From Desulfocurvus sp. (GTDB lineage Bacteria; Desulfobacterota; Desulfovibrionia; Desulfovibrionales; Desulfovibrionaceae): a DNA stretch of 64,000 nt. Location of the stretch: positions 1 to 64,000 of the forward strand of contig JAIMKR010000016.1 of NCBI GenBank assembly GCA_020692325.1. The letters are read 5' to 3'. Positions 1 to 64,000 of this stretch are shown here, piece by piece. A model generated the notes under the pieces. The model saw only the letters and a list, made by a program, of their open reading frames with translations. It did not search any database and was not told the DNA's origin. The number at the start of each line of letters is the position of its first letter. The first letter of the stretch is position 1. A program made the position numbers and the translations under genes.

Positions 1-32
1 GCGCACTAATCGGTGCCAAATCGCGCGCCAGT

Positions 33-1163
33 TTACTGGATGGAGAGCTCCGGCCCCAGGCGGCCCAGCAGGCGGGCGTACTCCGCCGCGACGGTCTTGC
101 TGCCCGCGCCCACCTCCAACACCTCGGCCAGCACTTCGCGCAGGGGAATGAGGGACTCGTAACCCGGCGCGCCCTCGGGCTGGGCGGCCTCGGTGCGGTC
201 GGCCAAGTCGAGTACGCGGTGCAGCACGCCAAGGGTGGCCGGTTTGCCGCACACCGGGCACAGGCCCTTGTGCGCGGCGGTCTCCGCCGGCTCCATGCTC
301 CAATTGCACTTGCGGTGGCCGTCCAGGTGGTATTTGCCCTCCTCGGGGAAGAATTCCACCGTGCCGAGAAATTCGCACTCGTCCGCCTCGCTGTCGCGGG
401 CCGCCAACGCCCGCCGGATGGCGTCGAAGGACGCCTCGCCCCGGAAAAGGTTGGCCTCGCGCCCCAGCTTCTCGCCGGAGTGCGCGTCGGAGTTGGAGAC
501 CATGCGGTAGCGGTCCAGGGCGGAGATGGTCCAGTTCATGGCCGGATCGCTGGAAAGACCGGTCTCCATGGCGAAAATGTGTTCCGCTAGGTCGCCGTAG
601 CATTCCTCCACGGAGTCGAAGCCGCTCATTGAGCCGAACAGCGAGAACCAGGGCGTCCAGATGTGCGCGGGGATGAGGAAGGCTCCGGGGTGGGTCTCCA
701 GCACCATCTCCAGCAGGTTGCGGCTGTCCAAACCCAGAATGGGCCGGCCGTCGGCCGCGAGGTTGCCCACCTGCGACAGCTTGGCGTTAAGCTTCTTCGC
801 CGCTTCGAGGGTGGGCATGTACACGAGGTTGTGCACCTTGCGCACGCGGCCGCCGCGCTTGTAGATGGAGCTGATTTCGCCCTCGAGCATGAAACGCGCC
901 CCGCCGGAGAGCCGCAGGCCCAGGTCGGGCAGCTCGTCGGCGAGGCCGTCGGGGCGGCGCAGGCGCAGCAGGCCCGTGTCGCCGTCCTCCTCCAGCTCGC
1001 GTTCGATCTCGTCCAGCCAGCCGGGATGGGTGCAGTCGCCCGTGGCCAGCACGTCGAGGCCCTTGACCTCGGCCCAGGCCGCAAGGCTGCGCACGGTGAG
1101 GTTCTTGCTCGTGGCGCGCGAGAAGCGCGAATGGATGTGCAGGTCCGCCGCGAAGGTCGTCAT
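33..1163 (-). CDS. EndoQ-like PHP-domain endonuclease
   Basis: A 376-residue PHP-family protein. The metal-binding D7-L-H9-I-H11 motif sits at the N-terminus. Near the C-terminus are cysteines at 286, 302 and 305 with nearby histidines, a likely zinc site. PHP plus a C-terminal zinc element is the layout of endonuclease Q, which nicks DNA 5' of deaminated or abasic bases in archaea and some bacteria. Such proteins are often misannotated as UvrD-like helicases; I see no Walker motifs. It is transcribed away from the FkbM gene and stands alone here. The substrate is inferred from the family. Confidence 0.8.
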   Translation of the reverse strand: MTTFAADLHIHSRFSRATSKNLTVRSLAAWAEVKGLDVLATGDCTHPGWLDEIERELEEDGDTGLLRLRRPDGLADELPDLGLRLSGGARFMLEGEISSIYKRGGRVRKVHNLVYMPTLEAAKKLNAKLSQVGNLAADGRPILGLDSRNLLEMVLETHPGAFLIPAHIWTPWFSLFGSMSGFDSVEECYGDLAEHIFAMETGLSSDPAMNWTISALDRYRMVSNSDAHSGEKLGREANLFRGEASFDAIRRALAARDSEADECEFLGTVEFFPEEGKYHLDGHRKCNWSMEPAETAAHKGLCPVCGKPATLGVLHRVLDLADRTEAAQPEGAPGYESLIPLREVLAEVLEVGAGSKTVAAEYARLLGRLGPELSIQ

Positions 1164-1289
1164 AAAAGATCCTTTAGAATTTGACGTGAAGTGACAATAT
1201 ACGGCATGCCGGGTAGCCTTGGCAACTCCGGCGCGGCGCGCTCACCGGAAGGCGGTGGGCCTTGCCGCGCGCAGAACACAGGAGGATCG

Positions 1290-2366
1290 ATGCTGGCGGA
1301 ACTCGCTTCCATGATGGAAAGCCGGAACATATTGGAAGAGGACTGCCCTCTTTCGGGTGGAGATGTCTGTTTGTTCGGCAGCGGGCCGCGCGCGGTGAAC
1401 ACGCGCGACTGGCTGCGCGGTCGCGGCGTCGGTGTGGCCGCATATCTGGACAACGACGTCTGGCGGCAGGACGAGCTGTTGGACGGCGTGCCGATACTGG
1501 CGCCAAATAAAGTCGCTGCGTTGGAATCAAGGCCCATCATCGTCTGCTGCGCCGGAGAGCACAAGATCGTCATTGGTCAGCAGTTGGCCATGCTCGGCGT
1601 GCGCGACGCGTATTTTCTGGAGGACCCGGCGCAGGACCGGCGGCCGCCAAAGGAGTTGCGGTGGGACCGTCTGGAAGCCTTTTGCGCCGATCTGGCGGAC
1701 GAGGAGTCCCGTCAGTCCCTGGCCGGTGTGGCTCGCTCCGTGCAGTCCGGTCAAGGTGGCTATGCGCGCATGTCACCGTATCTTCAGTATAAACACCCGG
1801 TGGTCAAGGCGCGCTCCGGCGACGTTGTCTTTTACGCCGGCGGTTTTGACGGCACGCCGGCCATGGCCCTGACCAGGGCCACGGGATTCACCTGCACGGT
1901 GCATTGCTTCGAGCCGCAGGGCGATCTTTTCGGGCGTATGGTCGAGAACTCCCGGCGTATTCCTCCCGCCAGCTTCGTCCCCGTGAACAAGGGACTGTAC
2001 GCCGAAACCACGACCCTGCGCTTCAACGAGGAGGGCTATGACAACGGCTCCGCGTCGGTGGCGGTGGACGGCGCGGTTTCCATCGAGGTCGTCGGAGTGG
2101 ACGATTACGTTCGGGAACGCGGGCTGGAGCGTGTGGACATGATCTCCCTCGATGTGGAGGGCAGCGAGCTGGAGGTGCTGCGCGGCGCTCGGAAGAGCAT
2201 CGAACATTTCGCCCCCAAGCTGCAGCTTTCGCTCTACCACCGGCCCAGCCATCTGTGGGAGGTGTACGAGGCCGTCAAGGCCCTGCGCGACGACTATCGC
2301 TTCTACGTGGGGCACCACACGCAGCACTTCAACGAAACGATGCTCTACGCCATTCGCGCCGAGTAG
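1290..2366 (+). CDS. FkbM-family methyltransferase with N-terminal Rossmann-like domain
   Basis: The start is set at 1290, where GGAGG precedes ATG, giving 358 residues; an in-frame start at 1191 lacks a site. Residues 25-115 look like a small Rossmann or sugar-sensor fold (FGSGPRA, then AAYLDNDVW). The C-terminal half is an FkbM SAM-dependent O-methyltransferase, with FYAGGFDG as the SAM loop and DMISLDVEGSELEVLRG as the typical second motif. FkbM enzymes methylate sugars, lipids or natural products; the substrate cannot be told. It converges with the HD-domain gene, with 8 nt between the stops. Confidence 0.8.
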   Translation: MLAELASMMESRNILEEDCPLSGGDVCLFGSGPRAVNTRDWLRGRGVGVAAYLDNDVWRQDELLDGVPILAPNKVAALESRPIIVCCAGEHKIVIGQQLAMLGVRDAYFLEDPAQDRRPPKELRWDRLEAFCADLADEESRQSLAGVARSVQSGQGGYARMSPYLQYKHPVVKARSGDVVFYAGGFDGTPAMALTRATGFTCTVHCFEPQGDLFGRMVENSRRIPPASFVPVNKGLYAETTTLRFNEEGYDNGSASVAVDGAVSIEVVGVDDYVRERGLERVDMISLDVEGSELEVLRGARKSIEHFAPKLQLSLYHRPSHLWEVYEAVKALRDDYRFYVGHHTQHFNETMLYAIRAE

Positions 2367-2374
2367 CCCGGCGG

Positions 2375-3643
2375 TCAGTCCCGCGCGCCGGGGGCCGCCG
2401 GGGACAGGCCGGAATAGAAGGCCCGGAAATCCTCGGCCGCGTGGGCCTGGGCCATGATGCGGCGTTCGTCCAGCTCGGCCAGGTTCTCCTTGACGAGTCC
2501 CACCATGTCCTTGTCCTGCGCGTTCTCGCGGACCATGTCGTCCAGTATGGCCGTGACCCGGGGCAGATCGAGGCCGGCGCGGTAGGGCCGGTCCTCGCGC
2601 AGGGCGGTGAACACGTCGGCGGCGGCCATGATGCGCGAGCCGTGCACCATCTGCGTGCCGGAAATGTGGTGCGGATAGCCGCCGCCGCCCGGTTGCTCGT
2701 GGTGTTGGCTGGTCCAGGCGGCCACCTTCTCCAGACCGGGAATGCGGCTGAGGATGCCCTCGCTCACCTCCGGGTGGCTGCGCATGATCTTTTTCTCGGC
2801 CTCGTCCAGCGGGCCGGGTTTGTCGATGATCTCCGAGGGCACGGCCAGCTTGCCCAGATCGTGCAGATCGCCCGCCAGACGCATGGCCGTAAGGTCGCCG
2901 GAGGAGAGCCCGGTCTTTTCGCCCAGGCAGACCGCGCACTCCGCCACCCCGCGCGAGTGCGTGGCCGTGAAGCGGCTTCGGAAGTCGATGATCTGCGAGA
3001 ATGCCTTGGAGGCCTGCGCCAGCTGCGCGCGCGTCATGCCCTGCGAGCGGAACAGCGCGGCGTCGTCCGTGAGGGCGGCCACGGGGTCCGGGGTGGAGAG
3101 CGGCTCCCAGAAATCCGCCTCGCCGGCCAGGGTCGAAAGCGCCTCCGTCGCCGCGGGATCGAACTGCTCGCCGGCCCTCGGCGTCAGGCGCGCCAGCACC
3201 TGCGCGGGATCGATGCGCTCCTGCCGGAAGGTCAGCACGTCCACCCGGTCGGCCAGGTTCAGCACCCCGGCCAGAAAGAGCTTGCGCCGGGGCTCGTCCA
3301 GCTCGCGGAAGCGGATGAATGGCGTGTGGTGCCGGCGCACGATGAGCGCCGCGCCGCGCAAGAGCGGGTTGGTGCGCAAGAGCCTGTAGCCCAGCTCGGC
3401 GTGGCGGCCGCCGTCGGACTCGAAGGACAGGGCGGCGAGCCGGCTTTGCCGTGAGAAGCCTCCCACGTCGTGCAGCAGCGCGGCGGTGAACAGGTCCGCG
3501 CGTTCCGCGCCGGGGGCGTCCAGGCGGCGGGACAGGCGCGCGGCGATGTAGGCCACGCGCTTGTGATGCCCCACCACCTCGGGGCTCATGAGGTCGAGCG
3601 CGCCGGAGAGGCTGGCGAGAAAGTCGAAGAGGCGAATGGCCAT
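2375..3643 (-). CDS. Two-HD-domain (HD-GYP-like) phosphodiesterase
   Basis: The ATG at 3643 (MAIRLFDF) gives 422 residues; the open frame runs further upstream but that part is low-complexity shadow. The first half holds a divergent HD domain with a HDVGG motif. The second half is HD-GYP type, with HDLGKL and then HHEQPGGGGYP at about residues 314-324. HD-GYP proteins hydrolyse cyclic di-GMP or related cyclic dinucleotides. No receiver or PAS domain and no membrane segment is seen, so the input may be the degenerate first HD half. It is the last gene of the leftward run from the site-2 protease. Confidence 0.82.
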   Translation of the reverse strand: MAIRLFDFLASLSGALDLMSPEVVGHHKRVAYIAARLSRRLDAPGAERADLFTAALLHDVGGFSRQSRLAALSFESDGGRHAELGYRLLRTNPLLRGAALIVRRHHTPFIRFRELDEPRRKLFLAGVLNLADRVDVLTFRQERIDPAQVLARLTPRAGEQFDPAATEALSTLAGEADFWEPLSTPDPVAALTDDAALFRSQGMTRAQLAQASKAFSQIIDFRSRFTATHSRGVAECAVCLGEKTGLSSGDLTAMRLAGDLHDLGKLAVPSEIIDKPGPLDEAEKKIMRSHPEVSEGILSRIPGLEKVAAWTSQHHEQPGGGGYPHHISGTQMVHGSRIMAAADVFTALREDRPYRAGLDLPRVTAILDDMVRENAQDKDMVGLVKENLAELDERRIMAQAHAAEDFRAFYSGLSPAAPGARD

Positions 3644-3669
3644 GGTCGGGGGGCCTTTCCTGTTGCCGG

Positions 3670-4302
3670 TTAGAATTTCAGAATGTCCACCTGGACCTCG
3701 GCCTTGCCGCCCATCTTGTCGAGCGCGCCCTTGAGATCGAGGTTTTTGAGATCCCCCACGGCGCTGCCGTTTTCGAGGCGACGCTTGAGCTCCTCGCCGG
3801 TGAGGGGATCGGTGCGTTTCTCCGGGCCCACGTGCAGGTTGATGGCGGAGTCCTCCTGCGCGGGCGTTTTCTTTTGCGGGCCAAGGGGCTTGGCCCGCGG
3901 CGAGGTGTCGAAGAACCACTGCGTGGCGTTTTGCGAGGCCCAGGCGGGTGTCGGCGCGGGGGCCTTTGGCGCGCCGGCGGCGGTGTAGGGATCGAGCAGC
4001 TCCCGGCGCGTCAGGCCCGCGTCGCCGCCCGCCTTCCGGCCGGCGGTGGCCGCCGATCGCACGGCCTCTCGGGCCCGTTCGGACGCGCGCGTGGAGGGTT
4101 TGGTGGAACTCTTGCTGCCGTGGCTCTTGGTCTTGCGCGGAGTCTTCCCCGCCTTTTTGGCCTTGGCCGCCGGCGTCGTTTGCGCCGCCGGAGCGGTCGA
4201 AGCCGCCGAGCGCTCGGCGCAAAGAACCTCCCCCGGCGTCGCGGGGATGACGGGCGCGGCGGCGAGGGCCGCGCAGAAGAGCAGGCAGGCGAGTCGTCTC
4301 AT
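3670..4302 (-). CDS. Secreted low-complexity protein, unknown function
   Basis: A 210-residue protein not assigned to a family. Residues 1-29 form a signal peptide (basic start, LACLLFCAALAAAP core). Residues 30-90 are rich in Ala, Lys, Thr and Pro, like a flexible linker. The C-terminal part is more ordered and ends in a short region (LKGALDKMGGKAEVQVDILKF, residues 190-210). It lies between the aminotransferase and the HD-GYP gene and is probably co-transcribed. Its ribosome binding site is 29 nt upstream, separated from the ATG by a strong hairpin. Confidence 0.6.
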   Translation of the reverse strand: MRRLACLLFCAALAAAPVIPATPGEVLCAERSAASTAPAAQTTPAAKAKKAGKTPRKTKSHGSKSSTKPSTRASERAREAVRSAATAGRKAGGDAGLTRRELLDPYTAAGAPKAPAPTPAWASQNATQWFFDTSPRAKPLGPQKKTPAQEDSAINLHVGPEKRTDPLTGEELKRRLENGSAVGDLKNLDLKGALDKMGGKAEVQVDILKF

Positions 4303-4309
4303 GGTCCCC

Positions 4310-4337
4310 GAGCGGGGGGCGTTCCCCCGCTCCTCCT
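4310..4337 (-). promoter_or_regulatory. Hairpin between Shine-Dalgarno and start codon
   Basis: Reading leftward, AGGAGG (4337-4332) is followed by a perfect 9-bp GC stem (4332-4324 with 4318-4310, 5-nt loop), then 7 nt, then the ATG at 4302. If the stem forms, the ribosome binding site sits 7 nt from the start codon; unfolded, it is 29 nt away. The pairing is seen directly; its use in translation is inference. Confidence 0.45.
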
Positions 4338-4349
4338 GTACCCTTCCGC

Positions 4350-5528
4350 TTACGCCAGCGCGGCGTACTTCTCAAGTCTGCGCATGGCCTCCTCGAGGTT
4401 TTCCATGGAGCTCGCGTAGGAAAAGCGCAGAAATCCCTCGCCGCCGGGGCCGAAGTCGATGCCCGGGGCCACGCCGATGTGCGCCTTCTGCAGGATGTCG
4501 TAGGCGAGTTTGAGCGAGCTGCCGCCGAACTTCTCCGCCCAGGGCTTGGCGTTGGCGAAGATGTAGAAGGCTCCGGTGGGGTCGTTGGCCACGTGCAGGC
4601 CCAGCGCCCGCAGGCGCGGCAGCAGGAATTTGCGCCGCGCGTCGTAGGTGGCCTTCATGCGGGCCACATCGTCCGCCGCCTGGGTGAGCGCGGCGATGCC
4701 GGCGCGCTGGGCCACGGAGTTGGCGCTGATGAAGAAGTTCTGACACAGCTTCTGCATGGGCCGCACGTATTCGCGCGGGGAAATGACGTAACCCAGTCGC
4801 CAGCCGGTCATGGCGTAGAGTTTGGAGAAGCCGTTGAGCACGAAGGCGCGGTCGGAGAATTCCAACGCGCTGTGCTCCTTCTCGCCGTAGACCAGGCCGT
4901 GGTAGATCTCGTCGCTGATGACGAACGCGCCGTGCGCGTCGGCCATACGGGCGATCTTGTCCATGCGCTCGGCCGAGAGCAGCGTGCCCGTGGGGTTGGC
5001 CGGCGAGTTGAGCAGGATCGCCTTGGCCCCGCCCGCCATGGCCTGCTCGATGGCTTCCGGCCGGAACTGGAAGTGGTCGTCCTCGCTCACTGGAACGCGT
5101 GCTGGGCATGCTCCCGCGAAGCGGATGAAGTTGTCGTAGCAGGCGTAGGCCGGGTCGGAGAGGATGACCTGATCCCCGTCGTCCAGCACGGTGGAGAAGA
5201 GCAGAAGCATGGCCGGGGACGTGCCCTGCGTCACGATGACGCGGTCCGGCTCCACGGTCACGCCGTAGCGCGTGGCGAAGTCGGCGCAGATGGCCTCGCG
5301 CAGCTCCAACAGCCCCAGACTGTGGGTATAGTGCGTCTCGCCGTCGGCCAGGGCCTTGTTCGCTGCCTCCTTCACGCACTCGGGCGTGTCGAAGTCCGGC
5401 TCGCCGATCTCCAGGTGGATGACGTTGTGTCCCGCCGCCTCCAGCTTGTGGGCGGCCTCCAGGATGTCCATGACCAGAAACGGGGTGACGACCCCGGCCC
5501 GATGGGAAACGCAGACGTTTTCGCTCAC
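4350..5528 (-). CDS. Class I PLP-dependent aminotransferase
   Basis: The GTG at 5528 is preceded by AGGAG 9 nt upstream and gives 392 residues, usual for the family. The PLP lysine is K236 in GFSKLYAMTGWRLGY. LEIGEPDFDTPECV near residues 33-46 and the C-terminal GFLRFSYA segment (substrate-carboxylate arginine) are typical of aspartate, alanine or aromatic aminotransferases of subgroup I-gamma. The exact amino acid substrate is unclear. It lies downstream of trpS but a strong stem-loop separates them. Confidence 0.88.
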   Translation of the reverse strand: MSENVCVSHRAGVVTPFLVMDILEAAHKLEAAGHNVIHLEIGEPDFDTPECVKEAANKALADGETHYTHSLGLLELREAICADFATRYGVTVEPDRVIVTQGTSPAMLLLFSTVLDDGDQVILSDPAYACYDNFIRFAGACPARVPVSEDDHFQFRPEAIEQAMAGGAKAILLNSPANPTGTLLSAERMDKIARMADAHGAFVISDEIYHGLVYGEKEHSALEFSDRAFVLNGFSKLYAMTGWRLGYVISPREYVRPMQKLCQNFFISANSVAQRAGIAALTQAADDVARMKATYDARRKFLLPRLRALGLHVANDPTGAFYIFANAKPWAEKFGGSSLKLAYDILQKAHIGVAPGIDFGPGGEGFLRFSYASSMENLEEAMRRLEKYAALA

Positions 5529-5550
5529 GTGTCTTTCTCCTGTCTTGAAA

Positions 5551-5593
5551 CGAAAAGGGCCGGAGCCGGACTTCGCGCCCGGCCCCGGCCCTT
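5551..5593 (-). terminator. Stem-loop terminator/attenuator after trpS
   Basis: A 15-bp stem with one G-T pair (5593-5579 with 5569-5555) is followed leftward by TTTT. It lies between the trpS stop and the aminotransferase start. It should end or reduce trpS transcription, so the downstream genes may be read at a lower level. Confidence 0.65.
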
Positions 5594-5608
5594 GGGGAAT
5601 ATTCCAGG

Positions 5609-6619
5609 CTAAAAATCGAAATTGATGATCTTGCGGATGGCCTCCATGCTCTCCGCCGCGCGTGCTCGCGCCTTGGCGTTGCCCTGCTCCAGAATGTGCC
5701 ACAGACGGTCGGGATCGGCCTCCAGGGCGCGCCGACGCTCGTGGATGGGCGTGAGGAAGCGCGTCAGCGACTCCATGAGCACCTTCTTGCAGTCCACGCA
5801 GCCCCAGGTGGCCTTGGCGCAGCCCTCGCGGATCTCCGCGCACTTCTCAGGGTCGGTGAGCAGCTTGTGGTAGGGGTACAGGTTGCACACGGCCGGGTCG
5901 CCGGCATCGGTCTTGCGCAGGCGGTTCTTGTCGGTCAGCATCCCCTTCACCTTGGGGGCGATGCTTTCCAGCGGCTCGCCAAGCGAAATGGAGTTGCCAT
6001 AGCTCTTGCTCATCTTACGGCCGTCCAGCCCGGGCAGCTTGGCGTCCTCGGTGAGCAGCGCCTTGGGCTCGGGGAAGAAGGGCTTGTCTTCCGGGCAGTA
6101 GAGGAAGTTGAAGCGCCGCGCGATTTCGCGGGTGAGCTCCATGTGCGGCAGCTGGTCCTGTCCCACGGGCACGGCGGTGGAGCGGTAGAGAATGATGTCC
6201 GTGGCCATGAGCACGGGGTAGCCCAGGAAACCGTAGGTGGCCAAATCCTTCTGCCCGGCCAGCTCCGTGGCCACGTCCTTGTAGGTGGGGTTGCGCTCCA
6301 GCCAGCCCACGGGGGTGAGCATGGACAGCAGCAGGTGCAGCTCCGCGTGCTCCTTCACCTGCGATTGCTGGAAGATGATGCACTTCTCGGGGTCCAGGCC
6401 GGCGGCGATCCAGTCGATGACCAGACCGGGCACGAAGCCTTTGACCTTGCGCGGGGTGGCGTACTCGGTGGTGAGCGCGTGCCAGTCCGCCACGAAGAAC
6501 AGGCAGTCGTGCTGCTCCTGCAGGGTCAGCCAGTTGGCGAGCACGCCGAAGTGGTGGCCCAGGTGAAGCGGCCCGGTGGGCCTCATGCCGGAAACGATGC
6601 ATTCTCTCTTGGCGGTCAT
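5609..6619 (-). CDS. trpS: Tryptophanyl-tRNA synthetase
   Basis: Charges tRNA-Trp in the cytoplasm. The ATG at 6619 gives 336 residues, normal for bacterial TrpRS. The class I signatures are clear: the HIGH-like GPLHLGHHFG at residues 16-25 and KMSKS at 202-206. The open frame extends further upstream but only through shadow sequence of the protease gene. The upstream protease gene ends 14 nt before the start, so the two are probably co-transcribed. Confidence 0.95.
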   Translation of the reverse strand: MTAKRECIVSGMRPTGPLHLGHHFGVLANWLTLQEQHDCLFFVADWHALTTEYATPRKVKGFVPGLVIDWIAAGLDPEKCIIFQQSQVKEHAELHLLLSMLTPVGWLERNPTYKDVATELAGQKDLATYGFLGYPVLMATDIILYRSTAVPVGQDQLPHMELTREIARRFNFLYCPEDKPFFPEPKALLTEDAKLPGLDGRKMSKSYGNSISLGEPLESIAPKVKGMLTDKNRLRKTDAGDPAVCNLYPYHKLLTDPEKCAEIREGCAKATWGCVDCKKVLMESLTRFLTPIHERRRALEADPDRLWHILEQGNAKARARAAESMEAIRKIINFDF

Positions 6620-6633
6620 GGCGGTGTCTTCTC

Positions 6634-7311
6634 TTAGAGGTTGGAGATGGGGGGCATTCCGAGCACCCGCGCGGCCACGTCGACCACGGGGAAGAGCACG
6701 GCGCCGAACAGGCTGACCCCGGCGAAATTGCCGATGATGAGCAGCGCGATGACGAGCAGCACGCCGTAGCGGCCGAATTCCAGGTAGCGCCAGGCCACGC
6801 GCTCGGGCAGCAGGCGCGCCAGAATGCTGCTGCCGTCCAGCGGGGGAATGGGCAGCAGGTTGAACGCGCCAATGAGCAGGCTGACGTACACGCCGGCCTC
6901 GGCCATGGTGATGATGGGCACGAGGATGCGCACGCTCAGGCCGTTGGGATCGGTGACGGGCAGTCCGGCCAGCGAGTGGAAGAGCAGGGCGCAGAGCACC
7001 CCGACCACGACGTTGGCCGCCGGGCCGGCCAGCGCCACGAGGAACATGGCCGTGCGCGGGTTCTTGAAGTAGCGCGGATCCACCGGCACGGGCCGCGCCC
7101 AACCGATGTGCGGCGGCACGAGCATGATGAAGAAGCCGAACGGATCCAGGTGCTTGATCGGATTCAGGGTGATGCGTCCGGCCAGCTTCGCCGTGGGGTC
7201 GCCCAGCCAGCTGGCCATGAGTCCGTGCCCCGCCTCGTGGCAGGTGATGGTGAGAAGCAGCGGCACCAGCAGCGTGGTGAGTTCCCGGAGGTATTGGGCG
7301 AGATCGGACAT
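6634..7311 (-). CDS. Site-2 protease (M50) family membrane protein
   Basis: The chosen ATG at 7311 (MSDLAQYL) gives 225 residues; an upstream TTG at 7350 is also possible and neither has a strong ribosome site. HEAGH at residues 25-29, inside the first hydrophobic segment, is the zinc site. The second metal motif is in NLLPIPPLDGSSIL, where the Asp is the third ligand. About five hydrophobic segments are visible. This short form, without PDZ or CBS domains, is common next to trpS in Desulfovibrio-like genomes (recalled, not checked). Substrate unknown. Confidence 0.85.
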   Translation of the reverse strand: MSDLAQYLRELTTLLVPLLLTITCHEAGHGLMASWLGDPTAKLAGRITLNPIKHLDPFGFFIMLVPPHIGWARPVPVDPRYFKNPRTAMFLVALAGPAANVVVGVLCALLFHSLAGLPVTDPNGLSVRILVPIITMAEAGVYVSLLIGAFNLLPIPPLDGSSILARLLPERVAWRYLEFGRYGVLLVIALLIIGNFAGVSLFGAVLFPVVDVAARVLGMPPISNL

Positions 7312-7494
7312 ATGGGTATGGCGGCTAGCACGAAGCGCCCGCGCGGGCAAGTCTTAAGGGGCGGCGTCCGCCAGAGGGGGCCCACGTTTCGAGAGGGATT
7401 TTCTTGCCGTGTCATGGGGGAGGCGCGTACGGTCCGCGTCAAAATTCGGAGGGGCCGCGTGGCTCCCTTCGTCATATTTCCGCAGGAGACCCGC

Positions 7495-8526
7495 ATGACG
7501 CAGTCGGCCGGCCTGAAAAAAATTGTTGTGGTTTTGGGGATGCATCGCGGCGGCACCAGCGTTCTGGCGCGCGCGCTGGAGGCCCTCGGCGTCTCCCTGG
7601 GCGACAATCTCCTCCCCGCCTCGGCGTTCAATCCCCGGGGCCACATGGAGGACATCGACTTTCTCGACCTCGACGAGCGGTTGCTGGCGGCGTTCGGCAG
7701 CGCATGGTTCCTGCCCGGGGAGGTCACGCTTCCTCCCGGCGGGCCGGCGGCGCATCCGCTGTTCGCGGAGGCCGTGGAACTGCTGCGGCGCAAGACGGAA
7801 AACGTCGCCGTCTTTGGCTTCAAGGATCCCCGCTTTGGCCGGTTGCTGGGCTTCTGGCGCGAGGCCTTCACCGCCGCCGGGCTCGAGGCGTGCTACGCCG
7901 TGGCCGTGCGCGATCCCGTCAGCGTCGCCGAGTCCCTGGCCCGGCGCGACGGCACGTCCCTGGAATTCGGCTACTGGCTGTGGCTCGGCGGATGTCTCGC
8001 CTGTCTGCGCCATACCGGGGGCGCGCGCCGCGTCTTCGTCGAGTACGACCGGCTGCTGGAACGCCCGGCGGCGGAGCTGGCCCGGCTCGGCGCGGGGTTC
8101 GGGTTCGATGTTGATCCCCAGGCGGCCGCCGTCTACGCCCGGGACTTCCTGAGCCTCGACCTGCGGCACGGTTCCCTGTCGTCCGAGGCCGTGGCCGCGC
8201 GCGGGGATTGCCCGCGAATCGTGCGGGACGCGCACGCCCTGCTGCACGACCTCGCCGCGAGGCCGGATCGGTCGGGCGACGATGCTGCGGTCCGGGAGCT
8301 GCTGGAGCGCTGTGCGCCCCTGCTGGAGTTTCTGCGGTTGGCGGACAGGCTGCTGGCGTACCCGGACGTGTTCGCCCTGGCGCAGGGCGGACCCCACGGC
8401 CGGGACTACCGCACGGCCTGCCTGCGCCTGCTGGAACGCAACGATGCTCTGGAGGAATCGCTGGCCGAGGCCGTGGCGCGGGAGGAGGTCCTGCGACGGG
8501 ATCTGGAGGCCGCGCGTCGGCGTTGA
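7495..8526 (+). CDS. Sulfotransferase-like P-loop protein
   Basis: The start at 7495 follows GCAGGAGAC; 343 residues. GMHRGGTS (15-22) is the 5'-phosphosulfate loop of the bacterial sulfotransferase-like family (usually GMHRSGTS). Further on, FKDPR and AVRDPVSVAESLARRDG resemble the 3'-phosphate-binding region. The C-terminal end turns into charged, probably helical sequence (ALEESLAEAVAREEVLRRDLEAARRR). Such proteins often sit in glycan loci. Here it is single, divergent from the protease gene and closed by a two-way terminator. The donor and acceptor are inferred only. Confidence 0.72.
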   Translation: MTQSAGLKKIVVVLGMHRGGTSVLARALEALGVSLGDNLLPASAFNPRGHMEDIDFLDLDERLLAAFGSAWFLPGEVTLPPGGPAAHPLFAEAVELLRRKTENVAVFGFKDPRFGRLLGFWREAFTAAGLEACYAVAVRDPVSVAESLARRDGTSLEFGYWLWLGGCLACLRHTGGARRVFVEYDRLLERPAAELARLGAGFGFDVDPQAAAVYARDFLSLDLRHGSLSSEAVAARGDCPRIVRDAHALLHDLAARPDRSGDDAAVRELLERCAPLLEFLRLADRLLAYPDVFALAQGGPHGRDYRTACLRLLERNDALEESLAEAVAREEVLRRDLEAARRR

Positions 8527-8574
8527 CACGGGGCGCGAAAGGGCGGGGGATCGATGCGGGATGCAACCACGAAA

Positions 8575-8606
8575 AAGGCCCGAGGGTCTTGCGACCTTCG
8601 GGCCTT
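8575..8606. terminator. Bidirectional terminator
   Basis: A 14-bp stem with one G-T pair and a TTGC loop. Rightward it is followed by a T-containing stretch (GTTCTTTCT). Leftward it runs straight into TTTTTC. It can close both the sulfotransferase-like gene and the leftward tRNA-Asn transcript. Confidence 0.75.
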
Positions 8607-8614
8607 GTTCTTTC

Positions 8615-8690
8615 TGGCTCCCCGGCACGGACTTGAACCGCGAACCTAGTGGTTAACAGCCACCCGCTCTGCCGATTGAGCTACCGGGGA
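8615..8690 (-). tRNA. tRNA-Asn (GTT)
   Basis: A 76-nt tRNA on the minus strand, from TCCCCGG at 8690 to CCA encoded at 8617-8615. The acceptor stem TCCCCGG/CCGGGGA pairs fully. The D arm GCTC..GAGC, anticodon loop CTGTTAA and T arm GGTTCAAGTCC are all present. The anticodon is GTT, reading Asn codons. Confidence 0.97.
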
Positions 8691-8716
8691 ATAGCCGCCT
8701 CTCGGCGGCGGAGGAG

Positions 8717-8746
8717 TCAATACGCCGATGCGGTGGAAAAGGTCAA
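8717..8746 (-). promoter_or_regulatory. Candidate promoter of tRNA-Asn
   Basis: Leftward, TTGACC (8746-8741), an 18-nt spacer and TATTGA (8722-8717) give a sigma-70-like promoter. The expected start point, near 8710, is about 20 nt before the tRNA 5' end. Confidence 0.5.
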
Positions 8747-8795
8747 GACTTTTTTCACCAAAAAATCATCCGGCTCGCGCGGGGGGATTTTCGTT

Positions 8796-8824
8796 TTGAC
8801 TTCACCCCGCGCCCGGAGTATCCC
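8796..8824 (+). promoter_or_regulatory. Candidate promoter of the lysS envelope block
   Basis: TTGACT (8796-8801), a 17-nt spacer and TATCCC (8819-8824). It lies 119 nt upstream of the chosen lysS start, in the only sizeable gap before the long rightward run of envelope genes. Confidence 0.45.
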
Positions 8825-8942
8825 CGCGTGACCTGCTGGACGCTTGACTGCCGGGGGCCGATGGCTTAGGCAGACACGTATTCGGGGAATGAGTTCAAGA
8901 CATTTTTTAGAGCCCGCACAATCGCTCAGGGAGACACCCGTT

Positions 8943-10574
8943 TTGGCCGACAAACCAAAGGACAGCGGCGCTAAGAATCTCTGCGCCGGGTCGCCGAACG
9001 CGGGGCGCTTCAAGCCCCTCGTCGCCGCGCTCGCCGCGCGTGACGAATTCAACGACGTCCTGCGCACCCGCATCGAGAAGGCCTGCGCCCTGCTCGACGC
9101 GGGCCAGCAGCTTTACCCCAACACCTTCCGCAGGGACACGCACATCGGCGACATCCTGGAGGCTTACTCCGGGCTGGATGACGAGGGCCTCGCCGCGCTC
9201 GGCAAAACGTTCCGCGTGGCCGGACGCATGACTTCCCTGCGTTCCTTCGGCAAGGTCACCTTCATCCACGTGCTGGACACCTCGGAGTCCATGCAGGCCT
9301 TCGTCGCTCGCGACGACCTGGGCCAGGAGGCCTACCAGCTCTTCAAGAAATTCGACATCGGCGACATTCTGGGCATCGAGGGCGACCTGTTCCGCACCAA
9401 GACGGGCGAGCTCACCATCCGCGCCAGGAAGGTCGACCTTGTCACCAAGTCCATGCGTCCCCTGCCGGAGAAATACCACGGCCTGAAGGACATGGAGATG
9501 CGCTACCGCCAGCGCTACGTGGACCTCATCGTCACCCCCAAGACGAGCGAGATCTTCCGCAAGCGCACCAAAATCGTGCGTGGGCTGCGCAACTACCTGG
9601 ACGAGAAGGGCTTTCTCGAAGTCGAAACGCCCATGATGCAGCCCCTTGCCGGCGGCGCCACGGCCCGGCCGTTCGAGACGCACCACAACGCCCTGGACAT
9701 GAAGCTGTACATGCGCATCGCCCCGGAGCTGTACCTCAAGCGCCTGCTTGTGGGCGGGTTCGAGCGCGTCTACGAGATCAACCGCAATTTCCGCAACGAG
9801 GGTGTGGACACCCGGCACAACCCCGAGTTCACCATGCTCGAGTTCTACTGGGCCTACGCCGATTTCCGCGATTTGATGGACCTCACCGAGGACATGATCG
9901 CCAAGGTCGCGCGCGACGTCTGCGGCGACACGGTTGTGCCCTATCAGGGCGAGCGGATCGATCTGACCCCGGGCAAGTGGAAGCGCCTGAGCTTCTTCGA
10001 GTCCATCGAGACCATCGGCGGCGTGGGGCCGGAGGACTACACCGACTACACCCGCTGCGCCGCCCTCGTGCGCAAGAACGGCGAGAAGGTCATCACCGGC
10101 GAGAAGCTGGGCAAGCTGCAGGCCAAGCTCTTCGACCTGCTGGTGGAGCCCAAGCTCATCCAGCCGCACTTCATCTATCATTATCCCACGGAGATATCGC
10201 CGCTGTCGCGCCGCAACGACAAAAACCCGGACATCACCGACCGCTACGAGCTTTTCGTGGCCGGCCGTGAGCTGGGCAACGCCTTCTCCGAGCTCAACGA
10301 TCCCGTCGATCAGCGCGGGCGTTTCGAGGAGCAGGTGCGCGAGAAGGCCGCCGGCGACGACGAGGCCCACTGCATGGACGAGGACTACGTGCGCGCCCTG
10401 GAGTACGGCATGCCGCCGGCTGCCGGGCAGGGCGTGGGCATCGACAGGCTTGTGATGTTGCTCACCGATTCCGCCTCCATCCGCGAGGTCATCCTGTTCC
10501 CGCTGCTCCGGCCGGAAACGGTCGGTCCCGTCGGGGGCGCATCCGTGGCCGGACCGGCCACAGGACCGGCATGA
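8943..10574 (+). CDS. lysS: Lysyl-tRNA synthetase (class II)
   Basis: Charges tRNA-Lys. The chosen start is TTG at 8943, with AGGGAGA 8 nt upstream (543 residues); an ATG at 8889 in frame is the alternative. After an N-terminal OB-fold anticodon domain, class II motif 2 (FRNEGVDTRHNPEFTMLEF) and motif 3 (GQGVGIDRLVML) are intact. The C-terminus carries about 20 extra Gly/Val/Pro/Ala-rich residues after the normal end (LFPLLRPE). Its stop overlaps the lolC start as ATGA, so translation is probably coupled. Confidence 0.93.
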   Translation: MADKPKDSGAKNLCAGSPNAGRFKPLVAALAARDEFNDVLRTRIEKACALLDAGQQLYPNTFRRDTHIGDILEAYSGLDDEGLAALGKTFRVAGRMTSLRSFGKVTFIHVLDTSESMQAFVARDDLGQEAYQLFKKFDIGDILGIEGDLFRTKTGELTIRARKVDLVTKSMRPLPEKYHGLKDMEMRYRQRYVDLIVTPKTSEIFRKRTKIVRGLRNYLDEKGFLEVETPMMQPLAGGATARPFETHHNALDMKLYMRIAPELYLKRLLVGGFERVYEINRNFRNEGVDTRHNPEFTMLEFYWAYADFRDLMDLTEDMIAKVARDVCGDTVVPYQGERIDLTPGKWKRLSFFESIETIGGVGPEDYTDYTRCAALVRKNGEKVITGEKLGKLQAKLFDLLVEPKLIQPHFIYHYPTEISPLSRRNDKNPDITDRYELFVAGRELGNAFSELNDPVDQRGRFEEQVREKAAGDDEAHCMDEDYVRALEYGMPPAAGQGVGIDRLVMLLTDSASIREVILFPLLRPETVGPVGGASVAGPATGPA

Positions 10575-11792
10575 AGTTCGAGTCCTTCGTCGCGCTGCGC
10601 TACATATTCTCGCTGCGCAAGCAGTCGTTCATCGCGGTGATCTCGCTGTTCGCCGTGTGCGGGGTTGCCCTCGGCGTGGCCGCGCTCATTGTGGTCATCG
10701 GCGTCATGAACGGCTTCACGAAGGATCTGCGCGACAAGATCCTCGGCGTCAACGCGCACGTCATCGTCAGCTCCTTCACCGGCGGCCTGCGCGACTACCA
10801 GAAGGTGGCCGAAATCTGCCGCGGGGTGCATGGCGTCACGGGGGTCACGCCCTTCGTCTATTCCGAGGTCATGCTCTCCTCCGCCGGTGGCGTGAAGGGC
10901 GTGGTGCTGCGCGGCATCGACCCCAACAGCAGCGATAAGGTCCTGAGCCTCGCCAAGGACATGGTCGTGGGCGACGTGAATGACCTGCGGGCCGACAGCG
11001 ACCTCCCCAGCATCATCATCGGCGCGGAGATGGCCAAGCGCCTGGGGCTCAGCCGAGGCGACACCGTGAACCTGCTCTCGCCCACCGGCACGCAGAGTTC
11101 CGTGGGCTTCACGCCCAAGGTGCGCGTGTTCCGGGTGGCCGGCATCTTCCGCACCGGCATGTTCGAGTATGACGCGACGCTGGGCTATGTGACCATCACC
11201 GCAGCGCGCAACCTGCTGGGATTCAAGAATGATGTCGTCACCGGCCTGGAGGTGCGCCTGGCCGACGTGTACAAGGCCGGGGCGGTGAGCGAGCAGCTGC
11301 GCGCACGCCTGCACGATTATCCCGTCTCTGTGCGCAACTGGCAGGAAATGAACGCCAACCTCTTCGCCGCCCTTGAGCTGGAGAAGACGGCCATGTTCAT
11401 CATCCTGGCCATGATCGTCCTCGTCGGTTCGTTCAGCATCGTCACCATGCTCGTCATGCTGGTGATGCAGAAGACCAAGGACATAGCCGTGTTCATGAGC
11501 CTGGGCGCGGACGAACGGTCCATCCGGCGTATCTTCGTTCTGCAAGGCAGCTTCATCGGCGCGGTGGGCACCGCGCTGGGCTACGGCATAGGCGTGCCCG
11601 TGGCGCTTCTGCTCAAAAAATACCAGTTCATCAAACTGCCCAGCGACGTCTATCCCGTGGACTACCTGCCCGTGCGGCTGGAGGCGCTGGACCTCACGCT
11701 CATCGGCGTGGCGGCGCTGGCGCTGTGTTTCCTCTCAACTCTGTATCCCGCCAGAAAGGCGGCGGCCCTCAATCCTTCGGACGCCTTGCGTT

Positions 11793-11800
<8 letters not shown>
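10571..11800 (+). CDS. lolC: Lipoprotein-releasing ABC transporter permease LolC/E
   Basis: A 409-residue MacB-type permease. One membrane segment lies near residues 20-50, then a large periplasmic domain of about 220 residues, then three C-terminal segments from about residue 270. The order and the N-terminal pattern (ALRYIFSLRKQSFIAVISLFAV) are those of LolC/LolE. It releases lipoproteins from the inner membrane to LolA. Only one permease gene is present, so it probably works as a homodimer with LolD; no lolA is in the window. It overlaps lolD by 8 nt. Confidence 0.9.
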
Positions 11801-12465
<665 letters not shown>

Positions 12466-12479
<14 letters not shown>

Positions 12480-15201
12480 TATCATACGATTTTTCGTTTG
12501 TGCCTTCTTCGCCGCCGTGTTGGCCGTCATGGCCTCGCCCGGCAGGGACGAGGCCGCCGTGACCACCGCCCAAGAGGTTCGTGTGCTGGTGATGCCGTTC
12601 GACGTGAACGCCGGCGACGACCTCAAATACCTCCGCACCGGCCTGCGGGACATGCTTTCCGATCGCCTGCGCGGCGCCGGATTCAGTGTCGTCTCGCCCG
12701 CTGTCGCGGAACGGGTCCTGGCCGCCAAGGGCATTCGGCCCGACGCCCCGGGCGCGGCCAAACAGGCTGGCATGCTCACCAACGCCAAATTCGTCATCAC
12801 CGGTAGCTTCAGCATGCTGGGGCAAACCGTCTCCATCGACGCCCATGTGCTCGATCCCTTCGGCCTCAAGCAGCCCGTGCCCGTCTCGGTCAGCAAGGAT
12901 GGACTCATCAACCTCATGCCCGCCGTGGACGAGCTGATGGGCAAGATGCGCGGCGACCTGCTCGGGCTGGACCGCATCAGCGACATCGACGTGGAAGGCA
13001 CCGTGGCCCTCGATCGTGAGGTCGTGCTCATGCGCCTCACCACAAAGAAGGGCGATCCCCTCGACCTCAAGAGCATCAACACCGACGTGAAGACGGTGTT
13101 CGACCTGGGCTACTTCGATGACGTGAAGGCCATTCTGCGCGACACTTCCGCCGGCAAGAAGCTCGTCATCAAGGTGGTGGAGAAGCCGCGCATCCTGGCC
13201 ATCGGCGTCAAAGGCGCCAAGGCCATGAGTTCCGACGACATCCTCAAGGTGGCCAACTCCAAGAAGGGCGCGGTCCTCAACCCCAAGGTCCTCGCCGAGG
13301 ACATCGCCGCCATACGCGAGCTGTACCGCAAGGACGGCTACTATAACGCCAAGATCACCCACGAGATCGAGACAGCCGGCCAGGGCCAGGCGCGGCTCAA
13401 TTTCGTCGTCGATGAGGGCAAGAAGCTCTACGTCAAGAAGATCATCATCGAGGGCGCCAAGCAGGTCCCCGAGAGCGACCTCAAGGGCGAGCTGCAGCTC
13501 AAGGAGCGCGGCTGGCTCTCCTGGATCACCCAAAGTGGCGTCCTCAAGGAGGAGCTGCTCGAGCGCGATAGCGCCGCCCTGGCCGCGTACTACAACAACC
13601 GCGGCTTCATCGACGCCAAGGTCTCCGCGCCCGATGTCAAGATCGAGGACGACGGCATCGTCGTCACCTTCAAGGTGGAGGAGGGCAGCCGCTTCCGCGT
13701 CACCTCCGTGCACGTGGAGGGCGATCTCATCGCCGACGAGTCCAAGCTGCTCGATCTGACCAAGATGAAGGAGGCGGCCAAGAACAAGGACTACCTCGAC
13801 CGCTCCTTCGTGCGCGACGACATCAAAGCCCTCACCGACTATTACAACAACTTTGGCTATGCCTACGCCGAGACCAACGTGCGCATGAACGACCATCCCG
13901 AGGACAAGACCCTCGACATCGTCTACGTCATGCGCAAGTTGCAGCGGGTCCACATCCGCCGTCTGCTCGTGGAGGGCAACACCAAGACGCGCGACAACGT
14001 CATCCTGCGCGAAATGCGCTTGGCCGACGGCGACCTGTTCAACGGAGAGAAACTCAAGCGTTCCAGCGAGCGGCTGGACAAGCTGGGCTACTTCTCCAGT
14101 GTGGACATTGAACCTGTGCCCACGGGCAGCCCGGACCAGATGGATCTCAAAATCAAGGTGAAGGACAAGGACACCGGCAAGATCGGCGGCGGCGTGGGCT
14201 ACTCCACGTATGACTCCGTGTATCTGGCCGCGTCCATTGACGAGTCGAACATGTTTGGCGAGGGCTGGTCCACCGGCGTCCATGGACAGTGGGGCGCCAA
14301 GAAGACCGCCTACACCCTGACCGCCATGAACCCGCGCTGGGACGACACGAAGCTGGGTGTGGGCGGCCAGTTGTTCGACAAGCAGGAGGACTACGTCACC
14401 TTCAGCCGCGACTCCTATGGTGGCATCCTTAACTTCTCGTATCCCATCGGTGAGTACACCAGCCTGTTGTGGAATTACCGTCTGGAGCACTACACCATCT
14501 ACGACGTGGATAAGTCGGACGCCTCGGACATCATTCTCGACGCCAAAGGCGATCACTTGGCCAGCGTTCTTGGTGGCGGCGTCGTGCGCGACACCACCAA
14601 CGGTGGCGCCACCACCATGCCTACCCGCGGCACCATCAATTCCATCACTGGCACATACGGTGGCGGTATTCTCGGCGGCACCGACCACTTCGTCAAAGGC
14701 ATCTTCGACTCCGCGTTGTATCATCCGGTCATCGGCGACTTGGTGTTCCACTGGCACGGACAGGTCGGCGTGGTCGGGCAAAACGAGGGCGGCGAATCCA
14801 TTCCGCTTTCCGAACGTTTCGCTCTGGGCGGCAATGGCACGGTGCGCGGCTACTCCACCCGCAAAATCGCTCCGCTGAACGATTCCAACAAGGTGATGTA
14901 TGGCGACAAGGAAGCCTACACCAACCTTGAGCTCATCTACCCCTTGAGCAAGAAGATGGGCATCTATGGCTCCACCTTCTTCGATGCCGGCAACACGTGG
15001 AAGGAGGGCGAGATGTGGTTCAGCAATCCCTCACGTGGCGGTAAGGAAGGGCCGACCCTCGGCCTGTATAAGAGCGTCGGCGTCGGCCTGCTGTGGTACT
15101 CGCCCATGGGCCCGCTCAAGATCGAGTACGGGCATGGCTTGGACGACCTCTACGACAGCAGCAATAATAAGGTTGAGTTCAACATGGGGCAGTCCTTCTA
15201 G
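12466..15201 (+). CDS. bamA: Outer-membrane assembly factor BamA with TolB-like N-terminal domain
   Basis: 911 residues, about 100 longer than E. coli BamA. After a signal peptide (about 1-31), residues 40-135 form an extra domain: VLVMPFDVNAGDDLKYLRTG, then VVSP, then AKFVITGSFSMLGQTVSIDA. This is the pattern of the TolB-N/FlgO/CsgG-like family. POTRA repeats follow to about 520 (for example FDLGYFDDVKA). The barrel occupies the rest and ends in VEFNMGQSF, a terminal-Phe beta signal. BamA folds and inserts outer-membrane proteins. The extra domain may replace a periplasmic Bam partner (inference). Confidence 0.93.
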
Positions 15202-15210
15202 GCGGAACAG

Positions 15211-15228
15211 CCGGTCCATGCGGACCGG
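15211..15228. other. Intercistronic hairpin between bamA and skp-like gene
   Basis: A perfect 7-bp stem (CCGGTCC/GGACCGG) with an ATGC loop lies 10 nt after the bamA stop. No T run follows, so it is more likely an mRNA-stability or processing element than a full terminator. Confidence 0.35.
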
Positions 15229-15291
15229 GGACGGACGGACCCTTTTCGTTTGACGACACGGCTTCAACACACGTTGGAAGGAGATAGTCAC

Positions 15292-15822
15292 ATGCGTAAG
15301 TTTATGGCAGTCGCCCTGTTCCTCCTGCTTCTGCAGTCTTCCGCCGCGTTCGCGGCCGGACCCTCCAAGGTCGGCCTCTTCGATCCCGAGGAGGTCCTCA
15401 GAACGTCGGAGCCCGGCAAGGAGGCCATCAAGCAGTTTGAAGCCAAGATGAAGCCCGATAGCGAGCGCATCGAGAAGCAGCGCAAGGATTTCCTCAAAAT
15501 GCAGGAGGACTTCCAGAAGCAGGCTTTCGCGCTGGCGCCCGAAGCGCGGCAGGACAAGGAACGTGAGCTGCGCCGCAAGGAATTCGAACTCTCCGAGGCC
15601 GTGCGGATGTTCCAGAACGCCGCCAACCGCGAGAAGAGCATCAAGCTCAACGAGATCCTGAAGGTCCTCAACGCCAGCGTGTCCGATTACGCCAGCAAGA
15701 ATGGCTACTCGGTCGTCATGGCCAAGACCCAGGGCATCACCTACTACATCGATCCCAGCTGTGATATCACCAAGGCTGTCACCAGCGAGCTGAACAAGGC
15801 CTGGAAGACCCACAAGAAGTAG
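15292..15822 (+). CDS. Skp/OmpH-like periplasmic chaperone
   Basis: The start at 15292 follows GGAAGGAG; 176 residues. A signal peptide ends near residue 22 (SSAAFAAG). The rest starts with [20 protein letters not shown], the usual Skp opening, followed by a long charged coiled coil (about residues 50-125) and a C-terminal body strand region. Skp holds unfolded outer-membrane proteins in the periplasm and commonly lies between bamA and lpxD, as here. Confidence 0.88.
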
Positions 15823-15838
15823 CGGCGGGGTTCCTTCA

Positions 15839-16873
15839 ATGTTGTTGTCCGAAGTGGCCGGGAAGGTCGGACTGACCTTCTCCGGCCACGATCTTGAGAT
15901 TCGTGGTGTGAACACCCTGGTCTCGGCTGGGGAGGGGGACATCGCCCCGCTGCTTTCGCCCAAGCACCTGCGGGAATTCGTGGCCACGCGCGCCTCGGCC
16001 GTGCTGTGTGACGCGGCTCACGCCGATGCCGCTCCGGCGGGGCGGGCCTGCCTCGTCTCGGCGAATCCGAAGCTGGACTGGGCCCGCATCGTGACGCTTT
16101 TCGCCAAGCCGCAGGGCTGCTTGACCGGCGTGAGTTCGCAGGCGTTTGTCCACGCCGAGGCTGAACTCGGCGAGGGCGTCACGTTGTACCCCTTCGCCTT
16201 CATCGGCGCGCGGGCGCGCATCGGGCGGAACTCCACCATCTTCCCCGGTGTTTACGTTGGCGAAGACTGCGTGGTGGGCGAAAATGCTACCCTGTACCCC
16301 AACAGCGTGCTCATGGCCGGAACCATCCTGGGCGACCGCGTGACCATCCACGCGGGCACGGTGCTCGGCAGCGACGGCTATGGCTACGCCCAGTCGCCCG
16401 CCGGCCACGTGAAGATTCCTCAGGTCGGCCACGTGGAGATCGGCGACGACGTGGAGATCGGCGCCAACGCCGCCATCGACCGCGCCGCCCTGGAAGCCAC
16501 GCGAGTCGGGGCCGGGACCAAGATCGACAATCTCGTGCAGATCGCCCACAACGTGCAGGTGGGGCGGCATTGCCTCATCATCTCACAGGTGGGCGTCGCC
16601 GGCAGCACCAAGCTCGGCAACGGCGTGGTGCTGGCAGGTCAGGCTGGCTTGCGCGACAACATCACCCTGGGCGACGGCGTGCAGGTGGCCGCGCAAAGCG
16701 GCGTCGGCCAGGATTTGCCCGCGGGCTCGCTTGCCGGCGGCTCTCCCAGCATGGACGCGGCGACCTTCCTTAAGGTCGGTCTCACTTTGCCGAAGCTTCC
16801 GGAACTCATGCGCCGCGTGCGCCGTTTGGAAAAGGCCCTGGAGGCCGTCGAAAAGGAGGCTGGCCGTGAGTGA
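15839..16873 (+). CDS. lpxD: UDP-3-O-acylglucosamine N-acyltransferase
   Basis: Third step of lipid A synthesis: adds the N-linked hydroxyacyl chain from acyl-ACP. 344 residues. The N-terminal UDP-binding domain covers about 1-100. Left-handed beta-helix hexapeptide repeats follow ([34 protein letters not shown]), with the catalytic histidine in [11 protein letters not shown]-terminal helix closes the protein. It overlaps fabZ by 8 nt. Confidence 0.95.
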
Positions 16874-17321
16874 ACTGCCCATAGACATTCAGCGGATCAT
16901 GCAGATGCTGCCGCATCGCTATCCGTTTCTCATGGTTGACCGCGTGCTGGAGCTCACTCCCGGCGAGCACGTGAAGGCCTACAAGAACGTCACCATCAAC
17001 GAGAATTTCTTCATGGGGCACTTCCCCGGCCATCCCGTCATGCCCGGCGTGCTCATCATGGAGGCGTTGGCCCAGGCCGGCGGCATCTTCGTCATTGAGA
17101 ACATGGGGCCCTCGGCCAAGGACAAGCTGTTCCTCTTCACCGGCATCGACGGCGCGAAGTTCCGCCGGCAGGTTGTGCCCGGCGACCAGCTCATCCTCGA
17201 GGCCAGCGTCATCCGGCACAAGCTCAACATCTGGAAGATGCGCGGCACCGCCAGCGTCGACGGTCACGTCGTGGCCGAGGGCGTTTTCTCCGCCGCCGTC
17301 GTGGACAAGGAGAAGAACTAG
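16866..17321 (+). CDS. fabZ: 3-hydroxyacyl-ACP dehydratase FabZ
   Basis: The GTG at 16866 (VSELPIDIQ) gives 151 residues, the usual length. Hot-dog fold with the catalytic His in [13 protein letters not shown] and the Glu in [17 protein letters not shown] is near the N-terminus. It dehydrates 3-hydroxyacyl-ACP in fatty acid elongation and so competes with LpxA and LpxD for hydroxyacyl-ACP. It lies between their genes and its stop shares a base with the lpxA start. Confidence 0.96.
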
Positions 17322-18133
17322 TGGCCACCACCATCCACCCCACCGCCGTCGTTCATACAAAGGCCAAGCTCGGCGCGGACGTCTGCGTCGGCCCGTACTG
17401 CGTCGTCGAGGAGATCGTGGAAATAGGCGATGGCTGCCATCTCGACGCCTTCGCCCAGATCAAAAATTACACTAGGCTCGGGGCCAACAACCACGTGCAC
17501 TCCTACGCCTGTCTGGGCGACGCGCCCCAGCACCTGGGCTACAAGGGTGAGGAGACCTGGGTCCGCGTGGGCGAGCGCAACGACTTCCGCGAATTCGTCA
17601 CCGTGCACCGCGGCACGGCCCAGGGGCATCTGGAGACCGTCATCGGCTCCGACTGCCTGTTCATGGCCTACGCCCACGTGGCGCACGATTGCAGCATCGG
17701 CGATCACGTCACCGTGGCCAACGCCGTGAGCATGGCCGGTCATGTGGAGATCGGCGACTTCGCCATTGTTTCCGGCATGGCGGCGGTGCAGCAGTTCTCG
17801 CGCATCGGCGAGTACGCCTTCCTGGGCGGGCTTTCCGGCTACTCCAACGACGTTCCCCCCTACATGCTGGCCCAGGGCACGCGCGCCAAGCTGTACGGAC
17901 CCAACGTCATCGGCCTCAGGCGCCACGGCTTCACCACGCAGCAGGTGGCGGCCATCAAAAAAGCCTACCGCATCATCTTCCGCTCCGGCCTCATGCGCGA
18001 GGAGGCTTTGCAGAAGGCTTTGACCGAGTACCCCGATTCGCCGGAGGTGGCGCGTCTGGTCGAGTTCATGCGCGGCACCAAGCGTGGCATCATCTCCGAC
18101 GCCGGCCGCAGCTCCGGCGGCGGTGAGGACTAG
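17321..18133 (+). CDS. lpxA: UDP-N-acetylglucosamine O-acyltransferase
   Basis: First step of lipid A synthesis. GTG start at 17321, 270 residues. Hexapeptide-repeat beta helix in the first 190 residues, then a C-terminal helical domain (IGLRRHGFTTQQVAAIKKAYR). The catalytic histidine lies in MAYAHVAHDCSIGDH and HRGTAQG is the family loop. It is the last enzyme-coding gene before lpxI, with a 36-nt gap. Confidence 0.96.
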   Translation: MATTIHPTAVVHTKAKLGADVCVGPYCVVEEIVEIGDGCHLDAFAQIKNYTRLGANNHVHSYACLGDAPQHLGYKGEETWVRVGERNDFREFVTVHRGTAQGHLETVIGSDCLFMAYAHVAHDCSIGDHVTVANAVSMAGHVEIGDFAIVSGMAAVQQFSRIGEYAFLGGLSGYSNDVPPYMLAQGTRAKLYGPNVIGLRRHGFTTQQVAAIKKAYRIIFRSGLMREEALQKALTEYPDSPEVARLVEFMRGTKRGIISDAGRSSGGGED

Positions 18134-18169
18134 GCCCGACGGGGCCTTCACACCCACAACGGACAGCGC

Positions 18170-19009
18170 ATGGACGCGGGCTCCTCACCGAAGGTCGTCG
18201 GTCTCATCGCCGGCGGCCGCCAGTTCCCCGTGCTCGTGGCGCGGGGGGTCAAGGCTGCCGGGCACCGACTGGTCGTCGTCGGCTTCACCGGCCACACCAA
18301 CCCCGAGGTCTATCCACTGGCCGACGAGAAGCGCGAGCTCAAGCTCGGTCAGCTCTCGAAGATGATCGACTTCCTGAAGGAAACCGGCGTGCGGGAAGTG
18401 GTCATGGCCGGCACCATCCACAAGCCAGGCGTCATGGACTTCCGCCATTTCGACGCGCGCGCTGTCAAAATTCTCTTCTCCCTCAAGGCCAAGGGCGACG
18501 ATGTGCTTTTGCGCACGCTTTCCGCCGTGCTGGAAGGCGAGGGCATGACGCTCGCTCCGCCGCAGCGCTATGCCGAGGGACTGCTCACGCCCGTCGGCGT
18601 GCTCACGCGGCGCGCCCCCGCCGAGCGCGAGTGGATCGACTTGCGGCGCGGCGCGCGCTTGGCCCGCGAGGTCGGCCGGCTGGACATCGGCCAGTGCGTC
18701 GTTTTGCGCGAGGGCGTGGTGGCCGCCATCGAGGCTCTGGAGGGCACGGACGCGGCCATCGAGCGCGGCTGCCGGTTGGGCGGCCCCGGCTGCGTGGCGG
18801 TCAAGATGCTCAAGCCCGGTCAGGAGGAGCGTGTGGACCTGCCGAGCGTCGGCCCTGACACGGTGCGTCAGCTCGCGGCGGGTAAGGGCGCGGCCTTTGG
18901 CGTCGAGGCCGGGCGCAGTCTGTTCTTCGATCTGGAGGCGACTCTCGCCGCCGCGAATCGCGCCGGTATCGCCATCGTGGGCCTCACCGAGACCGACATG
19001 GTCGAATAG
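18170..19009 (+). CDS. lpxI: UDP-2,3-diacylglucosamine pyrophosphatase LpxI
   Basis: A 279-residue DUF1009-type protein. It begins with VGLIAGGRQFPVLVARGVK and contains VVMAGTIHKPGVMDFRHF, LEGEGMTLAPP and the C-terminal FGVEAGRSLFFDLE. LpxI cleaves UDP-2,3-diacylglucosamine to lipid X and replaces LpxH in many non-enteric bacteria. No LpxH-like metallophosphoesterase is seen in the window. Its place right after lpxA supports the call. Confidence 0.93.
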   Translation: MDAGSSPKVVGLIAGGRQFPVLVARGVKAAGHRLVVVGFTGHTNPEVYPLADEKRELKLGQLSKMIDFLKETGVREVVMAGTIHKPGVMDFRHFDARAVKILFSLKAKGDDVLLRTLSAVLEGEGMTLAPPQRYAEGLLTPVGVLTRRAPAEREWIDLRRGARLAREVGRLDIGQCVVLREGVVAAIEALEGTDAAIERGCRLGGPGCVAVKMLKPGQEERVDLPSVGPDTVRQLAAGKGAAFGVEAGRSLFFDLEATLAAANRAGIAIVGLTETDMVE

Positions 19010-19140
19010 CCGGGAATCCGCACCGGAGAAGGCTTGCCGGTCCGGGACAAAGCGGCTATGCGTTATCGCGGGAACCGCTTTGGCCGCTCCCCGCGTCCGC
19101 GAAAACTCCGCACCACCGGCGCGCACAAAAACCGGGGCAC

Positions 19141-22100
19141 ATGCTCAAGCGTATCCTCCTCATCCTTCTTTGCTGCCTGGGCTTGTTCTCCCTCGCGGTC
19201 GGCGGCGCCGTGTGGTGGACCGCCCGTTACCTGCGCACGCCGGAATTCCGCATTGAGCTCACGCGCGTCATCCGCGAAACCACCGGCCGCGAGGTCGGTT
19301 TCGACGGCGACATCGGAATCACCCTGTTCCCGTGGTTTGGCATCCGGGCCGGAGGTGTGACGCTGGGCAACGACCCCGCCTTCGGCGAAACGCCGCTGCT
19401 GAGGGCCGAGCACATCAGCGCGCGCATCAAGGTCATGCCGCTGTTGGACAAGGAGCTGTCCTTCGGCGAGCTTGAGCTGGACAACGCCACGTTCGTCTTC
19501 ACCATGGATCCCCAGGGCCGTTGCAACTGGGACAGTCTGGTGGAGCACCTGCGCCAAGCGCAAAACCTCACCAGTTTCGCCGGCAAGTACTTTCATGCCA
19601 TTTCCCTGCGCGGCATCCGCCTGCGCGACAGCCGCGCACGTCTGGACGACCAGGAGAACAACCACAGCTACATCCTGACCAAACTCGACCTCAGCACCGG
19701 CGAGCTTGAGGCGAGCCGTCCGCTGTCCTTCACCATGGAGACGGATTTCACGTGGCCCCGGCCGGGATTGGTGGCGCACCTCACCGGCGACGGCAAGCTG
19801 CACTGGAGCGCCAAGGATCCAGGTCCGCTGCTCACCGACGTCAAGGTGAACGGTCGGGTGGGGGGTACGTTCATGCCCAAAAGCGCCCCCTGGGCGGCTC
19901 TATCGACCAAGGTGGGCTTTACCCGTCAGGGCCGTGATCTTACCCTCTCCGACGTACGCCTCAAGATCATCGGCACGGACGTCATCGGTTCCGTTGTCTT
20001 CGTCGACGTGACCGACCATTTTCAGCTGGAATCCAAGCTGCGCGTGGGCCGCTTCAATCCCCGCTCTGTCCTCGACGCCTATTGGCCCGGGACCATCACG
20101 CCCGCGAGCCAGGGGACGCTCACCATGGCTGAGGGGCCGTTGAACCTCCATGCGGACGTGCATCAGCTGGTGTTCGAGTCGCCCGGCCTCGCCCTGGACG
20201 CCTCGCGTCTCAAGGGCAGTGTGCGCTTTGGCTTCGACAAGCGAGTCTCCGGCCTGGACTTCGATCTCGACGCGGACAAGCTTGACGCCGACGCCCTGAG
20301 CGAGGCCTTTACCTCCAACGCCACGGCCGCGCCGCTCACCGTGGCCGGTCTGCCCTTGCGCTATCTGCGCGAATCCAAGGGCAAGGGCCGGCTGGCCGCG
20401 CAGACGCTCACGCTGGCCGGCGTCAGCGGGCGCGGCGGGGAGATTCTCTGGCAGGCGCAAGATGGTGTGCACAAGATGCATCTCAAGCCTTTCAAGGCCG
20501 AGGGCGGAACCATCACGGCCGACTTGGCCGCGAGCTTCGCCGGGGGCACGGCGCGCGGCCCCGCCGTCATCGGCTGGTCGGGGCAGCTCAAGATGGACGA
20601 CGTGGATTCCCGTCAGGTGGGCTGGCTGAACAAGGGCGGAGTGGCCGCGAGCGGTCCCTTGGACCTGCGTCTGCGTGCCCAGGCCAAGCCAGCACCGGCC
20701 TTGGCCTCCACCCGGCTGCTGGAGCTGGCCAAGCGTGGCTCGGGCGATTTTTCCGCCAACATCACTCCGGCTCAGCTGGCCATCACCCCCGATGGCGCGG
20801 GTCCGCGCACGCAGCCCCAGCGCATGGCCTTCTCCTCGCTTTCGGCGCAGGCGCGTTTCGCTCCCGCCCCGGCGCGGGACGCCGACGTGGCCCTGCAGAT
20901 CGATGGCGGCCTCGCGGCCGTGGGCACGAAACCGGCGTTGAACCTGGAAACCAAAATCTCGGGGCTCGCGCGCGAGCGGGAGGGGAAAACGACCCTCACG
21001 GGCGCGACGATTTCCGGCCGGCTCAAGGGATGGTTTTTGCCGCGCCGGGAGAACGAGGCCGAGTTCGCCGGCCGTGGCTCCATCGATTTTGCCGGGCAGA
21101 CGCTTTCGCTTTCCACCGCCACGCTGAAAACCTGTGGTCTCACGCTCACCGGGCCGCTCACAGGGACAAAGGTGCTGGGGCGCAACGCCGTGTTCGCCGG
21201 CCGCGTGCGCTGTCAGGATGGCGACCCCAAGCGCGTGCTGGCCGCGTTGGACATCAAAACGCCCAAGGCCTCGGACAAACGCGCGCTTTCGCATTTCAGC
21301 GGCGAGGCGGACATGACCGTCTCTGGCAGGGGCGTGTGGCTTTCGAACCTCACCGCCCAGCTGGACGACATGCCGCTGCGCGGCACGTACGCCGTGCAGA
21401 ATTTCGACGATCCGCATCAGACGCTTTCACTTTCCGGCGGCAATTTCGATTTGGACCGCTACCTGCCCGCGCCGCCGCCCACGCGTCACGGCGTGAAGCC
21501 CGAGCGTCCGGCCCCGGAGCCGCTTCCCGTGGATGCCCTGCGCGAGCTGGATCTGGACGGCAACGTTGCCTTGCGCAGCTTCAAGTACAAGGGACTGACC
21601 ACGCGCGACTTCAAGACCAGCATCGCGGCCCACGGTGGTTCGCTGCTCATGAAGCCGCTGGGCGGCTCGTTCTACGGCGGCAGCATCTCCGGTGAGTTCT
21701 CGGCCCAGGTGGCGCCGGGCGGAATGCAGACGCGGCTGGCCGTCGTGGCCAAGGGGTTCCAGGCCGGCGGGCTCATGCTCGGTTGGGCCGGCAAGGAGAT
21801 CGTCACCGGCCGGGCCGATCTCTTCCTCGACCTGACCGGGACCGGCGCGACCAATCAGGATATCCTGCGCACTCTCGACGGCCTGGGTTCGTTCAAGGTG
21901 CTCGACGGTTCCTATTACACCTCCTCATCCCACGGCGGCGGCGCGCCTGAGCCGGACCCGCCGCAGGTGGCCGGGCACCGGCAGTCGTCCATTTCCGAGC
22001 CGGAGAAAAAGCAGCCCGGACCGCAGCACAAGGGGTCGCGCTTCTCCGTGGCCTCCGCCAAGGTGCGCGTGCGCCAGGGAGTGTTCTCCAGCGAGGACTT

Positions 22101-22344
22101 CCGCATGGTTGGTCAAGGCATGGTCGTCACCGGCAAGGGGCGCTTCTGCCCGGCCGACGACACCATCAACATGAATTTGGTGGCCAACATGCCCGGAATT
22201 CCCGACGTACCCATGCGCGTGTACGGACGCCTGCGTGACCCGGAGATGCAGATCTCCACCGGCACGCTGCTGGGCAACACCATCAAGGAGATTCTGGGTA
22301 TTCCGCTGCGTCCGATCAAATTCCTCAAGGACCTGCTGTTCTAG
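19141..22344 (+). CDS. AsmA-family protein
   Basis: 1067 residues. A single N-terminal membrane segment (about 4-28) is followed by a very large periplasmic region. The N-terminal AsmA domain is seen in TTGREVGFDGDIGITLFPWFGIRAGG. The C-terminal part (TGRADLFLDLTGTG..LDGLGSFKVLDGSYY, then IPDVPMRVYGRLRDPEMQ) is typical of AsmA/TamB-like bridge proteins that move lipid toward, or organise, the outer membrane. A Gly/Pro/His-rich insert lies near residues 925-965. A 131-nt gap separates it from lpxI. Confidence 0.88.
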   Translation: MLKRILLILLCCLGLFSLAVGGAVWWTARYLRTPEFRIELTRVIRETTGREVGFDGDIGITLFPWFGIRAGGVTLGNDPAFGETPLLRAEHISARIKVMPLLDKELSFGELELDNATFVFTMDPQGRCNWDSLVEHLRQAQNLTSFAGKYFHAISLRGIRLRDSRARLDDQENNHSYILTKLDLSTGELEASRPLSFTMETDFTWPRPGLVAHLTGDGKLHWSAKDPGPLLTDVKVNGRVGGTFMPKSAPWAALSTKVGFTRQGRDLTLSDVRLKIIGTDVIGSVVFVDVTDHFQLESKLRVGRFNPRSVLDAYWPGTITPASQGTLTMAEGPLNLHADVHQLVFESPGLALDASRLKGSVRFGFDKRVSGLDFDLDADKLDADALSEAFTSNATAAPLTVAGLPLRYLRESKGKGRLAAQTLTLAGVSGRGGEILWQAQDGVHKMHLKPFKAEGGTITADLAASFAGGTARGPAVIGWSGQLKMDDVDSRQVGWLNKGGVAASGPLDLRLRAQAKPAPALASTRLLELAKRGSGDFSANITPAQLAITPDGAGPRTQPQRMAFSSLSAQARFAPAPARDADVALQIDGGLAAVGTKPALNLETKISGLAREREGKTTLTGATISGRLKGWFLPRRENEAEFAGRGSIDFAGQTLSLSTATLKTCGLTLTGPLTGTKVLGRNAVFAGRVRCQDGDPKRVLAALDIKTPKASDKRALSHFSGEADMTVSGRGVWLSNLTAQLDDMPLRGTYAVQNFDDPHQTLSLSGGNFDLDRYLPAPPPTRHGVKPERPAPEPLPVDALRELDLDGNVALRSFKYKGLTTRDFKTSIAAHGGSLLMKPLGGSFYGGSISGEFSAQVAPGGMQTRLAVVAKGFQAGGLMLGWAGKEIVTGRADLFLDLTGTGATNQDILRTLDGLGSFKVLDGSYYTSSSHGGGAPEPDPPQVAGHRQSSISEPEKKQPGPQHKGSRFSVASAKVRVRQGVFSSEDFRMVGQGMVVTGKGRFCPADDTINMNLVANMPGIPDVPMRVYGRLRDPEMQISTGTLLGNTIKEILGIPLRPIKFLKDLLF

Positions 22345-22369
22345 GCGGGCGAGGCCGAACGGGGGGCAT

Positions 22370-23776
22370 ATGGCGAAGAGCGGGGGCGGCAAGCTGCGTG
22401 GCGCGCTGGAGCGTCATTTCCGGCACGACATTTGGACCCGGGAGTCCGGTCAGACCAAGGGGGCGCGCAAGGGCGTCACCGGTCTTTCACGGCTGGGCTA
22501 CATGGTGACCACCAACTTTCTGGCCGATCACTGCATCATGCGCGCCTCGGCGCTGACGTTCATCACCATCCTGTCCATCGTTCCGCTGCTCGCTGTGGCC
22601 TTTTCCATCTCCAAGGGCTTTGGCCTGCAGAACGCCGGGTTCTTCCGCAACTTCCTGCTCGGCGTCTCCGCCGGCCGCGCGGAGGTGGTGGACAAGATCC
22701 TGCAATACATCGGCAACACCAACGTCAAAACGCTGGGCTGGATTGGCGTGGGCACGCTGCTCATCACCGTGTTCACCACCGTGGGCAACGTGGAGCGCGC
22801 CTTCAACAGCATCTGGCGGGTGCGCCGCGGCCGCAGCAGCTGGCGCAAGTTCACCGACTTCTTCTCCATCATCGTCATCTGCCCGGTCATCGTGCTCGCG
22901 GCGGCCAGCTTCACCGTGGCCGTGCAGAAGCTGGACCTCGTGCATGAGTTCGTCACCAACCCCGGCTATGACGTTTGGGAGAAGCTGTTCTACAAATCCC
23001 TTTCCTTCGCGTTGGTGTGGGTGGGCTTCACGTTCGCCTACGCCTTCGTGCCCAATACGCGCGTACGGCTCAAATCCGCCCTTGCCGGCGGGATTTTCGC
23101 CGGCAGCCTGTGGCAGGCGGCGCAGTGGTTCTACATCCACTGGCAGATCGGCTTTTCCAAGTACAACGCCATTTACGGCAGTTTCGCCCAGCTGCCGCTG
23201 TTCCTCGTGTGGCTGTACATCAGCTGGATGATCGTGCTCGTGGGGGCGGAACTCTCCTACGCCGTGCAGTACCTTGGGGCCTTTGTGCGGCAGGGGCTTT
23301 CCGAGTCGCTGAGCCCGTTGGCCAGACAGAAGGCGGCCGTGGCGGCGCTCAGGTACATTGCGGCGCGTTTCGCCGCCGGGCTTTCTCCGCTTTCCGTGCT
23401 GGATCTCGCCAAGACCCTGCGGCTGCCGCCGGACGTGATCGACGACGCGCTGAACGCCCTGGCCGAGGCCGGTATGCTGGCGCCGCTTGGCGATGACGAC
23501 GATCGCGGGTTCACCCTTGTCGTGGCGCCGGAGAACATCCGCTTGGCCGACGTCGTGTCCGTGCTGGAGAATTGCGGCGAGGACATGAGCTGTGGCGCTG
23601 TGGTGGAAAGCGAGGTGGACGATTTGTTCGGGGCGTTCGACGTGGCCAGACGCTCAAGCCCGGCCAACGCGACGCTGGCCGGCTACGCCGCAGCCGAGGC
23701 CGCGGCGCTGCGCGGTGAAGTGGCGCGCGCCCGGGAACTGGCGCGCATTCATGGAACGGAGAAGAAAAATCAGTAG
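22370..23776 (+). CDS. YihY/BrkB-type membrane protein
   Basis: The ATG at 22370 gives 468 residues. About six membrane segments lie within residues 60-305 (RASALTFITILSIVPLLAVAF, then YGSFAQLPLFLVWLYISW, both family marks). Such proteins were once called RNase BN but are now seen as integral membrane proteins of unclear role. The C-terminal 150 residues form a soluble tail, first like a winged helix (SPLSVLDLAKTLRLPPDVID), fitting a regulatory or nucleic-acid-binding role. Its stop overlaps the stop of the small convergent gene by 7 nt. Confidence 0.85.
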   Translation: MAKSGGGKLRGALERHFRHDIWTRESGQTKGARKGVTGLSRLGYMVTTNFLADHCIMRASALTFITILSIVPLLAVAFSISKGFGLQNAGFFRNFLLGVSAGRAEVVDKILQYIGNTNVKTLGWIGVGTLLITVFTTVGNVERAFNSIWRVRRGRSSWRKFTDFFSIIVICPVIVLAAASFTVAVQKLDLVHEFVTNPGYDVWEKLFYKSLSFALVWVGFTFAYAFVPNTRVRLKSALAGGIFAGSLWQAAQWFYIHWQIGFSKYNAIYGSFAQLPLFLVWLYISWMIVLVGAELSYAVQYLGAFVRQGLSESLSPLARQKAAVAALRYIAARFAAGLSPLSVLDLAKTLRLPPDVIDDALNALAEAGMLAPLGDDDDRGFTLVVAPENIRLADVVSVLENCGEDMSCGAVVESEVDDLFGAFDVARRSSPANATLAGYAAAEAAALRGEVARARELARIHGTEKKNQ

Positions 23777-23940
23777 GAGAACGGGTACTTGCGCCCGTCC
23801 TTCTCGTAATTCTTGCTTTTGTCGAAGTCGAAATCGAGCAGTTCCATCTCGTTCTGCCGGCGCGGCTTGCGCGCCAGCCGGCTGGCCACGAGGCCAAGAA
23901 CAACCACGCCGCCAAGAACCCAAAGTGAAAATTCGAGCAT
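23770..23940 (-). CDS. Small single-pass membrane protein, 56 aa
   Basis: The ATG at 23940 has AAGAGG 6 nt upstream; an ATG two codons earlier is less well placed. Residues 3-21 form one membrane helix (EFSLWVLGGVVVLGLVASRL), then a basic stretch and an acidic, aromatic tail ending KYPFSY. It resembles small FeoB-associated or cytochrome-assembly-type membrane peptides only in layout; no family is recognised. It is convergent with the BrkB-like gene and divergent from the Fur-family gene. Confidence 0.55.
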   Translation of the reverse strand: MLEFSLWVLGGVVVLGLVASRLARKPRRQNEMELLDFDFDKSKNYEKDGRKYPFSY

Positions 23941-24018
23941 GAGCATCCTCTTGCGCGGCCAGGATTGCCGCGCGCGGGAAATACACCCCAGCCCGGCGTG
24001 TCTGTCAAGCTCCGCGCA

Positions 24019-24048
24019 TTGACAGCGCAACCCGGTATTCCTTATGAC
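24019..24048 (+). promoter_or_regulatory. Promoter whose -10 covers the first fur ATG
   Basis: TTGACA (24019-24024), an 18-nt spacer and TATGAC (24043-24048). The -10 hexamer contains the first in-frame ATG (24044). A start about 7 nt downstream would fall at 24055-24056, exactly on the second in-frame ATG (24056). Confidence 0.5.
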
Positions 24049-24523
24049 AAAAGGCATGCGTGCCCAAAAGGACCCTACGAACCGGCGCACCCCGCACGAG
24101 GCGTTCACCTTCTATCTGCAGGAGCACCGTCTCAAGATCACGCCGCAGCGTCGGCTGATTCTGGACATCTTTCTGCTCGAACCCGGGCACGTGTCCAGCG
24201 AGGAACTCTATGCCAAGGTCAAGCGGCGCGATCCATCCATCGGCCAGGCCACCGTGTACCGCACCCTCAAACTGCTGATGGGTTGCGGGCTTGCCGACGC
24301 CGTGAGCTTCGCCGACGGCATCACCCGCTTTGAGCCGCACCTGGGCTCGGAACACCACGACCACCTCATCTGCGAGGCCTGCGGCCGCAACATCGAGATC
24401 CTCGACCCGGTCATCGAGCGCCGGCAGGAGGAACTCGCCGCCAAGTACGGCTTTCGTCTGGAACGCCACAAGATGGACCTCTATGGCGTCTGCCCGGACT
24501 GCCAGAAGGATAAACCGTCCTAA
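24044..24523 (+). CDS. Fur-family metal/peroxide-responsive repressor
   Basis: 159 residues from 24044, or 155 from the ATG at 24056 that the promoter position favours. The winged-helix half contains LKITPQRRLILDIFL and ATVYRTLKLL. The dimer half has the HHDHLIC metal site and CxxC pairs in CEACG and CPDC for structural zinc. Motifs fit Fur or PerR; I cannot separate them. A Fur-type protein would repress iron-uptake or peroxide genes. None of its usual targets is adjacent. Confidence 0.88.
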   Translation: MTKGMRAQKDPTNRRTPHEAFTFYLQEHRLKITPQRRLILDIFLLEPGHVSSEELYAKVKRRDPSIGQATVYRTLKLLMGCGLADAVSFADGITRFEPHLGSEHHDHLICEACGRNIEILDPVIERRQEELAAKYGFRLERHKMDLYGVCPDCQKDKPS

Positions 24524-24592
24524 TCGCGTCGCCGTCCGGCTGTCGTTTTTCCCCCGTTGCCTTCATTCCTCACTTCGCATGGGGAGGTCGCC

Positions 24593-25426
24593 ATGCTGCA
24601 GGAACGCCTGGCCAATGTCGAGCGTTTTGATTCCCTCGCCGACCGCTACGACGCAGCCCGTCCAGCGCCGCCGCAGGCTGTCGTGGACTTCCTGTGCGCC
24701 TACGCCATGTCCGGTCGCCCCACCGAGTCCGCCGCCGTTCCCGAGCTCGTGCTGGACCTGGGCTGCGGCACCGGGCTCTCCACGCGCGTGTGGACGGGCC
24801 GGGCGCGCGCCGTCATCGGCGTGGAACCCAACGACGAAATGCGCATCAAGGCCGTGGCCGAAAGCCGGGGCCTGCCGGACGTGAGCTATCGCGCGGGCTC
24901 GTCCATGGATACCGGTCTGCCGGCCGGCGCGGCGGACATCGTCACCTGCTCGCAGAGCTTCCACTGGATGGATCCGCTGCCCACCCTGGCCGAGATCGAC
25001 CGCCTGCTGCGGCCGGGCGGCGTTTTCGCCGCCATCGACTGCGATTGGCCGCCGGTGGTGGACTGGCGCGTGGACCAAGCCTACCTGGAGATGAAGCGCA
25101 TCACCGACGAAATGCAGACCGGGCACCCCGGCATCCGCGCGCACCGTTGGTCCAAGAATCGCCACCTGGAGAACATGCGCGAAAGTGGACGGTTCGCCTT
25201 CGTGCGCGAGGCGTTGTTTCACGGCGTGGAGCGGGGCGACGCCGCGCGCATGGTGAACCTGGCCCTGAGCCAGGGCGGCGTGGCGGCGCTGCTGCGCCTG
25301 GGCGCGGGCGAGGACGAGCTGGGGCTGACCGGGCTGCGGCGTGCGGCCGGCGAGGCGCTGGGCGGTCGCACTGTTCCCTTCACCTTCTGCTACCGCGTGC
25401 GCGTGGGCGTGAAGGCTCCGGCCTAG
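24593..25426 (+). CDS. Class I SAM-dependent methyltransferase
   Basis: The start at 24593 follows GGGGAGG; 277 residues. Motif I is VLDLGCGTGLS, motif II VEPN, and TCSQSFHWMDPLPTLAEIDRLLRPGGVFAA is the UbiE/YafE-like region. The protein resembles small-molecule methyltransferases of the Methyltransf_11 group. The substrate is unknown. It ends 6 nt before the convergent YdcF-like gene. Confidence 0.82.
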   Translation: MLQERLANVERFDSLADRYDAARPAPPQAVVDFLCAYAMSGRPTESAAVPELVLDLGCGTGLSTRVWTGRARAVIGVEPNDEMRIKAVAESRGLPDVSYRAGSSMDTGLPAGAADIVTCSQSFHWMDPLPTLAEIDRLLRPGGVFAAIDCDWPPVVDWRVDQAYLEMKRITDEMQTGHPGIRAHRWSKNRHLENMRESGRFAFVREALFHGVERGDAARMVNLALSQGGVAALLRLGAGEDELGLTGLRRAAGEALGGRTVPFTFCYRVRVGVKAPA

Positions 25427-25432
25427 CAGCAC

Positions 25433-26077
25433 TCACGAGGCGGACCGGAACGGCGTGCCGGTGAAGTAGAACAGGAACTTGGCGCACTCGACGATGACCT
25501 GCCGCGCGGCGTTCTGATCGCGCCACCAGGACGCGGGCAGGGCCTGACCCGCCGGCGGGCAGAACAGCAGCTCGCGACCGGGCAGGGCGCGCGTCATGAT
25601 GAACTTGGCCCGCCGGCAGTGCGAGGGCGAGGTGACCACGAGGATCGTCCTGACCTCCGGCGGCAGCGTCGCTGCCAGGTGCTCGGCCTCGTCCACGGTG
25701 CTGCGCAGGCCCTCGCCGTAGAAATGAATGTCCGTGAGGGGCACGCCCAGGTGCGCCAGGGCGGCCTGAGTGCGCTCCGGTTCGGTCGGTTCAGGCAATC
25801 CCATGTCGCGCAGGGGATCGGGCTCGATCACCGGCCGGCCCACATAGATGACCGGCGCGAAGCCACGCCGGTACAGTTCCGCCGCGTGCGGCGCGCGGCG
25901 AGGGTCGCCGGCCAGCAGCACGATGGCGTCGGCCTTGCGTGGGGTGTCCTCGATGGGCATCCACAGCCCCGCCGTGAGCAGCACCGTTCCCACCACCAGG
26001 GTCAGCATCAGGCTCGCCGCGCCCCAGAGGAGCAGCGCGCGGCGGAAAAACCGGCCCAGCAGGGACGTCTTTTTCAC
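25433..26077 (-). CDS. YdcF/SanA-like DUF218 membrane protein
   Basis: The GTG start at 26077 overlaps the tgt stop as GTGA. 214 residues. One N-terminal membrane helix (about 13-37) and then a DUF218 domain: [56 protein letters not shown]. Proteins of this family act at the envelope (SanA affects vancomycin barrier function in E. coli); the chemistry is not settled. Confidence 0.82.
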
Positions 26078-27222
26078 GCGGCCTCCGTGGCCCCGGGCGT
26101 GAACACTTCCATGTAATGCGCTTTGAGTTTGGCGAAGCGTCCCTCCTCGATGGCCTTGCGCGCCTTGGCCGCCAGGTCGAGGAAGAACGTGATGTTGTGC
26201 AGGGAGTTCAGCCGGTAGGAGAGCAGCTCCTGGGCCACGTACAGGTGGCGCAGGTAGGCCCGGCTGAAGGTGCGGCAGGTGTAGCAGCCGCAGTCGGGGT
26301 CGAGCGGGGAGTCGTCCTCGCGGTACTCCGCGCGGCGGATGTTCACCTTGCCCCGGCTGGTGTACAGCGTGCCGTTGCGCGCGTTCCGGGTGGGCAGCAC
26401 GCAGTCGAACATGTCCACGCCGTTCTCGATGCCGGTGAGAATGTCCATGGGCGTGCCCACGCCCATGAGGTAGCGCGGCCTGTCCGCCGGCAGCATGGGC
26501 GCGATGTGCGCCAGCATGTCGTACATCTCGGGGATGCTCTCGCCCACGGACAACCCGCCGATGGCGAAACCGTCGAAGTCGATGGGGGTTAGCTGCTCCA
26601 GGCTGCGCTCGCGCAGGTCCTTGAAGAATCCGCCCTGGGTGATGCCGAAGAGCAGCTGCCCGTTCTTGTGTTTCGGGTGCGCCGCGCGGCAGCGTTTGGC
26701 CCAGCGTGTGGTCAGCTCAAGGGATTTGGCCGTGTAGTCGTAGTCCGCGCCGTAGCCCACGCACTCGTCCAGCACCATCATGATGTCCGAACCGATGTTG
26801 TTCTGGATGCTCATGACCTTCTCGGGCGAGAAGAAATGCTTGCTGCCGTCGATGTGCGAGCGGAACTCCACGCCGTCCTCGGAGAGCTTGCGGATGTCCT
26901 TGAGGCTGAAGACCTGGAAGCCGCCGCTGTCGGTGAGGATGGGCTTGGTCCAATTGGCGAAGTGGTGCAGGCCGCCGTGGCGGGCCAGCAGGTCGTCGCC
27001 CGGGCGCAGGTACAGGTGATAGGTGTTGCCCAGGATGATCTGCGCGCCGGCGGCGGTGAGATCGTCCGGCGCGAGCGCCTTCACGCTGCCCTGGGTGCCC
27101 ACGGGCATGAAGATGGGCGTCTGCACCACGCCGTGGCCCGTGACGAGGCTGGCGCGCCGGGCCAGACCGTCAGTGTGGGTGATCGTGAAACGGCCGAGGT
27201 TCTCGACGGGACGCGGGCTCAT
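26074..27222 (-). CDS. tgt: tRNA-guanine transglycosylase
   Basis: Exchanges guanine 34 for preQ1 in GUN tRNAs, including the tRNA-Asn of this window. The ATG at 27222 (MSPRPVEN) gives 382 residues; upstream open frame is nth shadow. [13 protein letters not shown] holds the first catalytic Asp, [15 protein letters not shown] the second. Zinc ligands are in [17 protein letters not shown]. Overlaps nth upstream and the YdcF-like gene downstream by 4 nt each, so the three are translationally coupled. Confidence 0.96.
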
Positions 27223-27899
27223 TGGACTCCTTCGCGGGGGCAGAGCGACGCCAGTGGGCAGGCGTCGCATTTGGGTTTTCTTGCGTCGCACACCTCGCGG
27301 CCGAAGAACACGAGGTAGTGGTTGATGTCGTTCCACTGCGGCCGCTCGAACAGCGGCGTCAGGTCGCGCTCTATGATCTTGGGATCGCGGCTTTTGGTGA
27401 AGCCCAACCGGTAGGACAGGCGCGTCACGTGCGTGTCCACGGCGATGCCCTCGTTGATGTGGAAGGCGTTGCCGAGCACGATGTTGGCGGTCTTGCGGGC
27501 CACGCCGGGCAAAGTGGTCAGCTCGGCCATGGTGCGCGGCACCTCCCCGGCATAGACTTCCATGATGCGCGTCGCCGCCGCCTTGAGGTTTTTCGCCTTG
27601 TTGCGGAAGAATCCCGTGGAGCGCACCACGGCCTCGATGTCCGCGACGTCGGCCGCGGCGAGGTCGGCGATTTTTGGCCAGCTGGAGAAGAGCGTGGGCG
27701 TCACCTGGTTCACGCGGGCGTCGGTGCACTGGGCGGCCAGCACCGTGGCCACCAGCAACCCCCAGGCGTCGGCGTAGTCCAGCGCGGGCGCTGGCGCTGG
27801 GTAGCGCGCGGCCAGAATGGCGAACACGGCCTGGGCGCGGTCGCGCGCCGACGCCGTACCGGGCGCGCTGGCGGCCGTTGCGGATTTCTTCGCGGGCAT
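27219..27899 (-). CDS. nth: Endonuclease III
   Basis: Bifunctional DNA glycosylase/AP lyase for oxidised pyrimidines. 226 residues. The helix-hairpin-helix [13 protein letters not shown] carries the catalytic Lys and is followed by the Asp in VDTHVTRLS. The C-terminal 4Fe-4S motif is C-x6-C-x2-C-x5-C ([17 protein letters not shown]). About 20 extra Ala/Lys-rich residues precede the usual start. First gene of the nth-tgt-ydcF-like unit. Confidence 0.95.
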
Positions 27900-28009
27900 T
27901 GCGACCTCCGTTTCCGCCCGGAGTCGGGACGGACACCGGGGTGGGTAGCATTCGGGGGGACATTGGGCAAGGCCCGGCCGCGTGAACGAGGACTTTCCTC
28001 GATATCCAC

Positions 28010-28042
28010 TTGAAATGAATTAGGATACAAGTATTTTCATTT
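28010..28042 (+). promoter_or_regulatory. Candidate promoter with inverted repeat, cytochrome gene
   Basis: TTGAAA (28010-28015), a 16-nt spacer and TATTTT (28032-28037) in a short AT-rich island. AAATGAA (28013-28019) and TTCATTT (28036-28042) are perfect inverted arms 16 nt apart and cover both promoter hexamers, a good place for a repressor. The regulator is unknown. Confidence 0.4.
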
Positions 28043-28146
28043 GTCACGCTTTTCAAGTTGCAAGCCGGGCGGAAGTGTGATTCAACCCGGGAAGCGAAAT
28101 GGCCGCCGGCCATTATCGCCGAGCATTTCGCAAAGAGGGCAGCGCT

Positions 28147-28461
28147 TTGAAAAAGCTTGTCATTTTCGCAGTCGGTTCCTATACCTTGCTTGTGGCCGCC
28201 TCCCTGGTGTTCGCGGAGGTCAGCGCCGGCAAACTCACCGCGGAGCGTTGCTCCGCCTGTCACGACACGGCGGCCATCTGCCGGACCCTGGGGCATCGTT
28301 CGCCCGAGGAGTGGGCGGGGACCGTGGCGCGTATGCGCACCAAGGGCGCCCAGCTCAACGACGAGGAGGCCGAGACCGTGGCGGAGTATCTTTCCGCGGC
28401 CAAGCCCACGTCCAAGCCGCTTTGCGCCAAGCTGGGCGTGAAGCCGGCCGCGACGAAGTAG
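28147..28461 (+). CDS. Small monohaem c-type cytochrome-like protein
   Basis: 104 residues from the TTG at 28147 ([11 protein letters not shown]), which gives a clean signal peptide and has GAGGG upstream; the frame opens at 28099. One haem-c motif, CSACH, follows the signal peptide, and a [13 protein letters not shown] helix is near the end. RMRTKGAQL could offer the Met axial ligand. A single-haem periplasmic electron carrier is likely; the partner is not identifiable. Confidence 0.72.
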
Positions 28462-28467
28462 GGCGGA

Positions 28468-28788
28468 TTGGCCGCGCGCCTGGTCTACGTCACCGCGCCG
28501 GACATGGCCGAGGCCGAGCGTCTGGCGCGCTTGGCAGTGGAGTCGCGGCTGGCGGCCTGCGCCAACATACTGCCGGGCGTGCGCTCGCTGTACTGGTGGC
28601 GCGGCAAGGTGGAGCGGGCCGACGAGGTCGTCCTCGTGCTTAAGACCACCGTCGAGCTGGTCGGTGCGCTCACCGAGACGTTGACCCGCGCGCACAGCTA
28701 TGAATGCCCCTGCGTGGTGGCCCTGCCCATCGAGTCGGGCAATCCCGATTTTCTGCGCTGGATAGGCGAGGAGACCGGCCCGCGCTGA
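28468..28788 (+). CDS. cutA: CutA-type divalent-ion tolerance protein
   Basis: A 106-residue trimeric ferredoxin-like protein. The pattern [39 protein letters not shown] and the end [24 protein letters not shown] are family hallmarks. CutA proteins bind divalent metals, but their cell role is unclear. It starts 6 nt after the cytochrome gene and is probably co-transcribed with it. Confidence 0.9.
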
Positions 28789-28831
28789 TTGAAAACAATG
28801 GCGGCCCGTCCGCCTTTCGCCTGGAGGATCA

Positions 28832-29767
28832 ATGCAGCTTTACGTTTCCGGCTCCCTCGCCCTCGACCGCATCATGAATTTTCCCGGCAAGTTCTCCGAT
28901 CACATCCTGCCGGACAAGATCCATATCCTGAACGTCTGCTTCCTGATCGACGGCATGAGCGAGTTCTTTGGCGGCACCGCCGGAAACATCGCCTACAACT
29001 TGGCCATGCTGGGCGAGAAGCCCGTCATCCTGGCCTGCGCCGGCAAGGACTTCGCCCCCTACGCCAAGCGGCTGGAGAGTCTGGGCCTGTCGCTCTCCGG
29101 CATCCGCATGGTGCGGCGGGAGTTCACCGCCGGGGCCTACATCACCACCGACGCCACCGACAACCAGATCACCGGCTTCAATCCCGGCGCCATGCGCGAA
29201 CCTTGCGGCTTCCAGTTCCCGGCCAAGCATCCCGGCCCGGTCATGGCCATCGTCTCCCCCGGCAACGTGGGCGACATGACCGAACTGCCCGCCTACTTCA
29301 AGAAGGCCGGCATTCCCTACATCTTCGACCCCGGCCAGCAGATCACCGCGCTTTCCGGCGAGCAGATGCGCGGGGCCATCGAGGGCTCCTACGCCCTGTG
29401 CACCAACGACTACGAACTGGAACTCGTCATGAAGGCCACCGGCCTTTCCCGCGCGGAACTGCTGGAGAGGACGGGTGCGCTCGTCACCACCCTGGGCGAG
29501 CACGGCAGCATCATCGCCCGGGGCGAAGCGGAAGCCCGCGTCGATGCCGTGAAGGTGAGCGCCGCGCTGGATCCCACGGGCGCGGGCGACGCCTTCCGCG
29601 CCGGCCTGCTCAAGGGCCTGAGCCTGGGCCGCGACCTTGCCGACGCCGCGCGCATCGGCAGCGTGTGCGCCGCCTACTGCGTGGAGAAAAGGGGCACGCA
29701 GGAGCACTCCTTCACCCTCGAGGAGTTCAACACCAGACTTTCCGCCTACTGCGGTCAGACCGTCTAG
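28832..29767 (+). CDS. PfkB-family carbohydrate/nucleoside kinase
   Basis: 311 residues, ribokinase fold. The N-terminal signature is [18 protein letters not shown]. The catalytic loop is [17 protein letters not shown], with the Asp as base and an anion hole from GAGD. The opening [18 protein letters not shown] resembles adenosine-kinase-like members. A GGAGG site precedes the ATG. Sugar or nucleoside substrate is undetermined. Confidence 0.87.
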
Positions 29768-29844
29768 GCCGGCCGCCAAACGCCACGCCGCCGGTCCCCG
29801 CCCTTTCGCGGCGGAGGGTCCAGGGCGGCCGCCGGGAGGGTCCC

Positions 29845-30960
29845 ATGATAGACCTGAGTCCGGAGAGTGTCGCCGAGTATTTGCGCCAGGCTTACGGCCC
29901 CACTGCGCGGCTTGTGGATCTGGGGGCCATAGGCACCCTGGACAAGCAGGGCATCAAACGCTTCGGCTACGGCAAGCCGCTTCTCGTGCGCTTCAAGGTT
30001 GACGGCCAGCCACGCGAGGGTGTGCTCTCGGTCATGCGCGGCGACAAGTACGGCCACCAGTTCTACTGGGACCGCGCGGCCATCCTCATGTTCCAGTTCG
30101 AAACCAGCGCGCGCCTGCCGCGCCACGTGCGGCCCATGGGGCTGGGCTACGTGGACGTGGACAACCACCTCGTGCCCGTCACGCGGCCACAGGAATTCTT
30201 CATCCTCAACGAAAAACTCACGGGCTACGACTACTTCCTCGATCTGGACCGCATCCTTCGCGGGGAGTTCCGCCCCGGCGACGAGGACATGGCCCGCGCC
30301 CTGGCCCGCTGGATGGCCCAAATCCACGCCACCAGGCATGATGACCCGGACCTGTATTACCGCCACGTGCGCAACCTCATAGGCGCCAGCGAGTGCGTCA
30401 TGGGGCTGGTGGACGAGGCCTACCCGCATCCCTGCCCGTTTTTGCCCGACGAGGCGTTCATCGCGCTGGAGAAGCGTCTCATCGACTGGCGCTGGCGGCT
30501 GCGCGGGTACACCCACCGTTTGTCCACGGTGCATGGCGACGTGCATCCCTGGAACATCCTGGTGGAGCCGGAGGACGCCGGGGGATCGGGCGAACGCGGT
30601 TTCTCCGTGCTGGACCGCAGTCGGAGCGAGTGGGGTGAGCCCGCGGGCGACATAGCCTCGCTGGCGGCCAACTACCTGCTCTTCGGCCTGCTGGACAACC
30701 CGGAGCGCGCGCGTCTGGCCGGCCCCTTCGAGCGTTTGTGGAACGCGCTCTTCGACGAGTACCTGGCGCGCAGCGGCGACGCCGAGGTGCTGGCCGTGAT
30801 TGCCCCGTTTTTCGTCTTCCGCACGCTGGTCATCGCCTCGCCGGAATGGTACCCTCATCATCCGGCCTCCGTGCGCGCGGCGCTGGTGCGTTTTCTGACG
30901 CGCGTGATGGAGGAGGACCGCTTCGACTGGGCCGACGTGAACCGCCTTCTGGAGGAGTGA
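29845..30960 (+). CDS. Phosphotransferase (APH/choline-kinase-like)
   Basis: The start at 29845 follows GGGAGGG; 371 residues. The protein-kinase-like catalytic loop is HGDVHPWNIL, the APH-type H-G-D-x5-N. The usual metal DxD is replaced by LDRSRSEWGEPAGDIA, where D and then the E/D cluster remain. No aminoglycoside-resistance signature is evident. It lies directly upstream of the APS-kinase-like gene. Proteins fusing these two parts occur in other bacteria, so they may act together (inference). Confidence 0.72.
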   Translation: MIDLSPESVAEYLRQAYGPTARLVDLGAIGTLDKQGIKRFGYGKPLLVRFKVDGQPREGVLSVMRGDKYGHQFYWDRAAILMFQFETSARLPRHVRPMGLGYVDVDNHLVPVTRPQEFFILNEKLTGYDYFLDLDRILRGEFRPGDEDMARALARWMAQIHATRHDDPDLYYRHVRNLIGASECVMGLVDEAYPHPCPFLPDEAFIALEKRLIDWRWRLRGYTHRLSTVHGDVHPWNILVEPEDAGGSGERGFSVLDRSRSEWGEPAGDIASLAANYLLFGLLDNPERARLAGPFERLWNALFDEYLARSGDAEVLAVIAPFFVFRTLVIASPEWYPHHPASVRAALVRFLTRVMEEDRFDWADVNRLLEE

Positions 30961-30963
30961 TCC

Positions 30964-31611
30964 ATGGAAAAGACGCCCGAGACCGCCGGACGGACGCCCG
31001 GCTGGGCCCTGTGGTTCACCGGTCTGCCCGGCTGCGGCAAGAGCACCATCGCCCACGCCGTGCGCGACCTGCTCGCCACGCGCGGGGAGCGGGTGGAGTA
31101 TCTGGCCATGGATGAGCGCCGCCGCGTCTATTTTCCCCATCCCGACTACTCGGCGGACGAGCGGACCCGCGCGTACACGTTGTTCGTGGACGAGGCGGCG
31201 GGGTTCGTCGCCGGCGGCCGCAACGTCATCCTCGACGCCACGGCGCACCGGCTGGCCATGCGGCAGGCGGCGCGCGGGCGCATCGCGCGCTTCGCCGAGG
31301 TGCTGGTGCGCTGCCCCTTGCCCGAGGCCATGCGCCGCGAGGCCGTGCGCTCGCTGCAGGCGGTCCACGCCGCGCACCACAAGGGCTATGTCATGCCCGG
31401 CATGTACCAGAAGGCGCTGGAGCGCAAACGCTCCGGCGTGGCCGTGCCCGGCCTGGGACAGGTGGTGGGCGTGGACGTCCCCTACGAGGAGAATCCGGCG
31501 GCGGAATGCGTGCTGGACGCCATGGTCCCGGCGGCGGAGAACGCAGCGCGCGTGGTGGAGTTCCTCGACGCCTGGGCCGCCGCGCCACCGCCGGGCGGAG
31601 AGGCCGCGTGA
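30964..31611 (+). CDS. APS-kinase-like P-loop kinase
   Basis: 215 residues. Walker A GLPGCGKSTIA near residue 20, then MDERRRVYFPHPDYSADERTRAY in the place of the APS-kinase substrate loop and NVILDATAHRL as Walker B-like strand. It follows the phosphotransferase by 3 nt and overlaps the next gene as GTGA. True APS kinase makes PAPS. The usual DGDxxR and FSxxDR residues are altered, so another small-molecule substrate is possible. Confidence 0.72.
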   Translation: MEKTPETAGRTPGWALWFTGLPGCGKSTIAHAVRDLLATRGERVEYLAMDERRRVYFPHPDYSADERTRAYTLFVDEAAGFVAGGRNVILDATAHRLAMRQAARGRIARFAEVLVRCPLPEAMRREAVRSLQAVHAAHHKGYVMPGMYQKALERKRSGVAVPGLGQVVGVDVPYEENPAAECVLDAMVPAAENAARVVEFLDAWAAAPPPGGEAA

Positions 31612-32318
31612 CGCCGCAGGCCCAGGCCGACGCCTCCTACGCCTTCGGCCTGTGGACCGGCTGGGCGCTGCTGCACAGCGCCCTGGCCACGCGGCGGGTC
31701 AAGGCGGCCTTCGAGCTGCTGCTGGGGCCGCGTTTCGCTCTCTACCCCTTCGCCTACACTGTGATAAGTGTTTGGACTTTCTGGCTTGTTCCGGTCAAAG
31801 AACCTGAGATGTCGCAGATTCTATGGTCGTTGCCCATTGCGCCGAAGATTATTCTGTATGCGGTGCAGGCGACAGGACTTGGCCTCGTTTGCTGGGCCGG
31901 CCTCTCCCTGGACGGGGCGAAGCTCCTCGGACTGCCGCAAATGTGGTGCGCGCTGCGCGGAAAATATGCCGAGAATCGTGATATCAACAATGATTTCAGC
32001 GCACACGGCGCGTATGCCCTGGTGCGGCACCCCATGCACGCGGGAGGCGTCCTGTTTCTGGTCGCCGCCCCCCGGCAGACATTGGGGGGCCTCGTTTTCG
32101 CGGTGTTCGGCTCTGCCTATCTGCTGCTCGGCACCCTCATCGAGGAGTATCGTCTGCGTCGGGAGCTTGGAGAGCGGTGGAATGACTATGCCAGCCGGGT
32201 GCCGATGTATATTCCAAATTTAGCAAAACGCCAAAAAAGAATGCTGATCGTTTTCGTCAATTCCATGACGAAACGCATCGGGCGAGGGTCGCGCCGATTG
32301 ATGGAAAAGCACTGTTGA
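31608..32318 (+). CDS. Isoprenylcysteine-methyltransferase/NnrU-like membrane protein
   Basis: The GTG at 31608 gives 236 residues with about five hydrophobic segments. VRHPMHAGGVLFLVAAP and LIEEYRLRRELGERWNDYASRVPMYIP match the PEMT/ICMT-type methyltransferase core (RHPxY and E..L...G..Y..Y). Base composition changes inside the gene: the first about 150 nt are very GC-rich like the neighbours, while about 31750-32320 uses many A/T-ending codons. The target is unknown. Confidence 0.7.
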   Translation: MTPQAQADASYAFGLWTGWALLHSALATRRVKAAFELLLGPRFALYPFAYTVISVWTFWLVPVKEPEMSQILWSLPIAPKIILYAVQATGLGLVCWAGLSLDGAKLLGLPQMWCALRGKYAENRDINNDFSAHGAYALVRHPMHAGGVLFLVAAPRQTLGGLVFAVFGSAYLLLGTLIEEYRLRRELGERWNDYASRVPMYIPNLAKRQKRMLIVFVNSMTKRIGRGSRRLMEKHC

Positions 32319-32591
32319 GCCGCGCCACGACAAGGGTTTCTGGTCTTTCGGCCTCGTCTCCCCGCTCGGCCGGACCCGCTCGCGCGCGGGGGACGGCTCC
32401 TGGAGGAACCGCGCCGGCTGACCGGTGTTTTTTGTCCCCGCCCTTGCCCTCAACGCCGCGCCGCCGCCGGCTGTTGACCTGCGGACGACAGGTTGTTGAC
32501 CTTGGGGGCGAAGGGGACTATGCCCCGACGCGCGCCGGACGGACGCTATTTTAAACGCTTCGGAGTCCTCAACGTGGACCAGACGCCCAAC

Positions 32592-33992
32592 ATGCACACC
32601 AAGTCGAAGGCCATCGAAAAGACCTTTCATATGGTCACCTTCGGCTGCCAGATGAACGTGGGCGATTCCGAATGGCTCGCCCGCGCCCTGCTGGCGCGCG
32701 GCTGGCGGCGGGCGGACGAGGACGAGGCCAATTTTTTCATCGTCAACACCTGCAGCGTGCGCGAAAAGCCCGAGCAGAAGGTCTACAGCGAACTGGGCCG
32801 GCTGTGGATGGCCGGCCGTGGCCGCCCGGGGATCACCGCCGCCGTGGGCGGGTGCGTGGCCCAGCAGATTGGCCGCGGCTTTTTCGAGCGTTTCCCCTTC
32901 GTCCGGCTTGTGTTCGGCTCCGACGGCGTGGCCGCAGCGCCCGACGCCCTGGACCGCCTCGCCGACGATCCGCGCGAGCGCCTCGCCCTTTTGGACTTCC
33001 TTACCATATACCCCGAGCGCGAGTCAGCCCCCTTCGAAACTTCTTTTTCCGGGGAGTCGCCGGCGCAGGCCTTCGTGAACATCATGCAAGGCTGCGACAA
33101 CTTCTGCGCCTACTGCATCGTGCCCTACACGCGCGGCCGGCAGAAGTCGCGCCGGCCGGACGACGTGCTGGCCGAGTGCCGGGCCAGGGTGGAGGCCGGC
33201 GCGCGCGAACTGACCCTGCTGGGCCAGAATGTGAACAGCTACGGACTCGACGCCTCGTCCAGGGACTTCGGCGTGGGCTTCGCCGAACTTTTGCGCCGTG
33301 TGGCCGCCATTCCTGGTCTGGCGCGGCTGCGCTTCACGACCTCGCATCCCAAGGATATCGACCCCGAGGTCATCCGCGCCTTCGGCGATCTGGAGAACCT
33401 GTGCCCAGCCCTGCACCTGCCCATGCAGTCCGGCAGCGACGCCATTCTGAAGCGCATGGGCCGCAAGTACGACCGCGAGCGCTACCTCGGCATCGCGCGC
33501 GACCTGCGTGCGGCCCGGCCGGACATCGCGCTCACCACCGACCTCATCGTGGGCTTCCCCGGCGAGACGGAGGACGACTTCGCCGCCACGCTGGAGATGA
33601 TGGAGCGCGTGCGCTTCGAGTCCAGCTTCTCCTTCTGTTATTCGGATCGGCCCGGCGTGGCCGCAGCGCGCATGAGCCCCAAGGTGCCGGAGGCCGAGTC
33701 CAAGGCCCGGCTGGCTCGCTTGCAGTCTTTGCAAAATGACATTACGAGAGAGGCCCTGAAAAGCCTTGAGGGACGCGAGGTCGTGGCCCTGCTGGAGGCG
33801 AGGAGCCGCAGGCAGGACGACGGCCCCGTTTTCTGGCGCGGTCGCGACGAGGCCGGGCGCGTGGTGAACGTGCGCCTGGACGGGGAGGAGGGCCGCGCCG
33901 CGGACGATGCGGTGGGGCTCTTTACACGCGTGCGCGTGCGCGAGGCCAAGAACCACTCCCTCTTGGGGGAAAAGGTGGGCCGGCCATGGTAG
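32592..33992 (+). CDS. miaB: tRNA-2-methylthio-N6-dimethylallyladenosine synthase
   Basis: Radical-SAM enzyme that methylthiolates i6A37 of tRNA. The ATG at 32592 gives 466 residues; a GTG at 32574 with GGAG upstream is an alternative. The N-terminal UPF0004 cysteines are in FGCQMNVGDSE, NTCSVREKPE and GGCVAQQ. The radical-SAM cluster is CDNFCAYC. A C-terminal TRAM domain ends the protein. It overlaps the next gene by 7 nt. Confidence 0.95.
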   Translation: MHTKSKAIEKTFHMVTFGCQMNVGDSEWLARALLARGWRRADEDEANFFIVNTCSVREKPEQKVYSELGRLWMAGRGRPGITAAVGGCVAQQIGRGFFERFPFVRLVFGSDGVAAAPDALDRLADDPRERLALLDFLTIYPERESAPFETSFSGESPAQAFVNIMQGCDNFCAYCIVPYTRGRQKSRRPDDVLAECRARVEAGARELTLLGQNVNSYGLDASSRDFGVGFAELLRRVAAIPGLARLRFTTSHPKDIDPEVIRAFGDLENLCPALHLPMQSGSDAILKRMGRKYDRERYLGIARDLRAARPDIALTTDLIVGFPGETEDDFAATLEMMERVRFESSFSFCYSDRPGVAAARMSPKVPEAESKARLARLQSLQNDITREALKSLEGREVVALLEARSRRQDDGPVFWRGRDEAGRVVNVRLDGEEGRAADDAVGLFTRVRVREAKNHSLLGEKVGRPW

Positions 33993-34495
33993 AGATGACG
34001 ATTTTCGGCCTGGCGGTGGACGAGAAGGCCCAGTCGCCGGTGCTCATACTCAAGGACGAGTCCCAGGATCTCGCCCTGCCCATCTGGATCGGCCCGGTGG
34101 AGGCCATGGCCATCTCGCTGGCCATCAACGGGGTGGACACCCCGCGCCCCATGACCCACGACCTCGTCATCCGTGAGGCCGAGGCGCTCGGCGCGTCGGT
34201 GCACTCGGTGGAGATCATCTCCCTGAGCAAGGGCACTTTTTACGCCGAACTCGTGCTCTTGCGCAGCACGGGCGGCAAGGATAGTTTCACACGCGTCGAT
34301 TGCCGGCCCTCGGACGCCGTGGCCGTGGCGGCCCGCGCGGGCGTGCGCATCCTCGTGGCCGAGGCCGTGCTGGCGGAGGCCGGAACCCGCACGCTCAAGG
34401 GCGTGCGCGCCACGGGCGCCGCCGACGCCGAGCGTGACAAGTGGACGGACGAACTGGACAACCTTTCGCCCGACGACGTGAAATACAAAATGTGA
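33986..34495 (+). CDS. Bifunctional-nuclease family (DUF151) protein
   Basis: 169 residues. MVEMTIFGLAVDEKAQSPVLILKD, LPIWIGPVEAMAI and RPSDAVAVAARAGVRI are the DUF151/BFN signature. Plant and bacterial members show DNase/RNase activity; the role in bacteria is not clear. It commonly follows miaB in delta-proteobacteria-like genomes (recalled). Confidence 0.87.
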   Translation: MVEMTIFGLAVDEKAQSPVLILKDESQDLALPIWIGPVEAMAISLAINGVDTPRPMTHDLVIREAEALGASVHSVEIISLSKGTFYAELVLLRSTGGKDSFTRVDCRPSDAVAVAARAGVRILVAEAVLAEAGTRTLKGVRATGAADAERDKWTDELDNLSPDDVKYKM

Positions 34496-34502
34496 GACGG
34501 CG

Positions 34503-35159
34503 ATGATCGACCTGCACACCCATACGACTTTCAGCGACGGCGAGCTCATCCCCGCCGAGCTCATCCGTCGGGCCAAGGTGGCCGGCTACAAGGCTCTGGC
34601 CATCACCGACCACGCCGACGTGAGCAACATGGGGCTCATCATCGAGAACGTTCGCCGGCTCACCGATTCCTATGCGCATTTCTTCGACATCGAGGTGATA
34701 GCCGGGGTGGAGCTGACCCACGTGCCGCCCGCGCTCATCGCGGAGTTCGCGCGGATGGCGCGGCAGGCCGGCGCGCAGATCGTGGTGGTCCACGGCGAGA
34801 CCATCGTGGAACCGGTGGAGCGGGGCACCAACCTCGCCGCCATAGAGGCCGGCGTGGACGTGCTGGCGCACCCCGGCCTGTTGAGCGAGGTGGAGGCCAG
34901 GCTCGCCGCCGAGCGCGGCGTGGCGCTGGAGATAACGACCCGGCGCGGCCACAGCTACGGCAACGGCAACGTGGCCGCACTGGCCCGCGCGGCCGGCGCG
35001 CGCATTGTCATCGACAACGACGCCCATGCCCCGGATGATCTCGTGAGCCGCGAAATGCGGTGCCGGATCGGCCTCGGCGCGGGCCTCACGCAAGTGGAGA
35101 TCGATCAGGCCGAGGCCAACGCCTGGGCGATCGTGGAGCGCTGCCGGGGCCGGCGATAG
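34503..35159 (+). CDS. PHP-domain phosphoesterase (histidinol-phosphatase type)
   Basis: 218 residues. It opens with DLHTHTTFSDGELIPAELI, the first PHP metal motif. ITDHAD, GVELTHVPP and the late DNDAHAPDDL carry further metal ligands. Likely a phosphoesterase of the HisK type; with no his genes nearby the substrate is open. Confidence 0.85.
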   Translation: MIDLHTHTTFSDGELIPAELIRRAKVAGYKALAITDHADVSNMGLIIENVRRLTDSYAHFFDIEVIAGVELTHVPPALIAEFARMARQAGAQIVVVHGETIVEPVERGTNLAAIEAGVDVLAHPGLLSEVEARLAAERGVALEITTRRGHSYGNGNVAALARAAGARIVIDNDAHAPDDLVSREMRCRIGLGAGLTQVEIDQAEANAWAIVERCRGRR

Positions 35160-35206
35160 CCCCCTGGCCGCCAGTATGCATTTTTCCTTGAGGAGGACGT
35201 GAGAGC

Positions 35207-35908
35207 ATGGTTCCCGAGAGCGGATTTTGGAGCATGATCGCCGGCGCCACGTTGGGCGTGCAGGTGGTGTTGGCGTTCCTGGCCATGATGAGTCTGTGGA
35301 GTTGGACCATCATCTTCTATAAATTCTTTTTGTTCCGGCACACCAGGGACATGGTCGCGCGCGGCTACATCGTGTTCAACGACGCGCCGGACCTCTCCGC
35401 CGGGCTGCAGGCGGTGAGCCGCGACGACGGCTCGCCCTTGAGCAAGGTGGGGCTCATGGCCGTGGGCGAGTTCCGCAAGCTGGAGCGCGCGGACATCGAC
35501 CGCGAGCGCAAGCGGATGCTCGTGAAGGACACGCTGCGGCGCGTGCTGCGCCAGGGCGTGAACGACGAGATGACCCGGCTGGGCAGCTCGCTGTCGTTCC
35601 TCGCCACCTGCGCCAACGCCTCGCCGTTCATCGGCCTGTTCGGCACGGTGTGGGGCATCATGCACGCCTTCCACTCCATAGGTCTTTCGCAGAGCGCGGC
35701 GCTGGCCACCGTGGCCCCCGGCATCTCCGAGGCCCTGGTCACCACCGCCATCGGCCTCGTGGTGGCCATTCCCGCCACCATCGCTTACAACTATCTGCTG
35801 GCCAAGCTGGGCGAGGTGGAGACCGAGATGGTCAACTTCGCCGGCGCGTTCCTCAACCGTATCGAACGCGAGGTCTCCTGGGCTTCCGGCTCCTCGCGGC
35901 ATCAGTAG
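35207..35908 (+). CDS. tolQ: TolQ/MotA-type proton channel subunit
   Basis: 233 residues. A membrane segment near 15-40, a cytoplasmic loop, and two further segments at about 130-155 and 175-200 ([24 protein letters not shown] is the TolQ/ExbB signature). With TolR it uses proton flow to drive TolA and pull on Pal during outer-membrane constriction. First gene of tolQ-tolR-tolA-(TonB-like)-tolB-pal. Confidence 0.93.
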
Positions 35909-35920
35909 GGGAGGCGCGCA

Positions 35921-36367
<447 letters not shown>

Positions 36368-36389
36368 ACGGGCGGCAAGGGGTCTTTCC

Positions 36390-37325
36390 GTGCAGGATTC
36401 TCGGCGCACCGGCGCGTTCTTTCTTTCGATTTTGCTCCACGCGCTGCTCGTGACGCTGGCCTTGCTCAATCTGAGCAGCAATAAGATCGTCGATATGGAC
36501 AAGCCCATGTACAACGTGGACCTTGTCTCGCTCAACCAGTCGGACAGCCCGGCCGCCGGTGAGACCGGCGAGCCAGCAGGCGGGCCACCCACCCTGGCGG
36601 AGAACGAGCCCGAGGAACAGAAGGAGGAGCCCGCCGCTCCCACGACTCCGGTTCCTCCCGTCAAGGCCGCTCCCACGCCGGTGGCCAAGCCCGTGCCCCT
36701 GGTGCGCGACGATGCCAAGCTCATCAGCGAGCATAAGGCCAAGGAAGAAAAGAAGAAGCCCGAACCCACTCCGCCGGCCAAGGCCAAGCCCGCCCCGCAG
36801 GTGGCCAAGAAGCCCTCGCGCGAGGATCTGCTCAAGCAGGCCCTGCAGGACGTGCGCAAGGAGGAGGGTTCCAAGTCCAAGGGCAAGGCCGCCACGGACA
36901 AGGCCCCCGGCAAGGGGGATCCCGTGGCCGGCGCGCTGGCCTCGTTGCGCAAGTCCAGCGGCGGCAACATCTTCACGGCCGGCGGCACTGGCCGCGGCGG
37001 CGCCTTCGGCGGCAAGGGCACGGGGGCAGGTGGTTCGGGCACTGGCATCGCCGGAACCTATGGTGGCATCATCACCCAGCTCGTCAAGCCGCACTGGCGT
37101 TACCCTAAAACTTTCGAAAAGAACCTCGTGGTCACGCTGGAACTCACCATCGACGCCAATGGCAAGATCACCTCGGCCAAGGTTTCCCGTTCCTCCGGCA
37201 ACGGGCTGTTCGATGCCTCGACCGTGCATGCGGTCATGGAGACGGGCGAAGTGCCCCCTCCGCCCTCGCGCAATCTTTCGCGCCTGCATTTGAATTTCAA
37301 TTTGCAGGAGTTGATGAAGAAATGA
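36390..37325 (+). CDS. tolA: TolA/TonB-type energy transducer
   Basis: The GTG at 36390 gives 311 residues. N-terminal membrane anchor (about 8-28, SILLHALLVTLALL), a long Ala/Lys/Pro/Glu-rich spacer to about 215, a Gly-rich hinge, then a TonB-type C-terminal domain (GGIITQLVKPHWRYP, VTLELTIDANGKITSAKVSRSSG). Its place between tolR and tolB makes TolA the likely role, although the C-terminal fold looks like TonB. Overlaps the next gene as ATGA. Confidence 0.88.
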   Translation: MQDSRRTGAFFLSILLHALLVTLALLNLSSNKIVDMDKPMYNVDLVSLNQSDSPAAGETGEPAGGPPTLAENEPEEQKEEPAAPTTPVPPVKAAPTPVAKPVPLVRDDAKLISEHKAKEEKKKPEPTPPAKAKPAPQVAKKPSREDLLKQALQDVRKEEGSKSKGKAATDKAPGKGDPVAGALASLRKSSGGNIFTAGGTGRGGAFGGKGTGAGGSGTGIAGTYGGIITQLVKPHWRYPKTFEKNLVVTLELTIDANGKITSAKVSRSSGNGLFDASTVHAVMETGEVPPPPSRNLSRLHLNFNLQELMKK

Positions 37326-37936
37326 ACCGGGCGCAGCGCAGGGCCACCATGAAAACGTCGCCGGATCTTTTCCGGGCGGCGATCCTTTCCCATCGGTGGT
37401 GCCGGCCGATGAGTGGAGCGTGCTTGTGCTCGGCCGCGCTGCTGCTCGTCCTGTTGTCCTGCCCGGCGTTCGCCTCGGCGGCGGAAGGCGTGGCTCGAGA
37501 GGGGGAGGGTGAAGCGGCGCATGCGCCGCACCAGCTTGGTCCCAAGGAGAATGCCGTCGCCGCCCAGCCCGCGTCCGCGCAACGAAAGGCCGTCGCGGAC
37601 CCGGTGCGTGCGTATGGAATGATCGCCGCCCAATTGATCAAGGTTCATTGGCGTTACATACCGCAGCGGAATGAGACAGATTGGGTGACGGGCGTGGCGC
37701 TCTGGGTCAATCCTCAAGGAAAGGTCACCGACGCGCGAATCGTTTCCTCGTCGGGCAGCGCCAAAGCCGATGCGAGCGTTTTGCACGCGGTGCAGGAAGT
37801 GGGAACTCTGCCGCCGCCCCCTGCCGGGTTTAAGGGGAAAATGCGGATAAATTTTTGCTTTGATGATCCCCATTTTCAACCGCCATCCAAGGTGGAAAAT
37901 GCAGGGAACGCCGTGGGTTCCCACTCAGGCGAGTAA
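37322..37936 (+). CDS. Extra TonB C-terminal-domain protein in the Tol operon
   Basis: 204 residues from 37322, with an internal ATG at 37409 giving a shorter signal peptide. The hydrophobic segment ALLLVLLSCPAFASA could be a lipoprotein signal (C47) or cleaved after ASA. The C-terminal 110 residues (IAAQLIKVHWRY, VTGVALWVNPQGKVTDARIVSSSG) mirror the TolA domain just upstream. It lacks the inner-membrane anchor plus spacer of a transducer. GC content drops toward its end (from about 37620). Role unknown. Confidence 0.72.
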   Translation: MNRAQRRATMKTSPDLFRAAILSHRWCRPMSGACLCSAALLLVLLSCPAFASAAEGVAREGEGEAAHAPHQLGPKENAVAAQPASAQRKAVADPVRAYGMIAAQLIKVHWRYIPQRNETDWVTGVALWVNPQGKVTDARIVSSSGSAKADASVLHAVQEVGTLPPPPAGFKGKMRINFCFDDPHFQPPSKVENAGNAVGSHSGE

Positions 37937-37969
37937 TCGTAAAAAATGCCTCATAAGGTGAGAATATAC

Positions 37970-39253
37970 ATGCGAAAAACTTGGATACTGACCTGCTGCC
38001 TGCTGTTGCTGCTGGCCACCAACGTCCACGCCGCGGACATCACAAGCTTCGACATCTTCGGCCCGGCGCAGACCAAGGTGAACATCCTCGTGCTGCCCGC
38101 CAAGGGCGGCGGCGTGGGCAACAGCTTCGTCGGCGTGGTGCAGAACGACATCGGCTTTCTGCCCTTCCTGCACCTCGTCTATCCCAATGAGGTGCTCGGC
38201 GGCGATACGAGCAAGGGGCTCAAAGCCGAGAATATCGACTTCAAGCCCTTGCTGCTCGGCCACATCGACCTGGTGATGACCACCGGCGTCAACGGCGGCA
38301 ACATCGAGGCCCGCGTCTACGAGACGTATTCGCAGAAGCTCCTCGTGGGCAAGGCGTACAGCGGCGTGGACGCCGGAGGCGTTGTCCGCGTGGGCGACCG
38401 CTTCAGCGCCCAGCTCATGCGTGTGCTCACCGGCAAGAGCGGCTTCTTCGACTCCACGCTGGCCTTCTCCAAGCGTTCGCGGGGCGGTAAGGAAATCTAC
38501 ACTGCCTCGGCCCTTGGACGCGATTTGCACCAGATCACCCGTGACGGTGGTTTCAACGTCAGCCCCTCGTGGTCCAAAAACGGGGCGCACATCGCCTACA
38601 CCAATATTTCCGACAAGGGGCACCGCCTCGGCATCTGGGATCGTGCGGGCCGGTTCTCGCGTCTGCGCAAGTTCCCGGGCAACATCGCCATCAGCCCCAC
38701 CTACGCCCCGGACGGCCGCATCGCCGTGGCCCTCTCGCTGCATGGTCACGCGGAAATCTATATGCTCGACGGGGCCATGAATCCCGGCAAGGCGCTGGCG
38801 CCCAGCTGGGGCATCAGCGTTTCGCCCAGCTTCGACCTCGCGGGCGACAAGATGGTCTTTTGCTCCGGTCGTATGGGCGGCCCGCAGATTTTTCTGCTGC
38901 ATACCGGCTCCGGCCAGGTGGAGCGCGTGACCTACGAGGGATCGTACAACACCCACCCCAGCCTGAGTCCCGACGGCCGTTTTGTGGTCTTCGCGCGGAT
39001 GACGGGCGCGGGGCAGCGCATATTCATCCGTGACCTGGGGGTCAACCAGGAGCGGCAGATCACCTTCGGTCCCGGCAACGACGAGGACCCGAGCTTTGAC
39101 CCCGATGGCTATTTCGTCTCCTTCTGTTCCACGCGTCTGGGCGGGTCGAAAATTTTCGTCACCACCCGGTACGGCGATCCGGCGAAGCAAATCCCCACGG
39201 GCCCTGGCGACGCAATGGCTCCGGCCTGGGGCGTGGCTCCTGCGCTTAACTGA
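37970..39253 (+). CDS. tolB: Tol-Pal system beta-propeller protein TolB
   Basis: The start at 37970 (MRKTWILT) gives 427 residues with a signal peptide ending near VHA-ADI; an ATG at 37946 is in frame. The N-terminal domain (about 25-150) precedes six beta-propeller blades with repeated motifs (GKEIYTASALG, NVSPSWSKNGAHIAYTN, PSLSPDGRFVVFAR, DPSFDPDGYFVSFCS). TolB binds Pal and the TolA domain in the periplasm. Confidence 0.95.
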   Translation: MRKTWILTCCLLLLLATNVHAADITSFDIFGPAQTKVNILVLPAKGGGVGNSFVGVVQNDIGFLPFLHLVYPNEVLGGDTSKGLKAENIDFKPLLLGHIDLVMTTGVNGGNIEARVYETYSQKLLVGKAYSGVDAGGVVRVGDRFSAQLMRVLTGKSGFFDSTLAFSKRSRGGKEIYTASALGRDLHQITRDGGFNVSPSWSKNGAHIAYTNISDKGHRLGIWDRAGRFSRLRKFPGNIAISPTYAPDGRIAVALSLHGHAEIYMLDGAMNPGKALAPSWGISVSPSFDLAGDKMVFCSGRMGGPQIFLLHTGSGQVERVTYEGSYNTHPSLSPDGRFVVFARMTGAGQRIFIRDLGVNQERQITFGPGNDEDPSFDPDGYFVSFCSTRLGGSKIFVTTRYGDPAKQIPTGPGDAMAPAWGVAPALN

Positions 39254-39389
39254 TTGGTCAAAAATCTCGCTTGCATTTTTGATGGAAGAGTATGAAAATG
39301 CCACGCGTATGAATAAGCGGCCCCGCCGGGAAACCTCCCGGAAGCCAATATACCCGCGCACGTGCGCAACGAATTTCAAGGAGGAAACA

Positions 39390-39920
39390 ATGAACGCCAA
39401 ACGTCTTATCATGAGCGCCATCCTGTTGGGCTCGGTGGTCGCCTTCTCGGCCGGCTGCGCCAAGAAGACCGCCGACGCCGTCCCGCAGACCACGACCATC
39501 CCGGACAAGGAGCCCGTCCAGGCTGCCCCCGCCAGCACCCCGTCTGATGACGAGCTGCGTGCCGCTCAGCGCGCCGAGGCCCAGCAGGCTGTGGGCAACA
39601 TGGTCTTCTTCGCCTTCGATTCCTTCGACCTGACCCCGGAGAGCCGCGACGTGCTCAACGCCAAGGCTGACGCTCTGAAGAAGTACAATATGTTCAACAT
39701 CGTCATCGAGGGTCACTGCGACGAGCGTGGCACCAGCGAGTACAACCTCGCCCTGGGCGAGCGTCGCGCCAAGGCCGCCCAGCAGTTCCTGAACCAGCTC
39801 GGCATCCCCGACAGCCGTATGACCATCGTCAGCTACGGCAAGGAGCGTCCTCTGGAGCAGGGTCACGGCGAGGCCGCTTGGTCCAAGAACCGTCGCGACG
39901 AGTTCAAGATCCAGAACTAG
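39390..39920 (+). CDS. pal: Peptidoglycan-associated lipoprotein Pal
   Basis: Very strong AAGGAGG before ATG at 39390; 176 residues. Lipobox FSAGC with the lipid-modified C23. After a Pro/Thr/Ala-rich linker comes the OmpA-like peptidoglycan-binding domain: VFFAFDSFDLTPES, IEGHCDERGTSEYNLALGERRA, VSYGKERPL. A 136-nt gap of lower GC upstream may hold its own promoter. A strong terminator follows. Confidence 0.96.
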   Translation: MNAKRLIMSAILLGSVVAFSAGCAKKTADAVPQTTTIPDKEPVQAAPASTPSDDELRAAQRAEAQQAVGNMVFFAFDSFDLTPESRDVLNAKADALKKYNMFNIVIEGHCDERGTSEYNLALGERRAKAAQQFLNQLGIPDSRMTIVSYGKERPLEQGHGEAAWSKNRRDEFKIQN

Positions 39921-39947
39921 TTTCGCGGACCGCTTGATTTATTGGCT

Positions 39948-39981
39948 GCCGTCGTCCCGCAAGGGCGACGGCGGTTTTTTT
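39948..39981 (+). terminator. Rho-independent terminator of the tol-pal operon
   Basis: Stem 39948-39957 with 39963-39972 (10 bp, one T-G pair), CGCAA loop, then GG and seven T. It lies 28 nt after the pal stop. Confidence 0.9.
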
Positions 39982-40022
39982 GTGTCGAGAACGGGAGGGG
40001 GGAGTGGAGCGGGCGATGCCCG

Positions 40023-40520
40023 CTAGATGAACAGGTGCAGCAGCGCGAAGGCGGCGGCGGCGAACAGACCTGCCACGAAATCATCAAGCATGACGCCGAT
40101 GCCGCCCGGCACGCCCTGGTCAACGGCGCGAATGGGCCAGGGCTTCAGAATATCGAAGAAGCGGAAGAGCAGGAACAGCTCGAAGAGGTCCAGCCCCATG
40201 GTCGGCGTGGGGCCGGAAAGGAAGAACGGCGTGAAAGCCGTCCACTGGCCCAACAGCTCGTCCACCACCACACAGCCGGGATCCTTGCGGTCGAGGACCT
40301 TTTCCGCTCGCCCCGCGGCCCAGGTCCCACCGGCCAGAATGACCGCCAGCAGCCCCGCGCGCGCGGCCAGGGGCAGCGGCACCAGACACCACGGCGCGGC
40401 CGCCAGCGCGACAGCGGAGCCCCAGGTGCCGGGGGCCTTGCGTATGCGGCCCACTGGGCCAAGCGTGGCGGCGAAAACCGCCAGCCGGTCGGTGATGGAG
40501 GGAATGGGGCGTTCCTGCAT
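40023..40520 (-). CDS. pgpA: Phosphatidylglycerophosphatase A
   Basis: 165 residues with about four membrane segments. GRIRKAPGTWGSAVAL, DPGCVVVDELLGQW and FRFFDILKPWPIRAVD are the PgpA motifs. It removes the phosphate from phosphatidylglycerol phosphate in the inner membrane. Transcribed toward the tol-pal terminator. Gene start at 40520 follows an AGGAGGG site. Confidence 0.93.
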   Translation of the reverse strand: MQERPIPSITDRLAVFAATLGPVGRIRKAPGTWGSAVALAAAPWCLVPLPLAARAGLLAVILAGGTWAAGRAEKVLDRKDPGCVVVDELLGQWTAFTPFFLSGPTPTMGLDLFELFLLFRFFDILKPWPIRAVDQGVPGGIGVMLDDFVAGLFAAAAFALLHLFI

Positions 40521-40561
40521 GGGGCCCTCCTGGGCGGGAATGGGCGGGTGGGGCGAAGCCC

Positions 40562-40969
40562 TCAGCCGGCCTCGACGAGGCCCAGCTTGACGAGTTCCTC
40601 GCGGATTTGCCGCAGGCGGAAGGGTTTGGTCATGTACGACACTGCACGGCCGCTGATGAATGCGCGCGAGGCTGCGTGGTCGTCATCGAGTCCGGTGGTT
40701 ATGATGACGCGGGCGCAGGCCGGTTCGGGGAGTCCCGCCGCGTCCTCGGCCGTGCGCATGCGTTCCAGCGTTTGCAATCCGTTCATGCCCGGCAGCATTA
40801 TGTCCAGAAACACGGCTTCGTAGGGAAGCCCACCGCTCAGGGCGCGCTCGAACAGGGCGAGCGCCTCCTCGCCGCTGGCGGCGGCATCGCACCGGGCCAA
40901 CGATTCCAGCGCCAGGAGCAGGAACTCCCGATTCACCGGCGCATCATCCACAACGAGCGCGCGCAGCAT
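40562..40969 (-). CDS. Single-domain response regulator
   Basis: 135 residues, a receiver domain only. VVDDAPVNREFLLLAL carries the acidic pocket, AVFLDIMLPGMNGLQTLERM the phospho-acceptor Asp, and YMTKPFRLRQI the conserved Lys. ATG at 40969 follows GGTGAT, 4 nt after the gmhA stop, so it is co-transcribed with gmhA. No kinase or output domain is adjacent. A shuttle role, CheY- or Spo0F-like, is possible. Confidence 0.85.
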   Translation of the reverse strand: MLRALVVDDAPVNREFLLLALESLARCDAAASGEEALALFERALSGGLPYEAVFLDIMLPGMNGLQTLERMRTAEDAAGLPEPACARVIITTGLDDDHAASRAFISGRAVSYMTKPFRLRQIREELVKLGLVEAG

Positions 40970-40973
40970 GAGA

Positions 40974-41579
40974 TCACCCCTGTCCCAGTTCCATGACGGA
41001 TTCAAACAGGAAGTGGTCCACCACATGGCACAGCATGTGCCCGGCGGCGATATGCACCTCCTGAATGATGGCCGTGTCCTTGCTGGGCACACTCAGAATG
41101 TGGTCGCACAAGGGCTCCATCTCGCCGGTCATGGCGCCGCACATGCCTATGGTGACCAGCCCCCTGCTCTTGGCCTCGCGCAGGGCGGCGAGCACGTTGC
41201 GGCTCGAACCGCTGGTGCTGATGCCGATGAGGATGTCTCCCGCCAAGCCCAGCGCCTGCACCTGCTTCACGAACACCAGCTCGAAGCCGTAGTCGTTGCC
41301 GATGGCCGTGAGGATGGACGAATCCGTGGTCAGTGCTATGGCCGGCAGCGGGGGGCGCTCCAGCTTGAAGCGGTTGACGAACTCCGCGGCGAGGTGCTGG
41401 CAATCGGCGGCGCTGCCGCCGTTGCCGCAGAAAAGAACCTTGCCGCCCTCGGTGAGGGAGAGCGCCGTGATCCGGGCGATCTCGACAAGGTTTGGGGCGT
41501 TTTCTTCAAAAAAGGCTTCCCGGACGCGCAGCCCCTCGTGGGCGTGCTCCAGCACCTTTCGAATGGCTTTTTCCGACAT
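40974..41579 (-). CDS. gmhA: Sedoheptulose-7-phosphate isomerase
   Basis: 201 residues, SIS fold. FCGNGGSAADCQHLAAEFVNRF, TSGSSRNVLAAL and the late Q-E-V-H-I-A-A-G-H-M motif (metal and catalytic His/Glu) identify GmhA. It converts sedoheptulose 7-phosphate to D-glycero-D-manno-heptose 7-phosphate for LPS inner core. The matching bisphosphate phosphatase domain is at 57062-58324. No hldE or hldD is in the window. Confidence 0.93.
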   Translation of the reverse strand: MSEKAIRKVLEHAHEGLRVREAFFEENAPNLVEIARITALSLTEGGKVLFCGNGGSAADCQHLAAEFVNRFKLERPPLPAIALTTDSSILTAIGNDYGFELVFVKQVQALGLAGDILIGISTSGSSRNVLAALREAKSRGLVTIGMCGAMTGEMEPLCDHILSVPSKDTAIIQEVHIAAGHMLCHVVDHFLFESVMELGQG

Positions 41580-41693
41580 GCGCTCTCCAGTGCTGCGACA
41601 GAAAATTCCGTGGAACAGACGGAAAGATACACGAAAGGTCGGCCAGAATCAACGCGGCTTGTGGAACCGGACGGCAGAATAATATTCGGTGAA

Positions 41694-41708
41694 TGTTCGA
41701 TACGAACA
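41694..41708. promoter_or_regulatory. Perfect palindrome upstream of livK promoter
   Basis: TGTTCG-ATA-CGAACA, a 6-3-6 inverted repeat 18 nt upstream of the livK -35 element. The position fits an activator or repressor site. The regulator is not identified. Confidence 0.45.
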
Positions 41709-41726
41709 GGTGGGGTAAAAAAACCT

Positions 41727-41755
41727 TTGAACTCCAAATGGGTTTGAGGTAATGA
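41727..41755 (+). promoter_or_regulatory. Candidate livK promoter
   Basis: TTGAAC (41727-41732), a 17-nt spacer and TAATGA (41750-41755). It leaves a leader of about 50 nt before the livK ATG at 41811. Confidence 0.55.
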
Positions 41756-41810
41756 TCGACACTACACAATGGGTTGCACGGGTTTTTACAAATTTCGTCA
41801 GGAGGATCGG

Positions 41811-42995
41811 ATGAAAAAAACGACCGTCAAGATTTTGTTCGTGGTTCTCGCCCTCGGCCTGGGCGCCTTCGCGCTGGCCGGCTGCGGCAAGGACAGCAAC
41901 ACTATCAAAGTTGGCTTCAACCTTGAGTTGACCGGCGACATCCCGAAGGTCGGCGAGGCTTCCAAGTTCGCCGCCGAGATGCTCAAAGAGGACATCAACT
42001 CCAAGGGTGGCCTGGAGGTGGGCGGCAAGAAGTACAAACTCGAGTTCGTCTACCAGGATAACGAGGCCAAGGCCGAGAGCGCCGTCAACGCCGCCCTCAA
42101 GCTGATCAACCAGGATGGCGTGGTCGCCATCGTCGGCCCGAATTCCTCCAAGCAGGCTGTTCCGGCCGCCGCCACCTGCAACGACGCCCAGACCGTCATG
42201 GTCACCCCGTGGTCCACCAACGTCGACACCACCAAGGACCGCCCCTGGGTTTTCCGTGCGTGCTTCCTCGACGCCTTCCAGGGTCCCGTGGCCACCAACT
42301 TCGCCGCCAAGCAGTTCGGCGCCAAGACCGCCGCGGTCATCTTCGACATCTCCAACGACTACTCCAAGGGTCTCGCCGAGATCTTCAAGCAGGAGTGGGA
42401 GAAGAAGATGGGTGCCGGCACCGTGGTCGGTTACGAGTCGCACGGCACCAAGGACCAGGACTTCTCGGCCCAGCTGACCAAGATCGTCGCGGCCAAGCCC
42501 GACTTCATCTTCGTGCCCGACAACTACAATCAGGTCGCGCTCATCGTGAAGCAGGCCCACGACCTGGGCTACAAGGGTCCCTTCATGGGCTCCGACGCCT
42601 GGGGCTCCGCCGAGCTCATGACCCTTTGCGGCAAGGACTGCATCGGTCAGTTCTTCAGCACCCACTACGCCGCCGCCGGCGCGCAGGGCGCCACCAAGGA
42701 GTTCATCGACCGCTTCAACACCAAGTACAAGTACGTGCCCGACGACGTGGCCGCCCTCACCTGGGACGCCACCCGTCTGGTGCTGCAGGCCATCCAGAAC
42801 GTGGGCAAGGTCGAGAAGGACGTGAAGACCGAGCGCAAGGCCATTCGCGACGCCATGGCCAACATCAAGGAGTTCGACGGCATTACCGGCAAGATGAAGT
42901 TCGCCGGCACCGGCGACCCCGCCAAGTGCGCCGTGGTCGTCCAGATCAGCCCCGAGGGCAAGTTCGTGTTCAAGCAATCCGTCTGCCCCGAGTAA
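41811..42995 (+). CDS. livK: Branched-chain amino acid-binding lipoprotein
   Basis: AGGAGG precedes ATG; 394 residues. Lipobox ALAGC with C25 as lipid site. The mature part is a two-lobe periplasmic binding fold (NTIKVGFNLELTGDIPKVGE, VGPNSSKQAVPAA, GSDAWGSAELMTL). Anchored binding component of the LivKHMGF importer for Leu, Ile and Val or similar amino acids. An intercistronic hairpin follows and may give it higher mRNA levels than the membrane genes. Confidence 0.92.
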   Translation: MKKTTVKILFVVLALGLGAFALAGCGKDSNTIKVGFNLELTGDIPKVGEASKFAAEMLKEDINSKGGLEVGGKKYKLEFVYQDNEAKAESAVNAALKLINQDGVVAIVGPNSSKQAVPAAATCNDAQTVMVTPWSTNVDTTKDRPWVFRACFLDAFQGPVATNFAAKQFGAKTAAVIFDISNDYSKGLAEIFKQEWEKKMGAGTVVGYESHGTKDQDFSAQLTKIVAAKPDFIFVPDNYNQVALIVKQAHDLGYKGPFMGSDAWGSAELMTLCGKDCIGQFFSTHYAAAGAQGATKEFIDRFNTKYKYVPDDVAALTWDATRLVLQAIQNVGKVEKDVKTERKAIRDAMANIKEFDGITGKMKFAGTGDPAKCAVVVQISPEGKFVFKQSVCPE

Positions 42996-43014
42996 CGACG
43001 AAAATGGCATGATC

Positions 43015-43047
43015 GCGGGCGGGGGCCGTCACAAGGTCCCCGCCCGC
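43015..43047 (+). terminator. Stem-loop between livK and livH
   Basis: A 13-bp GC-rich stem (GCGGGCGGGG arm, one G-T pair) with a GTCACAA loop, followed by CTTCCTT rather than a clean T run. It is probably a partial terminator or 3' stabiliser, as is common after binding-protein genes. Confidence 0.6.
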
Positions 43048-43105
43048 CTTCCTTAGGTACGGCGCGGGCCGCGCGCGAGCATTATCCAAAAGCCAAGGTG
43101 TCCCG

Positions 43106-44032
43106 GTGGAAATCTTTCAGAACATCCTGAACGCATTGCAGTTCGGCAGTTTCTACGCCTTGATCGCGCTGGGCTACACGCTGGTGTACGGCGTGCTCCG
43201 GCTCATCAACTTCGCCCATGGCGACATCTTCATGGTGGGCGCATACATCGCCTACTTCCTGGCGGTCACGCTCATCGGGGCCACCGGCGGGTTCAACGTG
43301 GGGCTGCATGTCAGCCCGGCCGTGGCGCTTGCCATCACCGTGCCCGTCACCATGATCCTCACCGCGCTTGTCGGCGTGACGCTGGAGCGCACGGCGTACC
43401 GGCCGCTGCGCCGCAAGGGCGCCAACCGTCTGTACGTGGTCATCACCGCCCTGATGGCCGGTCTGGTGCTGGAAAACGGCAACCTGGCCCTGCTGGGCGC
43501 CACCCGCAAGCGTTTCCCCGACCTCATCGACAAGGTCGTGTGGAACATCGGCGGCGTGGCGGTGACGAACCTCAAGGTCGTGGTCATCGTGGCCGCCATC
43601 ATCGTGTTCGCCATGCTGCAGTTCATCGTCACGCGCACCAAAATCGGCATGGCCATGCGCGGCATCAGCTACGACAAGTTCGCCATTCCGCTCATGGGCA
43701 TTCCGCTCGACACCATCATCGTGGTCACCTTCGTGCTCGGCTCGGGCATGGCGGGGCTCGCCGGCATCCTCTTCGCCATGAGCTACCCCATCCTCGAACC
43801 CTACATGGGCGCGCTCATCGGCTGGAAGGCCTTCATCGCCGCCGTCGTGGGCGGCATCGGCGACATCCGTGGCGCCATCGTGGGCGGCTTCCTGCTTGGT
43901 TTCATCGAAATCGGCGTCGTGGCCGTGTTCCCCAGCACCCTGCGCGATCTCTTCGCCTTCTCGGTGCTTCTGATCATTCTTTGGCTGCGGCCAACCGGCC
44001 TGTTCGGCGTGGCCGAGACCACGAAGATCTAG
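43106..44032 (+). CDS. livH: Branched-chain amino acid ABC permease LivH
   Basis: GTG start, 308 residues, about eight membrane segments. FGSFYALIALGYTLVYGVLRLINFAHGDIFMVGAY is the LivH opening, and GMAGLAGILFAM lies in the conserved inner region. Forms the channel with LivM. Confidence 0.94.
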   Translation: MEIFQNILNALQFGSFYALIALGYTLVYGVLRLINFAHGDIFMVGAYIAYFLAVTLIGATGGFNVGLHVSPAVALAITVPVTMILTALVGVTLERTAYRPLRRKGANRLYVVITALMAGLVLENGNLALLGATRKRFPDLIDKVVWNIGGVAVTNLKVVVIVAAIIVFAMLQFIVTRTKIGMAMRGISYDKFAIPLMGIPLDTIIVVTFVLGSGMAGLAGILFAMSYPILEPYMGALIGWKAFIAAVVGGIGDIRGAIVGGFLLGFIEIGVVAVFPSTLRDLFAFSVLLIILWLRPTGLFGVAETTKI

Positions 44033-44045
44033 GCGAGGCGCGCAA

Positions 44046-45059
44046 ATGCAGAAAAAAGTATTCACCATCGGGCTGTTCGCCTGCATCGTCGCCCTCGTGG
44101 CGCTGGCCCAGTTCCACCTGCTGGACGACTATTACCTCTCCGTGATCATGTTCATGGGGGTCAACGTGATTCTGGCCGCCAGCCTCAACCTCGTGAACGG
44201 CTACATGGGCGAGTTCTCGTGCGGGCACGGCGGGTTCATGTGCGTGGGGGCGTATGTCTCATCCCTGTGCACGGTGCTGATGTTCAGCAAGAACCAGATG
44301 CTGGGCGCGCCGCTGCTGCCTCCGCAGCTGGCCTTCATCGGCCTCCCCATCGCGCTGTTCATTGGCTCGATGGCGGCGGCCGTGGCGGGTTTGGTCGTGG
44401 CCATCCCCTCGTTCAAGACCCGCGGCGACTATCTGGCCATCATCACGCTGGCCGCCAACTACATCGTCATCTCGGCCATCAACAACATGGAGTTCGTCGG
44501 CGGTCCGCGCGGGTTCATGGGCATGAGCGCCACCGTGCGCGACATGGAGAACATGATCGACCTGCCCTGGATGCTCATCTTCGTGCTCCTGGGCATGGTC
44601 TTCACCATATGGATTCTGCGCCGCTTCGTTTCCTCCACGCTGGGCAAGGGCGTGCCGGCCATCTGTCAGGACGAGATCGCCGCCGAGATCATGAGCGTGG
44701 ACACCAACCACATGAAGCTCATCGCCTTCATGCTGTCCTCCGGCCTGGCCGGTCTGGCGGGCGGGCTGTACGCCCACGTGCTGGGCTACGTGAACCCGCA
44801 GAGCTTCGATATCATGCGCTCCACCGAGGTCATGGTCATGGTCTACCTGGGCGGCATGGGATCGCTCTCGGGCGCGGCCATCGCGGCCGTGAGCTACACG
44901 GTGCTCATGGAGGCGCTGCGTTTCCTGGATGTTTGGAAATGGGTGGTCATTCCGCTGCTGCTCATTCTGCTCATGCAGTTCCGCCCCGAGGGACTCATGG
45001 GCAACCGCGAGCTGTCGGATTTCTTCCCCAAGCTGCGCAAGTACTATTCCTTCAAATAG
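44046..45059 (+). CDS. livM: Branched-chain amino acid ABC permease LivM
   Basis: 337 residues, about nine membrane segments. VNVILAASLNLVNGYMGEFSCGHGGFMCVGAY and LAGLAGGLYAHVLGYVNPQSF are LivM marks. Lies 13 nt after livH. Confidence 0.94.
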   Translation: MQKKVFTIGLFACIVALVALAQFHLLDDYYLSVIMFMGVNVILAASLNLVNGYMGEFSCGHGGFMCVGAYVSSLCTVLMFSKNQMLGAPLLPPQLAFIGLPIALFIGSMAAAVAGLVVAIPSFKTRGDYLAIITLAANYIVISAINNMEFVGGPRGFMGMSATVRDMENMIDLPWMLIFVLLGMVFTIWILRRFVSSTLGKGVPAICQDEIAAEIMSVDTNHMKLIAFMLSSGLAGLAGGLYAHVLGYVNPQSFDIMRSTEVMVMVYLGGMGSLSGAAIAAVSYTVLMEALRFLDVWKWVVIPLLLILLMQFRPEGLMGNRELSDFFPKLRKYYSFK

Positions 45060-45074
45060 CGAGCCGGAGAGAGC

Positions 45075-45838
<764 letters not shown>

Positions 45839-45842
<4 letters not shown>

Positions 45843-46573
45843 ACACGCTGCTGGAAGTCAAAAACCTGAAGGTCCGGTACGGAAACATCGAGGCCCTGCA
45901 CGGGATCTCGCTGCATGTGGACGAGGGCGAGATCGTGACCCTGATCGGCGCCAACGGCGCGGGCAAGTCCACCACGCTCATGAGCATTTGCCGCCTGCCC
46001 CCGCCGGAGGCCCCCCGCGTCACCGAGGGCGACATCCTCTACAAGGGGCAGAGCCTGCTGAACGTGCCGCCGCACAAGGTCGTCAGCGATCTGAACATGG
46101 CGCTGGTGCCCGAGGGCCGCCGCATCTTCGGCAACCTCACGGTGGAGGAGAACCTGCGGTTGGCCACCTACGCCCGCACCGACGGGAGCGAGAACATCGA
46201 GCGCGACTACGAGCGCGTGTACCAGCTATTCCCCCGCCTGGCCGAGCGCCGCAAGCAGCGCAGTGAATCGCTCTCCGGCGGCGAGCAGCAGATGCTGGCC
46301 ATGGGCCGGGCCATCATGACCAAGTGTCAGTTCCTCATGCTCGACGAACCGAGCATGGGGCTTGCCCCGCTGCTCATGTACGATATGTTCCGCGCCCTCA
46401 AGGAGCTGAACCAGAGCGGCCTCACCATCCTGCTCATCGAGCAGAACGCCAACCTTGCCCTTCGTTTCTCCCACCGCGGCTACGTGCTCGACACGGGCGA
46501 GATCACGGCCAGCGGCACCAGCGAGGAGCTGCGCGCTGATCCCGAGGTCAAAAAGGCCTACCTGGGCGGCTAG
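45839..46573 (+). CDS. livF: Branched-chain amino acid ABC ATPase LivF
   Basis: The TTG start at 45839 overlaps the livG stop as TTGA, with GGAGA upstream. 244 residues. Walker A GANGAGKST, signature LSGGEQQMLAMGRAIM, Walker B FLMLDEPSMGLAP. Slightly long loop after Walker A (PPPEAPRVTEGD). Confidence 0.94.
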
Positions 46574-46599
46574 CCCAATCCCCCCAAGATTCCACTGCG

Positions 46600-46636
46600 A
46601 AGGGCGGTCCGTCGGTACATGGCGGTCCGCCCTTTT
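46600..46636. terminator. Bidirectional terminator after livF
   Basis: AAGGGCGG (46600-46607) pairs with CCGCCCTT (46627-46634), with an inner CCG/CGG pair, and runs into TTTT rightward. It separates the liv operon from the convergent decarboxylase-like gene. Confidence 0.65.
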
Positions 46637-46644
46637 CCGTCTGG

Positions 46645-47427
46645 CTAGGCCGCACCGGCGTCGGCCCGGGCGAAGACCTCGCGCAGGGCGGAAAGCGCGT
46701 TGAGCGCCGCCGGGAATCCGGCGTAGGCCGCCATCTGCACGGCCAGCTCCGTCAGTTCCGTGCGCGTCAGCCCCACGTGCAGACCGGCGCGGGCGTGGAC
46801 CATGAGCTGCGGGCGCATGGTTCCGCGCGCGGCGGCCGCCGCGACCATGGCGATCTCCTTGCGCCGGGCGGAGAGACCCGGTCGGCAGATCACGTCGCCA
46901 TAGCTGAAGTCGAGGATGTACTCGGCCATCTCCGGGGCCAGGTCGTTCAGCGCGTCCAACACGGCCCGTCCCGAGTCGCCGCTCGTGGCCGCCAATGCCG
47001 ACAGCCCGCGTTCGCGCCGCGTGCCTTCGAGCGGGGCGGCCACCTCGGGCGCGATTCCCCGGGCGGCGAATACGCGCCGCGTCACGGCAAGGGCGTTGAG
47101 CCCGGCCGGGAATCCGGCGAAAACCGTGGTCACGAGGACGATCTCCACGAGCTCACGCGCGCTGAGCCCGGCGTTCAGACTGGCGTCCAGGTGGAAGGCC
47201 AGCTGCGGCTCGGCGTTGCCCAGGGCGATGAGCGCGGCCACCGTGGCCACCTGCCGGTCGGCCGTGGCCAAGCCGGGCCGGCTGTGGATGTCGCCGTATC
47301 CGAAGCCCATCGTCATCTCCACCATGTCCGGCGCGATGTCGTCCAACGCGGCGTGCAGCATGTCCTCCGCCCCCGGGCTCAACCGTGCGAGCAGTTCCCG
47401 TCCCTTGCGCATCCGTTCGGAATTCAT
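46645..47427 (-). CDS. Tandem carboxymuconolactone-decarboxylase-like protein
   Basis: The ATG at 47427 has AGGAGG upstream; 260 residues. Two CMD-type repeats at about 25-120 and 155-250, each with a D-FSYGD/GFGYGD segment, RPGL, then ALxARG and a FAGFPAxLNAL helix. The CxxC of AhpD is absent, so it is not an AhpD peroxidase. Divergent from a LysR gene, which probably controls it. Likely an aromatic or quinone-related enzyme; substrate unknown. Confidence 0.82.
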   Translation of the reverse strand: MNSERMRKGRELLARLSPGAEDMLHAALDDIAPDMVEMTMGFGYGDIHSRPGLATADRQVATVAALIALGNAEPQLAFHLDASLNAGLSARELVEIVLVTTVFAGFPAGLNALAVTRRVFAARGIAPEVAAPLEGTRRERGLSALAATSGDSGRAVLDALNDLAPEMAEYILDFSYGDVICRPGLSARRKEIAMVAAAAARGTMRPQLMVHARAGLHVGLTRTELTELAVQMAAYAGFPAALNALSALREVFARADAGAA

Positions 47428-47521
47428 AAATGCCTCCTGTGTTTTTCGAAAGCGTAGGGCCATATTTTTGAGATGTGAAATATATTGTTCAGTCAAGATT
47501 GATATGTTATAAGTATTGAAT

Positions 47522-48454
47522 ATGGAACTGCGACATTTACGTTATTTTGTGGCCGTGGCCGAGGAGCTGCATTTCGGCCGCGCGGCCGCGCGGTTGCACA
47601 TGGCCCAGCCGCCGCTCAGCCAGCAGATACGCGCGCTGGAGGAGGAGATCGGGGCGCGGCTGTTCGCGCGCAGCAGTCGCAGCGTGCGGCTCACACCGGC
47701 GGGCGCGGCGTTTCTGCCCGAGGCGCGGGGCGTTTTGGAACGCGTGGAGGCGGCGGCTCGGCTGGCCCGGCGCGTGGAGCGGGGCGAGGCGGGGGAACTC
47801 ATGGTCGGTTACATGAACCCGGTGATGGACGCCTGTCTGTGCCGGGCCCTGGTGGTCTTCCGGCGTGAGCGGCCGGACGTGGACCTTCGTCTGCGCGAGT
47901 TGTCCACTCCGGCGCAGCTGGACGAATTGCGGGCCGGGCGTTTGGACATCGCCTTCATCCGGTTCGTGCGGAATGTGCGGGACCTTCGTGGGCTCTCGAC
48001 GCGGCTGGTGGCGCGCGAACCCTATGTGCTGGCCCTGCCGGAGGGGCATCCTCTGGCCGCACGCGAGGTCGCTCCGCTGGCCGAGGCCGCGCGCCTGCCG
48101 CTGATCCTCTTTCCCCGCGCGAACCTGCCGGCGTTGTATGACGACATCGTCATGGCGCTACGGCGGGCGGCCGGAAGCGAGGGGCCGGATGGGCCGGAGT
48201 TGCACATCGCGCAGGAGGTGACGGGAAAGCACGCCGCATTGGCCCTGGTGGCCGCCGGGCTGGGCGCGAGTCTGGTTCCGGCATCTGCCGCGGACTGGAC
48301 GCGCCGTGGCGTGGTCCTGCGGCCGCTCTCGCCCGGTCTGCCGGCAGTGGAGATGGCGGCGGCCTGGCGTGCGGACGGGCTTTCCGCAGCCGCCGGGGAG
48401 CTGGCGCGCCTGACCGCCCGGGGACTTGAGGAGGAGCAGGAGGCGGCCGGCTGA
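47522..48454 (+). CDS. LysR-family transcription regulator
   Basis: 310 residues. Helix-turn-helix [43 protein letters not shown] (positions 2-44) is canonical; the rest is a two-lobe effector domain. The ATG at 47522 is in an AT-rich 94-nt divergent region shared with the CMD-like gene. LysR regulators usually control the divergent gene with a small aromatic co-inducer, which suits that partner. Confidence 0.9.
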
Positions 48455-48570
48455 CGGACTTGCCTCCAAAGCGTGAACGGACGTTGCGCGCGGGCGCGCA
48501 GTCGTGCTACAGGGAAGACAACGTGCCCTCATCCCCCCCACGGGCGTCCACTCGACAGCGGGAGCGCGCA

Positions 48571-50160
48571 ATGCTGGCGAACCTCAGCGTCAAATGGCGG
48601 CTTCTGGCCATCACTCTTGCGGGGCCGGTCATCGTGGCCTGTGTCATGGGGGCCTTCATTGTGGGCTCCATCCATAATTTTTCCGAGCAGGGGCTGCTGG
48701 ACAAGAGCCGGGCCATCGTGCTCATGGCCGAGAGCGCCCGCAGCGAAATGAGCGTTAAGATTCAGGCGGGGGTCATGCGCCCGCTGGACCAGATCCCCAA
48801 GGACAAGGTCGTGGGCGCGGTGCCCGTGGTCACCGCCATCCGCATGGCGCGGGAGAACGCCGAGCGCGTGGGCTATACCTTCCGCGTGCCCAAGGTCGAT
48901 CCCCGCAATCCCGAAAACGAGCCCACGACCGAGGAGCGCCGCGTCCTCGACCAGCTGACGGCCGGAAATCTGGACGAGCTGGTGGTGCGCGAACCGGACC
49001 GCATCCGTTACTTCCGGGCCATTCGCCTCACACCCGACTGCCTGTACTGCCACGGTGACCCCAAGGGCGCGCCCGATCCCGTGGGCGGCGTGAAGGAAGG
49101 CTGGCGCGCGGGCGAAATCCACGGCGCGTTCGAGATCATCACCAGCAAGGAGGGCGCGCGCGCCCGGCAGAATCAGGCCATGGCCATGGCGCTGGGCTGG
49201 AGCGCCCTGGTGCTGGCCGGGGTGTTCGGTCTGGCCTGGACGCTGTTGCAGCGCGGCGTCATCGATCCGCTGTGGCGGCTGCGCGCCACTGCCGAGCGCG
49301 CGGCGGAAGGCGATCTTTCCGCCCGGCCGCAGGGCGCGTTCCGCGCGGAAATGGGCGCTTTGGCCCGGGCGTTTTCGGGCATGATGTCGGAACTCGCGGC
49401 CATCATCGACCGCGTGCGCGCGGGCGCGGCCGGCGTGGCCGCCAGCAGTTCGGAGCTATCGTCCGCCTCGCGGTCCATTTCGCAGGGGGCCGTGTCCCAG
49501 GCCGCCGCGGTGGAGCAGATTTCCTCGTCCATGGAGCAGATGACCGCCAACATCGCCCATAACGCGGAAAACGCCGGTCGCACCGACTCGCTGGCCCAGA
49601 AGTCCGCCGAACAGGCCTTGCGCGGCGGCGAGGCCGTGGCTCAGACCGTTTCCGCCATGCGCGAAATCGCCGACAAGATCGGTATCGTCGAGGAGATCGC
49701 CCGGCAGACCAATCTGCTGGCCCTCAACGCAGCCATCGAGGCCGCGCGCGCCGGCGAACACGGCAAGGGCTTCGCCGTGGTGGCGGCGGAGGTGCGCAAG
49801 CTGGCCGAGCGTAGTGGGCACGCCGCGGCGGAGATTGGTGAACTCGCCGACTCCAGCGTGCGCGTGTCCGACGAGGCCGGGCGGCTGCTGCTGGAACTCG
49901 TGCCGGCCATCCGCTCCACCGCCGAGCTGGTGCAGGAGATCACCGCCGCCAGCCGGGAGCAGAGCGTGGGCGCGGAGCAAATCAACAAGGCCATCCAGCA
50001 GCTGGACCACGTGATTCAGCAGAATGCCGCCGCCTCGGAGGAAATGTCCGCCACGTCGGAGGCGCTGTCGGGCCAGGCGGCCGGACTGGATGAGGCTCTG
50101 CGCTTCTTCGACGTCGCTGGTGGCGGAACGCGCCGGCCGCCTCCCGGCGGAGGTGACTGA
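48571..50160 (+). CDS. Methyl-accepting chemotaxis protein with haem-c-type sensor (DUF3365)
   Basis: The ATG at 48571 gives 529 residues. Membrane helices at about 10-33 and 207-227 enclose a periplasmic DUF3365/Tll0287-like sensor. It contains C157-L-Y-C160-H161, a covalent haem-c motif. HAMP follows, then a signalling coiled coil with the hairpin tip [42 protein letters not shown]. Haem in this place suggests redox or gas sensing, as in DcrA-type receptors. No che genes are nearby. Confidence 0.9.
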
Positions 50161-50241
50161 GGGCATAGCGGAGGGGCGCGTCACGGGAAATCACTCCGCG
50201 AGGCGATGCCCCACACGCTCTTGTGCCTTTGTGCACAATGC

Positions 50242-50269
50242 TTGCCAAACCCTCGGTGGGGGGTATATT
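50242..50269 (+). promoter_or_regulatory. Candidate promoter of the GAF-domain gene
   Basis: TTGCCA (50242-50247), a 16-nt spacer and TATATT (50264-50269), 60 nt before the start. TTGTGCACAA, a perfect palindrome, lies just upstream at 50229-50238. Confidence 0.5.
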
Positions 50270-50328
50270 CGCGGCATTCGCGGGAATTTTGTCCCGTTGC
50301 TTGAAACATCGTTTGTACGAGAGAAATC

Positions 50329-51522
50329 ATGCCGCGCAGCATTCAGCCTCAGGTTTGTCCCTATCCCCCACCGCCCATCCGCAAGCAGCTCATGGACATC
50401 ATGGCCGCCGCGCCGCCGGTCGTTCGCCGGGCCATGTGCGATCTTATGCGCTCCATCAAGGCCGGGCTTGAAGCCGCGGGAAAAACGCCCGTCTTCATCG
50501 ACGCGCGCGCCAAGGTTTTCGACTGGCGCTCGCTGCTGCCCATGCTCAGCGACATCCGCTCGAAGCTCGACCAGCCCATCGCCGCGCGTCTGCGCCGCCG
50601 CGGCCGCGCCAAGGAGGAACTCGCCCGGATGGAGCAGCGCTTCAGCACCCTGCAGCGTTCCCACGAGGAACAGAGCCTCACCATGCAGATTCTCTACGCG
50701 CTGGTGAATGTGGGCGGCGAGTTCCAAACCTCCGAGGAGGTGCTGGAGCAGAGCGCCGACGTGCTCATCGAGTTCCTGGAGGCCGACCTCTTCGTCTGCC
50801 GCCTGCGCGACGCCAGCGGCGAATGGATCAACGTGGCCGCCAACACGCTCCACGGCACCAGCACGCCCATCCTCGTGCGCGCCATGGAGGAGAGCATCCC
50901 CGGCCACCCGGTCATGAAGGCCGTGGCCGAAAAGCAGTGGAGCTACGTGCTCTCCAACAACCTGCAAAGTTCGGAGCGCGGCGGCGAATCATACGACTGC
51001 GTGGCCTACCAGGAGGGCTACCGCTCCCGGCTGGCCTTCATCCTGCGCGGGCACGACACCAGGCCCTTCGGCCTCATCATGCTCTATTCGCGCGTGGAGA
51101 ACTACTTCAGCCACTACGACCACAGTTTTCTGTCCGACTGCACGCGCATCGTCTCCCTCACCGTGGGGTCGCGCCTGGAGATCGGCCGCGACGCCCTGGC
51201 CAAGGCCGCCGGCGGCATGGCCCACGTGGGCAACAACGCGCTCTCCGTCATCAAGAACTGCCTGGAGCTCGTCAAGGAGGACATGGACCTCGTCGTCACC
51301 CATGCCTCGCCGGAGGATCGCGTCAAGCTCGCCAACATCATCGACCTCGCGCGTGAAGTCGAACTCATCGGCTGCGCCCTGGGCGGCGTGGAGCGTCTGC
51401 GCGGGGCCATCGCCAACCTGCTCGCCGCCGTGGATAACCCGCGCATCATGCATTACATTCGCGGCGAGGAAGTCCTCGACCTCGACCCCGCCTCCGCCCC
51501 CACCTGCGATCCTGGACGTTAG
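50329..51522 (+). CDS. GAF-domain signalling protein with kinase-like H-box, no ATPase domain
   Basis: 397 residues. Residues 85-115 are charged and helical. A GAF-like sensor covers about 120-285 (SLTMQILYALVNVGGEFQTSEEVLEQ, ADLFVCRLRDASGEW). The next segment, GGMAHVGNNALSVIKNCLEL at 295-314, strongly resembles a histidine-kinase phospho-acceptor helix, but with Val after His299 instead of Glu/Asp. No N, G1 or G2 boxes of a kinase ATPase follow before the stop. It may be a regulator or a degraded kinase. Confidence 0.65.
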   Translation: MPRSIQPQVCPYPPPPIRKQLMDIMAAAPPVVRRAMCDLMRSIKAGLEAAGKTPVFIDARAKVFDWRSLLPMLSDIRSKLDQPIAARLRRRGRAKEELARMEQRFSTLQRSHEEQSLTMQILYALVNVGGEFQTSEEVLEQSADVLIEFLEADLFVCRLRDASGEWINVAANTLHGTSTPILVRAMEESIPGHPVMKAVAEKQWSYVLSNNLQSSERGGESYDCVAYQEGYRSRLAFILRGHDTRPFGLIMLYSRVENYFSHYDHSFLSDCTRIVSLTVGSRLEIGRDALAKAAGGMAHVGNNALSVIKNCLELVKEDMDLVVTHASPEDRVKLANIIDLAREVELIGCALGGVERLRGAIANLLAAVDNPRIMHYIRGEEVLDLDPASAPTCDPGR

Positions 51523-51557
51523 CCGTTCGCGGGGCCGTTGGGCGGGATTCGGGAGGA

Positions 51558-51578
51558 AACCTTTCCGCTGGAAAGGTT
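51558..51578. repeat. AACCTTTCC hairpin in a C-rich element
   Basis: A perfect 9-bp stem with GCT loop, followed by a long C-rich run (51580-51600) and a TTCCAAAGGCTTTT stretch. This composition matches dispersed AAACCTTT/CCCCC-type intergenic elements seen in several Desulfovibrio-like genomes (recalled). Only one clear copy is in the window; the 51750 region (CCCTTCAAAAGTTTCCC) is a possible fragment. Confidence 0.35.
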
Positions 51579-51694
51579 CTCCCCCCGAGCCCCCCCCTTC
51601 CAAAGGCTTTTACAGGTGACACGGGCACGGCCTGCGCTCCGTCGTCTTGCGCCAAGCGTCGGTGGAGGATTCAACAATTCCCTTGTGCTTAACT

Positions 51695-51734
51695 GAATCG
51701 GCCCGGAATGGCTTTCGCCATTCCGGGCCGATTC
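51695..51734. terminator. Perfect 18-bp hairpin at the border of the RHS remnant
   Basis: 18 paired bases on each side with a TTTC loop and no mismatch, followed by GTTTGG. It may close the GAF-domain gene. It also marks the left edge of the RHS remnant, so it could be part of a mobile or repeated element. Confidence 0.5.
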
Positions 51735-51795
51735 GTTTGGGGCCCCTTCAAAAGTTTCCCTTTTCGCCGTCATCGACGCATTTTGCCCCCGCAAT

Positions 51796-52710
51796 TTGAA
51801 GATCGAGGGCGCCGCCTCGAATCCACGCGAGACGCGTTACCTCTACGAGCCTTCGGGCCTGCTGCTGGCGGTGGATATGCCCGGTGGCCAGCGCATCGAA
51901 TACGCTTACGATTCCAATGGGCTGCGGCGTGAAAAACGCATCGACGGCGGGCTCGTGGAGGCCTTCGAGTGGCTGGACGCGCTGCGCTTGCGGGAATTTT
52001 TTGACGGCGAGCGCTGGTGGCGGCTGGTGTACGATCCGGCGCGCCCGGGCCGCACGCCCATCGGCGTGACCGACGGCGAGGCGTCCTTTCTCATTTCTTC
52101 CGATCACCTGGGCACGCCGCGCGCCCTTGCCGACATGGACGGAAACGTTGTACAGACGATGCGGTACGACGCCTTCGGCAACCCCCTTCGGGGGATTCGA
52201 GGGGTGCTCCGGCTTCCCCTCGGCTTCGCGGGGGGACTCCTCGACGCCGACACCGGACTGACGCGCTTCGTCTGGCGCGATTACGACGCCGACACGGGGC
52301 GTTTCACCGCGCTGGACCCCATGGGCGCGAAGGGCGGTGACAAGGACCTCTACGGCTACTGCGTCGATGACCCGGTCAACCGGCTGGATGTGTGGGGGCT
52401 GGAAAGCAAGACGGCTCAGAATGGCTCCACTGGGAACGAGGATGGTGATTCAGCCAAAACTGCCGGCACGCACATCGTTGGTAGTGGGATCAAAAGCGGG
52501 CTTTGGAATGCCGCCATGGGGTATGGCGCCAAAGCATACGGCGCAGAACGGTTGGCCGGAGCGGCAGTACGCGGAGTGTTGGGGCTCGGCACAGGGATGG
52601 CTCTGGCGACGGTTTTGGAATACCCACCGGTCAAGGAAAAAGTGGAAAAAGCTATCACTTGGTTTGAGGATAATTATAAGCCGACCGATGACGGAACGAT
52701 GCAGGACTGA
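51796..52710 (+). pseudogene. 5'-truncated RHS core with variable C-terminal tip
   Basis: 304 residues from a TTG without a ribosome site. It contains only the end of an RHS protein: YD repeats (RYLYEPSGLLLAVDMPGGQRIEYAYDSNG), the core DHLGTPRALADMDGNVV..YDAFGNPL, and DYDADTGRFTALDPMGAKGGDKDLYGYCVDDPVNRLDVWGLE, the end of the conserved core. The last about 100 residues are a unique tip, glycine-rich and hydrophobic in the middle, with lower GC. RHS proteins deliver C-terminal toxins. Thousands of N-terminal bases are missing, so it is probably not secreted as such. Confidence 0.8.
52271..52404 (+). repeat. RHS core-end repeat, copy 1
   Basis: 134 nt encoding the last about 44 residues of the RHS core. 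Its partner at 53000-53133 differs at 7 positions (about 95% identical). The copies flank the tip plus the small membrane-protein gene. Confidence 0.92.
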
Positions 52711-52713
52711 AGA

Positions 52714-52971
52714 ATGAAGAGCAGACCAACTTGCCCTAATTGTGGACAACCATTGGAGCAAGATCGACACAACCGCAGCGGCTGGATCAATCTCGCTGGG
52801 GCGTTGGTGTGGGCACTCTTCGCTTGGTGGGCTGGCGCAGCCTATCTTCTGCTGGCCGTTGGCGAACTCTGCCTTAGCCTTGTGCATTTTCTGCGACGCG
52901 AGACATACTACAATTGCGAACAATGCAAAAGTCGCTATGCGGCGAATGAGGTCGAGGGGGATGTCCACTGA
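52714..52971 (+). CDS. Small zinc-ribbon, two-helix membrane protein (possible immunity protein)
   Basis: 85 residues, starting 3 nt after the RHS tip. CPNCGQ near the N-terminus and CEQCKSRY near the C-terminus form a split zinc ribbon. Between them are one or two hydrophobic helices (about 27-61). GC content is well below that of the neighbours. Genes directly after RHS tips usually encode the immunity protein against the tip toxin; that role is inference here, with no family recognised. Confidence 0.6.
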   Translation: MKSRPTCPNCGQPLEQDRHNRSGWINLAGALVWALFAWWAGAAYLLLAVGELCLSLVHFLRRETYYNCEQCKSRYAANEVEGDVH

Positions 52972-52998
52972 GGATGGGGACTGAGGAATTCTTCCTAA

Positions 52999-53154
52999 CT
53001 CTGGCGCGATTACGACGCCGACACGGGGCGCTTCACCGCGCTGGACCCCATGGGCGCGAAGGGCGGCGACAAGGAACTCTACGGCTACTGCGTCGATGCC
53101 CCGGTCAACCGGCTGGACGCTTGGGGGCTGGAATGGATGGGGCGGGGAGCGTAA
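52999..53154 (+). pseudogene. Orphan RHS core fragment with a second tip
   Basis: The same frame as copy 1, from a stop codon just upstream (52996-52998). It encodes WRDYDADTGRFTALDPMGAK onward to NRLDAWGLE, followed by a tip of only six residues (WMGRGA) and a stop. It has no start or ribosome site of its own. This is the form of an RHS orphan tip: a displaced end with enough core homology for exchange. Confidence 0.8.
53000..53133 (+). repeat. RHS core-end repeat, copy 2
   Basis: Direct repeat of 52271-52404, 729 nt further on; the differences are mostly C/T changes plus a change of the last core residues (DVW to DAW, DDP to DAP). Confidence 0.92.
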
Positions 53155-53253
53155 CAACTCCTCGCCCCGTCGTCGTTTTGGGACGTGCACCGCTGGGGGG
53201 CGTCTTCTCCCTGGGGGATGCGCCCCATCCCGCCTCCCTATTCCCTCGCTTCG

Positions 53254-54480
53254 CTACTCGTAGCGCAGGGCGTCGATGGGGTTGAGGGCGGCGGCCTTGC
53301 GGGCGGGGTAGAAGCCGAAGAAGATGCCGATGGCGCTGGAGAAGGCCACGGCGAGCACGATGGCCTGCCCGGAGATGAGCGTGGCCCAGCCCAGGAAATG
53401 CGAGACGAGCAACGCTCCCGTGACGCCGAGGATGATGCCGATGACGCCGCCGAGCATGGTGAGCAGCACCGCCTCGGCCAGGAATTGCAGCAGGATGTCG
53501 CGTTCCTTGGCGCCGATGGCGATGCGGATGCCGATTTCCCGCGTGCGCTCGGTGACGGAGACGAGCATGATGTTCATGATGCCGATACCGCCCACGAGCA
53601 GCGAGATGGAGGCCACCGCGCCGAGCAGTACGCTCATGGTCTTGGCCGACTGCTGCGAGACGGCGAGGATTTCCGAGAGGTTGCGCACGTTGTAGTCGCG
53701 GTCCTTGGTGGCGCTCATGTGGTGGCGCTGGTCGAGCAGGGCGGTGATTTCGGTTTGCGCCTGGTCGATTCTGGACTCGTCGATGGCCTGGACGAGGGTG
53801 GGACCGACGGTGCCGGGGAAGGGATTGCCCAGGATTTTGCGCTGGGCGGTGCTGAAGGGCAGGAAGACCGCGTCGTCCTGATCCGTGCCCTGGGCGCTGC
53901 GGCCCTTGGCCTGCAATAGGCCGATGACCAGGAACGGCACGCCCTTGATGCGCACCTGCTTGCCCGTGGGGTCCTCGTCGCCGTAGAGGTTGGTGGCCAC
54001 GGTTTGGCCCAGCAGGCAGACCTTCTGCGCGGTGTCCACGTCGGAGGAGGTCATCTCGCGGCCGCTGGCGAGCTTCCATTCGCGAATCTGCAACAGATCG
54101 GGAGTGGTGCCGGTGAGTTCCGTGGACCAGTTCATGTTGCCGGCCACCAGCTGGGCGGTGCCGCGCAGCTCTGGGGCGATGCGCAGGACGGACGGGCATT
54201 CGGAGCGGATGGCCTTCACGTCCTCGATGGTCAGCGTGGGCTGTGAGCCCATGCCCGCGTGGACGCCGGAACTGGTGGTGCTGCCGGGCAGAATGAGCAG
54301 CAGATTGGAGCCCATGGTGGCGATCTGGTCGGAAATCTGTTTGGTCGCGCCGGAGCCGACGGCCACCATGACGATGACCGCGCCGATGCCGATCATGATG
54401 CCGAGCATGGTCAGAAACGAGCGCATGAGGTTCACGCGCAGAGCGCGCGCCGCGATGCGGATGGGCAGGATGATGTCCAT
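53254..54480 (-). CDS. MacB-type ABC transporter permease
   Basis: 408 residues, one N-terminal membrane segment (about 22-45), a periplasmic MacB_PCD domain (about 50-240) and three C-terminal segments from about 285. ALRVNLMRSFLTMLGIMIGIGAVIVMVAVGSG and GIGIMNIMLVSVTERTREIGIR are MacB/YknZ-like marks. The ATPase is a separate gene just upstream (2-nt gap), unlike fused MacB. With the adaptor it forms a tripartite exporter of peptides, macrolides or siderophores. Confidence 0.9.
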   Translation of the reverse strand: MDIILPIRIAARALRVNLMRSFLTMLGIMIGIGAVIVMVAVGSGATKQISDQIATMGSNLLLILPGSTTSSGVHAGMGSQPTLTIEDVKAIRSECPSVLRIAPELRGTAQLVAGNMNWSTELTGTTPDLLQIREWKLASGREMTSSDVDTAQKVCLLGQTVATNLYGDEDPTGKQVRIKGVPFLVIGLLQAKGRSAQGTDQDDAVFLPFSTAQRKILGNPFPGTVGPTLVQAIDESRIDQAQTEITALLDQRHHMSATKDRDYNVRNLSEILAVSQQSAKTMSVLLGAVASISLLVGGIGIMNIMLVSVTERTREIGIRIAIGAKERDILLQFLAEAVLLTMLGGVIGIILGVTGALLVSHFLGWATLISGQAIVLAVAFSSAIGIFFGFYPARKAAALNPIDALRYE

Positions 54481-54482
54481 TC

Positions 54483-55235
54483 CTAGGCCTCCCTGCGGGC
54501 GGAGAGCTCGGCGGCGAGTTCGGCGATGCGCTCACGCGAGGGCGCGGGGCGGGGTCCGGAGTCGTGGATGATGCGTCCGTCCTTGAAGGTGACCTGCCGG
54601 CCGGCGTGGGCGGCGATGTCCGGCTCGTGGGTGACCATGATGATGGTCTTGCCCTGGTCGTTCAGGCGTCTGAAGATATCCATGATCTCCTCGCTCATGC
54701 GCGAGTCCAGGTTGCCGGTGGGCTCGTCGGCCAGGATGAGGGCGGGATCGCCGGCGAGGGCGCGGGCGATGGCCACACGCTGCTGCTGGCCGCCGGAGAG
54801 CTGATTGGACATGTGTCCGGAGCGTTCGGCCAGCCCCACCATGGCCAGGGCGGCCAGGGCGCGCTCGTGGCGTTCCTTGGCGTCCACACGTCCGTAAACC
54901 AGCGGCAGCTCCACGTTTTCCACCGCGCTGGTGCGCGAGAGCAGATTGAAGCCCTGGAACACGAATCCCAGCTTCTTATTGCGGATCTCGGCCAGGGCGT
55001 TTTTGTCCAGCTTCTCCACGGCCACGCCGTCCAGGGCGTAGCGGCCGGAGGTGGGCCGGTCCAGGCAGCCGAGAATGTGCATGCAGGTGGACTTGCCCGA
55101 TCCGCTGGAGCCCATGATGGCCACGAATTCCCCGCTGCGGACGGAGAGGGAGACTCCCCGCAGGGCGTGCACCTCCTCGTCGCCCATCCTGTAGACCTTG
55201 GCCAGCTCCTCGATGCGCACGATTTCCTCGTTCAT
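54483..55235 (-). CDS. MacB-type ABC transporter ATPase
   Basis: 250 residues. Walker [10 protein letters not shown], signature [15 protein letters not shown], Walker [13 protein letters not shown]. About 20 residues beyond the usual end ([19 protein letters not shown]). Middle gene of the adaptor-ATPase-permease operon. Confidence 0.93.
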
Positions 55236-55255
55236 GGCGCTCCTCCCCCGCCGGC

Positions 55256-56473
55256 CTATCGCGGCCCCATGCCGGGTCCGCGCGAGCCGAAGGGACTGGA
55301 GGAGCCCTTGCCGGAGCCGCTTGCGCCGGAGTCCTCACCCAGCACGAGCAGGTCGCCCTGGGAAAGTCCGCTGGTCACCTCGGTCTCCTTGTCGTTGCCG
55401 ATGCCGAGGGTGACGATGACGGGCGTCGGCTTGCCGTCGCGCAGCACATAGACGTGCTTCCGCCCGGGTTCGAGCTTGGGCGGCGTTTGCTTCTGTGCGG
55501 CGGAGGGCCGGTAGCGCAGGGCGGCCGTGGGCATTTTGACGACCCCGGAGCGCTGGGCCGTGACGAAGGTCACGTTGGCCGTCATGCCCGGACGCAGGCG
55601 CTGATCCTTGTTGTCCACGGCGAGGATGACGCTGTACGTCACCACGTTGGAGGTGGTGGTGGCGGCGTTGCGCACCTGCGTCACCACGGCGGGGAAGGTC
55701 TGGTCGGGGTAGGCGTCCACGCTGAAGGTGGCGTTGCCGCCCTCGCGCACCTTGGCGATGTCCGACTCGTCCACCGTGGCGTTGATCTGCATTTTGGTCA
55801 GGTCCTGGGCGATGGTGAACAGCGTGGGAGTGGACATGCTGGCGGTGACGGTCTGGCCGACCTCGACCGCGCGGGAGATGACGATGCCGTTCACGGGAGA
55901 GATGATCGTGGTGTAGTTGAGGTTGGTGCGGGCCTGATCGTACGAGCCCAGCGTCTGGGCCACGGTGGCCTGTGCGGCGCGGAGAGCCGCCTTGGCCGAG
56001 GCCGCGGCTGTGGCGTAGGTGTCGTAGTCGCTCACGGCCACGGAGCCGTCCTTCACCAGGGCCTGATAGCGCTTGAGCGTGCGCTGGGCGTCCACCAGCG
56101 TCACCTTGGCCTTTTCCACGTTGGCTATGGCGTTCAGATAGCTGCCGCGCGTCTCCTCCACCTGGGCCTTGTAGGTGGCCGGGTCGATCTGCGCGATGAC
56201 CTGCCCCTGCGTGACCTTGGAGTTGTAGTCCGCGGAGAGGGACTTGATGATGCCGGAGACGGGCGTGCCCACGGTGACGGTGACGAGCGGGGCGATGCTG
56301 CCCGAGGACGTGACCGTCGCGCTGATGTCGCCGCGCGTCGCGGCCTGCGTGCGATATGTCACCTGCGCGCCGCCGCCGCGCGCATAGTGGTAGCCGAAGC
56401 CTGCCGCGATGAGGATGACGCAGGCGAGAACCGCCACGCCCGTCTTGCTCTTGAGCTTTGTGAGAACGTTCAA
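55256..56473 (-). CDS. MacA-type periplasmic adaptor protein
   Basis: The TTG at 56473 with CAGGAG upstream gives 405 residues; the longer open frame has no site. Membrane helix at about 11-29. The lipoyl-like half-motifs ([20 protein letters not shown] and [22 protein letters not shown]) surround a coiled-coil hairpin (about 110-190). A beta-barrel and a C-terminal membrane-proximal domain follow. The end is Ser/Gly-rich ([21 protein letters not shown]). Links the exporter to an outer-membrane channel not encoded here. Confidence 0.9.
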
Positions 56474-57061
56474 AGGGAACTCCTGACCGTTGGAATGCGC
56501 CAGCGCCCTGGCGGCGGCATGAAACCGACCGGTGTCGCCCGGGCGCGTCGCCCCGGCGTTCGGTGCTTCAAACATTTGTTTGCCAGATTCGTGCCAGGGG
56601 TTAGACGGCCCCAGACGCGCGAAGGTTACACCATGTTCGTTCCTCCTTCCTGCAATATCTTGCGCAAAAAATGGCAAACATTTGCACACAGGGGAGGGAG
56701 AACTGGACCGGTCCTGGCGTTTCCCCTTCGGCCTTGCGGCTCGTGGCCCGCGCGGTGGACGCCGTGGCATCGGAGAGCCCCCCCGCGCCGCCGCCCGCGC
56801 GTCGGCCTTCGCGGTGGACAAGATCGCGCGGTTCGTATCAAATGCATCCACGGCCATCCTCGCGGCGAAGCCCGGCTCCGCGTGTGAGGCCGCGTGCCCG
56901 CCGCATCGGGAAAACGATGGGCATCGTCCGGCTCCGATGTCGCTGCTGTCGCCGGTCTGGCTCCACGCCGGCATGGCCCACGTGCGCGCAGCGCGGGAGG
57001 CCTTGGGCCCGGGGGACCCCCTTTCCCCCAACCTCCAACCGCTTCGGCGACAAAGTATTCC
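56474..57061. promoter_or_regulatory. Long divergent leader region of the MacA-like and heptose genes
   Basis: 588 nt with no convincing gene. Two copies of CAAACATTTG lie at 56569-56578 and 56675-56684. On the minus strand, AAGGAGG followed 7 nt later by ATG-GTG-TAA (56634-56626) is an ideal start site for a two-codon ORF in the macA-like leader. The right half (56700-57000) is very GC-rich, with open frames in several directions but no recognisable product. Confidence 0.5.
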
Positions 57062-58324
57062 ATGCGCGACCTCAGCGACCTCACGGCTTATATCCTGGCG
57101 GACGGATTCGAAACGCCCCCCGCTCCCGTCGCGGCCGCCCGTCCCGTGGTCCTGGACGAGGTGCTTGGCCGGCCCTGCGTTTATTATTTTCTTGATCGCC
57201 TGGCCGACTGCGGCCTGCGGCGCGTGGTGTTTTGCGCCGGATGGACGGAGCGGCTGGAAGACCGCCTGGGCGGGAGCTATCGCGGCATGACGCTGTCCTA
57301 TTCCCGCGCGGATGAATCCCTGGGCTCCGGCGGAGCCCTGCGGCTGGCCCTGGAGCTGCATCCGGCGTCGCGCGCCCTGGTCCTCGACGGCGGGATCCTC
57401 GTGGAGGCGGATTGGCCCGCCTTCGCCGACTGGTTCGCCATGCGCCCCGAGGCCGGAGCCCTGCTGCTGGCCCGTGCGGACACCGCCGCGCGCCATGGCC
57501 GCGTGATAGTGGACGAAACGGGACGGGTGACGGCCCTTGCGGGGCAAGGTGGCGGCGGACCCGGGCTCGTTGGCGTCGGGGCGTGTCTGCTGCGGCCGGA
57601 AGACCTGGCCGGATTTTGGCCGGAGTCGCCGATCTCACTGGAACGGGACGTCCTTCCCCGGCTGGCGGCCTTGGGCCGGTTGTGCGCGCTGGAGACGCGG
57701 GCGCGTTTTCTGGACATGACCGCGCCGGAAGCCCTCGCGGCGGCCGGGCGCTTTCTTCTGCGTCGAGAGAACGCCCCCGACGGCGTGGCCGTGTTCCTCG
57801 ACCGCGACGGCACGCTCATCGAGGAGCGGCATTATCTGCACGACCCGGCCGGGGTGGCGCTGCTTCCCGGCGTCGCGGAGGGGCTGCGCCGTCTGCGGGA
57901 GCTGGGTTGCCTGCTGGTGTTGGTGAGCAACCAGTCCGGCGTGGGACGCGGCTATTTCGGCCGGGGCGACGTGGAGCGCGTGCATGGCCGGCTCATCGAA
58001 TTGTTGGCGTCGCGAGGCGCGTCGCTGGACGCCTTTTACGTCTGCCCGCACGCGCCGGGCGAGCAGTGCGACTGCCGCAAGCCCCTGCCCGGACTGGTGG
58101 AGCGCGCCTGCCGGGAGATCGGGCTGGACGCGGGGCGCGGCTTCGTCATCGGCGACAAGCCTTGCGACGTGGAACTCGCCCGGGCGGCGGGGGCCGACGG
58201 CATCCTGGTGCTGACCGGCTATGGCGCGCGGCACGAGGCGGAGGCCCGCGCCGGCGGAACGCTTGTGGCCCGCGATCTGGCCGAGGCGGCGGAGATCGTC
58301 GCGCGACTGCGCGCCCAGTCGTGA
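57062..58324 (+). CDS. Degenerate nucleotidyltransferase fused to D,D-heptose 1,7-bisphosphate phosphatase (GmhB)
   Basis: 420 residues. Residues 1-230 align by eye with HddC/RmlA-like sugar nucleotidyltransferases (VYYFLDRLADCGLRRVVFCAG, ESLGSGGALRLALE). The GGxGTRL loop is replaced by ADGFETPP, the Lys of PKPL is absent and the NGD metal motif reads LDGGI, so catalysis is doubtful. Residues 240-420 are an intact HAD phosphatase: D247-x-D249, SNQSGVGRGYF, zinc ligands C328, H330, C336, C338, and GDKPCDVELA. The phosphatase would follow gmhA in heptose synthesis. Confidence 0.85.
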   Translation: MRDLSDLTAYILADGFETPPAPVAAARPVVLDEVLGRPCVYYFLDRLADCGLRRVVFCAGWTERLEDRLGGSYRGMTLSYSRADESLGSGGALRLALELHPASRALVLDGGILVEADWPAFADWFAMRPEAGALLLARADTAARHGRVIVDETGRVTALAGQGGGGPGLVGVGACLLRPEDLAGFWPESPISLERDVLPRLAALGRLCALETRARFLDMTAPEALAAAGRFLLRRENAPDGVAVFLDRDGTLIEERHYLHDPAGVALLPGVAEGLRRLRELGCLLVLVSNQSGVGRGYFGRGDVERVHGRLIELLASRGASLDAFYVCPHAPGEQCDCRKPLPGLVERACREIGLDAGRGFVIGDKPCDVELARAAGADGILVLTGYGARHEAEARAGGTLVARDLAEAAEIVARLRAQS

Positions 58325-58766
58325 CACCCGGACAGTCGATTCGGCCCGGCCAGTGGGCTTGGCCGGCCCGGTTGCACAAAAAAATGGACATCACCGGCCG
58401 GCCCGGTCGATCATGGCCGTGTCCGCGCTGGACCGTCGGCGTCGCTCTGGGCGCACGGATGGAGACTCCACGCGGGGGAAGTCCCTCCCACCGGAATCGT
58501 CACCGCCACTTCCGGGAGGTCCTCCCCCTCCTTTCCGATCGCACGGCCGCCGCGTTTCCCCGGCCGCCTCGCGCCGTCGACACTCCTGGGTGAATTCTCT
58601 CATCCGCGCGACGCCCTGTCGGCCCTTGCGCGGTCTCCTCGAACGGTTTCCTCCCTCGCCGGCGACGTGGCCTGGCATCTCCGGTCGGCGGCGCTTCGCC
58701 GCCCCTCGCGTTTTGGGTGCCCTCCCCGGGGGGTGACAAGCGGCCGGGAAATTGCCACAATGGGGT
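58325..58766. other. Non-coding GC-rich gap
   Basis: 442 nt between the heptose gene and the ChrA-like gene. CCGGCC/GGCCGG arms near 58347-58368 may form a short hairpin. Open frames on both strands are Arg/Pro/Ala-rich and look like shadow. I see no promoter, RNA or gene that I can support. Confidence 0.5.
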
Positions 58767-60020
58767 ATGGACGCCATGAAACCGGGTTTCGCCGAATTGT
58801 TCCGTTTGGGATTGGGCCGCAAGGCCCGGCTGGCCGAGACGATGCTCGGCCGGGGCTGGGTCGATGCGGGCGACGCCGAGCGCGCGCGGGATATGTGCGC
58901 GCTTTTGCCGGGTGACACCGACCACATGCTGGCGGTGACGTTGGGCTGTCGCGCCGGCGGCGTGCCGGGCGGCTTCGCGGTCGGGCTGGGAGCCGTGCTG
59001 CCCATGCTTTTCGCGCTGCTCGCGGCGAGCGGGCTCGCGGCCGTGTTCGGCGGCATTCCGGCGGTGGCGGGCGCGCTGCGCGGTCTGGCCGGCGGAGCGT
59101 TGGCGATGATTCTCGTCGCGGCGTTCCGGCAGGCGCGCCGGGCGCTGACGCACCCCGTCCTGTACGGTTTCGCGGCGGCGAGTCTGCTCATGGGCTTCGG
59201 TCTGCATCTGAAATTCTATGGCATCGTCATTGTGGCGGTGCTGATCGGCATCTGGATGGGGCAGAACCGGCCGGACATCTTCCAGGCGCGGATGCCGGAC
59301 GCGGCGACGCTCCGGGATGACGCGGCCGCTCTTCCCGTGCGCGGCGGCTGGCGGCGGGCCGGTCGGCTCGGACTGTGGTTCGGCGCGGCGTGGCTGCTCG
59401 CCGGTCTGGGCGCGCGGTTTGTGGATGGGCCGGACGGGCTGGCCCCGCATCTGCTCAATTTCGGTGTGCGCGCGGGCTTCTTCGCTTTTGGCGGGGCGTA
59501 TGGCGCGCTCTCGTTCTTTGGTGACATGAGCCAGCGCTTCAGCTGGGGCGGACAGGGGCCGCTGGCGCTGGGCCTGGGATTGGCCGGACTGATGCCGGGG
59601 CCGCTTTTGTTGGCCGCGCAGCATGGGGCCTTCGTGGAAAGCGCCACGCACGCGGGGGCGCTGCCGTCGCTCGCCGCCGGGTGCCTGGGCGCGCTGTGCA
59701 TGAGCTTCGGCCTGTTTCTGCCGGGCTTCTACCTGCCGCTCACGCTGGCTCCGCGCATGGAAGCAGTGCTCGCCAAGGGCTGGCTGCGCGCGGCCGTGAC
59801 CGGAGTGGACGCGGCCATGGTTGGCGTGCTGTGCAAGATCGGGCTGGTGTTCGGCGCGGCGGTGCTGTGGCCGGCCGGGTTCGCCGTCGGTCCTTTGGAC
59901 GCGCTGCCGCTGGTGGCGGGCGTGGTCTGCCTGCCATTCGCGCTGCGGCGTGGCGCGGTTGCGCGGATCGGCCTCGCGGCCGCCGGCGTCATCGGCGTGA
60001 TCTGGGGCTTTCTCGCCTAG
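58767..60020 (+). CDS. ChrA-like chromate-transporter family protein
   Basis: The ATG at 58767 gives 417 residues (a TTG at 58752 is possible). Two halves of about five to six membrane segments. The second half keeps FAFGGAYGALSFFGDMSQRFSW and LAGLMPGPLLLAAQHGAFV, ChrA marks. The first half shows CALLPGDTDHMLAVTLGCRAGGVPGG in the right place but its FGGP motif is lost (LGLGRKARLAETML). Chromate export or another anion is possible; substrate uncertain because of this divergence. Confidence 0.7.
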   Translation: MDAMKPGFAELFRLGLGRKARLAETMLGRGWVDAGDAERARDMCALLPGDTDHMLAVTLGCRAGGVPGGFAVGLGAVLPMLFALLAASGLAAVFGGIPAVAGALRGLAGGALAMILVAAFRQARRALTHPVLYGFAAASLLMGFGLHLKFYGIVIVAVLIGIWMGQNRPDIFQARMPDAATLRDDAAALPVRGGWRRAGRLGLWFGAAWLLAGLGARFVDGPDGLAPHLLNFGVRAGFFAFGGAYGALSFFGDMSQRFSWGGQGPLALGLGLAGLMPGPLLLAAQHGAFVESATHAGALPSLAAGCLGALCMSFGLFLPGFYLPLTLAPRMEAVLAKGWLRAAVTGVDAAMVGVLCKIGLVFGAAVLWPAGFAVGPLDALPLVAGVVCLPFALRRGAVARIGLAAAGVIGVIWGFLA

Positions 60021-60078
60021 TCGCGCCGGTCGCTCCCGACACGCGATACTTTCGGGGGAGGAAGGACATTTGCGGAAA

Positions 60079-60107
60079 TTGCAAATTCCGGGCGCTTGGC
60101 ATACAGT
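60079..60107 (+). promoter_or_regulatory. Candidate promoter of the rhodanese/MauE pair
   Basis: TTGCAA (60079-60084), a 17-nt spacer and TACAGT (60102-60107). It lies within a near-palindromic GGAAATTGCAAATTCC stretch, 61 nt before the rhodanese start. Confidence 0.4.
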
Positions 60108-60167
60108 GCGTCGGTTCGGAAAAGCCCCGCGCCGGGCTCGGAGGCGGGTTCAACAAGCGGAGTGCCC

Positions 60168-60698
60168 ATGCGACTTATTCCGAGAATTTTCGTCCAGTCC
60201 TTCGCCATCCTCGCGGTTTCGGGGGCGCTCGCCCTTGGCGTCAACATCGTCCGGCCGGATGGCCCGGCTCCGGTGCTGGCCGCGACGAGCGTGGTGCAGC
60301 CGGGCAAGAGCGCGGAGATCGGCATCAAGGACGCCGCCATGCTCTTTTTGAGCCATCGCGCGGTGTTCCTCGACGCGCGTTCGCCCTTCGAATACGCCAT
60401 GGGCCACGTGCAGGGGGCGATTTCGCTGCCCGTCGTGGAGTTCGCCTCGCGGTATCAGGACATCAAGCCCCAATTGGCGGGCAAGACGGTCATCACCTAC
60501 TGCGACGGCGATCTCTGTCCGCTGAGCCACCGGCTGGCCAAGCATCTGCGCGAGGCCGGAGTGCGGGACGTCTATGTGCTGGTGAACGGCTGGAGCCTGT
60601 GGCGGCAGGAGAAGCTGCCCGTGGCCAAGGGCAACGCCGCATCCGGAAAGTCCTCCGCCTCCGCCAAGGGGGGCATATGCCGCGACTGCGAGAACTAG
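60168..60698 (+). CDS. Membrane-anchored rhodanese-like protein with C-terminal CxxC
   Basis: 176 residues. An N-terminal membrane or signal segment (7-27) puts the rhodanese domain (about 50-150) in the periplasm. The active loop is C112-DGDL-C117, with the sulfur-accepting Cys first. A low-complexity Ala/Ser/Lys linker leads to C171-R-D-C174 at the extreme C-terminus. The last 22 nt overlap the MauE-like gene. A sulfur carrier or thiol-redox role is likely. Confidence 0.8.
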   Translation: MRLIPRIFVQSFAILAVSGALALGVNIVRPDGPAPVLAATSVVQPGKSAEIGIKDAAMLFLSHRAVFLDARSPFEYAMGHVQGAISLPVVEFASRYQDIKPQLAGKTVITYCDGDLCPLSHRLAKHLREAGVRDVYVLVNGWSLWRQEKLPVAKGNAASGKSSASAKGGICRDCEN

Positions 60699-61156
60699 CC
60701 GGATCGCTCGCGCCATGGGACGCGGTGGAGTGGATGCTGCGTCTGGCCCTGGCGGGGATCTTTTTCTACGCCAGCGCGGATAAGATCATCCATCCCAAGG
60801 ACTTCGCCGTCATCGTGAAGGCCTACCGTATGTTGCCCGACCCCTTGGCGAATTTGGCGGCGCTGTGGCTGCCCTGGGCCGAGGTGGTGACGGGCGTGTG
60901 CCTGTTCACGGGGTTGTGGCGCGATGGCGCGCTGGCGTTGGCCACGACGATGCTCTCGGTGTTCTGGCTGGCGCTCATCGTCAACTATTTTCGCGGCATC
61001 GACGTGGCCTGCGGCTGCTTCACCACGGATGCCTCGGAAAAGGCCCCCATGCTCTGGTACATCGGACGCGACGCGCTGCTGCTCGCCTTGGCCCTGCTGA
61101 CCATCGAGGTTCGCCGCCGTGCGGGCGCATCGGGCGCGGCGGTCCAGACGGACTGA
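60677..61156 (+). CDS. MauE/DoxX-family membrane protein
   Basis: 159 residues, four membrane helices. LRLALAGIFFYASADKIIHPKDFAVIVKAYRMLP is the MauE/DoxX opening. C112-G-C114 (DVACGCF) is the paired cysteine site expected in MauE-type members. It overlaps the rhodanese gene by 22 nt, so the two proteins are probably made together. MauE-type proteins act in periplasmic disulfide chemistry, which suits the cysteine-rich partner. Confidence 0.82.
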   Translation: MPRLRELAGSLAPWDAVEWMLRLALAGIFFYASADKIIHPKDFAVIVKAYRMLPDPLANLAALWLPWAEVVTGVCLFTGLWRDGALALATTMLSVFWLALIVNYFRGIDVACGCFTTDASEKAPMLWYIGRDALLLALALLTIEVRRRAGASGAAVQTD

Positions 61157-61184
61157 GCCCCCGCCCTTTCCCTTCTAACTCTTA

Positions 61185-61218
61185 GGCCCCGGCGCGCGTC
61201 ATGCCATCGGGGCTTTTT
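61185..61218 (+). terminator. Terminator after the rhodanese/MauE pair
   Basis: GCCCCG (61186-61191) pairs with CGGGGC (61208-61213), followed by five T. The 16-nt loop is long, so strength is uncertain. Confidence 0.55.
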
Positions 61219-61270
61219 CCTGGCCTTTCCCCGCCACCAGGTGGCGCGACATGCGCGCCGGTGTCGGCGT

Positions 61271-62290
61271 TCAGCGCCGCGTGTTGGAATCGCCGCGCCG
61301 GCCGGGATCGGCGGGTTCGTTCTTGGCCGGACTGCCCGGCACCCAGCCCCGGGGGACCGGCTTGGGTGCGCCGGTTTCACCGCGCGTGCGCCACAGGGAG
61401 AACGCCACTGCGCCGGCGAGCAGCAGCAGCGTGGCGAACAGCGCCCAGTGCGTGGGAATCACCGGACCGAAAAAGCCGTTGATGAGCATCTTGCCGCCCA
61501 CCAGCACCAGCACCAGCGAGAGCGCGTGCTTGAGGTAGCGGAAGCGTTCGATCACCCCGGCCAGGGCGAAGAACAGCGCCCGCAGGCCAAGAATGGCGAA
61601 GACGTTGGACGTGTAGATCAGAAACGGATCGCGCGTGATGGCGAAGATGGCCGGAATGGAGTCCAGGGCGAAAATCCCGTCGGAAAATTCGGCCAGGGCC
61701 AGCACCAGCAGCAGCGGGGTGGCGAACAGCGCGCCCCCGCGCCGCACGACGAAACGCGCGCCCTCGTAGTCCTCGGTGACGCGTAGCCGCCGGCGCAGGA
61801 ACAGCACGAGGCGGTTGGCGGACATGTCCGGCTCCGCGTCCACCGCCAGCAGCATGCGGACGCCGGTGGCGATGAGCAGCGCGCCGAAGATGTAGATGAC
61901 CCAGTGGAACGCGGCGAGCGCCGCCGCCCCCGCCAGAATGAGCGCCGCGCGCATGACCAGCGCGCCCAGCACGCCCCAGAACAGCACCGTGTGCCGCAGC
62001 TTCCCCGGCACCTCGAAGTGACGGAAGATGAGCAGGAAGACGAAGATGTTGTCGACGCTCAGGCTCTTCTCGATGAGATAGCCGGTCAGAAACTCCGTGC
62101 CGGCGCGCGCGCCCTGGAAGTGGAAAACGCCCCAGGCGAAGCCCATCGCCAGGACGAGATAACCCAGGCTGAGCCAGAGCGCCTCGCGCACGCCCACTTC
62201 GTGCGCCTTGCGGTGCAGCACGCCGAGGTCGAGGGCCAGCAGGATCAGAACGAAGAGGTTGAAGGCGAGCCAGGGCCATACTGTCGTCAT
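61271..62290 (-). CDS. TerC/Alx-family membrane protein
   Basis: 339 residues, about nine membrane segments. EFLTGYLIEKSLSVDNIFVFLLIFRHF and ALAEFSDGIFALDSIPAIFAITRDPFLIYTSNVFAILGLRALFF are the two TerC signatures, with the paired Asp residues. TerC/Alx proteins export manganese or support metal homeostasis. The C-terminal 40 residues are polar and Pro/Gly-rich. Divergent from the CLC gene. Confidence 0.93.
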   Translation of the reverse strand: MTTVWPWLAFNLFVLILLALDLGVLHRKAHEVGVREALWLSLGYLVLAMGFAWGVFHFQGARAGTEFLTGYLIEKSLSVDNIFVFLLIFRHFEVPGKLRHTVLFWGVLGALVMRAALILAGAAALAAFHWVIYIFGALLIATGVRMLLAVDAEPDMSANRLVLFLRRRLRVTEDYEGARFVVRRGGALFATPLLLVLALAEFSDGIFALDSIPAIFAITRDPFLIYTSNVFAILGLRALFFALAGVIERFRYLKHALSLVLVLVGGKMLINGFFGPVIPTHWALFATLLLLAGAVAFSLWRTRGETGAPKPVPRGWVPGSPAKNEPADPGRRGDSNTRR

Positions 62291-62514
62291 GCGTACTCCT
62301 TGGAGTCGGCTGGAACTCGGTTTAGGGGGCGCTGAATCGTGTTGATAGCCGTGGGCGTTGCGGCGACTCGGTCAGCTCCGGCTCAGTCAGTCCTTTGGGG
62401 GGAGCGCAACTTCATCCATAACCGTGGGGGGGGCGAAGGGCAATGCTTTTGAGCGTTCGGTCCGCGTGGCCGTGGCATTGACTCGGAGCCGTTGGGAGAG
62501 TAGCCAGCGAGGCT

Positions 62515-64000
62515 ATGCCCGCCAATTCCGTCACCCGATTGGGCAAAGCCCTCGCCGGGGCCGTGGCCGCCCTTCGCCACGCCCATTCATGGCGCTGGCT
62601 TACCTATGGCATCGTTGTGGGATTGGCCGCCGGTCTGGCCGCGAGCGCCTACTACGTGTCCATCGAATGGTTGCAGAGTTTTTTGCTGCGCCATCTGGCG
62701 GGTCTCGCCCTGCCTTCGCCCAAGGGCGAGCGCCTCGTGGAGCTGCCGCTGGGGCCGTACCGGCCCTGGCTGGTGCCGGTGTTCACCACGCTGGTCGGGC
62801 TCGTCACCGGCTATTTCATTCAGCGCTACGTGCCCGAGACCGTGCTCGCCGGCACGGACGGCACCGACGCCACCACCCGCGTGTTTCACCGCGCCGCGGG
62901 TAAGATGGCCCCGCGCGTTCCGCTCATCCGCGGGTTGGCGTCCATTCTGACCATCGCCAGCGGGTGCAGCGCCGGCCGCGAGGGACCCATCGCCCAGATC
63001 GGCGGCGGCATCGGCTCCTGGATGGCCGACAAGCTCAAACTCACCGCGCGTGAACGCCGGCTGCTGCTGCTCGCCGGCGCGGCGGGCGGCCTGGGGGCCA
63101 TTTTCCGCGCCCCGCTCGGCGGCGCCCTCACGGCCGTGGAGGTCATCTACCGCGAGGACTTCGAGGCCGAGGCCATGCTTCCGGCCGTCATGAGCTCGGC
63201 CACGGCGTACTCGGTGTTCAGCTTCTTTTTCGGCACGGACCACATCCTCGCCGCCCCGGCCTTCGAGTTCCGCGATCCGCGCGAGCTGCTCTTCTACGCC
63301 GCGCTGGCGGTGGTCTGCTCCGCCGCCGGATATTTCTTCGTCGGCACCTTCCGCGCCTTCAAAAGCAAACTGTTCACCCCCATGCGCGAGCGGCTGGGCA
63401 TCATGTGGACGCTGGCCATCGGCGGGCTGGCGGCGGGCAGCATCGGCGCGCTGTTCCCCCAGGCCCTCTCCGGCGGCTACGGATGGCTGGAAATGGCCAT
63501 CCAGGGCCAGCTGCCGGGCCTGATGCTCGTGGCCATCATCGTCGGCAAGACGTTGGCGACCAGCGTCACCATCGGCTCGGGCATGAGCGGCGGCATGTTC
63601 GCCCCGGCGCTCATGGTGGGCGGGCTCGCCGGCGGCGTCGTGGGCGACGTGGCCCACGCCTACTGGCCGGCCATCGCCACGCAGCCGGGCAGCTACGTGC
63701 TGGTGGGCATGGCCGCGTTCTTCTCCGGCATCGCCAAGGCTCCCATCGGCCCGCTCATCATGGTCTGCGAGCTCTCGCACGGCTACGGCCTGCTGGCCCC
63801 GCTCATGCTGTCCTCGGCGCTGTGCATCGCCCTGTGCCGCAAGGTCGCACTGTACGACAACCAGGTGGAGAGCAAGTTCGACTCCCCGGCCCACGCGGCC
63901 GACGCCACCCTCAACGTGCTGGAGTCGGACACCGTGGGCGATTACTACATGCCCGGCCTGCCGCCCGTGCTGGAGGCCTATTCGACCCTCGGGGTCATCG
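62515..64000 (+). CDS. CLC-family chloride channel/transporter, 3' end outside window
   Basis: Open from ATG at 62515 to the end of the window (495 codons, no stop). The selectivity-filter motifs are present: GCSAGREGPIAQIGGGIGSW (near residue 155), GLGAIFRAPLGGALTAVEVIY, and GSGMSGGMFAPALMVGGLAGG. Position 1 of the first filter is GCSAG, close to GSGIP-type variants. The last residues (VLESDTVGDYYM) look like the lead into CBS domains, which should follow outside. A TAGCC-AGCGA-GGCTA hairpin touches the start codon, with GGGAGAG in front of it. Confidence 0.93.
   Translation, partial: MPANSVTRLGKALAGAVAALRHAHSWRWLTYGIVVGLAAGLAASAYYVSIEWLQSFLLRHLAGLALPSPKGERLVELPLGPYRPWLVPVFTTLVGLVTGYFIQRYVPETVLAGTDGTDATTRVFHRAAGKMAPRVPLIRGLASILTIASGCSAGREGPIAQIGGGIGSWMADKLKLTARERRLLLLAGAAGGLGAIFRAPLGGALTAVEVIYREDFEAEAMLPAVMSSATAYSVFSFFFGTDHILAAPAFEFRDPRELLFYAALAVVCSAAGYFFVGTFRAFKSKLFTPMRERLGIMWTLAIGGLAAGSIGALFPQALSGGYGWLEMAIQGQLPGLMLVAIIVGKTLATSVTIGSGMSGGMFAPALMVGGLAGGVVGDVAHAYWPAIATQPGSYVLVGMAAFFSGIAKAPIGPLIMVCELSHGYGLLAPLMLSSALCIALCRKVALYDNQVESKFDSPAHAADATLNVLESDTVGDYYMPGLPPVLEAYSTLGVI

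Follow-up and report, generated by a model that had tools for sequence, protein, structure and literature searches.

A single GmhB phosphatase, Cj1152, serves both the GDP-heptose and the ADP-heptose pathways of C. jejuni (PMC10680097). The passages of that article dealing with Cj1152 place its gene in the ADP-heptose cluster and mention no fusion (PMC10680097), whereas the GmhB considered here is fused. In the PDB, the GmhB proteins of E. coli (2gmw/3l8e) and B. bronchiseptica (3l8h) are among those closest to it in sequence, and they come first when its structural model is compared; unlike them, it is preceded by about 240 residues of a dead nucleotidyltransferase (NTase). This N-terminal half aligns along its full length with HddC (Cj1423 of C. 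jejuni; model NF049965), but the signature, the lysine and the metal Asp of that enzyme are missing.

The gene lies at 57062..58324 (+) of the window, i.e. the whole stretch of 64,000 nucleotides of Desulfocurvus sp. DNA that was analysed, and encodes an HddC-GmhB fusion of 420 amino acids plus stop. Residues 1-236 (57062..57769, +) form a catalytically degenerate HddC-like NTase half and residues 243-415 (57788..58306, +) an intact GmhB half of the zinc-containing HAD-IIIA type. Translation starts at the ATG at 57062, in agreement with the relatives: the N-terminus is MRDLSDLTAYIL in the window protein and MPGFDAVTAYIL in theirs. The frame has no internal stop or frameshift and is collinear with that of the relatives, which rules out recoding or a sequencing error.

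The 11 closest fusions with intact NTase motifs come from nine congeners and from one member each of a second (G028) and a third genus (G020). Aligned with these, the former nucleotide-binding signature (57095..57121, +) has changed from LAGGFGTRL (LAGG[FL]GTRL across all 11) to LADGFETPP. The signature lysine of PK is replaced by Val29 (57146..57148, +), giving PV, and NGD has become DGG (57386..57394, +) with loss of the metal Asp. FxEKG reads LAGQG and FLDIGTP reads FLDMTAP. The roles of these residues are presumably those of their counterparts in sugar-nucleotide pyrophosphorylases. The preliminary description had already reported the loss of GGxGTRL, the substrate Lys and NGD, and DGFETPP, PV and DGG indeed stand in their place. 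Only 57 of the 85 columns invariant in the 11 intact relatives are retained; when each intact relative is submitted to the same test in turn, 85/85 to 85/88 are kept, and 85/106 for G020, from another genus. The motif loss thus exceeds chance. Model NF049965 gives 34 bits for the window NTase half vs 114 for the intact relative G168, and a Pfam scan of the isolated half matched no family. An alignment with HddC-GmhB fusions, which had been proposed as a check, hence sets a diverged half against 11 intact ones.

The half might still transfer nucleotides by means of other residues. Asp218, the second of the two metal-site Asp (57713..57715, +), and the GSGGA motif are retained, which speaks for such a reading. 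However, only 3/8 core positions are kept, and no replacement Lys, Arg or Asp is aligned at the lost sites. Moreover, with hddA absent (see below), the enzyme would lack its usual substrate. We therefore regard residual transfer as highly improbable.

The GmhB half presents a different picture. All 15 checked HAD and zinc residues are present (DxD, [ST]NQ, the CxH..CxC zinc site, RK and GDxxxD), confirming that this domain is intact. They include the DRD motif with the HAD nucleophile and acid/base, D247 and D249 (57800..57808, +), and the zinc ligands C328, H330, C336 and C338 (58043..58075, +). This half retains 64 of the 70 columns invariant in the 11 relatives. It scores 134.5 bits against TIGR01656 (cut-off 84) and 150.5 bits against NCBIfam PRK08942, below the equivalog cut-off of 178; the intact relative G168 likewise falls below it (148.8 bits). 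HisB-N and GmhB are the closest solved structures found by sequence search.

Residues 10-224 of the NTase half still match solved NTases by sequence, and 75 of the 80 all-hydrophobic columns remain hydrophobic in the window protein, in keeping with the earlier view that the fold-defining segments have been kept. An AF2 model built from 15 sequences has high confidence in the GmhB half and fair quality at residues 1-125; at residues 125-217 its pLDDT is <50, too weak for the pocket to be judged. In a Foldseek search with this model GmhB structures come first, and the N-terminal part matches MurU, the model being poor at 125-217. The earlier proposal of a pseudo-enzyme beside an intact phosphatase is supported: catalytic residues have been lost from a half whose sequence suggests descent from an active family.

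The surroundings of the gene differ from those of its relatives. In each of the 11 intact cases an hddA relative lies beside the fusion. The adjoining genes encode an SDR protein and a kinase of the GHMP type, whose best named model is HddA, at 143 bits (cut-off 600). Genes for PDH-E1-like, GDP-fucose-synthase-like, aminotransferase and radical-SAM proteins are often found in the same operon. hddA is the GDP-heptose kinase gene, and the cluster is a predicted GDP-heptose-type surface-sugar operon. None of these heptose-operon neighbours is found beside the window fusion within the 64 kb. Upstream are a MacB permease, an ABC ATPase and an HlyD-type adaptor (53254..57547, -), the true start of the adaptor probably lying well short of the ORF end at 57547. 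Downstream is a member of the chromate-transporter family (58752..60020, +), and no hddA. An Rhs remnant occupies 51796-53285. It comprises an RHS core end, with Pfam RHS and teneurin-shell matches below cut-off, and a small gene (52714-52971) that matches no Pfam family; a second copy of the core end, 134 bases at 53000-53133, is 95% identical to 52271-52404, and the whole looks like displaced Rhs tips. Besides gmhA and the fusion, the window carries an uninterrupted group of genes for lipid A synthesis and outer-membrane assembly, those of BamA, LpxD, LpxA and LpxI (12466-19009).

The genus sample comprises 15 genomes including that of the window (G000), which is 100% complete in 27 contigs. 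HddA is found in 10 of the 15, namely the nine with an intact fusion and G182, and is absent from the window genome, where a search of the whole assembly at E<=1e-5 returned no match. The site that holds the operon in several congeners (tpiA-secG-tRNA-Leu) is empty in the window genome, where the next conserved gene comes right after the tRNA gene. A second HddC was not detected there either: an intact HddC half used as query retrieves nothing but the fusion and RmlA, and the other NTases above the PF00483 cut-off are four, RmlA, GalU, GlmU and ManC. The enzymes of the ADP-heptose pathway are nevertheless kept. gmhA, for the sedoheptulose-7-phosphate isomerase that catalyses the first step of heptose synthesis, lies at 40974..41579 (-), 15.5 kb from the fusion and in the same window, as had been noted; its product is the best match to the GmhA models at 206 bits, just under their curated cut-offs. 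HldA (352.5 bits, cut-off 345), HldC (182.2, cut-off 181.5) and HldD (374, cut-off 274.6) all exceed theirs. The question raised earlier, whether another hldE or hddC exists in the genome, is thus answered by split hldA and hldC genes and no further hddC. A search with the whole fusion protein gave the fusion as single match, i.e. no second GmhB in this genome. Since the GDP-heptose branch is gone, the ADP-heptose enzymes are kept and this is the only GmhB detected, the most fitting reading of the gene is that of a putative GmhB carrying a retired NTase half. Loss of the GDP-heptose branch would be a simpler cause than the regulation or tethering first suggested. Three other genomes of the genus (G153, G161 and G189, 73-86% complete) have no GmhB match, although each of them has HldD and two of them, G153 and G161, also have HldC. 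The phosphatase may be dispensable in these, may have been replaced, or its sequence may be unassembled.

A profile search of 288 genomes of the family (Desulfovibrionaceae), which required near full-length matches and may therefore miss very degenerate halves, detected at least 41 fusions. Seven are NTase-dead and two phosphatase-dead, while none of those found is dead in both halves. The NTase core scores of the seven are 3/8 (G000), 1/8 (G182), 1/8 (G010), 2/8 (G051), 2/8 (G043), 3/8 (G164) and 5/8 (G056). The remaining 34 keep 7-8 of the 8 positions, apart from G107 with 6, where two positions lie beyond the contig end. On the phosphatase tree at least five changes are needed to account for the NTase deaths. 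In the mirror cases, G131a and G160 (L205, L216), the NTase core is 8/8, hddA is kept, the HAD catalytic residues are lost, and each genome has a separate intact GmhB. All three states occur in one small clade: G049 has both halves intact, the NTase is dead in G056 and the phosphatase in G131a. In G000, G182, G164, G010 and G043 the fused GmhB seems to be the sole GmhB-like match; G051 and G056 show a second match, which may or may not be another GmhB. In L228 and L229 (G067, G170) and in L224 (G043) the fused GmhB has lost zinc ligands, C-Y-S-D or C-N-C-D replacing C-H-C-C, and has kept the HAD catalytic residues.

Some fusion candidates were set aside. G103 proved to be two adjacent genes. 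Among more distant genomes, L149 and L150 hold fusion-like long frames whose upstream half looks like another enzyme, presumably glycosyltransferase-9-like, and most other such frames seem to result from GC-rich DNA being read out of frame. These heptose enzymes are fused in other ways elsewhere: a reverse-order GmhB-HddC fusion is found in Planctomycetota, and an HddC half continuing in frame into a GmhA-like half in Chloroflexi (L038:287-1837 and L039:6422-7909, respectively).

NTase death goes with the absence of the kinase gene. Flanks were examined for 39 of the at least 41 fusions (G131b and G107b were left out): hddA is nearby in none of the seven NTase-dead cases vs 26 of 32 NTase-intact ones (Fisher p=1.1e-4) and, outside the window's clade, in 0/5 vs 15/21 (p=0.007), p being only a guide because the genomes are related and the flanks span 5 to 19 kb each (64 kb for the window). 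Six of the 32 intact fusions have no hddA in the flank (G198, G107, G194, G119, G078 and G166); the first three are situated on short contigs or where a contig ends, and G119 has K to E.

The second case in the genus, G182, carries a still more degenerate fusion, located after secG, with no hddA adjoining. Its genome has in addition a complete operon of the GDP-heptose type (L067:1025-7663, G182:C97) with a stand-alone intact HddC and an HddA. A single loss common to G000 and G182 is not rejected by the trees of the two domains (AU p 0.20 and 0.40). It is rejected by a five-gene neighbour tree (AU p=4e-6), which groups G182 with G134 and G110, on the assumption that the fusion followed those genes.

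Selection was estimated with a home-made MG94-type codon model on fixed topologies, and all the omega values below are to be read in the light of saturation (total length about 6). G010 and G051, two congeners of another genus than the window's, are both dead; 14 of 19 conserved columns are lost in both, with the same replacement at 6, and the loss is probably largely shared. Their NTase omega is nonetheless 0.168, well below 1 (2dlnL 64.5), with 0.088 for GmhB; intact pairs in the window's clade give NTase values of 0.09-0.15. Purifying selection on this dead half may reflect a structural or a regulatory role.

A contrary reading is that the dead half is without any role and drifts neutrally, its frame being kept only because stops would remove the phosphatase. 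The window branch is indeed relaxed, its NTase omega of 0.41 (a fit from a single optimiser start that averages the time before and after the loss) exceeding the background of 0.142 (2dlnL 13.6), whereas GmhB, at 0.234 vs 0.135, is not significantly so (2dlnL 3.4). The G164 branch (0.485, likewise from a single start) is indistinguishable from 1, and G182 looks closer to plain decay, with 63/80 hydrophobic columns inside the range of neutral simulations (56-67), apart from an excess of catalytic loss (3/16 kept, 6-11 expected). Against pure drift, the window branch is also below 1 (2dlnL 10.6), the dead pair is constrained, and none of the seven dead halves is truncated, in a survey that needed near full-length matches. 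Moreover, when neutral decay is simulated to the identity of the window protein, 65-73 of 80 hydrophobic and 9-14 of 16 catalytic columns are kept, while the protein itself keeps 75 and 6. The core is hence preserved better, and the catalytic sites worse, than by chance. Neutral drift of a useless half seems to us conceivable but doubtful.

Taken together, the gene content, motif loss, recurrence and selection estimates drawn from the sequences make it likely, in our opinion, that a bifunctional enzyme was pruned in place after loss of the GDP-heptose branch. The ancestor would have been an HddC guanylyltransferase fused to a GmhB 7-phosphatase, encoded with hddA in a GDP-heptose operon, and its GmhB half would also have served the ADP-heptose pathway of the LPS core. 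In the lineage of the window the GDP-heptose branch would then have been lost, with hddA gone, the usual site empty and the fusion alone elsewhere, and the NTase half would subsequently have lost its catalytic residues. We infer that the GmhB half was kept to dephosphorylate the heptose-1,7-bisphosphate that GmhA and HldA supply, its product being used by HldC and HldD, the five activities together yielding ADP-heptose for LPS. The dead half would probably persist by folding with the phosphatase and supporting it.

Alternatively, the dead half might bind a nucleotide or nucleotide sugar and tune the phosphatase, as the non-catalytic paralogue GMPPA does for GMPPB (PMC11228364). An apparently kept fold, purifying selection in one dead pair and the GSGGA motif and second metal Asp of the window protein are all compatible with this. 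Yet the nucleotide-binding signature itself is gone, and the replacements differ between dead lineages (at the shared lost columns G000 and G182 agree at 1/6), which argues against a common new binding motif. A regulatory pseudo-enzyme is thus quite unlikely.

If it was pruned in place, this two-domain enzyme was trimmed after loss of a pathway by switching a domain off rather than cutting it out. Annotators should be warned that the gene would be called a bifunctional guanylyltransferase/phosphatase, although only the phosphatase is expected to work. At least five losses of the NTase half and two of the phosphatase half provide replicate cases for the question of scaffold versus regulator. 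A broader and rather unlikely proposal is that either half of the fusion can die when it is unneeded or supplied elsewhere, the corpse being then selected as a scaffold or ligand sensor. If true, fused pseudo-enzymes would offer a repeated, reciprocal natural experiment, and the dead NTase would possibly sense nucleotide sugars and set the ADP-heptose flux.

Neither pseudo-enzymes nor fused enzymes with a dead half are new as kinds. Some hexokinases likewise have a half that has lost catalysis; these consist of tandem copies of one domain, whereas HddC-GmhB joins two different enzymes. In GMPPA, as in the window protein, a dead sugar-nucleotide pyrophosphorylase domain has been kept in evolution; as the article presents it, however, GMPPA forms a subunit of its own, which binds GDP-mannose and acts as inhibitor of an active NTase (PMC11228364), whereas the present dead domain has a phosphatase as its fusion partner. 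No description of an HddC-GmhB fusion with a dead half was found in openly licensed PMC articles. Measured against that literature, what appears new is that either HddC-GmhB half has died, repeatedly and in reciprocal fashion, a pattern tied to the neighbouring kinase gene.
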